Under the pieces are notes generated by a model. That model saw nothing but the letters and a program-made list of their open reading frames with translations, was not told where the DNA came from and searched no databases. Made by a program: the position numbers and the translations under genes. Shown here in pieces: positions 1 through 43,960 of a DNA stretch of 43,960 bases. Numbering within the stretch: position 1 is the stretch's first letter; every line of letters begins with the position of its first letter. Source of the stretch: Chitinophagaceae bacterium (GTDB lineage: Bacteria > Bacteroidota > Bacteroidia > Chitinophagales > Chitinophagaceae); the NCBI GenBank assembly GCA_027486695.1, contig JAIXOS010000343.1, positions 1 to 43,960 on the forward strand. The letters are read 5' to 3'.

Positions 1-2
1 TA

Positions 3-209
3 TTGTTGTTGGGCGGGTCGTTAATTGTAGCCCCACAGCAAGCGTCAGCCCAAACACCGGCGGTATTGGATGGTACGCCCGGTGGCGAAACCGGCGGTGA
101 TGGGAATGGCGGTTTTGGCGACGGCCCTGTAGTGCCCCTCGATGGTGGCATGAGTTTGTTGCTATTGGCCGGAGGTATCGGCTATGCCCGCAAAAAAATG
201 CAGCAATAG
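3..209 (+). CDS. C-terminal part of a small secreted protein with a PID-CTERM-like sorting tail (probably 5'-truncated by the window edge)
   Basis: Gly-rich linker, then PVVPLDGGMSLLLLAGGIGYARKKMQQ: P-[IL]-D-G-G, hydrophobic segment, basic tail. Confidence 0.7.
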   Translation: MLLGGSLIVAPQQASAQTPAVLDGTPGGETGGDGNGGFGDGPVVPLDGGMSLLLLAGGIGYARKKMQQ

Positions 210-232
210 TCATTAGCTCACTGCAAACTTTT

Positions 233-269
233 CAAAGAGGCTGTCTAGTTCATTTAGGCAGCCTCTTTG
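233..269 (+). terminator. Rho-independent-like terminator hairpin
   Basis: Perfect 11-bp stem CAAAGAGGCTG/CAGCCTCTTTG just downstream of the first CDS. Confidence 0.7.
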
Positions 270-494
270 TATGTTTATTGGGGTTAAGTATGCTTAAAAG
301 CATTTTCGGGTCTGTCACATTTTACTTAATGATAGGTTTGGACAACAACAAACGATTAACAGCTTACGGTAAAGCAATAGCACGTAACTTTAACAAATAA
401 CTTACCAAATATTGCTTTTAACAAAAGATTGCGGCATTGTTTTGGTAAAGTTGACAATAGATTGACTTTATTTGAAAACTAAAACATACCAAGT

Positions 495-1193
495 ATGGAA
501 AACACAAAAAAATATAAAATTTTGCTTTGCGAAGACGATACCAATTTAGGTATTGTACTAAAAAATTATCTAGAACTAAATGATTACGAGGTTATTCTGG
601 AGAGAGATGGACGTTTGGGAATGGCAGCCTTTCAACGAGAAAAAGTAGATCTGTGCTTGCTTGATGTAATGATGCCGCATGTAGATGGCTTTACTTTAGC
701 AGAAGAAATCAGGGATATTGACCCCGATGTACCCCTGTTTTTTTTAAGCGCTAAAACCATGAAAGAAGACATTATTCAAGGATACAAGTTGGGTGCCGAC
801 GATTACATTACCAAGCCTTTTGATAGTGAAGTTTTATTATTAAAAATAAAAGTTATATTAAAACGTGGCGAAGAGGAAAACAGAATCAATGAAAACATCG
901 AATTTGATTTGGGCGCCTACCACTTTAATCCAAAGCTGAGAGAACTGATTTTTAACGGACAAACCCAAACCTTGTCGCCTAAGGAAAACGATTTGCTGAA
1001 AATGCTTTCCGAGCACAAGAACGATTTATTACCGAGAGAAAGAGCACTCAAAAAAATATGGGGCAGCGATACCTATTTCAATGGCCGCAGTATGGATGTA
1101 TACATTGCCAAATTGCGCAAATACCTAAAAGACGACCCCAAAATTGAAATTGTCAACATTCATGGTAACGGCTTTAGGTTGGTAACACCTTAA
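495..1193 (+). CDS. OmpR-family two-component response regulator
   Basis: Receiver domain (CEDD, LLDVMMP, LSAK, KPF) plus C-terminal winged helix (SMDVYIAKLRKYL...NIHGNGFRL). Confidence 0.93.
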   Translation: MENTKKYKILLCEDDTNLGIVLKNYLELNDYEVILERDGRLGMAAFQREKVDLCLLDVMMPHVDGFTLAEEIRDIDPDVPLFFLSAKTMKEDIIQGYKLGADDYITKPFDSEVLLLKIKVILKRGEEENRINENIEFDLGAYHFNPKLRELIFNGQTQTLSPKENDLLKMLSEHKNDLLPRERALKKIWGSDTYFNGRSMDVYIAKLRKYLKDDPKIEIVNIHGNGFRLVTP

Positions 1194-1299
1194 AGGTATT
1201 TTGTTTGCATGTTATTGTTTGTGTAACAAGTAATTCTCAAACGCATCCTAAAAGCACCTTGCTTATTACCGAACGTGCAACACGATACATTCATACATT

Positions 1300-1326
1300 A
1301 GGCAGTCCTTCATGGCTGCCTTTTTC
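1300..1326 (+). terminator. Putative terminator of the response regulator gene
   Basis: AGGCAG...CTGCCT hairpin followed by a T-run. Confidence 0.55.
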
Positions 1327-1827
1327 ATTAATGGCCTTTGGTGTTTCTAGGAAAAACCACTTTTTTGTCGACATTAGAAGCACAAATAGCATTGTAACGA
1401 AGTGCCTATTTGCTACGCATCACTATTTATAAATTTAACGTGAGTGCATCTAAAAAAGATACAGAATGGTCTTTAAAGCGTTATTTGGCGAGTACCACTG
1501 TCATTAATCGCTTGAAAACAAACACCCCCCTCCATTTCTCCAATTGTAAAACCAAATAAATTGGTGCAACTGTACTAAGCCATTCATTTCTCAAGATACA
1601 ATTGTACAAACAGTCTGAAAAAAGATTGCGTTGATGGTTATTTTGTTTGCACTTAATTAGCACGCAATTCGCAACGCATATGCACCTCTTTTTTATCCAA
1701 AAAAAGTCAATTGAAACAAATTCCAATTGACTTTCTCTAATGTAGATTATCCGGTTTACTTGCTACTAGGTTGACCAACTAGTATTGAACACTTTGTCTT
1801 AATCAAAGGCATAGAATTGTTAACGTA

Positions 1828-1923
1828 GGGCGTTTCCCCTTTGGGGTCGGGCCTTCCGCTTTTACTCCTCGCCGCCACCTTTCAGGATGTCGGCTGTGGG
1901 GTAACCGCTTCAGTCCCTAACGC
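1828..1923 (-). repeat. Dispersed ~95-bp structured intergenic repeat, copy A
   Basis: Reverse complement begins GCGTTAGGG...CCCCACAGCCGACATCC...GGCGAGGAGTAAAAGCG...GCCCGACC and ends AAACGCCC; homologous to copies B-E. Confidence 0.9.
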
Positions 1924-1975
1924 AAATCATCCACTGTTTCACAGTCAATAATCGCTATTGCTTGTGCCGAATACA

Positions 1976-3043
1976 TTAACCATGCTGCTGTGCAAAAGAG
2001 GCCATCAAATTACAAAATGCTTCCACACTTGCCATCGGTAGTGCATTGTACATACTTACCCGAATACCTCCCACAGTACGATATCCTTTTACACCTACCA
2101 TACCTTCTTGTTTGCATAAGTCTAAAAAAGGTGTTTCCAAAGCAGGGTTTTGTAAAAAGAATACTGCGTTCATCAAGCTTCTGTCTTCTTTGGCCACACG
2201 GGTAGTAAACACCGGCAAACTATCAATTGTGTGATACAAAAGGTTGGCTTTGGCAATACTTTGCTGTTCCATTACGCTCAAACCGCCACTTGCTTTAATC
2301 CAGCGGAGCGTAAGCAATGCCACATATACTGCAAAAACAGGTGGTGTATTTAACAACGAACCCGCTTCGGCATGTTTGCGGTAATCCATAATGGCCGGAA
2401 TAGGATGTTGCAAGGTGCCCAATAAGCTTTTTTTAACTACCACAACAGTAACACCCGCGGCACCCATATTTTTTTGCGCTCCTGCATATATTAAAGCGTA
2501 TTGATTAAAATTGATGGGTCGGCTAAAAATATCGCTACTCATATCGGCCACTATTGGCACGTTCGTTTCGGGTAATTGATGCCATTGTGTTCCTTCTACC
2601 GTGTTGTTGCTAGTTATGTGCAAATATTTGGCATTGTCGGGTATGGCAAATCCTTTGTTAATATACGTATATCCCTCGTTTTTAGATGACGCTACTACTT
2701 GTACATTACCAAAATTGCTTGCTTCTTTAATGGCTTTGCTGCCCCAAACGCCATGATCGCAATAGGCGGCTGTTTCGTTAGGGTTGAGCAAGTTCATTGG
2801 TATTTGCATAAACTGTGTGGTGGCACCTCCTTGTAAAAAAAGCACTTCATAATCGTCTCCAATTTGCATCAACTCTTTTACCAAGGCAATAGCCTCTTCC
2901 ATTACCGACATAAATTGTGGCGTACGGTGTCCAAGTTCAAGAATGGACAAGCCGGTATTGTTAAATTCGAGAACAGCTTGTGCGGCTTGTTCGTAAACGG
3001 TTTTGGGAAGAATAGACGGACCAGAGTTAAAATTGTGCTTCAT
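1976..3043 (-). CDS. serC: Phosphoserine aminotransferase
   Basis: MKHNFNSGPSILPKTV N-terminus, YAGAQKNMGAAG PLP-lysine motif; start chosen at the internal Met. Confidence 0.95.
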   Translation of the reverse strand: MKHNFNSGPSILPKTVYEQAAQAVLEFNNTGLSILELGHRTPQFMSVMEEAIALVKELMQIGDDYEVLFLQGGATTQFMQIPMNLLNPNETAAYCDHGVWGSKAIKEASNFGNVQVVASSKNEGYTYINKGFAIPDNAKYLHITSNNTVEGTQWHQLPETNVPIVADMSSDIFSRPINFNQYALIYAGAQKNMGAAGVTVVVVKKSLLGTLQHPIPAIMDYRKHAEAGSLLNTPPVFAVYVALLTLRWIKASGGLSVMEQQSIAKANLLYHTIDSLPVFTTRVAKEDRSLMNAVFFLQNPALETPFLDLCKQEGMVGVKGYRTVGGIRVSMYNALPMASVEAFCNLMASFAQQHG

Positions 3044-3455
3044 GATGTACTTGTATAAGAAGGCGCAAGTTACAAAATAGAAGCTAAACATACCGTTTAA
3101 TCAGTAGTAGGCTTGTTACCAAGGTTACACAACAGGTATGGAGTTTCCTTGCTCAATAGTAGCAATATACTTGAACGGTGCCAACGCCTTTGCTGCCCAA
3201 TACGCAGTACTGGCCCTTGGCCCATTGACAAAAAAGAGGCTACCATGTAGCCTGATTGCCTTTTACAGCACGAGGTGTGTGTAGAAGATGCTGCCCCATT
3301 AATGCTAAAAATTGTTAACAAAAGGTAGAAGTTGGCCCTATTGCCTGTTTTTAATAGCAACTTAAATGCCGCTACCTAACTATCAATTGTATTAGTTACT
3401 AATTTTGTATCGTTTTTGTACTACATCATCTTACTATTAACACGAATATCTAACG

Positions 3456-4997
3456 ATGTCATTAATTGAAATAAAAGTGCCTGCTTCCATTTCCAAAGCA
3501 TTGGGGTTACCACAAAGCAGCGTGAAAAGGCAGCAGTTGCGCGTGTTAAAGAAGTTGTTGCGCAAAGCTAGGTTTACCCAATTTGGACAACAATACCGAT
3601 TTGATGAAATTTTGCTCAGCCAGCATTCGGATAAAAAGTTTCAAACACTAGTACCTACTTTTAACTACAATAGCATTTACAAAAATTGGTGGTATAAAAC
3701 CCTAGAGGGAACGCCCGATGTGTGTTGGCCCGGTAAAATAAAATACTATGCCTTATCGTCGGGCACATCTGAAGCTGCAAGTAAATACATACCCGTAACC
3801 AACGATTTGCTAAGAGGTAATAAAATAGCAATGATTAAGCAATTGATTGGCTTGCGCAATTATGAAGATGTACCCTTGGCTTCTATTAGCAAAGGTTGGC
3901 TTGCTTTGGGCGGCAGCACCGATTTGCAACGAGGCGAAGCGGGCTATTTTGCTGGCGACTTAAGCGGAATTACTGCTAAAAAAGCACCCATTTGGTTTCA
4001 ACCCTTTTACAAACCGGGCAAAGCCATTAGCAAAGAAAAAGATTGGAATAAAAAATTACAGGAAATTGTAGAAAAAGCCCCAAGTTGGGATATTGGTTTT
4101 CTGGTGGGCGTGCCTGCTTGGATACAGATGTGTGTAGAAATGATTATTAAGCGCTACAACCTGAACACAATACACGACTTGTGGCCCAATTTGGCTTTTT
4201 TTGTACATGGCGGGGTAAGTTTTGAACCGTACAAAAAGGGATTTGAAAAGTTGATGGGCAAACCCATTATTTATATTGAAACCTATTTGGCTAGTGAGGG
4301 CTTTATTGCTTATCAAGATAAGCAAAAAGCCAAAGGAATGCGTTTGGTAACCAATCAGCATATATTTTTTGAATGTGTTCCTTTTGACGATGTTAACTTT
4401 GACGCCGATGGCGAAATGATTGCCAACCCCAAAGCGTTGATGCTGCACGAAGTAGAAGAAGGCAAAGATTATGCGCTACTCATTAGTACCTCGGCCGGTA
4501 CTTGGCGTTATTTGATTGGCGATACCATACGGTTTATAGATAAAGCACGTAGCGAAATTGTGATTACCGGCAGAACCAAACATTTTTTGAGTTTGGTTGG
4601 CGAGCACTTGAGTGTAGACAATATGAACAAAGCCATCCAATTGGTAAGTGAACAATTGAATGTATCTATTCCGGAGTTTACGGTTACTGGCGAGCCATTC
4701 CACAACTTTTTTGCCCACCATTGGTACATTGCCTGCAACGATGTGGTAGATGCCAACGAAATAAAAAGGTTAATTGATCAGCAGTTGTGTATTTTGAACG
4801 ACGACTACGCAGTAGAGCGCAGAAGTGCGTTGAAAGAGGTATTGGTAACCACATTACCCGAAAAGACATTTATGGATTTCATGAAAGCGAAAGGAAAAAT
4901 AGGCGGTCAACACAAATTTCCGCGTGTATTGAAAGGCCAAATGCTAACAGATTGGAAACAGTTTTTGAGCGGAGGTGTATTGCCAAAAGAATTTTAA
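3456..4997 (+). CDS. GH3 auxin-responsive promoter family protein (acyl-acid-amido synthetase-like)
   Basis: ALSSGTSEAASKYIPVT nucleotide-binding motif, YLASEGF, GDTIRF, ITGRTKHFLSLVGEHLS. Confidence 0.9.
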   Translation: MSLIEIKVPASISKALGLPQSSVKRQQLRVLKKLLRKARFTQFGQQYRFDEILLSQHSDKKFQTLVPTFNYNSIYKNWWYKTLEGTPDVCWPGKIKYYALSSGTSEAASKYIPVTNDLLRGNKIAMIKQLIGLRNYEDVPLASISKGWLALGGSTDLQRGEAGYFAGDLSGITAKKAPIWFQPFYKPGKAISKEKDWNKKLQEIVEKAPSWDIGFLVGVPAWIQMCVEMIIKRYNLNTIHDLWPNLAFFVHGGVSFEPYKKGFEKLMGKPIIYIETYLASEGFIAYQDKQKAKGMRLVTNQHIFFECVPFDDVNFDADGEMIANPKALMLHEVEEGKDYALLISTSAGTWRYLIGDTIRFIDKARSEIVITGRTKHFLSLVGEHLSVDNMNKAIQLVSEQLNVSIPEFTVTGEPFHNFFAHHWYIACNDVVDANEIKRLIDQQLCILNDDYAVERRSALKEVLVTTLPEKTFMDFMKAKGKIGGQHKFPRVLKGQMLTDWKQFLSGGVLPKEF

Positions 4998-5009
4998 AAC
5001 CAACAAGGA

Positions 5010-5654
5010 ATGCTTGCTGCTATCATTAAGGGTCTTGCTTTGGGCTTTTTATTATCTATTTCGGTTGGGCCGGTTATTTTTTCAATTATCAAAAAAAGCT
5101 TGCGCGATGGTCACAAAGCAGCATACCTATTTGTAGCGGGTGTAAGCATTAGCGATTGTACGTTTGTACTTATTGCCAATTTGTTTACAAGTGTTTTTGA
5201 ACGAGCCTTAGCACACAAAAGTTTGATTGCAATTTTGGGAAGCATTTTTTTAATTGGCATGGGCATTTACACCATTTTTTTTAAAAAAACCGCTGTAGCA
5301 GATTTTTCTGGCGACGAAGTAGACAAAGTATTTAGCCGACGAGACATGTTGGCCAATTTTATATCGGGTTATTTGATGAATTTGCTCAATCCCGGAGCAT
5401 TTATTTTTTGGTTTGCATGGAGCGCGGCTATTTTAACGGCTTCGGTACAAACAGCACATCCGGCACAATACCGTGTATTGGTATTTGGTACTTGCCTGTT
5501 ATTTGTTTTGCTATCCGATTTATTGAAAGTGTTATTGGCCGGAAAGCTACGCAATAAGTTAACGCCCCGTAATATGCACAATTTGGACAGATTGAATGGC
5601 ATTATCTTAATGCTATTTGGCAGTGCCTTATTACTGATGTACATCAAATACTAA
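5010..5654 (+). CDS. LysE/RhtB family transporter
   Basis: Hydrophobic ~210 aa protein with GFLLSISVGPVIFSIIKKSLRDG LysE-type N-terminus. Confidence 0.88.
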   Translation: MLAAIIKGLALGFLLSISVGPVIFSIIKKSLRDGHKAAYLFVAGVSISDCTFVLIANLFTSVFERALAHKSLIAILGSIFLIGMGIYTIFFKKTAVADFSGDEVDKVFSRRDMLANFISGYLMNLLNPGAFIFWFAWSAAILTASVQTAHPAQYRVLVFGTCLLFVLLSDLLKVLLAGKLRNKLTPRNMHNLDRLNGIILMLFGSALLLMYIKY

Positions 5655-5870
5655 AACAGTTGTTGATTGGTGTATTTGAGTCGTTCAAAAGCGTATCGGT
5701 ATTCAATACATATTCACATAATAGTATGCCAAGTTGGTTTTCAAGTGGATGTATAACGATAAATTATTTGCTATAAATTTTCATTAATTATGCAAAAAGT
5801 GTAGAATTATCTATTGCAAAATGCAAAAATTGTTGTTAATTTACCTATTTTAAGCTTTCAAGTTTTATTT

Positions 5871-8800
5871 ATGAACAAAAATTACGCGTTTTTTTTAATC
5901 CTTCTATTATGTACCGAATGGGGTTTTGCACAACGTAGGGTGCCAAGCAAAGCACACAAAGTACGCTGCTTTACTGTACAATCCATGCAGGCTGCTCGTA
6001 AACGCAATCCAAAAATGATTACCGATTGGCAATTTGAAAATTGGTTGCAAGAAAAAAACAATGCCCGTAAAGTGGCTATGAAAAATGTTTTTGGTGCCAA
6101 TACCGAATTGGGAACCATCAACAATTATACTTTACCCATTGTATTTCACATTATTCACAGCGGTGAAGCTGTAGGAACTAGCACAAATGTGTCAAAAGAC
6201 TTGGTAAACAAACAAGTAATGCAGCTAAATAAAGACTATGCCAATCTTTCGGGTAGTCCATATGCAGCGGCTTCTAAAACAGGTATACAGTTTGCCTTGG
6301 CTACTAAGAGTCCTACAGGTGCTACTTTAGCAGAGCCGGGCATTGATCGTATCTCTTATAAAACCAAAAAATTTACAGCGCCTCCCTACGATGATGATGC
6401 GTATTACATTACCGATAGCATTAAGCCGGCTACTATTTGGGATCCTTCTAAATATGTAAACATTTGGGTGATGGACATGTCGGCTAGTGGCATTTTGGGT
6501 TTTGCTACCTTTCCTAGTACCACATTGATTGAGGGTCTTGACGATTTTGAAACCAATACCGATGCCGGTGTGGTAATAGACCCCACTACATTGGGTAATA
6601 TTTTTGCCACTTCCGATTGCGGTGGTTCTTCTGCTACCGCTTACTCATTAGGCCGTACACTCACCCACGAATTAGGCCACTTTTTTGGCTTAAGGCATAT
6701 TTGGGGCGATTCGACTTGTGCTACTGATTTTTGTGGCGATACCCCCATTCATGAAGATGCCAATTATGGAAAACCCGCGCATCCAAAAGCCAATTCTTGT
6801 GGTACTGCCGACGAAATGTTTGAAAACTTTATGGATTACACCGACGATCAAGTAACCAATACCTTTACACTCAACCAAGTAGAGCGCATTCAAACCATAC
6901 TGCAAAATAGTGTACGGCGCAAATCGTTGGCCTCTTCTACAGTACCTACAGTAGCGCCCGCAGCTAGCAATATTATTGCATTTGCCAATTGTACGGGTGC
7001 TACAACAGTGGTAGAAACTGCTCCGGCGGGCAACAACCGTTATAAAGACATTAGCTTACACATTAATGTGGAAAACGCAGCAACTGGAGCAGCAACTTTA
7101 ACCATTGCTACAAGTGGCGATGCCGTAGCGGGACAAGATTATCAACTGATTACGCCTACAGTAAGTTTTGCCGGCGGCGATTTTACTCAAAGCATTATTG
7201 TACGCATATTGGATAATAACAAAGTAGATGGTCAACGAAAACTAGGTTTGAGTTATACCATAAATGGCAGTGGAGTAACAGCAGCTACTTATGCTCAGTC
7301 AATGAGTATAACCATCAACGATGATGACGATATTATTGTTGGACAAAACACCATCAATTTATTGGAAGAAAGTTTTGGAGCCGGAACCATACCAACCGGT
7401 TGGAGTACCTATGATGACGGAAGCACCTCAAACCGATTTGTAGTAGGCAACAAAGGTTCATACCTTAACAATGCTTACGTAACAGGCAATTCCACTACCA
7501 AACCAAATACCTACGCAAACTCTGTTGGCTATGCCATTTTAGAAACACCCGTAATTGACGCTACTAGGGTAAAAGCTTTAGGAAATCTACAGTTTAAATA
7601 TACAGTTAGAGGTCGCAATTATAACTACAATACCTCCACCGGCGTTACTACTGGACATTATGGTCTTACTTTGTTTGCATTGGACAACGATCCAAATGGC
7701 AATGTATCACCTTTTGGTAGCACTAATGGAAAAACAGGTTATGGGCCATATAGCAATACAAGTGCTGCGATTACAGGTGCACCTAGTTTATCTGCTTCTT
7801 TTTTAAACAATACTCGGTTTTATGTAGATTTCTATTGGAATATTGAAAGTGCAGCTACTGTAAATAATCCAGCCTTAAACGTGGACGATGTTATTATTAC
7901 CGCAACACCGTTTCCTGTTGAATCGACTGTAAGTAAGAGTTATTCACACAATTTGGTCGATAATACTACCCACAATTTTAGAAGCACGAACAACAATGCA
8001 TTATTGCAAATAACAAAAGCCATTATTCCTCTTGAAAATGTAACAGCATCCGTTGTTGAAGCGGGCTCTGATAAGGCATCTTTTACAACACTAGACGGCA
8101 CCTTTTTCAGAAGCCGCAAAGTAGTTACTGTAAGCAATCCTACAAACGACCAATCCGTGCTATATACCGTTACTTTGTATTTTACAACTGAGGAGGTAGC
8201 GGTTTGGGGTGCTAATGCTACTGCGCTTAAAATAATTCAATTAAAAGGCAATACTAACTTTAGCAACACTTTGAGCAATGATAATGCAGTACTGTTAAAA
8301 CCAAATGTTAGTGATAATAGAACGAATAACGGCTATATAGCTTATACAGTTACCACTACTGGTATGGGTAGTTTTGCATTAGTAGATATTGCTACAACGT
8401 TGCCTGTTAGTATACTTAGCTTTAAAGGAACTATTAGCAATAGCGAAGCCGTTTTGGTATGGAATACCGCTAACGAAGTAAACAATAAAGGCTTTAGCAT
8501 ACAACGCAGTACCGATGGCATTGCTTTCAGTGAAATAGGATTTGTTGCTGCCGGCACCGAAAGTGCTTACAGTTTTGTAGATAAAAACATTAAAAAAGGT
8601 AGTAGGTATTACTACCGATTGGTTCAAACAGATAACAATGGTACACTAAGCTATAGCACCACTATTAGTCTTGTATACATTGATGGTAACCGTTCTGTAA
8701 GTGTGTTGCCCAATCCGTTTAAACACAATTTAACCATAAAAAATACGAGTACCGACAGAAGTGTGCTTGGTATTGTTATTACCGATATTAATGGTCGTAC

Positions 8801-8930
8801 TATGTATACGCACACTAATTTCAGTACATCATCGTTAGATATCAATACGGCAAGTTGGAGTAAGGGCGCGTATTTGGTAAGGATAATGAGCGGTACAAGC
8901 ATCAACGTACTTAAAATTGTAAAAGAGTAG
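5871..8930 (+). CDS. Secreted M43 (pappalysin)-type zinc metalloprotease with Calx-beta-like domain and T9SS C-terminal sorting domain
   Basis: HELGHFFGLRH (HExxHxxGxxH), FMDYTDD Met-turn, signal peptide, C-terminal LPNPFKHNLTI...GAYLVRIMSG...KIVKE. Confidence 0.9.
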   Translation: MNKNYAFFLILLLCTEWGFAQRRVPSKAHKVRCFTVQSMQAARKRNPKMITDWQFENWLQEKNNARKVAMKNVFGANTELGTINNYTLPIVFHIIHSGEAVGTSTNVSKDLVNKQVMQLNKDYANLSGSPYAAASKTGIQFALATKSPTGATLAEPGIDRISYKTKKFTAPPYDDDAYYITDSIKPATIWDPSKYVNIWVMDMSASGILGFATFPSTTLIEGLDDFETNTDAGVVIDPTTLGNIFATSDCGGSSATAYSLGRTLTHELGHFFGLRHIWGDSTCATDFCGDTPIHEDANYGKPAHPKANSCGTADEMFENFMDYTDDQVTNTFTLNQVERIQTILQNSVRRKSLASSTVPTVAPAASNIIAFANCTGATTVVETAPAGNNRYKDISLHINVENAATGAATLTIATSGDAVAGQDYQLITPTVSFAGGDFTQSIIVRILDNNKVDGQRKLGLSYTINGSGVTAATYAQSMSITINDDDDIIVGQNTINLLEESFGAGTIPTGWSTYDDGSTSNRFVVGNKGSYLNNAYVTGNSTTKPNTYANSVGYAILETPVIDATRVKALGNLQFKYTVRGRNYNYNTSTGVTTGHYGLTLFALDNDPNGNVSPFGSTNGKTGYGPYSNTSAAITGAPSLSASFLNNTRFYVDFYWNIESAATVNNPALNVDDVIITATPFPVESTVSKSYSHNLVDNTTHNFRSTNNNALLQITKAIIPLENVTASVVEAGSDKASFTTLDGTFFRSRKVVTVSNPTNDQSVLYTVTLYFTTEEVAVWGANATALKIIQLKGNTNFSNTLSNDNAVLLKPNVSDNRTNNGYIAYTVTTTGMGSFALVDIATTLPVSILSFKGTISNSEAVLVWNTANEVNNKGFSIQRSTDGIAFSEIGFVAAGTESAYSFVDKNIKKGSRYYYRLVQTDNNGTLSYSTTISLVYIDGNRSVSVLPNPFKHNLTIKNTSTDRSVLGIVITDINGRTMYTHTNFSTSSLDINTASWSKGAYLVRIMSGTSINVLKIVKE

Positions 8931-8959
8931 GTACTCTGCTCAGCAAGATTTTCCTTTTT

Positions 8960-9000
8960 ATGGGTTGGTTGTAATGAAAAATTACAGCCAACCCATTTTT
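8960..9000 (+). terminator. Rho-independent terminator downstream of the metalloprotease
   Basis: ATGGGTTGGTTGTAAT/ATTACAGCCAACCCAT stem (one G-U), loop GAAAA, trailing T-run. Confidence 0.85.
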
Positions 9001-9071
9001 TATGGCAGTATTTACCTCGTGCATTTTTTATTAAGTATGGAGATGCCTCCAAAAAGGTGTATATTGACCTA

Positions 9072-9166
9072 GCGTGAGGGATTGCAGCGGTTACCCCACA
9101 GCCGACATCCTGAAAGGTGGCGGCGAGGAGTAAAAGCGTAAAGCCCGACCCGAAGGGGCACGCCCC
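9072..9166 (+). repeat. Dispersed ~95-bp structured intergenic repeat, copy B
   Basis: GCGTGAGGGATTGCAGCGGTTACCCCACAGCCGACATCC...GGGGCACGCCCC; one substitution from copy C over 94 aligned bases. Confidence 0.95.
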
Positions 9167-9188
9167 ACAACATTAAAATTGTTATTGC

Positions 9189-9611
9189 ATGAAATACTTA
9201 TTGTTTTGTATCTACTTACTATTCGGCGTTCAATTGTGGGCGCAATCTGACAATGCCGGTGCTTTGTGGCAAATAAGTGTACAGCCAAATCAATGGCTTT
9301 CGGCGCCTATGGCCGACAGCATTGGCCTACAAGTGCCTAAAAAGAGCAAACAAAAGGAGGTATTGATTGCGTATAATAAAAAAGAGACTACTGCTCAATG
9401 GCATCGACATATTATAATTATGGATTCCGCAAGGCACGAGTTGTTGCGTAAACCATTGGTAAACAATCAGTTGGCTCTAAGCAAAAGTATGTTACATAGG
9501 TTAAATAAGGGAAATCCTTTGTACTTGTATACGATAGCTATACCGGTTGACGAGCGGAGGGCACGTACAGTACGTGTACGCACCGTTCTATTAGCCAAAT
9601 TGGTTTGGTAA
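9189..9611 (+). CDS. Hypothetical secreted protein
   Basis: ATG start, signal peptide MKYLLFCIYLLFGVQLWAQ; no recognised domain. Confidence 0.6.
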   Translation: MKYLLFCIYLLFGVQLWAQSDNAGALWQISVQPNQWLSAPMADSIGLQVPKKSKQKEVLIAYNKKETTAQWHRHIIIMDSARHELLRKPLVNNQLALSKSMLHRLNKGNPLYLYTIAIPVDERRARTVRVRTVLLAKLVW

Positions 9612-9776
9612 GTGCGGGAATAGGTTGTAAAACGATTGGCAGGTTGCGGGTATTGAAAAATATTGATTTATCATTTCTTGTATAGTAAACAATATTGGTA
9701 TTTACCACAAGCGCCATTCAAATAAAGTTTTTGCTTGTAGGTAGTAGATGGTTCATTTGGCCAAATTGCCCAAGCG

Positions 9777-10472
9777 CTACTCCTCTGTTTCTTGTATAAA
9801 TGATTGAAGCAAAGCGTAATTGGTGATTTTAATATTTTTACCCACCAATTCAATCACATTGGTATTGGCTAAGTCGTTGATAATTCTGAAAACAGTTTCG
9901 TAGGTAGTTCCTGCAAACGAAGCCAAATCTTGTCGGCTTAAAACAATATCTATACAGCCGTCACTACTTGTACCAAATTTTTCGTGCAGCGAGAGCAAGC
10001 ATTGTGCTATGCGGCCTTTAACCGTCATGTGCGCCATATTGCGCATTTTACGTTCGCTTTCTTGCAATTCATCGGCAAAAAACATGAGTAGATTGATGGT
10101 AAATTGGTGGTTTACTTTTAGTGTGCTTTCAAAAAAAGCCAAATCAATAAAGCAAGCGTCTACATTTTCTAATGCGGTACCTGATACCGGATAAAAGCCA
10201 TCGCCACCAAGACCGCGGTGACCCACAATAGCACCTTTGTTAGCAATACGCACGATGAGTTCTTTTTCTGGTCCCCATTGTTTGTGCACTTTTACTTTGC
10301 CTTCATTTATAAAGTAAACGCCTTCTACTTTTTCGCCTTCTTTAAACAGCAATTCCCCTTTTTTGTACGTGTATGTTTTTTTGTGTGCAGCAATAGCAGG
10401 CAGCCATTCGGGCAAACTTTGTTTACATAAAAAACAACTTTGTAAATCGCAACCGTTTTTATTTTTTTTCAT
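9777..10472 (-). CDS. Crp/Fnr family transcriptional regulator with FNR-like cysteines
   Basis: cNMP-binding fold (KKGELLFKEGEKVEGVYFINEGKVKV), C-terminal HTH (SRQDLASFAGTTYETVFRIINDL), N-terminal C-x4-C-x2-C plus Cys107. Confidence 0.92.
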   Translation of the reverse strand: MKKNKNGCDLQSCFLCKQSLPEWLPAIAAHKKTYTYKKGELLFKEGEKVEGVYFINEGKVKVHKQWGPEKELIVRIANKGAIVGHRGLGGDGFYPVSGTALENVDACFIDLAFFESTLKVNHQFTINLLMFFADELQESERKMRNMAHMTVKGRIAQCLLSLHEKFGTSSDGCIDIVLSRQDLASFAGTTYETVFRIINDLANTNVIELVGKNIKITNYALLQSFIQETEE

Positions 10473-10658
10473 AACAAGAGAGTGGATTACAATAATAAAG
10501 AAATAGTAGCTAAACTGAAAACTTATTAGCTAGTTTTTACAAATAAAACAATTTATAGATAAAATAAAAATCAATTTGTAAAAAAAATTGACAATTCATC
10601 AAAAAATTCACCAAAAAAAGAACAAAATAAAACATTAACATAAAATAAATATAAAATG

Positions 10659-10680
10659 ATTTGTTTGTTTTTTAACAAAT
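10659..10680. promoter_or_regulatory. Inverted repeat ATTTGTT-N8-AACAAAT, candidate regulator-binding site
   Basis: Perfect 7-bp half-sites in the divergent crp/porin intergenic region. Confidence 0.35.
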
Positions 10681-10693
10681 TCTTCTACTTTTA

Positions 10694-10710
10694 TTGTACA
10701 AATCATACAA
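10694..10710. promoter_or_regulatory. Inverted repeat TTGTA-N7-TACAA, candidate Crp/Fnr-type site
   Basis: TTGTACAAATCATACAA in the divergent intergenic region. Confidence 0.3.
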
Positions 10711-10756
10711 AATGGTGTTTTATCGGTTTAAAAAGACATTATTTTCAAATTTAAAC

Positions 10757-10772
10757 AATAATTTAAATTATT
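10757..10772. promoter_or_regulatory. 16-bp perfect palindrome AATAATTTAAATTATT
   Basis: Self-complementary 16-mer upstream of the nitrate operon; AT-rich context limits significance. Confidence 0.3.
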
Positions 10773-10870
10773 CACAATTTGTATTTTTCAAATTTCTAAC
10801 AGTGTATATGTTGATGGAAAAATTTTGAAAAAACGAGTTCCTTTCGATACAAACGTTTTGCTTGCCATAT

Positions 10871-10910
10871 AAAAAAATTGCCCCTCCTGGAGTCGCATTC
10901 CAAAAGGGGC
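10871..10910 (-). terminator. GC-rich hairpin; on the minus strand it has a U-tract (terminator-like), on the plus strand it lies in the porin leader
   Basis: GCCCCT-CC-TGGA-gtcgcat-TCCA-AA-AGGGGC; minus strand continues into AATTTTTTT. Confidence 0.5.
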
Positions 10911-10949
10911 GGTGCTCTAAATCGTATTCATCAATTTAAAACGTAACAA

Positions 10950-12536
10950 ATGTATCAAAATCATTTTGGCAAAGCAACTCGATTTGCTTTTACTGCTTTG
11001 GGGCTGTTGGCTGTTGGCTACTCGCATGCGCAAATATCGTTAACAGGTCAGCTAAGAACACGTACGGAAGTTAGAAATGGATTGGGTAACCTGCAAACAA
11101 AGGGCGCACAATCGGCTGTTTTTACATCGCAACGTACCCGAATTAATTTTGGTTATAAATGGGATAGGCTCACTTTTGGAGCTGCCCTGCAAGATGTTAG
11201 GGTATGGGGGCAAGACGCATCAAGCATTACCAATAATGATGGTGCACGACTGATGTTGCACGAGGGATGGGCCGACCTTACTTTGGCTAATAAGGCCGAT
11301 ACCACTATCGCTTTTAAATGGATAGATCAACTGTCGTTAAAAGTGGGCCGGCAAGAGTTGGTGTACGACGATGCAAGATTAATAGGCAATTTAGATTGGT
11401 TACAACAGGCACGTCGCCACGATATGGCTTTGTTAAAAGCGATGCACCACGGATGGCAAATTGAGGCTGGTTATGCCTTTAATCAAAATACTGATGCCTT
11501 TGGTGTAGCTAGTACAGCATATGCACCGGGTAATGTGCCGGCATATGTAAAAAACAGTATTGGTGTTTTGGTGCCGGTGGCAGCAGGGTTTGTGCCGCTA
11601 GTAAATGCCGCAGGTAATAGTACGTCTAACGGAAATCCATCATACACCAACCCGCCAAGTACCAATGGTGCCAACCAGGATTATAAATCGTTTACTACTG
11701 CATACATTAGCCGCAAGTTTAACCAAACAAAAGTTGCACTTTTATTTTTCAACGATAATTTTGGCAAATCGCACCTCGATTCTATTAGTGTAGGTGGAGG
11801 TATGCTTTATGGCAAGCGCTATGCCGCAGCAAGTGTCGCCGATACGCGCAACTATAGCGGTTATAATAGCCGATTTACTTATGGTGGTATGATTACACAT
11901 ACTATTGGTAATGCATCGGGCTTTGGGAAAATAGCTTTGCAAGGGGCCTACTACCAACAAAGTGGTAAAGATAGAGATGGCAAAAATTTAAACGCTTTTC
12001 ATCTTAACCTTCAAGCTACCTATCAAAAAGGAAAATTTAGTATTACACCGGGTATAGATATTTTGTCGGGCAATGATAGCTCACTAACCAACACTTCTGC
12101 CAACACCAATCGCTTTGACCCATTGTATGGCACGCCGCATAAGTTTTGGGGTTATATGGATTATTTTTATGTGGGTACCGGATCGCCAACAGGTGGGTTA
12201 TCAGACCCTTATTTTAAAGTAAAATACACCGGCAATATGCTGAGTATTGGTGCAGATTACCACTACTTTTCTACCCACAAAGCTATGAAAGGCACCGATG
12301 GCAAATATCTAGGCAGCGAAATAGATATTCAATTAAACTACAACATGAACAAGTTTACCAATATAGAATTGGGTTATTCGCTCATGTTTGCTAGCAACAA
12401 TATGCCAATTGCCAAAGCCCAAGTAACCAGTTTGGCTACCGCAGCTAACTACAACAAAACAGGCACTTGGTTTTATGCCATGCTCAAGTTTACACCTGAT
12501 TTCTTTTATGCAAAACCTGTTGCTATTAAACAGTAA
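10950..12536 (+). CDS. Alginate-export (AlgE)-type outer-membrane porin, putative nitrate porin
   Basis: ISLTGQLRTRTEVRNG, RTRINFGYKWDRLTFGAALQDVRVWGQ, KVGRQELVYDDARLIGNLDW; first gene of the nitrate cluster. Confidence 0.82.
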   Translation: MYQNHFGKATRFAFTALGLLAVGYSHAQISLTGQLRTRTEVRNGLGNLQTKGAQSAVFTSQRTRINFGYKWDRLTFGAALQDVRVWGQDASSITNNDGARLMLHEGWADLTLANKADTTIAFKWIDQLSLKVGRQELVYDDARLIGNLDWLQQARRHDMALLKAMHHGWQIEAGYAFNQNTDAFGVASTAYAPGNVPAYVKNSIGVLVPVAAGFVPLVNAAGNSTSNGNPSYTNPPSTNGANQDYKSFTTAYISRKFNQTKVALLFFNDNFGKSHLDSISVGGGMLYGKRYAAASVADTRNYSGYNSRFTYGGMITHTIGNASGFGKIALQGAYYQQSGKDRDGKNLNAFHLNLQATYQKGKFSITPGIDILSGNDSSLTNTSANTNRFDPLYGTPHKFWGYMDYFYVGTGSPTGGLSDPYFKVKYTGNMLSIGADYHYFSTHKAMKGTDGKYLGSEIDIQLNYNMNKFTNIELGYSLMFASNNMPIAKAQVTSLATAANYNKTGTWFYAMLKFTPDFFYAKPVAIKQ

Positions 12537-12629
12537 AAATGTTACTGTTAGTTGATGTTTTGTTTGTGAGTAAATGCACTCTATGTGTTGAAATATTTAT
12601 TATTAATACAATTTATAAAATTGATAATT

Positions 12630-13853
12630 ATGAAAAAAATTAAAATCATTTTTCAAACAATACTTTTGGTTATTGTTAGTTGCCAAATACTGTTGGCAAA
12701 TACAGCATCGCCTACACCTCCTGCCAAACGAGTAATCAAATTGGGCTTCATAGCGCTTACCGATTGCGCACCGTTGGTAATGGCAAAAGAATTGGGCCTT
12801 TTTACCAAGTACGGAGTAGAAGTTCAGTTAACCAAAGAGGCTTCATGGGCTGTTATCAGAGACAAAATTTTGAACGGCGAATTGGATGGAGCGCATTGCT
12901 TGTTTTCTATGCCATTTTCGGTATATACAGGCATCGGTGGTAAGGCCGGCAGCGAAATGCGCATTGCCATGGTTTTGAACAACAATGGCCAAGGTATTAC
13001 CTTGTCAAAAGATTTTTGTGGGCTTGTTGGTTTTAAAGAAATGAAGAAAGTGGCAGCTGCTATTAAAAATGTACAAAGCCGTAAAGAAGTCACTTTTGCA
13101 CAAACATTTCCGGGTGGCACGCACGACATATGGTTGCGCAATTGGTTAGCTGCCTGCGGCGTAAATCAAAAGTCGGTTGGCATTATTACCATTCCACCAC
13201 CCCAAATGGTAGCCAATATGAAAGTAGACAATATGGAAGGCTACTGTGTGGGCGAACCTTGGAACGGTGTGGCGGCCCAACAAAATATTGGCTTTACACA
13301 TATGGCTAGTCAGGATATTTGGAAAAACCATCCCGAAAAAGCCCTTGTGGTAAACAAAGCCTTTGCCGATGGCAACCGCGAAGATTTGAAAAATGTGATG
13401 AAAGCCGTTTTAGAAGCGTGTAAATGGCTCGACGATATGGGCAATCGCAAAAAAGCAGCTTCTATACTTACCCGCCCCAACTATGTAAATGCTGCATTAA
13501 CAGTAATTGAAGCCCGTTTATTGGGTAGCAACGACTTAGGCTGCGAGCTAGGCGTACAAAAGTACAAAGATGATTACATGACTTTTTTCCGTGGTGGCGA
13601 TGTTAATAGCCCTCGCCTAGCGCATGGTATGTGGTTTTTGGCGCAATATGTTCGTTTTGGATATTTAAGTACACCACCCGCTTACAAACAAATAGCCGAA
13701 AAACTCATTTTGGACGATTTATACGCCGAAGTAGCCAAAAGTATGAATATTGTCGTGCCCGCCGATGCCTTAAAACCCTTTAAAACCAATATTGAACCAA
13801 CTGTTTTCGATCCTGCCAATCCTGCGGCTTACTTAAGTGCTGCAAAAAAATAA
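12630..13853 (+). CDS. nrtA: ABC transporter substrate-binding protein, NrtA-like (nitrate)
   Basis: KLGFIALTDCAPLVMAKELGLFTKYGVEVQLTKEASWAVIRDKI; YCVGEPWNGVA. Confidence 0.92.
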   Translation: MKKIKIIFQTILLVIVSCQILLANTASPTPPAKRVIKLGFIALTDCAPLVMAKELGLFTKYGVEVQLTKEASWAVIRDKILNGELDGAHCLFSMPFSVYTGIGGKAGSEMRIAMVLNNNGQGITLSKDFCGLVGFKEMKKVAAAIKNVQSRKEVTFAQTFPGGTHDIWLRNWLAACGVNQKSVGIITIPPPQMVANMKVDNMEGYCVGEPWNGVAAQQNIGFTHMASQDIWKNHPEKALVVNKAFADGNREDLKNVMKAVLEACKWLDDMGNRKKAASILTRPNYVNAALTVIEARLLGSNDLGCELGVQKYKDDYMTFFRGGDVNSPRLAHGMWFLAQYVRFGYLSTPPAYKQIAEKLILDDLYAEVAKSMNIVVPADALKPFKTNIEPTVFDPANPAAYLSAAKK

Positions 13854-13888
13854 ATTCCTTGTTCATTTCTGTTTAAAATATCTGTGTT

Positions 13889-14674
13889 ATGAAAAAAATC
13901 ATCTCGCTTCAAACCCTTTACGCCATGCTGTACTTTGTACTAGGTATGGGCTTATTGTTAGCCGCTTGGGCTTGGGTTTCCCACATTACCAAAAACGAAG
14001 TGCCATCACCAATCCTTACATGGAAGGTTTTTCAAGAGGTTATGCAAAGTCCTTTTCAAAATGATGCTGATATAAAGGGCATTGGCACCAAATTATTAAG
14101 TTCTTTAGGAAGGGTAGGTATTGGGTTTGGGTTAGGTAGCCTTTTGGCAGTGCCTTTGGGTTTGCTATTGGGTAGCAATATTCGGTTGATGAATATTTTC
14201 AATCCCATTATTCAAATTTTAAAACCCGTATCGCCATTGGCTTGGTTCCCACTTGGGTTAGCCATATTTAAAGATTCGCCCAAAGCCAGCATTTTCATGA
14301 TATTTATTTGTTGCATTTGGCCAACGCTGATTAATACGGCAATGGGTGCTGCAAGTGTGCCGCCCGACCACAAAAATGTAAGTAAGGCTTTTGCTTTTTC
14401 ACCACTCAAATACATTACCAAAATCTTGTTACCTTACACATTGCCGCACATCATCACCGGTTTGCGACTATCTATCGGAGTGGCTTGGATGGTAATTGTT
14501 GCGGGCGAAATGCTTAGCGGTGGTATGGGTTTGGGTTATTTTGTTTGGGAAGAAGGATTTAATGGGGGTAGTATCGAAAAAATATTGGTAGCCATCTTAA
14601 TTATTGGTTCAGTCGGCCTATTGCTCGACAAAGCCTTTATTGCGCTCGAAAAAAAATTATCCTACGCTCAATAA
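13889..14674 (+). CDS. nrtB: Nitrate ABC transporter permease
   Basis: BPD-type permease with SPLAWFPLGLAIF and GVAWMVIVAGEML motifs; adjacent to nrtA. Confidence 0.93.
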   Translation: MKKIISLQTLYAMLYFVLGMGLLLAAWAWVSHITKNEVPSPILTWKVFQEVMQSPFQNDADIKGIGTKLLSSLGRVGIGFGLGSLLAVPLGLLLGSNIRLMNIFNPIIQILKPVSPLAWFPLGLAIFKDSPKASIFMIFICCIWPTLINTAMGAASVPPDHKNVSKAFAFSPLKYITKILLPYTLPHIITGLRLSIGVAWMVIVAGEMLSGGMGLGYFVWEEGFNGGSIEKILVAILIIGSVGLLLDKAFIALEKKLSYAQ

Positions 14675-14740
14675 CACTTCAGTAGTCGGTGTACGATTAT
14701 TGAGTGCCAACTTTTATTTCATCTTTTCAATTTCAATTGT

Positions 14741-15637
14741 ATGGAAACAATGATAGCTGCACCAACAACGGTGTTAAATACAGTCGGTTTAGATACTGCT
14801 TTGCCTAAATCTTTAGTTGCCAAAACTAACCAAGCGGCAACCGCTGCGCCATTGAGCATTGATATTCAAAATGTTACGGTATCTTTTAAAACCAATGAAG
14901 GGGTTTATACGGCTGTTAAAAACATATCGTTGCAGGTAAAAAAGGGCGAAATCATCTCGCTAATTGGCCACTCAGGCTGTGGCAAGTCTACCTTAATGAA
15001 TACCATCAGTGGCATGGTGAGCCCGTCAGAAGGTACTGTATTGGCCAATCAAAAAAAGGTTACCGGTCCCGGCCCCGACAGAGGCATTGTTTTTCAAAAC
15101 TATTCACTACTGCCTTGGCTCACCGTGTACCAAAATATTTTTGTGGCGGTGGATTCAGTAATGAAAAACAAATCTAAAGCCGATAAAATTGCCCTTACCG
15201 AAAACGGCCTGAAAATGGTAAACCTATGGCCACACAAAGACAAATTGCCTGGTCAATTATCGGGCGGTATGAAACAGCGTGTTGCTATTGCACGTGCTTT
15301 TTCTATCAATCCCAGCATTTTATTGCTCGACGAACCGTTTGGAGCGCTCGATGCACTCACCAAAAGTGCTATGCACATCGAATTGCTAAAACTATGGAAC
15401 CTCGATCACCGCGAAAAAACCATTATCCTCGTTACGCACGATATTGAAGAAGCCATCTTTTTAAGCGATCGCGTGGTGGTGCTCAACAACGGTCCTGCTG
15501 CAACTATTAAAGAAATTGTGGATGTGCCACTAGCACGCCCTCGTAACAAAAAAGACATTGTTCACGACCCCGAATACATGCGCATTCACGACAAGCTTCT
15601 TGGGTTACTGATGCATAAATTGTCCATCAACGATTAA
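14741..15637 (+). CDS. Nitrate ABC transporter ATP-binding protein (NrtC/NrtD type)
   Basis: Walker A GHSGCGKST, signature LSGGMKQR, Walker B LLLDEPFGALD. Confidence 0.93.
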   Translation: METMIAAPTTVLNTVGLDTALPKSLVAKTNQAATAAPLSIDIQNVTVSFKTNEGVYTAVKNISLQVKKGEIISLIGHSGCGKSTLMNTISGMVSPSEGTVLANQKKVTGPGPDRGIVFQNYSLLPWLTVYQNIFVAVDSVMKNKSKADKIALTENGLKMVNLWPHKDKLPGQLSGGMKQRVAIARAFSINPSILLLDEPFGALDALTKSAMHIELLKLWNLDHREKTIILVTHDIEEAIFLSDRVVVLNNGPAATIKEIVDVPLARPRNKKDIVHDPEYMRIHDKLLGLLMHKLSIND

Positions 15638-15743
15638 TCAATTGATTGTTTTCGCATCCATGCCCTTCACATTCTTTTTTGGGGGCTAGGAACTGCAACC
15701 AACCTTATTCAACAATAGTTCGGGCTGTTTGGCAGTAGTCCTC

Positions 15744-15771
15744 ACCCCAATCGCCCGATGGTTGTTGGGGT
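15744..15771. other. GC-rich intergenic segment with hairpin ACCCCAA/TTGGGGT
   Basis: 7-bp perfect stem within a GC-rich island between nrtC and narK. Confidence 0.4.
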
Positions 15772-15928
15772 TGTGGGCTACTTGCCGTCCATCCCGCAGC
15801 CGCCAATCTATCGCACATCTATCGGCAATACATATGCATAAACAGTGCTTATACAAATGATATTTTTCAGATAAAATTAATTTTTATACATTTAATTAGA
15901 AACAAAAAGTATAATTTTTGGTCAAAAC

Positions 15929-15974
15929 GATTAAAATAATATTGCCTGTGCAATGTTTTTTAATTATTTTAATC
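15929..15974. promoter_or_regulatory. Long bulged hairpin / inverted repeat upstream of narK
   Basis: GATTAAAATAAT...ATTATTTTAATC (12 bp) stacked on ATTGC-CTGT-GCAAT with an 8-nt bulge. Confidence 0.55.
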
Positions 15975-16015
15975 TTATTTTTGATAATATACGTTGTATT
16001 TTGTAATTCTTATTT

Positions 16016-17317
16016 ATGAATAAAGCGCAACCACTTACCCAGCTTAATATACTATCGCTCAAGGGCATACAAATGAAAACGTTCCACATTACTTGGCTTA
16101 CGTTCTTTTTTTGCTTTTTTGCTTGGTTTGGAATTGCGCCGTTAATGCCTTTGGTTAAAAAACAATTGAGCCTTACTAAGGACCAATTGGGAAATATTCA
16201 AATTGCATCTGTTTCTGCCACAATTATAGCGCGCTTACTAATAGGGCGTTGGATAGACAAATGGGGCCCGCGATTGGTGTATACTTGGCTGTTGATAGTA
16301 TGTGCTATACCCGTTATGTGTATTGGCCTTAGCAATAGCTACCAATCCTTTTTATTGTTTCGGCTTGCTATTGGCGTTATTGGTGCGTCGTTTGTAATTA
16401 CCCAATTCCATACTTCGGTCATGTTTGCATCTTCTATTAAAGGAACTGCTAATGCTACAGCAGGCGGTTTTGGTAATGCCGGAGGAGGTGCTACCAATTT
16501 TTTTATGCCACTTATTGCCGCGTCAATGGTGGGTGCCGGTTGGGTAACTACCGAAAATAGTTGGCGTTTGGCAATGGTGGTACCGGGTGTGTTGTTACTC
16601 ATCATGGCAGCACTCTATTATAATTACACAACCGATTTGCCTCAAGGCAATTTTAGTGAAAACCCACAACAACAAAAAACCAATAAAAATACTTTTTTGC
16701 TAGCCGCAAAAGACTACCGCACTTGGATATTGGCAATTGCCTATGGAGCTTGTTTTGGGGTAGAAATTACGGTCGACAATTTTGCTGCTATTTATTTTAA
16801 AGACAAATACGGTGCTTCGTTGGTAATGGCGGGCATTGTGGCAAGCATCTTTGGTTGGATTAATTTGTTTGCTCGACCGCTAGGAGGTATTGTGGCCGAT
16901 AAAATTGGTAAAAAATATGGTTTTGATGGCAAAACAATGCTGCTTTCCATATTACTGTTGTTAGAAGGGGCCGGCATTGTGTGGTTTGCACAAGCTGGTC
17001 AACTCAGTATGGCTATCGTCATGATGTTTTTCTTTGGTCTTAGTTTAAAAATGGCCAATGGCGCAACTTATAGCTTGGTGCCTTTTGTAAATACCGAAGC
17101 CGTTGGCAGTGTGGCCGGCATTGTTGGAGCCGGAGGAAATATTGGCGCAATGCTGATTGGTTTTTTATTTAAATACAAGGCCGTTAAGGTGTCGGACGAT
17201 ATGATTGATTATTCCAACGCATTTACCACGCTCGGTTATATTGTATTGGTCTTTGGCGCGGTGGTACTCGTATTTCGCACCGTTACGCGTGGTCAAAGCA
17301 GTCAGCTAAACGGATAA
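16016..17317 (+). CDS. narK: NarK/NasA-type MFS nitrate/nitrite transporter
   Basis: WLTFFFCFFAWFGIAPLMP, GGFGNAGGGATNFFMP, GNIGAMLIGF nitrate-signature-like motifs. Confidence 0.93.
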   Translation: MNKAQPLTQLNILSLKGIQMKTFHITWLTFFFCFFAWFGIAPLMPLVKKQLSLTKDQLGNIQIASVSATIIARLLIGRWIDKWGPRLVYTWLLIVCAIPVMCIGLSNSYQSFLLFRLAIGVIGASFVITQFHTSVMFASSIKGTANATAGGFGNAGGGATNFFMPLIAASMVGAGWVTTENSWRLAMVVPGVLLLIMAALYYNYTTDLPQGNFSENPQQQKTNKNTFLLAAKDYRTWILAIAYGACFGVEITVDNFAAIYFKDKYGASLVMAGIVASIFGWINLFARPLGGIVADKIGKKYGFDGKTMLLSILLLLEGAGIVWFAQAGQLSMAIVMMFFFGLSLKMANGATYSLVPFVNTEAVGSVAGIVGAGGNIGAMLIGFLFKYKAVKVSDDMIDYSNAFTTLGYIVLVFGAVVLVFRTVTRGQSSQLNG

Positions 17318-17366
17318 TGAACCTTAACAGCACCATTAGTTATTTAATAGCAACCTTATTTTATAC

Positions 17367-20300
17367 ATGCACACATCCAAAAAAATACCCGACGCACTTA
17401 CCACTACCTGCTGTTATTGTGGCGTAGGCTGTGGTATGGTGGTAACAAAAGATAAAAAAGGAAACCTTACGGTAAGTGGCGATGCCGATCATCCCGTAAA
17501 TAAGGGAATGCTATGCAGCAAAGGAATGAACCTGCACTATACGGCTAACGACAAATCCGATCGGTTGCTGTATCCACAAATGCGCTACAACAAACATTTA
17601 CCACTTGAGCGGGTTTCGTGGGAAGACGCTTTGCACCGTACAGCGGCAGTATTCAAAACATTTATCCAAAAATATGGCCCTAACTCGGTTGCTTTTTACG
17701 TTTCAGGACAATGCTTAACGGAAGAATACTATGTAATTAACAAATTAATTAAAGGATTTATTGGCAGCAACAACATAGATACCAATAGCCGCTTGTGTAT
17801 GAGTAGTGCGGTAGTGGGCTACAAAATGAGCTTGGGCGAAGATAGCGTACCCGTTTGCTACGACGATATAGAACTAGCGGATTGCTTTTTTGTTACCGGA
17901 GCTAACCCGGCTTGGTGTCATCCTATTTTGTGGCGCCGGGTAGAAGCACACAAAGCGGCCAATCCCAACGTTAAAATCATTGTAGCCGACCCCCGACAAA
18001 CCGATACTTGTAGCATAGCCGATGTGCATTTGCAAATAAATCCCGGTACCGATATCACACTCAATCACGCTATTGGTCGCCTACTCATTGAAAATGGCGA
18101 TATTGATGTAGATTTCATACAACACCATAGTCAAGGCTTTGACGCATATAAACAAATGGTATTTGCTACTACTTTGCAAGAGGCGGCAGCTATTTGCGGT
18201 GTGGATGCCGCCGACATTCAGCTTGCAGCTAGCTATATTGGCAATGCGAAAGGATTTTTAACCATGTGGACAATGGGATTGAATCAAAGTGCAATTGGCG
18301 TAAACAAAAATTTGTCGCTCATCAATCTCAATTTGATTACCGGACATATTGGTAAGCCGGGTTCCGGACCTTTTTCACTAACCGGCCAACCCAATGCTAT
18401 GGGCGGTCGTGAAGTAGGCGGATTAAGTAATTTATTGCCGGCACACCGCAATTTAAACAATGCCCAACACCGGCAAGAAGTAGCCGATTTTTGGGGAGGC
18501 ACGACACTTTCCGACACTCCGGGACTTACCGCTACCGAAATGTTTGAAGCGCTTGAAGCAGGCACTTTAAAAGCCATTTGGATTATTTGCACCAATCCAC
18601 TTGTTAGCTTACCCGATGTACGACAAGCCGAACGGGCTTTGCAAAAAGCCAAATTTGTGGTAGTGCAAGAAGTGAGTAGTAAACCGGAAACCCTTCAATT
18701 TGCCGATGTGATATTGCCTGCTGCTACATGGGCCGAAAAAGAAGGCACCATGACCAATAGCGAAAGACGTATATCGTATCTGCATCAAATAACCCCTCCT
18801 CCGGGCGAAGCATTGCCCGATACCGACATCATTTGTCGGTTTGCACGTGTGATGGGATATAAAGGATTTGATTTTGCCAATGCCGCCGCCGTTTATGCTG
18901 AGCATGTACAACTAACAGCAGGAACCAATATGGATATGTCGGGGTTAAACTACGATATACTCAAACAAAAAAAAACCGTTCAATGGCCTTATCCGGCTAA
19001 CGAAATCCATAATGGCACACCACGCCTATTTACCAATAAAGTATTTTATACACCTAGCACCAAAGCTATTATCCACGCCGTTCCCGACACCATTACAAGC
19101 GAAAAGCCCTCCCCGGAATTTCCGCTAATACTCACCACAGGCCGCATTCGCGACCAATGGCATACCATGAGCCGTACCGGCAAAGTAAATAAGCTAAACC
19201 AACATACACCCACAGCATTTGTAGAAATACACCCGCAAAATGCACGACAATTACAAATTGCAGATAACGATTTGGTGGTGGTACAATCTTCAAGAGGCGA
19301 GGTGCGGGTACGAGCCAAAATAACCACGCAAATAAAAAAAGGGGTGGTTTTTTTACCCATGCATTGGGGCAAAATTTTAAACAACGATTTACATAGAACC
19401 AACAATATTACCCACTCATTATTAGATCCTATTTCAAAAGAACCCGATTTCAAGTTTTGTGCTGTTAGGGTACACAAATACGAAGCCCCCAAACAACGTA
19501 TCGTTATCATTGGAGCAGGAGCAGGGGCTTTTGGTTTTGTAAAAAGCTATCGCGAAACAAATACCACAAACGAAATAACCATATTCAGCAAAGAAAATTT
19601 TCCGTTTTACAACCGAGTAATGCTTCCCGATTACATTAGCGGGGCACAGCAATGGCAACAATTGGTGAAAATGGACGATAGTGAAGAGGATAAATACAAT
19701 ATTGTATTGCACAGGGGTGTAAGCATTGAAAAAATTGATCGCGCGGAAAAATGGGTGATGGATAGTAATGGCAATATTACTTATTACGATGTGTTGATTA
19801 TGGCAACGGGGAGCCGAGCCTTTGTACCACCGGGCGTACCCAACCTTCCAGGTATTTTTACGATGCGTAGTAGAACCGATGCCGACAATTTTATAGCACA
19901 TACTCCGGCGAATGCGCATGTAGTAATTGTGGGGGGAGGTTTATTGGGTTTAGAAATGGCCGCTAGTTTGTGCGAAGTAGGGGTACGTATCACCATCATA
20001 CAACGTATTTCTCGCTTTCTGGATCGACAGTTAGACCCCCTTGGCAGTCAATTGCTACATGAAGAAATGACCGAAAGACAAGGTTGCGATGTGTATTACG
20101 ACGACGAAGTGCAACTGTATTACGGACACGAAAAACTAACCGGCGTACGCTTAAAAAGTGGCCGGCAAATAGACTGCGATGCGCTCATTTTGGCCATCGG
20201 TACACAACCCAATATAGAATTGGCTAAAGCCGCAGGCTTGCAATGTCAACGGGGTGTTTTGGTAAATGAACGTTTGCAAACCAACGACCCCAACATTTAT

Positions 20301-20918
20301 GCAATTGGCGAAATTGCTGAATTCAAAGGTTTTTTATATGGTATTACGGCTGCCGCAGAACAACAAGCAGCTATTGTAGCCCAATATTTACAAGGCGATA
20401 TAGCTGCCTATTATAAAGGCAGTTTATTGATGAACATCATTAAAATTCATGGCTTCGATTTGTGTAGCATTGGCATTCCTGAATGCCCTAACCACACCGA
20501 TTATGAAGAAATTATTTTTATCGATCGGGCAAAAAGTTATTATAAAAAATGCATCATTCATCAAGACAAACTAGTGGGCGCTATTTTAATTGGCGATAAA
20601 ACAGAGTTTCAAGAATTTAAAGAACTGATTGCCAACAAAATAGAATTGAGCGATAAACGCCTACAACTATTGCGCAGTGGCAAAACGGCAACCCCCGTTT
20701 TGGGCAAATTGGTATGTAGTTGTAACAATGTGGGTAGTATCAATTTGCAACAAGCGGTAGAAAATGGTTGTGAAACCCTACAACAGTTGTGTAGCAAAAC
20801 CGGTGCAGGTACCGGATGTGGTAGCTGCCGCCCCGAAGTACAAAAAATACTTGAAAAAACCCTTTTTCAACAGCACAATGCTACAGCTACAGATAAGGTA
20901 GCAGAAGCTATTCTGTAA
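17367..20918 (+). CDS. Fused nitrate reductase: molybdopterin/4Fe-4S domain + NirB-like FAD/NAD(P) domain + BFD-like [2Fe-2S] domain
   Basis: N-term CCYCGVGCG...GMLCSKG (Mo-bisMGD oxidoreductase); middle IVIIGAGAGAFGFVKSYRETN and VVIVGGGLLGLEMAASL (FAD/NAD); C-term CSCNN...TGAGTGCGSCRPEV (BFD). Confidence 0.93.
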   Translation: MHTSKKIPDALTTTCCYCGVGCGMVVTKDKKGNLTVSGDADHPVNKGMLCSKGMNLHYTANDKSDRLLYPQMRYNKHLPLERVSWEDALHRTAAVFKTFIQKYGPNSVAFYVSGQCLTEEYYVINKLIKGFIGSNNIDTNSRLCMSSAVVGYKMSLGEDSVPVCYDDIELADCFFVTGANPAWCHPILWRRVEAHKAANPNVKIIVADPRQTDTCSIADVHLQINPGTDITLNHAIGRLLIENGDIDVDFIQHHSQGFDAYKQMVFATTLQEAAAICGVDAADIQLAASYIGNAKGFLTMWTMGLNQSAIGVNKNLSLINLNLITGHIGKPGSGPFSLTGQPNAMGGREVGGLSNLLPAHRNLNNAQHRQEVADFWGGTTLSDTPGLTATEMFEALEAGTLKAIWIICTNPLVSLPDVRQAERALQKAKFVVVQEVSSKPETLQFADVILPAATWAEKEGTMTNSERRISYLHQITPPPGEALPDTDIICRFARVMGYKGFDFANAAAVYAEHVQLTAGTNMDMSGLNYDILKQKKTVQWPYPANEIHNGTPRLFTNKVFYTPSTKAIIHAVPDTITSEKPSPEFPLILTTGRIRDQWHTMSRTGKVNKLNQHTPTAFVEIHPQNARQLQIADNDLVVVQSSRGEVRVRAKITTQIKKGVVFLPMHWGKILNNDLHRTNNITHSLLDPISKEPDFKFCAVRVHKYEAPKQRIVIIGAGAGAFGFVKSYRETNTTNEITIFSKENFPFYNRVMLPDYISGAQQWQQLVKMDDSEEDKYNIVLHRGVSIEKIDRAEKWVMDSNGNITYYDVLIMATGSRAFVPPGVPNLPGIFTMRSRTDADNFIAHTPANAHVVIVGGGLLGLEMAASLCEVGVRITIIQRISRFLDRQLDPLGSQLLHEEMTERQGCDVYYDDEVQLYYGHEKLTGVRLKSGRQIDCDALILAIGTQPNIELAKAAGLQCQRGVLVNERLQTNDPNIYAIGEIAEFKGFLYGITAAAEQQAAIVAQYLQGDIAAYYKGSLLMNIIKIHGFDLCSIGIPECPNHTDYEEIIFIDRAKSYYKKCIIHQDKLVGAILIGDKTEFQEFKELIANKIELSDKRLQLLRSGKTATPVLGKLVCSCNNVGSINLQQAVENGCETLQQLCSKTGAGTGCGSCRPEVQKILEKTLFQQHNATATDKVAEAIL

Positions 20919-20934
20919 ACCCACACCACTAGCA

Positions 20935-22440
20935 ATGATTAATAAAAAAATATATACCATTGTTGTTAATTTGCCGGGGGGTATTGTGGCTACAGGTTAC
21001 TTGCTTACCGCCCTACAAGCACTAGCAAAAGCAGGTATTCAGGAAGTACAATTAGGTACAAGACAACAGCTTTTTGTAAAAGTAAATGCACAACAACTTA
21101 CCCTGCTCGAAACCGAATTGCGTAGTCACTACATTGCTTTTGAATTAATAGAAAAAAGCAGTCCCAATATAGTAAGCAGTTATGTAAACGAAGGGGTATT
21201 TGAAAACAGCAATTGGTTAAGCGAAGGTGTGTACAAAGATGTATTGAATTTATTTGATTTTACCCCTCAATTAAAAATCAATTTGGTAGATAATACCCAA
21301 ACATTTGTTCCCTATTTTACTGGAAACCTTAATTTCATAGCTTCTAAAATAAACAATTATTGGTATTTGTATTTGCGATACCCACAAACTAACCAATTGT
21401 ATTTATGGCCGGTACTTATTTACACCACCGATATTCCTTTGCTAAGCAAACAGATAGAGCCTACGCTGCAAAAATTGGGTATAACAACCAAAATTCTTCC
21501 CGCCGATTGGGGCACCTTAGTGTATAAACAAGTAAACTTAGTAGCAAGTTTTATTACCCATCCTATAACAGAAGCTTTACATGTACCCACGTTTATGATG
21601 CCGTACTATGAAGGTTTTAACCGATATGGCAACAAATCGTGGTTGGGCATATACAGGCGCGATGAAGTGTTTTCGGTAGCATTCTTATTAGATGTGTGTA
21701 GTGTATGTATACAAACCAAAATTGGACAGGTATACACCACCCCTTGGAAATCGATAGTGGTAAAGGGAATTGAAAATGCAGACCGTAAATTGTGGGATTA
21801 TGTATTGAGCAAACACAGAATTAACGTTCGGCATGCGGCTAATGAACTCAATTGGCAAATTGAAGACATGTGTTCTGATGGCCTTAATCTAAAACGCTTT
21901 TTAATCAGGCAGTTTGATAAAGAGGATGTTCGCACTTTTGGTTTGTGCTTTGCTGTAAAAACCATGCCCAATAGCAGTATTTGGGGATCGGTAATTATTG
22001 AAAAAAAGAATACCGACCACCCAGCACAACGCAAATCGGTAGATAAATACGATATTTGGTACACACAAGATTTTAATCCCAATTCAAAAGAATATGTATT
22101 GTTTAGAAGCGATGTGGCGAAAGAAAATATTGCTACCTATTTGATATCGCTATGTAAATATTTTTACGAATTAAAAAATGACGAGGAAGGTATTTTGCAC
22201 CGCATTTACCGGGAAGATACCCCCACAGCCGCCAACACATCAAAAGAACCGCCAACTCACTTTGTGCACCAATGCGAACACTGCTTTACCATTTATGATT
22301 GCGATTTGGGCGATATAGATAACGGCATACCACCCGGAACTGATTTCAGCCAATTACCTGAGCACTACGCGTGTAATACATGCGAAGCTCCCAAACAAGA
22401 TTTTGTTATGGTTATTAAAAAAACAGCCGTTGTACTGTAA
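20935..22440 (+). CDS. Nitrite/sulfite-reductase half-domain-like protein with C-terminal rubredoxin domain
   Basis: LPGGIVATGYLLTALQALAKAGIQEVQLGTRQQLFVKV and GQVYTTPWKSIVVKGI resemble NIR_SIR ferredoxin-like half-domains; C-term CEHC...DLGDIDNGIPPGTDFSQLPEHYACNTCEAPKQDF is rubredoxin. Confidence 0.8.
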   Translation: MINKKIYTIVVNLPGGIVATGYLLTALQALAKAGIQEVQLGTRQQLFVKVNAQQLTLLETELRSHYIAFELIEKSSPNIVSSYVNEGVFENSNWLSEGVYKDVLNLFDFTPQLKINLVDNTQTFVPYFTGNLNFIASKINNYWYLYLRYPQTNQLYLWPVLIYTTDIPLLSKQIEPTLQKLGITTKILPADWGTLVYKQVNLVASFITHPITEALHVPTFMMPYYEGFNRYGNKSWLGIYRRDEVFSVAFLLDVCSVCIQTKIGQVYTTPWKSIVVKGIENADRKLWDYVLSKHRINVRHAANELNWQIEDMCSDGLNLKRFLIRQFDKEDVRTFGLCFAVKTMPNSSIWGSVIIEKKNTDHPAQRKSVDKYDIWYTQDFNPNSKEYVLFRSDVAKENIATYLISLCKYFYELKNDEEGILHRIYREDTPTAANTSKEPPTHFVHQCEHCFTIYDCDLGDIDNGIPPGTDFSQLPEHYACNTCEAPKQDFVMVIKKTAVVL

Positions 22441-22787
22441 AATCAATCATCCCACGGTTCGGCGAGTTATACAAAATGGAAATGGTTTGATGTAACAAAA
22501 TTATTTATATATGTACTTGGCAAAAACCGAAAGAGGATTTATTGATGTGCTACTGCGTACCATGCAATAGAAAATAGCAGAAAACAATTGATAGTTTATG
22601 GAAGTTGTTAGATTTACAAAATGCGGCATTTTTTGTATTTGCTGTTTTGCTTTGGTCATCTGCTGTTATTTTTGAAGGATGATAGATAATAACCTGATAA
22701 CAACCGTAAATTTTACCATCAACCAATCACCACATAGATTTTGATAGAGGTAAGCATTTTATATACCCAACCCCTCTTTTCCGCTTC

Positions 22788-23744
22788 ATGAAACCACTCA
22801 ACGATATTTATGGCAGACAGTTTAAAACACTGCGGGTGAGCCTACTCAATAGGTGTAACCTCAGTTGTGTGTACTGCACAATGGGTGAAGATGTAGCAAA
22901 GCCCGAAAAAGAGGAGCCAACAGCTTTAACAGCATCGGAATTATTAACTATCATCACCAATTTACATACGCTACTATCTTTTTCTACCATTCGGCTTACC
23001 GGTGGTGAGCCATTATTGTATCACGACTTAATTCCAATTATTGAAGGCTTAAACAAGAACGGTCTTCATAATATTAAATTGACCACCAATGGGTTTTTAT
23101 TAGAACGAATGGCTGTAGACTTAGTAGCTGCGGGTTTAAAAAGCATCAATGTATCGCTCGATGCAATAGATGAAAACATGTTTGCGCTGATGAGTAAACG
23201 AGGCAATATTCAGCGCATATTAAATGGTATAGATGCGGCTATCGATGCAGGATTGCACGTAAAACTGAATGCTGTAATCATGAAGGGTATCAATGAAAGC
23301 CAAGTACTACCGCTGTTGCAATTTGCCTTTGACCGCAATATTAGTATCCGGTTTTTGGAAGTGATGTCGATGGGGCATTTACACCAACAACCCAAAAAAT
23401 ATTTGGTAACTCAACAAGAGCTTTTACACATCATTGCGCAGCAATACCAATTTGAACCTTGCCATCGGCAGCATGCAGCAACTGCCAACTATTGGCAAAC
23501 CACTACGGGGCATCAATTTGGTATTATCGCAAACGAAAGCGCCCCTTTTTGTGGCGATTGCGATAGATTGCGGCTTGATAGCAAAGGCCAAATTTATGGT
23601 TGTTTAAGCAGTAACCACCCTATACCAATAGCAAACGTGCAACAACCCGAACAATTGCAAGCGTGCTTACAAGAAGCCATGCAGCAAAAACAAACCTTAC
23701 AGTTTACCGGCAGTAATTTAAGCATGTTAGATATTGGCGGATAA
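22788..23744 (+). CDS. moaA: GTP 3',8-cyclase (molybdenum cofactor biosynthesis)
   Basis: Radical SAM CNLSCVYC, C-terminal CGDCDRLRLDSKGQIYGC, terminal GG. Confidence 0.96.
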   Translation: MKPLNDIYGRQFKTLRVSLLNRCNLSCVYCTMGEDVAKPEKEEPTALTASELLTIITNLHTLLSFSTIRLTGGEPLLYHDLIPIIEGLNKNGLHNIKLTTNGFLLERMAVDLVAAGLKSINVSLDAIDENMFALMSKRGNIQRILNGIDAAIDAGLHVKLNAVIMKGINESQVLPLLQFAFDRNISIRFLEVMSMGHLHQQPKKYLVTQQELLHIIAQQYQFEPCHRQHAATANYWQTTTGHQFGIIANESAPFCGDCDRLRLDSKGQIYGCLSSNHPIPIANVQQPEQLQACLQEAMQQKQTLQFTGSNLSMLDIGG

Positions 23745-23763
23745 ACCAACCAATTTGTACCTT

Positions 23764-24000
23764 ATGATGACCATAGAAACTTTTGCTATATTAAAAGACT
23801 ATTTTGAACCCAAGTTTCAAATCAACGAAACGCCGAACAATATTCATCAGTTGCAGGAATTGCTTTTAAAGCTAAATCCACAAGCTGCAACATTACTAAG
23901 TATGAGCCGTTTTGCCGTGAACGACACATTTATAGATCAACATTATCAATTACAAGCCAATGACGTTATTAGCATCATCCCCCCAAGCAGTGGAGGATAA
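23764..24000 (+). CDS. moaD: Molybdopterin synthase small subunit
   Basis: Short ubiquitin-like protein ending NDVISIIPPSSGG; between moaA and moaE. Confidence 0.9.
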   Translation: MMTIETFAILKDYFEPKFQINETPNNIHQLQELLLKLNPQAATLLSMSRFAVNDTFIDQHYQLQANDVISIIPPSSGG

Positions 24001-24466
24001 ACTGCCCCATATTTCGGCCAATACCTTAAACGTGCCCGAACTACTTGGTCAAGCGCATCACCCACAAGCGGGTGCTATAGTGCTGTTTAGTGGCGAAGTG
24101 CGCGATTCAAGTCATCAAAAACAAGTAGCTTATTTGGAATATGAAGCCCAAGCAAGCATGGCGAATAAGATGATTGCCCAAATTTTGGACGAAGCAATCA
24201 CCAAATGGTCACTTTCGTTTGCCGTTGCACAACATCGAATTGGTAAGGTTGCTGTTTGCGAAAGTGCCGTGGTGGTAATTACAGCTTCGCCACACAGAAA
24301 GGAAGCCTACGCCGCCAATAGGTTTATTATTGACAAAATAAAACACGAAGTGCCTATTTGGAAATGCGAATATTTTACCGACGGCACCAAAGAATGGGGA
24401 GGGAATTGCAATTGCCATACCATTACAGGCAACAATAGAGAACATGTATATGAATTTAACGACTAA
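23960..24466 (+). CDS. moaE: Molybdopterin synthase catalytic subunit
   Basis: GAIVLFSGEVRD, YEAQASMANKMI, HRKEAYAANRFIIDKIKHEVPIWKCEYFTDG. Confidence 0.93.
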   Translation: MTLLASSPQAVEDKLPHISANTLNVPELLGQAHHPQAGAIVLFSGEVRDSSHQKQVAYLEYEAQASMANKMIAQILDEAITKWSLSFAVAQHRIGKVAVCESAVVVITASPHRKEAYAANRFIIDKIKHEVPIWKCEYFTDGTKEWGGNCNCHTITGNNREHVYEFND

Positions 24467-24510
24467 GTCAATTGAATATCTGTTGCTTATAACTGGTTAA
24501 TATTACATAC

Positions 24511-25125
24511 ATGACGCATACTTTACCAATCATTGCCGTAGTATTGTGTGGTGGAAAAAGCACAAGAATGGGTACCGACAAGGGGCTTTTACCCATACAG
24601 TCACATGCCACTTGGGCACAGTTTGTTGGTGAAAAAGCCGCTTTAGCAAACGTAGAAGTGGTTTACTCAATTAGTCAATCACAAATAAGTACTTATAGCA
24701 AACATATTGCTCAACAAATGCTTATTACCGACGATGATAACCTATTGGTGAAAGGGCCATTAAAAGGTTTGTTATCGGTACACCAAGCATATCCTGCGCA
24801 TCATTTACTGTTGTTATCGTGCGATATGCTACATATTGACGTCGCTGTTTTGCAGCAATTGGTACAGCACTGCGTAGAAAATCCAACAGCGCATTTTTGG
24901 GCGTTTACAACCGGCTCGTTTGCGCAACCTTTTTGTGCTATTTATTCTGCCTTTGGTTTACAGCAGCAACTACAACAACAATCATCCATAACCAACTTTA
25001 GTTTGCAAAGTTTGCTCAAACAGGGAACAACCGCTTTTATAGCCACTACTAACGAACAGGTATTTTTTAGTTACAATACCCTAGACTCAAATACATTGTT
25101 GCAAACACAACCCACAACCCGATAA
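24511..25125 (+). CDS. mobA: Molybdenum cofactor guanylyltransferase
   Basis: VVLCGGKSTRMGTDKGLL and LLLSCDML. Confidence 0.92.
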   Translation: MTHTLPIIAVVLCGGKSTRMGTDKGLLPIQSHATWAQFVGEKAALANVEVVYSISQSQISTYSKHIAQQMLITDDDNLLVKGPLKGLLSVHQAYPAHHLLLLSCDMLHIDVAVLQQLVQHCVENPTAHFWAFTTGSFAQPFCAIYSAFGLQQQLQQQSSITNFSLQSLLKQGTTAFIATTNEQVFFSYNTLDSNTLLQTQPTTR

Positions 25126-25295
25126 TTCCTCTGTAACAGCCATAAAAATGGGCTTGACCACATTAAATGCCATGCAGAAAACACGAACAATTGGAACAAC
25201 TTTTATATTTGCCGTTTGTTGTGTTTCTTAGTATTGCATATTCCTACTGTGCAAACCGCTGTTTTTCTGTCTGATTTTTGATTAAAATTTTGATT

Positions 25296-25532
25296 ATGAG
25301 TAAAGTAATATTTTTTTTTGGCATACTATTTATACTCATTTATGTACCGGTTAACGGTTTTTCGCAGTGCAGTATTTGTACCAAAACCGCGCAGCAATTA
25401 GGGCAGGGCCCTGCTTCGGCACTCAATTCGGCAATCGTTTATTTAATGATGGCACCCCTACTGATTATGGCTTACATTGGCTTTCGTTGGTGGCGCAGGG
25501 AAAAAAAAATCATGGCTAACGAGCAGCCATGA
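25296..25532 (+). CDS. Small membrane protein with CxxC motif
   Basis: Signal/TM, FSQCSICTKTAQQLGQGPASALNSAIVYLMMAPLLIMAYIGFRWW; ATG downstream of the TTG start in the ORF track. Confidence 0.75.
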   Translation: MSKVIFFFGILFILIYVPVNGFSQCSICTKTAQQLGQGPASALNSAIVYLMMAPLLIMAYIGFRWWRREKKIMANEQP

Positions 25533-25534
25533 TT
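25501..25534 (-). terminator. Rho-independent terminator of the TolC operon, inside the 3' end of the converging small ORF
   Basis: AATCATGGCT/AGCCATGATT 10-bp perfect stem; minus strand followed by a run of 9 further T's. Confidence 0.85.
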
Positions 25535-25568
25535 GGAAAAAAGAGTTGATTAACAAGGTGAAGATTTG

Positions 25569-26996
25569 CTATTGTAGCAAACCGGCTGCCCAATCAATTG
25601 CAAAGCGGGCTTTTTGGTATTTGGTTCGCAATTCTATTTGTTTTTGTAACGATTCTATTACTTTCATTTCGCGACTATTGATTAAAAACAAACTGCTTTC
25701 GCCTTGGGCAAATCTTAATTCTTCGTTGCGCAGTAGCGTAGAGTAGTTGTTAAACATACTTTGTGTTATTTTCAATTGTTGTTGCAAATAGTTGTTTTCA
25801 TTGAGGTAATAGCGCATTTTGTTTTCAATTTGCCATTGTTTGTTGTCAATTTCTAAAGCCGTTTCTTTAATTTTTAATTTGGCTTTTTGGTAATCGCCCC
25901 GTCCTTCGCGCAGTAATAAAGGCACTTTAATATCCAATCCCCATTTATAGTTGTTTTCAATAAAAGGAATATCTACAGCCTTCAGTGTATTATACCCCTT
26001 GTTTAAAATATTGGCTTTCAGGGTTACATAGGGCAATAAGCTTTGAAATTTGAGTCGCTTTTCTACTTCCAAAGCATCAAGTTTGTATTGGTAACTTTTG
26101 ATAATTGGATTTTGCAAAGCGGCTTGCGCTATTTGTGCATCGGTATTGCTTATTTTTTCGGTAAAAGCAAATTGTATGGTATCGGGTATAGCAGTTTGTG
26201 GCAGTAAATAGGCACTGTCGTTTTGTTGCCACAAATGATTGGAAAGTTCCAACGAAGCATTGTTGAGCTTTAGTAAGGCTTCCGCTTGTTGCAATTGAAA
26301 ATTTTGTAGCTGCGTGTAGGCTTCTACGGTGTCTACTACTGAACGATCCCCGTTTTTAAAAGAAACACGAATTAACCGAAGTCTATTTTGGGCTGTTTGT
26401 ACAAATTTTGAATATACGGTGTACAGTTGGTATGCGCCCGCCCATTGCCAGTAATCGGCATAGGCATCAAAAAATAAATTATTGAGTACATTCAGTTTTT
26501 CTTGTTCCGATTGCTTGTTGAATATTTTGGCTTGTTGCAATGCTGCACGTCGTTTATCGATTGTTACGCCTTTCAACAGAGCCATTTCGAGCCCGAGGTA
26601 ACTAGTTTGCCCTTTGGATGCTTCCGATGTTACAAATTGGCCGCCATTGTTTTCCAAACCTGTTTTTACATCCACTCCAATTGGAGTTGGGAGTTTTAGT
26701 TGCGGATTGGTATAAAAATAATAGTTTTTTCCATCAAAGGTTTTTCTGCTTGCATCCATTTCGAACACCGGATCAAAAGCTCCTTTAGCACTCAGCAATT
26801 CGGCTTTTGCTTTTTCTACTAAAATAGAAGCTTGTTTGGCTACCGGGTGATTTTTTTTTACAATATCTATCAGCTGTTGCGGCGTAAACAGTTGTGTGGA
26901 AGTAGGCTTTTGTGCGTATGCTAGTTGCAATCCGCCCCAAAAAATTGCCAAACTTGTACACAAAGTACGCAGGTTAAAAAAAGTATAATCATTCAT
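25569..26996 (-). CDS. TolC-family outer membrane efflux protein
   Basis: Signal peptide, coiled-coil-rich TolC-like repeats; third gene of ABC-HlyD-TolC operon. Confidence 0.88.
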   Translation of the reverse strand: MNDYTFFNLRTLCTSLAIFWGGLQLAYAQKPTSTQLFTPQQLIDIVKKNHPVAKQASILVEKAKAELLSAKGAFDPVFEMDASRKTFDGKNYYFYTNPQLKLPTPIGVDVKTGLENNGGQFVTSEASKGQTSYLGLEMALLKGVTIDKRRAALQQAKIFNKQSEQEKLNVLNNLFFDAYADYWQWAGAYQLYTVYSKFVQTAQNRLRLIRVSFKNGDRSVVDTVEAYTQLQNFQLQQAEALLKLNNASLELSNHLWQQNDSAYLLPQTAIPDTIQFAFTEKISNTDAQIAQAALQNPIIKSYQYKLDALEVEKRLKFQSLLPYVTLKANILNKGYNTLKAVDIPFIENNYKWGLDIKVPLLLREGRGDYQKAKLKIKETALEIDNKQWQIENKMRYYLNENNYLQQQLKITQSMFNNYSTLLRNEELRFAQGESSLFLINSREMKVIESLQKQIELRTKYQKARFAIDWAAGLLQ

Positions 26997-27004
26997 TGTG
27001 GTAG

Positions 27005-28372
27005 TTATTTTTCTTTTTTGTCTTTATCGGCTACTTTTTTGTCGCCCTCTTTTGGTTTGTAATATTCCGGTGGAAATCCATTGATGTTTCGCCATAGTTC
27101 GTAGTAAATTTGGACATCTTTCAACAAGGCAATACCACTTGCTCCGCCGCCCATACGTAATTGTTTGGGCCAAGCCTTTTCAGTAGGGTCCTCGGTTACC
27201 AAAACCCTGAATTTTCCGTTATAGCTCACGGCGGTTTCTACAGCTACTACGCATCCGCCAAAGGTGCCGTAACTTGTTTGAGGCCAACCACTAAATACAA
27301 TGGCCGGAAAACCATCAAATACAAATCGAACCTTTTGTCCAATATTTACCAAGGGTAAATCCATTGGATCTACGAACATTTCTACAGCATATTGAATATG
27401 ATTGGGTACAATTTCTACAATCATTTCACCTTCTTTGAGCATTTCTCCAATACCGGCTTTTTGTGCTTTCACAATTTGACCACTTTGTGGTGCAACGATA
27501 TAATACATTTTGTTGCGCGCATCGTAGTTAGCATACACATTTTCCAGTTTAGATACATCTGCTTGTGTGCTAGCCACATTGGATAAGGAAGCAAATTTGT
27601 CGCCTTGTGCTTTTGCTATTTTATCGGTATAATCCTGTATAACACTGTTTTTTTCAATACGTAGGTTGATGAGTTCTTGTCGGTTTTGAAGGTATTTGTT
27701 TTCGGCACTAATTCTTTTGGCCTGTGCATTTTGAAAACTAATTTTTCTTCGTTCAAAATCTACCAACGATATAGCGCCACTATCAAGCATAATTTGTGCC
27801 GCTTCTATTTGACGTTTGGCTACGCCCAATTCATTTTTAACAGCTAGCAAGTCGGTGCTATCACTTTCTACCTTTAATTGCTGCTGTTGCAATTTGTTAT
27901 CAAGCGATTGTAATTTCAATATTTGTGCTTGTTCCAATGCGGCAACTTGATTGTCGGCCGTAGCTGCTTTATTGCTATATCCTTCTATACTTTGTTGTTT
28001 GGCAGTAATTTGTTGTTGTGTACGCTCTAGCAATTTGGGGTCAAAGTACTCTACTTTTACCTCGCCTAGTTGCAAAATGGTATCGCCGGCTTGTACTACA
28101 TCGCCTTCTTTTACATACCATTTAAGTACCCTACCTGCAATGATGGTATTTAATTCTTGTGGTCGTTGTTCTTGACGAAGGGTAGTAATGCTGCCTTTGG
28201 CGCGAATATTTTGTGTCCAAGGCAATAACATGATAACTAAAAGCACGCCAATAATACCATAAAGCCATTTTTTTGCATGATTTTTATTCGCCAAGCGATA
28301 TATTTTACTATATGCCTTTAATTGTGCGTTGGGATATTTTTTGTCTATTTCGAATGTATTAAACGATTCCAT
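27005..28372 (-). CDS. HlyD-family membrane fusion protein
   Basis: N-terminal TM, biotinyl-lipoyl-like IIAGRVLKWYVKEGDVVQAGDTILQLGEV, coiled coil, IVAPQSGQIVKAQKAGIGEML. Confidence 0.9.
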   Translation of the reverse strand: MESFNTFEIDKKYPNAQLKAYSKIYRLANKNHAKKWLYGIIGVLLVIMLLPWTQNIRAKGSITTLRQEQRPQELNTIIAGRVLKWYVKEGDVVQAGDTILQLGEVKVEYFDPKLLERTQQQITAKQQSIEGYSNKAATADNQVAALEQAQILKLQSLDNKLQQQQLKVESDSTDLLAVKNELGVAKRQIEAAQIMLDSGAISLVDFERRKISFQNAQAKRISAENKYLQNRQELINLRIEKNSVIQDYTDKIAKAQGDKFASLSNVASTQADVSKLENVYANYDARNKMYYIVAPQSGQIVKAQKAGIGEMLKEGEMIVEIVPNHIQYAVEMFVDPMDLPLVNIGQKVRFVFDGFPAIVFSGWPQTSYGTFGGCVVAVETAVSYNGKFRVLVTEDPTEKAWPKQLRMGGGASGIALLKDVQIYYELWRNINGFPPEYYKPKEGDKKVADKDKKEK

Positions 28373-28401
28373 ATAGTGAGTAGGTGCTAGTGATGAAAAA
28401 A

Positions 28402-30063
28402 TTATTGAGGATTGTTTTTAATATACAAAACATTATCGCAGTAGCCGGAAATGCTACTGTCTGTTGAGGTGATGATAACAGTAGCTGTTTTTTCTTTTTT
28501 GATATACAGCATTACTTTGTTCCGCTCATCTTCGCTTAAATGATTAAAGGGCTCTTCTAGTAGTAACAAGCGATATTTACCTAACAAAGCACGTATTAGT
28601 AAAATGTTTTGTACCACCTTTTGTGGCAATCTTTTACCCTGTGGGTCTAAAACCACATCAAAACCCATCGAATTGCTTTGTATATAGTGTTGTAAGCCAA
28701 TGATTTGACCCAATTCCATTACTTGTTCTACCGTAATAGATTGATTGCCCATGGTAATATTTTCCCACAATGTGCCATGAAATATATCTTGTTGGCTCAA
28801 TAAAATACCCGTTTGTGAGCGAATGCTACCAATTGAATAATTGCCTATAGGTACATTATCAATCATAATATTGCCGCTAAAATTTTGATAAGCACCCGTA
28901 AGCAACCGCAGTAGGGTAGATTTTCCGGCGCCACTACTGCCGGCTACATGTACCACTTGCCCGGCAGGGATTTGACAACTAAAATTGTTGAGTACTTTTG
29001 CACCCGCGGGGTAACTAAATTGTACATTTTGAAATTCTATATTTACTCCTGTGTTTGCTACAGCCAGTGCCAAATGACCACTTTGTTCTTGTTCGGCATC
29101 AATAATCTTGCTCAATTTTTCAACTGAAGTAAGTGAATCATAAATTTTGTCGAGGTTGCTAATCAACTTTTCTACCGAAGCCATGATAGAAATAATTACA
29201 ATGTCGGCAGCTATGAATTGGCCAATATTGATTTGCTGATTTACCAACAAAATGGCTCCAACAATCAACATGGCAGCTGTTATCAAAATTTTAAATGTAA
29301 TAAGGCTCCAATATTGAGTAAGTAAAATTTTAAAATGGTTGGTACGCGCATCCACATAGCCACCTACAAGTTTGTCGGTTTTGTGCATGTGCAAGGTGGT
29401 GCCTTTGTAATATTTGAACGATTTTACCACTCGTGCCATTTCTTGCAACCAAGCTGCAATAGCATACTTGTAATCGCTTGCTTGCATAGCTGTTGACAAA
29501 CCTTGAAAGGAGGTAAAACGAATAATCAGTATAATAATCAACAATAAAACAGCGCCAAAACCAATAAATATGGGATGGTAGAAGGATAGTAAAATGAGGC
29601 CTAAAAAAATTTGTATTAGCGATGCGGGAATATCCAACAATATTTTATCCAAACCTTTTTGCAGAGAGGTGGTATCGAAAAAGCGGTTGACCAATTCCGG
29701 CAAATAATAGTTGTCTAGTTTTTCTATATTCAAATTAGGCAATTGATCGCTGAAAGCCAATGAATAACGGACAAATATTTTTTGTTCCACTTTTTCAATT
29801 ATTTGCATTTGCCTTATTTGGAGCAACCCGCTAAAAAAAGTACCAATCACTACCATAAAAATGAGCACTACTATAGAAGTAGATATGGAGCCCGCCATTA
29901 CAAAGCTGATAATGGTTTGGATACCGAGTGGTAAAGACAATTGTACCAAACCGGCCAAAATTGCATATATATAAATGGAAACAATGTCTTTTTTATCTAA
30001 TTTAAGTATGTTGAAAAATTTGCGAAACGATTTCGCAAATGATACACTACCAGCTGATGCCAT
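28402..30063 (-). CDS. ABC exporter, fused TM and ATPase domains, with degenerate ATPase motifs
   Basis: ABC exporter TMD; Walker A GSSGAGKST; Q-loop LLSQQDIFHGTLWENI; LSGGQ, H-loop and D-loop altered. Confidence 0.88.
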   Translation of the reverse strand: MASAGSVSFAKSFRKFFNILKLDKKDIVSIYIYAILAGLVQLSLPLGIQTIISFVMAGSISTSIVVLIFMVVIGTFFSGLLQIRQMQIIEKVEQKIFVRYSLAFSDQLPNLNIEKLDNYYLPELVNRFFDTTSLQKGLDKILLDIPASLIQIFLGLILLSFYHPIFIGFGAVLLLIIILIIRFTSFQGLSTAMQASDYKYAIAAWLQEMARVVKSFKYYKGTTLHMHKTDKLVGGYVDARTNHFKILLTQYWSLITFKILITAAMLIVGAILLVNQQINIGQFIAADIVIISIMASVEKLISNLDKIYDSLTSVEKLSKIIDAEQEQSGHLALAVANTGVNIEFQNVQFSYPAGAKVLNNFSCQIPAGQVVHVAGSSGAGKSTLLRLLTGAYQNFSGNIMIDNVPIGNYSIGSIRSQTGILLSQQDIFHGTLWENITMGNQSITVEQVMELGQIIGLQHYIQSNSMGFDVVLDPQGKRLPQKVVQNILLIRALLGKYRLLLLEEPFNHLSEDERNKVMLYIKKEKTATVIITSTDSSISGYCDNVLYIKNNPQ

Positions 30064-30240
30064 AATATGTGATGTTTTGGATGATGATGAATGATAGTTA
30101 CAATTTTGTGGTTGTTTTGTTAAACAAATTGTAACTAAAAAGAGATAATTAAGATTTTATTGACATTTAAATGTGTTGATACCTATTTGTTTTGCAATTG
30201 CATACTTTACCATGTTCATAGAAAGCTTTAAAATAGGCTG

Positions 30241-30873
30241 TTACAAATCGTCAAATTCGTACAACGCATCTATATGGCTACCCGCAGGCATTTCAAAAAT
30301 AGGTTTTACCAATCCGTCCGATAAACTATATACCCAACCATGTAAATGTGGTGCATTGTGCTGCTTCCATGCTTTTTGAATAATGGATGTTTTGGCCAAA
30401 TTGGTTACTTGTTCTTGTACATTTAGCTCGGTGAGTTTGTTGAGTTTGTCCGCTTCGGTAGCTAATCCATCAATTTCATCTCGGTGATATCGGTACACAT
30501 CTTTAATGTTGCGCAACCATTTATTAATGATTCCAAGATTGTGGTTAGTCATTGCTGCTTTTACGCCTCCACAACCATAATGACCACATACAATGATGTG
30601 TTTTACTTGTAATACCTCTACTGCATATTGCAATACACTTAGCAAATTCAGGTCGGTATGTACTACCATATTGGCTACATTACGGTGTACAAATATTTCG
30701 CCGGGTTGTGTACCGGTAATTTCGTTGGCAGGTACTCGACTATCGCTACAGCCAATCCACAAAAACTCCGGATGTTGTATGTTTTCGAGCCTTTTAAAAT
30801 AAAAGGGATCGGCCAATACTTTGCTTTCGGCCCATGCTTTATTTTCTACTATGAGTTGTTGATAGCCATTCAT
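30241..30873 (-). CDS. Beta-class carbonic anhydrase
   Basis: IGCSDSRVPANEI, HRNVAN, VCGHYGCGGVKAAM; start at MNGYQQL. Confidence 0.95.
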   Translation of the reverse strand: MNGYQQLIVENKAWAESKVLADPFYFKRLENIQHPEFLWIGCSDSRVPANEITGTQPGEIFVHRNVANMVVHTDLNLLSVLQYAVEVLQVKHIIVCGHYGCGGVKAAMTNHNLGIINKWLRNIKDVYRYHRDEIDGLATEADKLNKLTELNVQEQVTNLAKTSIIQKAWKQHNAPHLHGWVYSLSDGLVKPIFEMPAGSHIDALYEFDDL

Positions 30874-31023
30874 ATACAAACGTTGGTTGATATTTAGAAC
30901 AAAATACCATGCATTCTAAACAGTTGGCATGGCCAAAAAAGCAATAAAATATTACTTAGGTTAATAGCCTAGAAAAAAGCGATAGTGAGCCGAGTTATAC
31001 ACTCCTACACTCCGGACAACTGT

Positions 31024-31350
31024 TTAGGCCATATTGGGCGGTGGAACATGTATTTCAACCGAGGGAGATGCCACCAAACTACTGCTTGCAGTACCGTATG
31101 TGTGTGTGTTCAGCAACAACGCTTGAATAGCTATTTCCGTGGAGCCGGAAACGATGAATTCGCTGATGCCAATTGGTAGCTTTTCGGCTTTAGAGGTGGT
31201 TTCGTCATCCTCATCTTCGTCTACATCAAATAAAAGTGTGGTATCTATTACAGTGGAAGCGGACACAAATTGGTGCAATGCCTGCTGTATCGGAGCCAAT
31301 CCGATAAGCAAAACAAACAACAAAAGAAAAGTGTACCAGTTTTTTTTCAT
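31024..31350 (-). CDS. Hypothetical small exported protein
   Basis: Signal-like N-terminus MKKNWYTFLLLFVLLIGLAPIQQA and acidic tract DVDEDEDDE; no known domain. Confidence 0.55.
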   Translation of the reverse strand: MKKNWYTFLLLFVLLIGLAPIQQALHQFVSASTVIDTTLLFDVDEDEDDETTSKAEKLPIGISEFIVSGSTEIAIQALLLNTHTYGTASSSLVASPSVEIHVPPPNMA

Positions 31351-31453
31351 GCTGCAATAAGCAATTAGTTAGCACGTAATTGGGGTGGCAAACATACAAT
31401 GTTGGCTGTATATTTACGATAGTAGTTCACCAGAAATATCGTTTTACACAAAC

Positions 31454-31488
31454 AAAAAGAGCATTTCTGATAGAGAAATGCTCTTTTT
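31454..31488 (-). terminator. Symmetric terminator downstream of fabG
   Basis: 14-bp perfect stem AAAAAGAGCATTTC/GAAATGCTCTTTTT, loop 7 nt. Confidence 0.88.
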
Positions 31489-31508
31489 TAACATTTTATA
31501 CATCAAAA

Positions 31509-32264
31509 TTAAATATTCAATCCGCCACAAGCACTGATTACTTGACCGGTAATGTAGGTACTTAAATCGCTTGCCAAAAACAAAGTAGTGTCTGCAATTT
31601 CTTCGGCACGGCCAAAACGACCTAATGGAATTTTTTTCAAAAAATCATCTGCACCGGCACCTTCTTTCAAGTAATGGGTCATATCGGTTTCTATAAAGCC
31701 CGGAGCAATAGCATTGCAACGGATGTTGCGGCTACCTAATTCCAAAGCAATTGATTTGGTAAACCCAATAATTCCCGCTTTACTAGCAGCATAACTGCTC
31801 TGACCGGCATTGCCACGTACGCCAATAATGCTACTCATATTAATAATACTACCACCTTTGGCTTTCATCATTGGGCGAATTACTTGCTTGGTCATGTTGA
31901 AAATACTTTTCAAATTAATGTCCATCACTTCATCCCACTGCTGTTCGGTCATCCGCAGCAATAAATTGTCTTTACTTATTCCGGCATTGTTCACACAAAT
32001 ATCAATAGCGCCAAAAGTTTTGAGTACGTCATTTACAAATGTTTCGCACTGTGCAAAATCGCCTGCATTGCTTTGATATGCTTTGGCCTGTACGCCTAAC
32101 TCTGTTAATTTAGTTTGCAAAGCCGCTGCTTTTTCGGCACTGCTATCGCTTACAAAAGTGAAAGCAATATTGGCTCCTTGTTGCGCTAATTTCAAAGCAA
32201 TTGCTTCGCCTATGCCACGAGCAGCACCGGTAACTATCGCTGTTTTATTGGCTAATAATTTCAT
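31509..32264 (-). CDS. fabG: 3-oxoacyl-ACP reductase (SDR)
   Basis: TGAARGIGEAIA, NNAGISKDNLLLRM, YAASKAG, FIETDMT, YITGQVISACGGL. Confidence 0.93.
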   Translation of the reverse strand: MKLLANKTAIVTGAARGIGEAIALKLAQQGANIAFTFVSDSSAEKAAALQTKLTELGVQAKAYQSNAGDFAQCETFVNDVLKTFGAIDICVNNAGISKDNLLLRMTEQQWDEVMDINLKSIFNMTKQVIRPMMKAKGGSIINMSSIIGVRGNAGQSSYAASKAGIIGFTKSIALELGSRNIRCNAIAPGFIETDMTHYLKEGAGADDFLKKIPLGRFGRAEEIADTTLFLASDLSTYITGQVISACGGLNI

Positions 32265-32739
32265 TTTTGGTTGTTTAGAAATTGAAATTTGATAAAAAGT
32301 AGTGGGGCAAAAGTAAAATAATTCAATTAAGCACTGTTTAAATTTATTGTTGGAATGTTAGATACCTAGTTCTTTGCGCTGCAAAAGGTAAAATTTTAGC
32401 CTTACTGCTTTGTTTAATGGTGAAAAAATCAAACTCTTTTGCTGCTCAAATAAACGCCTGTTATTCCAACAAACGAATATTGCTACCAACAAAAAAATAG
32501 GGCTATTTACTTATACAATGCTGGTTTACAATTACTCTATAAACGCTAGAGATTGATTTGTCCATGCCAACTTTGTTGAATGTTTACCATGTTCCTGTAA
32601 TACTACGCAACCTATGGTGATGAAAGTGCGTCTATACAAAAAATAAAAAGATAAAATATGTTAATAATGTGCATATTCTAACTTGCTATTTGTTAAAAAA
32701 TTCAGGTTCTTTGCAACCGAACTAAAACACAGCTATAAT

Positions 32740-33462
32740 ATGTTACCCAAGTACAAACGCATTTTATTGAAATTATCTGGCGAAGCTTTATTAGGCAACC
32801 AGCGCAATGGTGATCCGTTTAACCCAAAAATTATTGAGCAATACGCGCACGACATTAAAAGTGTTACCGATTTGGGTGTACAAGTAGCTATTGTAATTGG
32901 CGGAGGTAACATTTATAGGGGGATGAATGAAGCAGAAAGCGGTATAGAAAGAGCACATGGCGATTATATGGGTATGTTAGCAACCGTTATTAATGCCATG
33001 GCTATGCAGGCTATGCTGGAAAGAATTGGGGTATATACCCGTTTACAAAGTGCCATTAATATGGAACAAGTGGCTGAACCCTATATTCGCAGAAAAGCTT
33101 TGCGCCACCTAGAAAAAGGACGTGTGGTTATTTTTGGTGCAGGTACCGGTAATCCTTACTTCACTACAGATACCGCCGGTAGCTTGCGCGCTATTGAAAT
33201 GAAAGCCGATGTAATTTTGAAAGGTACACGTGTAGATGGCGTTTACAGTGCCGATCCTGAAAAAGACCCTACTGCAACTCGCTACGAAAAAATATCGTAC
33301 CAAGAATGTATTAGCAAAAACCTAAAAGTAATGGATATGACTGCTTTTACGTTGTGTATGGAAAACAAACTACCCATCATTATTTTCGATATGAACCGTC
33401 CGGGCAATTTACTACAAGTGGTAGAAGGCATGAACGTAGGCACGTTAGTTACGCAACAGTAA
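32740..33462 (+). CDS. pyrH: UMP kinase
   Basis: [37 protein letters not shown]; start chosen at MLPKYKR. Confidence 0.96.
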
Positions 33463-33520
33463 TATAGCCGTTGATGTAATATTTCTTCCGGTCTCACACC
33501 GGCCAAACTAACTTCACCAA

Positions 33521-34825
33521 ATGAAGTACTTCCTTATAAGCATCGTGGGTTTGCTGACAGTTGCTACCGGCATCTGTCAGCAACGCCTATTGCTGCAAGA
33601 TGCTATTGCAAAGGCATTGAAAAACAGTTTAGACATTCAATTGGCCAACAACAATTGGCAAATTGCACAAATCAATAACCATCCCGGCTTTGCAGGGGCA
33701 CTACCTACCGTTACAGCAGGCATTACCGATAATGAACAACTGTCGTCCACTAGCCAAAAGTTTGCCAATCCCAACAACAATATCGATCGTAGCAATGTAG
33801 CCGTTAACAACCTTTCGGCCAATGTTACAGGCAGTATTGTTTTGTTCAATGGCAAACGGATTGTGGCCACACAACAACGCCTTGCTGCTTTACAACAACT
33901 CAACAAATGGCAATTGAATGCACAAGTGCAAAACTGTATTGCCAATGTTAGTGTACGCTACTACGACGTAGCCCGCCAACAATGGTATGCCAACACGCTA
34001 GTACAATCAATTGCCGTTGCAGAACAAAAATTAGCGCTGCTTACCGAACGAAAAGCTATTGGCACAGCCAATAATGCCGATATTTTTCAAGCACAGTTAG
34101 ATGTCAACGCACTACAACAGCAACTGCAAAACCAAGAATTAATTATTGAACAAGCTAAAATAGAATTACAATCTGCTATGTACGAAACGGCAAACACAAC
34201 CAACTTTCGTGTTGCCGACAGTATTTTGGTGAATACACAACTGCACCGAGATAGTTTGCTCAATACCTTGCTACAAAATCCGCAAATTGCCGCTGCTACA
34301 GAACAAATCAATGTGCTAGGCTTTATTGAAAAAGAAACCGCAGCACTCCGCTATCCGACCATTCGTGCCACTACAGGTTATAGTTTTAGCAACAACAAAG
34401 CCGCAGCCGGATTTAATTTACTTACACAAAGTTATGGCCCCTTTATTGGCATCAATGTATCGGTACCTATTTATGCCGGTAACAACGCTAAAAAACAACT
34501 GCACATTGCCGAACTAAACACCCAAAACGCACGTTTACAAAAAGAAAACCTGTTGCTCAATACCCACAATAGCTTTAGTCGTAATTATATAGCTTACCAA
34601 AGCCATTTGCAGCAGTTGGCTACTCAACAAAAAAATTACCAACTATCGCTGCAACTACTGCAATTGGTACAACAAAAGTTTGCCTTGCAACAAGCAACTA
34701 TTATAGATGTTAAGCAAGCACAGCAGAGCTTTGAAAACGAAAGTTATCGGTTGGTCAATTTGCGTTTTGCTGCAAAAACAGCCGAAATAACCCTGCTACA
34801 ACTTAGTAGTAAACTAGGCAATTAA
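33521..34825 (+). CDS. TolC-family outer membrane protein
   Basis: Signal peptide, ITDNEQLSS..., repeated coiled-coil TolC fold pattern. Confidence 0.85.
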   Translation: MKYFLISIVGLLTVATGICQQRLLLQDAIAKALKNSLDIQLANNNWQIAQINNHPGFAGALPTVTAGITDNEQLSSTSQKFANPNNNIDRSNVAVNNLSANVTGSIVLFNGKRIVATQQRLAALQQLNKWQLNAQVQNCIANVSVRYYDVARQQWYANTLVQSIAVAEQKLALLTERKAIGTANNADIFQAQLDVNALQQQLQNQELIIEQAKIELQSAMYETANTTNFRVADSILVNTQLHRDSLLNTLLQNPQIAAATEQINVLGFIEKETAALRYPTIRATTGYSFSNNKAAAGFNLLTQSYGPFIGINVSVPIYAGNNAKKQLHIAELNTQNARLQKENLLLNTHNSFSRNYIAYQSHLQQLATQQKNYQLSLQLLQLVQQKFALQQATIIDVKQAQQSFENESYRLVNLRFAAKTAEITLLQLSSKLGN

Positions 34826-34835
34826 CTTTTTTGAT

Positions 34836-35984
34836 ATGTTGCAATTGGCATCCAAACTACCAGGCGTAGGTACCACCATTTTTACTACCATGAGCCAATT
34901 GGCTCATCAATACCAAGCCATCAATCTTGGCCAAGGTTTTCCCGATTTTGCCATGCATCCCCAACTTATTGCCTTGTGCAATAAGGCCATGCAGGAAGGA
35001 CACAACCAATATGCACACATGTATGGTATAATGGCTTTGAGAGAACAAATAGCTCAAAAAGTGCACCAATTGTACCATGCAGCTATTCATCCCGAAACAC
35101 AAATTACCATCACTCCGGGAGGTACGTACGCCCTATATACTGCTTGTACCACTCTTTTGCAACCGGGCGATGAAGTAATTGTTTTTGAGCCGGCATACGA
35201 TAGCTACCTACCCAATATTTTGGTAAACGGTGCCAAACCCATACGTATCCCACTTCAATACCCACATTACCAAATACCTTGGTTGCAAGTGGCGGCAGCT
35301 ATTACGAGCAAAACCAAATTAATCATTCTCAATTCGCCCCATAACCCAACGGGTAGCGTGCTGAGCAGTGCCGATATTGAAGCCTTACGGCAAATAGTAG
35401 CCAATACCAATATTTTTATTTTGAGCGATGAAGTGTATGAACACCTTATTTACGATGAGTTACAGCACCATAGCCTTTTGCGCTACCCTGATTTGCTGGA
35501 ACGAAGTTTTGTTTGCTTTTCGTTTGGAAAAACGTACCACTGCACCGGATGGAAACTTGGCTATTGTATTAGTAGTCCGCAATTGATGCAGGCATTTAGA
35601 AGCATTCATCAATTCAATGCCTTTAGCTGCGACACACCCAAGCAAGTAGCACTTGCCCAATATATGCAAGCATCTACAGATTATTTGGAGCTAGCCCCCT
35701 TTTTTGAAAGAAAACGCAACCTACTACGGAAATTAATGACCAACACACCGTTTGTACCTTTGCCCTCGAGCGGTAGCTACTTTGAATGCTACAGTTATGC
35801 CCATTTTTCCAACGAAAACGATGTTGCTTTTGCCACCCGACTGACCAAAGAATATGGTGTAACCGCTATTCCGGTGTCTGCTTTTTACCACAACGCTACC
35901 GACCACAAAGTATTGCGCTTTTGTTTTGCTAAGCAAGATACCACGCTGATACAAGCGGTAGAAAGATTAACAGCGCTGAAATAG
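34836..35984 (+). CDS. PLP-dependent aminotransferase (YbdL-like methionine aminotransferase)
   Basis: INLGQGFPDF, NSPHNPTGS, SFGKTYHCTGWKLGY. Confidence 0.9.
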   Translation: MLQLASKLPGVGTTIFTTMSQLAHQYQAINLGQGFPDFAMHPQLIALCNKAMQEGHNQYAHMYGIMALREQIAQKVHQLYHAAIHPETQITITPGGTYALYTACTTLLQPGDEVIVFEPAYDSYLPNILVNGAKPIRIPLQYPHYQIPWLQVAAAITSKTKLIILNSPHNPTGSVLSSADIEALRQIVANTNIFILSDEVYEHLIYDELQHHSLLRYPDLLERSFVCFSFGKTYHCTGWKLGYCISSPQLMQAFRSIHQFNAFSCDTPKQVALAQYMQASTDYLELAPFFERKRNLLRKLMTNTPFVPLPSSGSYFECYSYAHFSNENDVAFATRLTKEYGVTAIPVSAFYHNATDHKVLRFCFAKQDTTLIQAVERLTALK

Positions 35985-35991
35985 CAGGTAG

Positions 35992-36591
35992 TTAAAACAA
36001 GTTTTTTTGTTTGGAAGGCAATATTTGATAGCTCATTCGGTGGTAGCTGCAAAGCCCAAATTGTTCAATAGCTTGGCGATGCACAGCAGTACCATACCCT
36101 TTGTTTTGTTGCCATTGGTATTGAGGAAATGTAGCATGTAATTGTTCCATATAAGCATCCCGATACGTTTTTGCCAAAATACTTGCCGCAGCAATAGAAG
36201 CATATTTACTGTCGCCCTTTACAATGCATTGATGTGGAATAGTGGCATAAGGTGCAAATCGGTTGCCATCAATCAGCAGTAATTGTGGCTTAACGGTAAG
36301 TTGGTCAATAGCCAAATGCATGGCTTTGAACGATGCCTTTAAAATATTGATGGTATCAATTTCGTGGTTATCTACCATGGCTACTGCGTACGAAATGGCT
36401 TCTTGCTCAATAATGGTTCGTAACTGATTGCGCACACTTTCTTTTACTTGCTTGCTATCATTGAGTAAAGGATGATAAAAATTTGGTGGCAATATAACTG
36501 CTGCCGCCACTACCGGACCGGCATAGGCACCTCTTCCGGCTTCATCGCAGCCGGCTTCGGTAAGGATTGTTTGATAATGAGGCGCTAACAC
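35992..36591 (-). CDS. rnhB: Ribonuclease HII
   Basis: AGCDEAGRGAYAGPVVAAAVIL, DSKQVKES, ASIAAASILAKTYRD. Confidence 0.95.
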   Translation of the reverse strand: MLAPHYQTILTEAGCDEAGRGAYAGPVVAAAVILPPNFYHPLLNDSKQVKESVRNQLRTIIEQEAISYAVAMVDNHEIDTINILKASFKAMHLAIDQLTVKPQLLLIDGNRFAPYATIPHQCIVKGDSKYASIAAASILAKTYRDAYMEQLHATFPQYQWQQNKGYGTAVHRQAIEQFGLCSYHRMSYQILPSKQKNLF

Positions 36592-36694
36592 GTGTGTAAA
36601 AATGCAAGAAGTTTTTTAAAATACCATTATCAAAACAAAAGAATGTTTGTTATAGAAATACCTTTGATTTTTTTCAAACCAGTTTTTTGTGCTT

Positions 36695-37762
36695 ATGAAT
36701 ACTGCAACCACCAATCGTTCGTCAAAAGCTGTAGCTACTTGGCTTTTAGTAGGAGTAGTTATGACGGTGATACAAATTGCTTTGGGCGGCATTACAAGGC
36801 TTACAGGTAGCGGCCTATCTATTACCCAATGGGATGTTATTACCGGCACTTTGCCACCACTTACAGAACAACAGTGGTTGGTTGAGTTTGGCAAGTACCA
36901 ACATACCCCGCAATATCAGTTGCTCAATTTTCATTTTACCGTTGCCGATTTTAAGTTTATTTTCTTCTGGGAATGGTTTCATCGTTTGTGGGCACGTACC
37001 ATAGGACTGGTATTTGCCTTTGGCTTTATTTGGTTTTTGGTAAAAAAACAGTTTAGCAAACAAATGATTTTCCCTTTGGTGGTACTGTTTTTTTTAGGTG
37101 CCTTACAAGGGGCTATTGGTTGGATTATGGTGGCAAGTGGACTTGTAGGCGATGCCGTTTATGTAAAACCTACACGCCTTGCCCTGCATTTTATTTTTGC
37201 CTTGGGCCTACTTTGCTATACTTTTTGGTTTGCGCTCAAAATTTTAATCAAAAAACAACAAATCACCTATTTCCCTACTTTACAAAAGTGGAATATAGCA
37301 TTGCTGCTATTGGTTACCCTACAGCTATTGTTTGGGGCATTAATGGCCGGACACAAAGCAGCAACTGCGGCGGCTACTTGGCCCACTATCAATGGTCAGT
37401 GGATTCCTACGGGCATGTTTACCTACAAACAATGGCTAATCAATTTTATCGAAAACAAAATTTTGATTCATTTTGTACATCGTGGAATTGCCTATTTGTT
37501 GCTCATACTCATAGTTGTTTGGAGTATTCGGTTATTCAAAGTGCAAGGCACCTATTTGTTTGAACGCACCAAATGGCTACCATTGGCTTTGGTAATGGCA
37601 CAGATAGCACTAGGTATAGCCACGCTAATTACGAGTACAAGCATTGTGCCGGGGCAATGGAACCAATTTGAATGGATGGCACAAATTCACCAATTGGTAG
37701 GTATGCTACTATTGTTGTCGTTGGTGTGGATGCTGTTCATTGTTCGGGGCGAAAAACAATAA
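36695..37762 (+). CDS. ctaA: Heme A synthase (COX15/CtaA)
   Basis: IALGGITRLTGSGLSITQWDVITGTLPPL, EWFHRLWAR, HRGIAYLL, HQLVGM. Confidence 0.93.
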   Translation: MNTATTNRSSKAVATWLLVGVVMTVIQIALGGITRLTGSGLSITQWDVITGTLPPLTEQQWLVEFGKYQHTPQYQLLNFHFTVADFKFIFFWEWFHRLWARTIGLVFAFGFIWFLVKKQFSKQMIFPLVVLFFLGALQGAIGWIMVASGLVGDAVYVKPTRLALHFIFALGLLCYTFWFALKILIKKQQITYFPTLQKWNIALLLLVTLQLLFGALMAGHKAATAAATWPTINGQWIPTGMFTYKQWLINFIENKILIHFVHRGIAYLLLILIVVWSIRLFKVQGTYLFERTKWLPLALVMAQIALGIATLITSTSIVPGQWNQFEWMAQIHQLVGMLLLLSLVWMLFIVRGEKQ

Positions 37763-37812
37763 TTCCCATTAGCACTTTTTTACAATGCTCGTTTTGACTG
37801 CTACTACGGTGC

Positions 37813-37848
37813 GTTTGGTGTAAACAATGCACTTATTATACACCAAAC
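37813..37848. other. Perfect 10-bp inverted repeat GTTTGGTGTA-N16-TACACCAAAC between ctaA and coaX
   Basis: Direct reading of sequence. Confidence 0.5.
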
Positions 37849-37992
37849 ATTGCATGTACATTCGGTCAACAACAGCGAATATAATCTTTATGCCAAGTAT
37901 GTTTGGGCTTATAAGCAAAACAACTTGTTCCTGCAACATCGTTATTACATACTAGCGTAAACAACTATTTTTGGCGCTTCAAAACTGTATTT

Positions 37993-38727
37993 ATGGAGGC
38001 TTCTACTACCACATTATGTTTCGATTTTGGCAATACGCGGCTCAAATGTGCCGTTTTTAGCCAACACCATCTACAGCAGGTAGTCGTATTGCCTACAGAT
38101 GCAACCAATACAATAGCCGAATTATTGCAACAATACCAGCCCTCGTACAGCATTGTATCATCCGTTGTTCATCACCAACCAGAAATTAATGACTTATTAG
38201 CAGCCCACACGCAACTGCACCAACTAAGTTACCAAAGTTTGTTACCCTTTACCACACCGGTTACCAAGCCGCAAACCATTGGTGCCGATCGTTTAGCACT
38301 TTGTGCTGCCGCAGTTCATTTGTACCCCAAACAGCATTGTTTAATTATTGGCTTGGGTAGCTGCATTACCTACAACTTTGTAAACAATCAGCGGCAGTTT
38401 TTAGGGGGCAGTATTTCTCCGGGCATGCACATGCGTTTCAAAGCCATGCACCAACAAACGGCATTGCTACCCATGGTAGAAGCCCAACACGATTTTCCAT
38501 TGATTGGCTACGATACCAAAACCAACCTTCAAAGTGGCGTATTGCTAGGTATGGCAAAGGAAATTGACGGCATTATTGATGCTTATCACCAAAAATACCA
38601 TCGCTTACAAGTATTAATGACCGGTGGCGATATGGCTTTTTTTCAACACCATTTATCAAACGGCATCCAAACCGATAACAATTTATTGTTCACCGGATTA
38701 TATGCCATTAGCTTAGCCAACCGATAA
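37993..38727 (+). CDS. coaX: Type III pantothenate kinase
   Basis: LCFDFGNTRLKCAVF, IGADRLALCAAA, GGSISPGMHMRFKAMH, LMTGGD. Confidence 0.94.
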   Translation: MEASTTTLCFDFGNTRLKCAVFSQHHLQQVVVLPTDATNTIAELLQQYQPSYSIVSSVVHHQPEINDLLAAHTQLHQLSYQSLLPFTTPVTKPQTIGADRLALCAAAVHLYPKQHCLIIGLGSCITYNFVNNQRQFLGGSISPGMHMRFKAMHQQTALLPMVEAQHDFPLIGYDTKTNLQSGVLLGMAKEIDGIIDAYHQKYHRLQVLMTGGDMAFFQHHLSNGIQTDNNLLFTGLYAISLANR

Positions 38728-38740
38728 TTTTTGTTCATTT

Positions 38741-38834
38741 GGGCGTGCCCCTTCGGGTCGGGCTTTACGCTTTTACTCCTCGCCGCCACCTTTCAGGATG
38801 TCGGCTGTGGGGTAACCGCTTCAATCCCTCACGC
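38741..38834 (-). repeat. Dispersed ~95-bp structured intergenic repeat, copy C
   Basis: Reverse complement of copy B with one substitution. Confidence 0.95.
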
Positions 38835-38961
38835 TGCGAATACTGTTGCATTTTAGGGGCATTGTTTTATTTAAACTAGAAAAAACCAATCCTTTGTTTA
38901 TTTTCGGGCTGCAATTCTATTGCTGATTTGTTTCACCATACAAACATTTATATATACACGC

Positions 38962-39795
38962 ATGCTTATTGTAATACAATGTATTGACAAAGTGGGTTTG
39001 GTAGCCGCTATTTCGGGATTGATGGAAAAGGAAAAAATCAACATCATTTCCATGCGCGAGCATGTGGATACTACTGAAAACTTATTTTTTGCCCGGCTAG
39101 AGTTGTTGCCTGCTCCCAAAACCGATCCTCAAATGTTGTATTTGGCTTTGCAGCAAATTTTACCGGTTGATGCTTTGATAAAAATTAACCCCAATCCACA
39201 AAAAAAAATAGTGGTTTTGGTTACCAAAGAATACCATTGTTTGGGCGATATTTTACTCCGTCATCAATTCAAAACCCTTGGTGCTACTGTGCAAGCAGTA
39301 GTGGGCAATCACTTGGTGCTGCACGATATTTGCAGTAAATTCAATGTGCCTTTTCACTACGTAAGTCACGAAAACAAAACAAAAGAAGATTTTGAGGCAG
39401 AGTTGCTGCAAACCATACACCAATATCCGCTAGACTACTTAGTGTTGGCCAAATTTATGCGCATATTGTCGCCCTCATTTGTGGCTCAATTTACCCACAA
39501 CATCATCAATATTCACCACTCCTTTTTGCCTGCATTTATTGGAGCCAATCCGTACAAACAAGCTTATGAAAGGGGTGTGAAAATTATTGGTGCTACCGCA
39601 CATTTTGTTACCAATGCCTTAGACGAAGGACCCATTATTGTGCAACAAGTTGCCCCAATTAACCACTCTTATTCTGTAACCGATATGGTACGTACAGGTA
39701 AAGAAATTGAAAAAAACACATTGGCAAAGGCGTTGCAAATGGTTTTGGAAGATCGGGTATTTGTTTACAATAACAAAACAGTTGTTTTTGAATAA
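38962..39795 (+). CDS. purU: Formyltetrahydrofolate deformylase
   Basis: N-terminal ACT domain (CIDKVGLVAAISGLMEKEKINII), formyltransferase fold NIHHSFLPAFIGANPYKQAYERGVKIIGATAHFV. Confidence 0.94.
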   Translation: MLIVIQCIDKVGLVAAISGLMEKEKINIISMREHVDTTENLFFARLELLPAPKTDPQMLYLALQQILPVDALIKINPNPQKKIVVLVTKEYHCLGDILLRHQFKTLGATVQAVVGNHLVLHDICSKFNVPFHYVSHENKTKEDFEAELLQTIHQYPLDYLVLAKFMRILSPSFVAQFTHNIINIHHSFLPAFIGANPYKQAYERGVKIIGATAHFVTNALDEGPIIVQQVAPINHSYSVTDMVRTGKEIEKNTLAKALQMVLEDRVFVYNNKTVVFE

Positions 39796-39819
39796 AGTAG
39801 CTTACTGACCGATAGGCTT

Positions 39820-39915
39820 GCGTTAGGGATAGAAGCGGATACCCCACAGCCAACATCCCGCAGGGTGATTGGCGAGGAGTAGCAGCGAAAAGCCCGACCC
39901 GAAGGGAAACGCCCC
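39820..39915 (+). repeat. Dispersed ~95-bp structured intergenic repeat, copy D
   Basis: GCGTTAGGGATAGAAGCGGATACCCCACAGCCAACATCCCGCAGGGTGATTGGCGAGGAGTAGCAGCG...AAACGCCCC. Confidence 0.92.
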
Positions 39916-39954
39916 ATCATAAAAAGTAGCCTATATTAAAAAAGAATACTTACC

Positions 39955-40587
39955 ATGCAATGGATTGTACAAAGTTTTATACAAGGAATGTTGCAAACCG
40001 GTTGGATGGAGTTGGTGGCCGTGTTGGCAGGTATTGCTAGCGTTTGGTTTAGCAAAAAAGAACACATACTTGTGTACCCCGTTGGGCTTGTAAATACGCT
40101 GTTTTTTGTATATATAAGCATAAAAGGTCACTTGTATGGCGAGGCGAGCGTAAATGTGTATTACACCATTATGAGTATTTATGGATGGTGGCTATGGATT
40201 AAAAAAGATGCACAACAGCAGCCAACGTTACAAATTGCCTATTTAAAAGGGAATGCACAATGGCAACCATTTGTATTTTTTGGTTTTTTTTATGTAATAC
40301 TATTGCTATTGCTTACTTGGGCAAAGCAGGCATTTGCTCCCGAAGCTATTCCTTGGGCCGATGCTTTTGCGAGTGCTACTGCATATACCGGAATGTGGCT
40401 GATGGCTAAAAAGAAGGTAGAAAGTTGGTGGTGGTGGATGGCTACCAATGTTGCATCTATTCCACTGTATTTTGTGAAAGGATATGTGTTTACGAGTGTA
40501 CAGTTTGTGGTATTATTGGTTTTGGCAATAGCCGGATGCAAAAGTTGGCACGAAAAAGCCCGTTCTACTAGCCCAAAAGCCGAATAA
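39955..40587 (+). CDS. pnuC: Nicotinamide riboside transporter
   Basis: PnuC-like hydrophobic protein: YPVGLVNTLFFVYISIKGHLYGEASVNVYYTIMSIYGWWLW. Confidence 0.92.
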   Translation: MQWIVQSFIQGMLQTGWMELVAVLAGIASVWFSKKEHILVYPVGLVNTLFFVYISIKGHLYGEASVNVYYTIMSIYGWWLWIKKDAQQQPTLQIAYLKGNAQWQPFVFFGFFYVILLLLLTWAKQAFAPEAIPWADAFASATAYTGMWLMAKKKVESWWWWMATNVASIPLYFVKGYVFTSVQFVVLLVLAIAGCKSWHEKARSTSPKAE

Positions 40588-40590
40588 AGC

Positions 40591-41121
40591 ATGGTAAAAA
40601 AAATAGTAATTATTGGACCCGAAAGCACGGGAAAAAGCACGCTTTGCGCACAATTAGCTGCACACTTTACTACGTTGTGGTGTCCGGAATATGCGCGCAC
40701 TTATTTAGAAACGCATGGCAACCATTATAACTACGATCAATTATTAGACATTGCCAAAGGTCAATTGGCATTAGAAGCTACCTATACCCAACAACTAACC
40801 CAACCCTTATTGTTTGTAGATACGGATATGTATGTTATGAAAGTTTGGTGCGAGTATGTATTTGGAAAATGCCATCACTTTATATTGGAGCAAATAGTGC
40901 AACAGCAGTACGATTTGTATTTGCTATGCAATGTTGATTTGCCTTGGACAAAGGACAACTTACGTGAATATCCGGACGAACAACCTCGCAAAGAACTGTA
41001 CCAATTGTATAAAGATTTGTTGATTAACCAAACCGTACCTTGGGTAGAAATAAGCGGCCTTAACAAGGCGCGATTACAAGTAGCAATTGAAGCTGTTGAA
41101 ACATTTGTATTACAACAATAA
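40591..41121 (+). CDS. NadR-like nicotinamide riboside kinase / AAA ATPase
   Basis: [36 protein letters not shown]; follows pnuC by 3 nt. Confidence 0.88.
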
Positions 41122-41343
41122 TGCATCAATTTGCTCTGCTAACAATGTATCTTTTGCAGTGATGGTATTATTGGCATCGTGCGTGCACAAATAAATATTT
41201 ACCACGTTGTAGCTATTATTCCACGTAGGATGGTGATTTAGTTTTTCTGCTAGGAATGCAACCTGCACCATGAACGCAAATGCCTCAGAAAAGTGGGCAA
41301 ATTGAAATTGTTTGTACAATTGGTTATTAATAGTTTGCCACAT
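41110..41343 (-). CDS. 4a-hydroxytetrahydrobiopterin dehydratase
   Basis: [42 protein letters not shown]. Confidence 0.93.
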
Positions 41344-41360
41344 AAAAGTTGGTTGATAGA

Positions 41361-41795
41361 TTAAAATATCATATTGCTTTTGTTCTTTATTTGCTCATTG
41401 GTGAGCTCCACTACCAACTGTACCCCGTTAATTTTTTTTACGGCTTGTAATAGCCATGCACATTGGTCGTTGGTAATGTTGTTGCCTTTTAATAGCCATA
41501 AAAAATCAATGTGCTTTAATTCGGGCAATAAATACTCGCCTTGAAAGTGGTTGTGGTATAAATAATGAATAACGGCATCGTTGGTTTCGCGGCCTTCGTA
41601 AATGGAAAAAAAATAATTTCTATCTTTTTTGCGTAATTGTATTTCGAGATCAGGATTGAGGCGAAATTGAAAGAAAAATGCTTTGTTGAGAAGCCAACAA
41701 AATTGAAAATTTTTGATTGGAGCAATAATACCCAAAAGTCGGGTATTGTGAAAAAAATCGTCGTTTAAATCGTCTGTATTCAACCTGTATTTCAT
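41361..41795 (-). CDS. IPExxxVDY family protein
   Basis: ~144 aa with the [16 protein letters not shown] region characteristic of this Bacteroidota family. Confidence 0.75.
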
Positions 41796-42040
41796 GGCAG
41801 TTCAATTTGTGGGCGCACCTTGGTAGGCGCGTGGCTGTATCATGGCTTTTTTGCAAGTTTGTGGCTTGTTTAAAAGCCAATGCAGTACAAAATACCATCA
41901 CCTTGCAAGCAATGTTACGGATATAGACGGAACCAACAAACTTGTAAGTAAATTATCTATTGATGACATATTTGCTAAATCTGTACGTTGCAATTAATAG
42001 GCTATCGCCATTTACCAAAGTTAAAATTAAGGCAAAGCAA

Positions 42041-43441
42041 CTATTTACTCACTTCAGCAGTTTGGGCGTAGGGCAGTTTGCCTTTTGTATTGTTATTGAG
42101 CACCAATTGATATAGGTATTGTACCAGGGCTCTTTGGGGTTCTATATTCAAATGGTTGGTGGTATTCACAGCAGTTTGCATTGTGGAAGTAGGTTTTGTT
42201 GCACCAAAAGACAACACCGGAATGCCGGCACGGTAAAAGCAGGTATGTTCGTCGGTTGTTACCACGCCACTATCTAATTGCAGCGGTAATGCAGCGGGTG
42301 CTGCCTGCAAGCTAGCTGTCCATATGGGCGAAGTACCTACGCCTCCAATAGTTAGTTTTGGTAAAGTATCGTATTGGTCTAGCATGTTGATATTGAACAT
42401 GTAGTTAATGTTTGATGGGTTGATTGCAGGTTTTTGTAACCAATGTTTACTGCCTAATGCAGTAGAAGCATTGCCGCTAAAGTGTATTAAAATATAATTG
42501 TTGTTTTTGGCAGTAGCCGTATTGAGTAAGCGAGCCAATTCGAGCAAGACGGCAGTACCACCAATATTGTTATTGGCTTGGTAACCGGAAACTACTTTTA
42601 GCGAATCAGTAAGCGGATTGGATAAATAATGATAATAAGCACCTAAAACAACCGTGTTATTTGTATGATTGTTGATATATGCCACCACGTTTTTAGCGGT
42701 TGAGTATTGCCTGCCAATTGCCACTCCCAAGTGCAATTGTTGAAAGGCAGCATAATCTTTAAAAAAACGGCTGATGCCTTGTTTGGTGATATAAATGACG
42801 GGTATAGCTGCTACATAGGAAGTGTCGTATTGCAGAAATTGAATATTATCGGGTTGCTTACTTGTATTGTATAAACAAAGCGCCAATGCCCCTTTTTTCG
42901 CGGCTTTTTCTGCTTCGGTTTGGATACTTTGCGCAAGATTGAAATGGAGGTTTTGGTTATTGTCTTCCACAAGGTCTTTGAGGTCTTTGAACCAAGGTTG
43001 TTTTCTTTCGTTCATGGCTAATGCAGCGGCACCTTTTATAACACTACTACGACTAGTTGCAAGGGGAAAAAAATCGGTTCTTAATTGCAGGGGCTTTTCA
43101 TTAACCGTAAAAAATGTGGCCGAGTCAATGATGTATTTTCCGTCATCAATAACAAAGGGTTGTACATAACTGCCACTATCGCTGCCTAGTGGTGGTATGC
43201 CCATTTTTTGGTATTGCTGAATTAAATAACCGATGGTTTTGGGTTCGTTGGTATTACCGATGTTAGTAGGGTAAGATGGTGTATAGCCGGCTAAGGTTTG
43301 TAGGTGTGTTGTTAAATTACTAGCCAATAAGGCTGCTGCTTGTAGCTGTTGCTGCAATGCGAGGCGTTGTTTTTTCTTTTTGCTTTGCGCTTGGCATTGC
43401 ACCGATATGGCTATTAAAAGCAATAGTAGAATACGCATCAT
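42041..43441 (-). CDS. M28-like peptidase fold protein, probably catalytically inactive
   Basis: VVLGAYYHYLSN, NNIGGTAVLLELARLL, ILIHFSGNASTALGSKHWL, FNINMLDQYD, AGIPVLSFG: M28 scaffold with substituted metal-ligand positions. Confidence 0.8.
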   Translation of the reverse strand: MMRILLLLLIAISVQCQAQSKKKKQRLALQQQLQAAALLASNLTTHLQTLAGYTPSYPTNIGNTNEPKTIGYLIQQYQKMGIPPLGSDSGSYVQPFVIDDGKYIIDSATFFTVNEKPLQLRTDFFPLATSRSSVIKGAAALAMNERKQPWFKDLKDLVEDNNQNLHFNLAQSIQTEAEKAAKKGALALCLYNTSKQPDNIQFLQYDTSYVAAIPVIYITKQGISRFFKDYAAFQQLHLGVAIGRQYSTAKNVVAYINNHTNNTVVLGAYYHYLSNPLTDSLKVVSGYQANNNIGGTAVLLELARLLNTATAKNNNYILIHFSGNASTALGSKHWLQKPAINPSNINYMFNINMLDQYDTLPKLTIGGVGTSPIWTASLQAAPAALPLQLDSGVVTTDEHTCFYRAGIPVLSFGATKPTSTMQTAVNTTNHLNIEPQRALVQYLYQLVLNNNTKGKLPYAQTAEVSK

Positions 43442-43627
43442 ACCAAGATGATTTGTTTTGTTACAAAAGTACCGCATGTGGAAGATAGTAAATGTAGCAA
43501 TTAGTTGCTAAAAAAACTCGCAGATGCTAAAGGGTAGTATGCAACAGTGGTTTGTTGGTAATGGAATATTGGAAAAAGTAAGTCCGACATTGCAACTTAC
43601 AAATAAATATTGCGTTTTTTGTTTTGT

Positions 43628-43724
43628 GCGTGAGGGATAGCAGCGATTACCCCACAGCCAAGCATCCCGCAAGGGTGCTTGGCGAGGAGTAAAAGCGAAT
43701 AGCCCGACCCGAAGGGGCACGCCC
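43628..43724 (+). repeat. Dispersed ~95-bp structured intergenic repeat, copy E
   Basis: GCGTGAGGGATAGCAGCGATTACCCCACAGCCAAGCATCCCGCAAGGGTGCTTGGCGAGGAGTAAAAGCG...GGGGCACGCCC. Confidence 0.95.
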
Positions 43725-43776
43725 TCATAAAAAAAATCAGGCAAAACGATACCGTTTGGGCAACAGCCACAATACT

Positions 43777-43812
43777 AAAAAGCCTGCCCACATATAATGC
43801 GAACAGGCTTTT
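43777..43812 (-). terminator. Terminator-like hairpin downstream of the right-edge gene
   Basis: AAAAGCCTG/CAGGCTTTT 9-bp stem, 24 bp beyond the minus-strand stop. Confidence 0.55.
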
Positions 43813-43835
43813 GAAGTGTTGAAAAAGAATATATA

Positions 43836-43960
43836 CTACCACCAACTACCAATAAACAACTCATTGGCATTGGGGTTGTTTTGTAGTTTTCGGGCGCGTG
43901 CTTTGCGTTTGAAAAAGTGCAAAACTGCCGTTACAATCATCAACGGAATAAATAAGAAAA
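43836..43960 (-). CDS. C-terminal fragment of a membrane-associated protein running off the right edge
   Basis: Open minus-strand frame ...FLFIPLMIVTAVLHFFKRKARARKLQNNPNANELFIGSWW*; absent from the ORF track because its start lies outside the window. Confidence 0.65.
   Translation of the reverse strand, partial: FLFIPLMIVTAVLHFFKRKARARKLQNNPNANELFIGSWW

Follow-up and report, generated by a model that had tools for sequence, protein, structure and literature searches.

Why should a nitrate assimilation operon carry, directly after its nitrate reductase gene, a protein that resembles nitrite and sulfite reductases (NiR/SiR), lacks the cysteines of their iron-sulfur cluster and ends in a rubredoxin? 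The question is raised by a window of 43,960 nucleotides, the whole stretch of DNA analysed here, from a Chitinophagaceae bacterium. The gene lies on the + strand (20935–22440) and encodes, from an ATG start, a 501-aa protein that was defined by its ORF and translation and by a 109-member family of aligned relatives. The coordinates confirm the claim of a first-pass annotation that it begins 16 bp past a nitrate reductase fusion, which ends at position 20918.

This partner (17367–20918, + strand) is an 1183-aa fusion in which Pfam and NCBIfam recognize a NasC-type nitrate reductase of the Mo-bisPGD kind joined to an NADH/FAD reductase, a Rubredoxin_C domain and a BFD [2Fe-2S] domain; the FAD part matches the NADH:flavorubredoxin reductase NorW (1.7e-53). 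The transporter and cofactor genes around the pair are also on the + strand. A NarK-type nitrate/nitrite transporter (16016–17317) was assigned with TIGR00886 (314 bits, cut-off 311.7), and nitrate ABC transporter genes (12585–15637; NrtA-like 12585–13853, NrtB-like 13889–14674, NrtC-like 14741–15637) through their Pfam ABC domains and as recurrent neighbours, with a score of 203 bits, slightly under the cut-off, against the ntrB model. Molybdenum cofactor genes follow (22788–25125): moaA (22788–23744) was identified by Pfam, and a small moaD-like (23734–24000), a moaE-like (23960–24466) and a mobA-like gene (24511–25125) by position, sequence and recurrence. No RNA element was detected at the locus at Rfam cut-offs.

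A Pfam scan of the 501-aa protein returned two convincing domains and nothing convincing beyond them. The first is a NIR_SIR ferredoxin-like half-domain at residues 5–62 (20947–21120; PF03460, 26.6 bits, cut-off 24), which is matched in all 29 members of a first alignment at E ≤ 10, with a best value of 1e-17. The other is a C-terminal rubredoxin at residues 445–490 (22267–22404; PF00301, 51.4 bits), intact as had been claimed (CEHC...CNTC; C447, C450, C480 and C483); Pfam, the cysteine columns of the alignment and Foldseek (about 1 Å over 52 columns against known rubredoxins) all point to a CxxC...CxxC iron site in a rubredoxin fold. Between the two, a first large alpha/beta domain (about residues 78–222; 21166–21600) was delimited by hhalign against NirA and CysI, an AlphaFold model and column counts; N78, Q122 and N133 are invariant in it and K114 and N116 nearly so over the 109 members. 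The second half-domain of the earlier claim, GQVYTTPWKSIVVKGI (about residues 234–295; 21634–21819), is sub-threshold in Pfam and was recognized with hhalign and the model: it pairs with the second SiR half-domain by profile–profile comparison, is placed by HMMER in the same register in a weak alignment with SiRHP 388–419, and carries a TPWK motif with an invariant K272. A second large domain (about residues 296–415; 21820–22179) was placed by hhalign and column counts.

The AlphaFold model, built with 75 sequences, has a pLDDT of 90.1 and predicts a complete NirA/SiR fold plus a rubredoxin. Foldseek ranked Mycobacterium tuberculosis NirA (1zj8) first, with an E-value of 5.8e-17, followed by E. 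coli SiRHP and plant NiR, with TM-scores of about 0.55–0.63 of the query at 10–14% identity. When the core profile was compared by hhalign to an alignment of the NirA and CysI proteins from the sampled genomes, the two paired over 383 columns (residues 6–414) with Prob 92.9, rising to Prob 96.7 in global mode; both hhalign and Foldseek thus recover two ferredoxin-like half-domains and two large domains. HMMER with the core profile against the PDB reached SiRHP only at E 1, so the case for full-length homology is made by profile–profile and fold comparison. The 501-aa protein descends from the NirA/sulfite reductase fold. In NCBIfam, the family cores come nearest to the models for CobG, NADPH sulfite reductase and NirA. 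CobG (precorrin-3B synthase, TIGR02435) is the commonest of these matches, albeit a weak one (14 of 33 cores, best 5.6e-6), and the 501-aa protein itself does not match it at E 1. CobG is a NiR/SiR relative whose substrate is a tetrapyrrole and which, according to a work cited in PMC7242693 (its reference 76), holds an Fe-S centre and a mononuclear iron; unlike CobG, the gene studied here has no cobalamin context.

The annotation had also remarked that the Cys-x5-Cys...Cys-x3-Cys set for the [4Fe-4S] cluster was missing, and this is borne out across the family. With the threshold relaxed to E 10, PF01077 (the NIR_SIR 4Fe-4S domain) still matched none of the 29 members. The second large domain, whose counterpart in NirA/SiR carries the four cluster cysteines, has no conserved cysteine at these positions; N297, R299, H300, E304, K320 and T334 are conserved instead. 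In the profile alignment, cluster positions three and four have no cysteine, and C313 alone lies near the second, being a cysteine in 47 of 109 members. In nine of the 109, the entire core holds at most three cysteines, which makes a four-cysteine cluster impossible there. The alignments show that the 501-aa protein has lost the [4Fe-4S] ligands of NirA and CysI. The C255-S-V-C258 pair (21697–21708), located with the columns and the model, sits on the first helix (residues 248–260) of the second half-domain, off the cluster position. We rejected it as half of a cluster or as a rubredoxin-like site, since C255 is variable (Cys in 101 of 109 members and Ala, Gly or Ser in 8, versus 108 of 109 with Cys for C258), both residues share one helix and the core has no conserved second pair.

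The substrate site has changed as well. Four basic residues, two Arg and two Lys, bind sulfite in enzymes of the superfamily (R355, R423, K460 and K462 in Fsr; PMC10229431). The equivalent positions here are V10, P77, Q112 and K114, that is, one in four is kept. The position of SiRHP R83 is V10 in the 501-aa protein and Lys or Arg in 80 of 109 members; at that of R153, 84 members have Pro and no member has Arg; the first active-site Lys is Q112 here and mixed across the family, while the second is kept as K114 in 105 of 109. R43 and Q44 are invariant and align in the HMMER register to R117 and Q118 of E. coli SiRHP, whose T115 and Q121 positions are altered. We take these SiRHP residues to be siroheme- or substrate-binding, and place them by sequence profiles, with no superposed coordinates, using HMMER for half-domain 1 and hhalign elsewhere. 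The anion-binding site is thus largely eroded, and a pocket may have been retained in spite of this. Compared to NirA (PDB 1zj8, 2akj), the family shares the order and fold of half-domains and large domains, a TRQ-type motif in half-domain 1 and a place in a nitrate assimilation operon, but lacks the cluster cysteines and any PF01077 match, has an active-site Arg replaced and has added a rubredoxin. From the CysI sulfite reductase hemoprotein (1aop), it has kept the fold (TM about 0.6) and the equivalents of R117 and Q118, but the cluster has gone, as has part of the sulfite site.

At least 584 GTDB genome stretches encode a relative of the 501-aa protein. In a single sample of 396 Bacteroidota genomes, from which all counts of NasC, NirB and family members are taken, 29 genomes including the source encode a homologue that spans most or all of the 501-aa protein, the other 28 copies being 33–51% identical to it. 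Seventeen residues are invariant in the 109 members (G16, R43, Q44, N78, W94, Q122, N133, E226, G227, W236, G238, Y240, R242, K272, E304, K320 and T334), and the four rubredoxin cysteines are kept in 108. The size and conservation of the family rule out a lone degenerate pseudogene or an assembly accident. The one member without the rubredoxin cysteines comes from a genome (G126) in which neither NasC nor NirB was found; this rubredoxin-less homologue lies near a contig edge (L008:267–1556, G126:C4) and looks like a decaying remnant. The neighbourhoods described below are the best-scoring 80 of the at least 584 stretches, and not a random draw. Niastella, Segetibacter, Hymenobacter, Pontibacter, Spirosoma, Chitinophaga, Pedobacter and Mucilaginibacter are represented among them, and all are Bacteroidota by title, save one metagenome-assembled genome labelled Williamsia sp., an actinobacterial genus (L091). 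Its copy is 49% identical, inside the Bacteroidota range, and the contig is probably misbinned. We found no description of the rubredoxin-tailed protein in the open-licence literature; it represents a widespread, hitherto undescribed family of Bacteroidota nitrate operons.

The gene is in tight operon linkage with NasC. In 18 neighbourhoods, wherever the contig extends far enough, the NasC fusion precedes the gene immediately or almost so. Of the best 80 GTDB loci, 79 contain NasC; in 71 it is the gene just before the rubredoxin-tailed one, and the two often overlap by 4 bases. Where it is not immediate, a small ORF intervenes that looks spurious in several cases. The exception is Pinibacter (L086), where about 4 kb separate NasC from a NirB on the same contig and the rubredoxin-tailed gene is away from NasC. 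The gene also occurs on four plasmids, and each of the four plasmids with the NasC fusion has it next to the fusion; the order is nirD, narK, nasC, rubredoxin-tailed gene, cobA in Hymenobacter and nirB, cobA, porin gene, narK, nasC, rubredoxin-tailed gene in Spirosoma. In one locus, a Pfam-confirmed PF09655 protein (Nitr_red_assoc, the cyanobacterial NarM family) is encoded between nasC and the rubredoxin-tailed gene (L036:10795–11298), and the 172-aa intervening ORFs of two others (L074 and L085) resemble it. No rubredoxin-tailed member matches PF09655, which is a separate protein. A role as a substitute for NarM is not supported, as NarM is near-absent from genomes both with and without the gene and coexists with it where present.

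Which nitrite reductase serves these pathways? The annotation saw no NirBD or NirA; this stands for the window, as its contig (C438) has no PF01077 domain, and fails for the genome. A search of the latter for a further nitrite reductase and a siroheme synthase located NIR_SIR genes on contigs C281 and C332 and a siroheme SUMT gene on C234. C332 encodes a canonical NirB of 837 aa, with an FAD reductase, two BFD domains, NIR_SIR_ferr and NIR_SIR, followed by NirD; the protein on C281 is CysI-like and separate from the one studied here. With NirBD on another contig, the notion of a stand-in in a genome lacking a nitrite reductase was abandoned, and the 501-aa protein is probably not the cell's main nitrite reductase. 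That it could nevertheless be the pathway's enzyme with a divergent cofactor site, as had been suggested, is highly improbable: its NiR/SiR fold and its position by NasC would suit such a role, but the genome has canonical NirBD, 28 of the 29 sampled carriers including the source have NirB, and the cluster cysteines and one active-site Arg are gone. We note that nirBD of the source genome (L059:931–5293 and 13209–16101) share a 21-kb contig with what appear by sequence to be urease genes, apart from the nas operon.

A full or near-full length NasC fusion occurs in 33 of the 396 genomes and full-length NirB in 28, and all 28 genomes with both NirB and NasC carry the rubredoxin-tailed gene. Five genomes (G219, G050, G008, G155 and G179) have the NasC fusion and neither NirB nor the rubredoxin-tailed gene; they encode a canonical NirA of about 590–600 aa near NasC, so that the sampled NasC operons with NirA lack the rubredoxin-tailed protein, a comparison in which lineage and pathway type are confounded, since the five come from other families of the phylum. 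These five also indicate that a NasC of this type has no inherent need for the rubredoxin-tailed protein; the NasC scanned from one of the genomes without the gene has an identical domain layout. The Rubredoxin_C domain, being present in a NasC fusion from a partner-less genome, was rejected as a signature of the partnership. The pattern suggests two forms of NasC-fusion operon in the phylum, one with NirBD and the rubredoxin-tailed protein, the other with NirA and without it. The NasC neighbourhoods of genomes without the gene (L145–L149) show this second form, with a canonical NirA near NasC and usually NarK. L145 also has, between NirA and NasC, before the latter, genes that are flavodoxin-like and FNR-like by their sequence, and L146–L148 have ORFs of similar size at the same place.

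The explanation that we favour, with about half of our confidence, assigns the protein to Bacteroidota nitrate assimilation as a dedicated redox accessory of the NasC fusion and NirBD. It fits the operon, the profile, the retention of the rubredoxin and the rate of evolution: mean identity across genomes is 39% for the rubredoxin-tailed protein versus 62% for NasC and 64% for NirB, and is below both in 27 of 27 genomes, as is expected of an accessory protein. The rubredoxin is its one clear redox centre. It would be reduced by the NorW-like NADH/FAD module of the adjacent NasC, an NADH–FAD–rubredoxin transfer made plausible by the NorW match and the Rubredoxin_C domain of the fusion, while the core would dock to the reductase or receive the electron; the protein might in this way help electron supply or dispose of a reactive intermediate of the pathway (nitrite, NO). 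As to the partner, gene order points to NasC and the absence from NasC–NirA operons to NirBD, and the donor or acceptor of the rubredoxin could also lie outside the operon. Of the annotation's suggestions, those of an electron carrier to the fused reductase and of a non-catalytic paralogue are both retained; gene order links the gene with NasC, and the profile links it to the same degree with NirBD.

There is a precedent for such an accessory. In Bradyrhizobium, the nitrate reductase operon NasC–Flp–Bjgb likewise holds accessory redox proteins, with Flp proposed as electron donor to NasC and to an NO-removing haem protein (PMC4724949); that accessory is a haemoglobin and not of the NiR fold. 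Flavorubredoxin NorV, which is fed by the NorW reductase, and rubredoxin-Hcp also have a rubredoxin fused to a nitrogen oxide-handling protein, but their catalytic cores are unrelated to the NiR/SiR-fold core.

Against this reading stand the five NasC-fusion genomes that manage without the protein and the 17 invariant residues, many of them polar, which resemble a ligand site or an active site more closely than a scaffold for docking alone. The core could alternatively be that of a tetrapyrrole enzyme without a cluster, binding siroheme or a related tetrapyrrole, with the rubredoxin replacing [4Fe-4S] as one-electron donor; the reduction of nitrite, NO or hydroxylamine would then be a side reaction or a safeguard. 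We regard this as possible, if rather doubtful. The whole NiR/SiR fold, the invariant R43 and Q44 at SiRHP R117 and Q118, the kept K114 and the invariant or near-invariant H300, N78, Q122, N133, K272 and E304 are in line with it, as are the siroheme methyltransferase gene cobA adjoining the gene in Hymenobacter and SUMT in the source genome. It is at odds with the R153 position never being Arg, the altered T115 and Q121 positions, the presence of NirB in every sampled genome with an intact-looking copy and an evolution that is fast compared to NasC and NirB.

A third reading, in our estimate unlikely, would make the protein a maturation or cofactor-delivery factor, for instance for siroheme insertion into NirB or for NasC assembly, in which the fold binds the cofactor and the rubredoxin provides redox control. 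The presence of the gene in all genomes with both NirB and NasC, the prominence of CobG, a precorrin-binding relative, among the NCBIfam matches, and the occurrence of PF09655 in just 1 of 34 genomes speak for it. However, gene order tracks NasC and not NirB, NirBD of other phyla functions without a rubredoxin-tailed protein, and we know of no assembly factor that ends in such a rubredoxin.

Whether as redox accessory or otherwise, the protein, from a family of this size, accompanies the nitrate reductase almost invariably in the neighbourhoods examined, and offers a natural test of whether a NiR/SiR fold can function, or is reused, without its iron-sulfur cluster. RefSeq names it after its last tenth (both plasmids that are annotated at the match call the product just 'rubredoxin'), so that metabolic reconstructions of a major phylum miss the gene. 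Two further genes of the window recur in related loci. An outer-membrane porin of the Alginate_exp family (10950–12536), found in 51 of the 80 loci, lies ahead of the nitrate transporter genes and may serve these operons as their nitrate porin, and a Crp-family regulator (9777–10472), encoded on the strand opposite to the operon, is a candidate nitrate or NO regulator.
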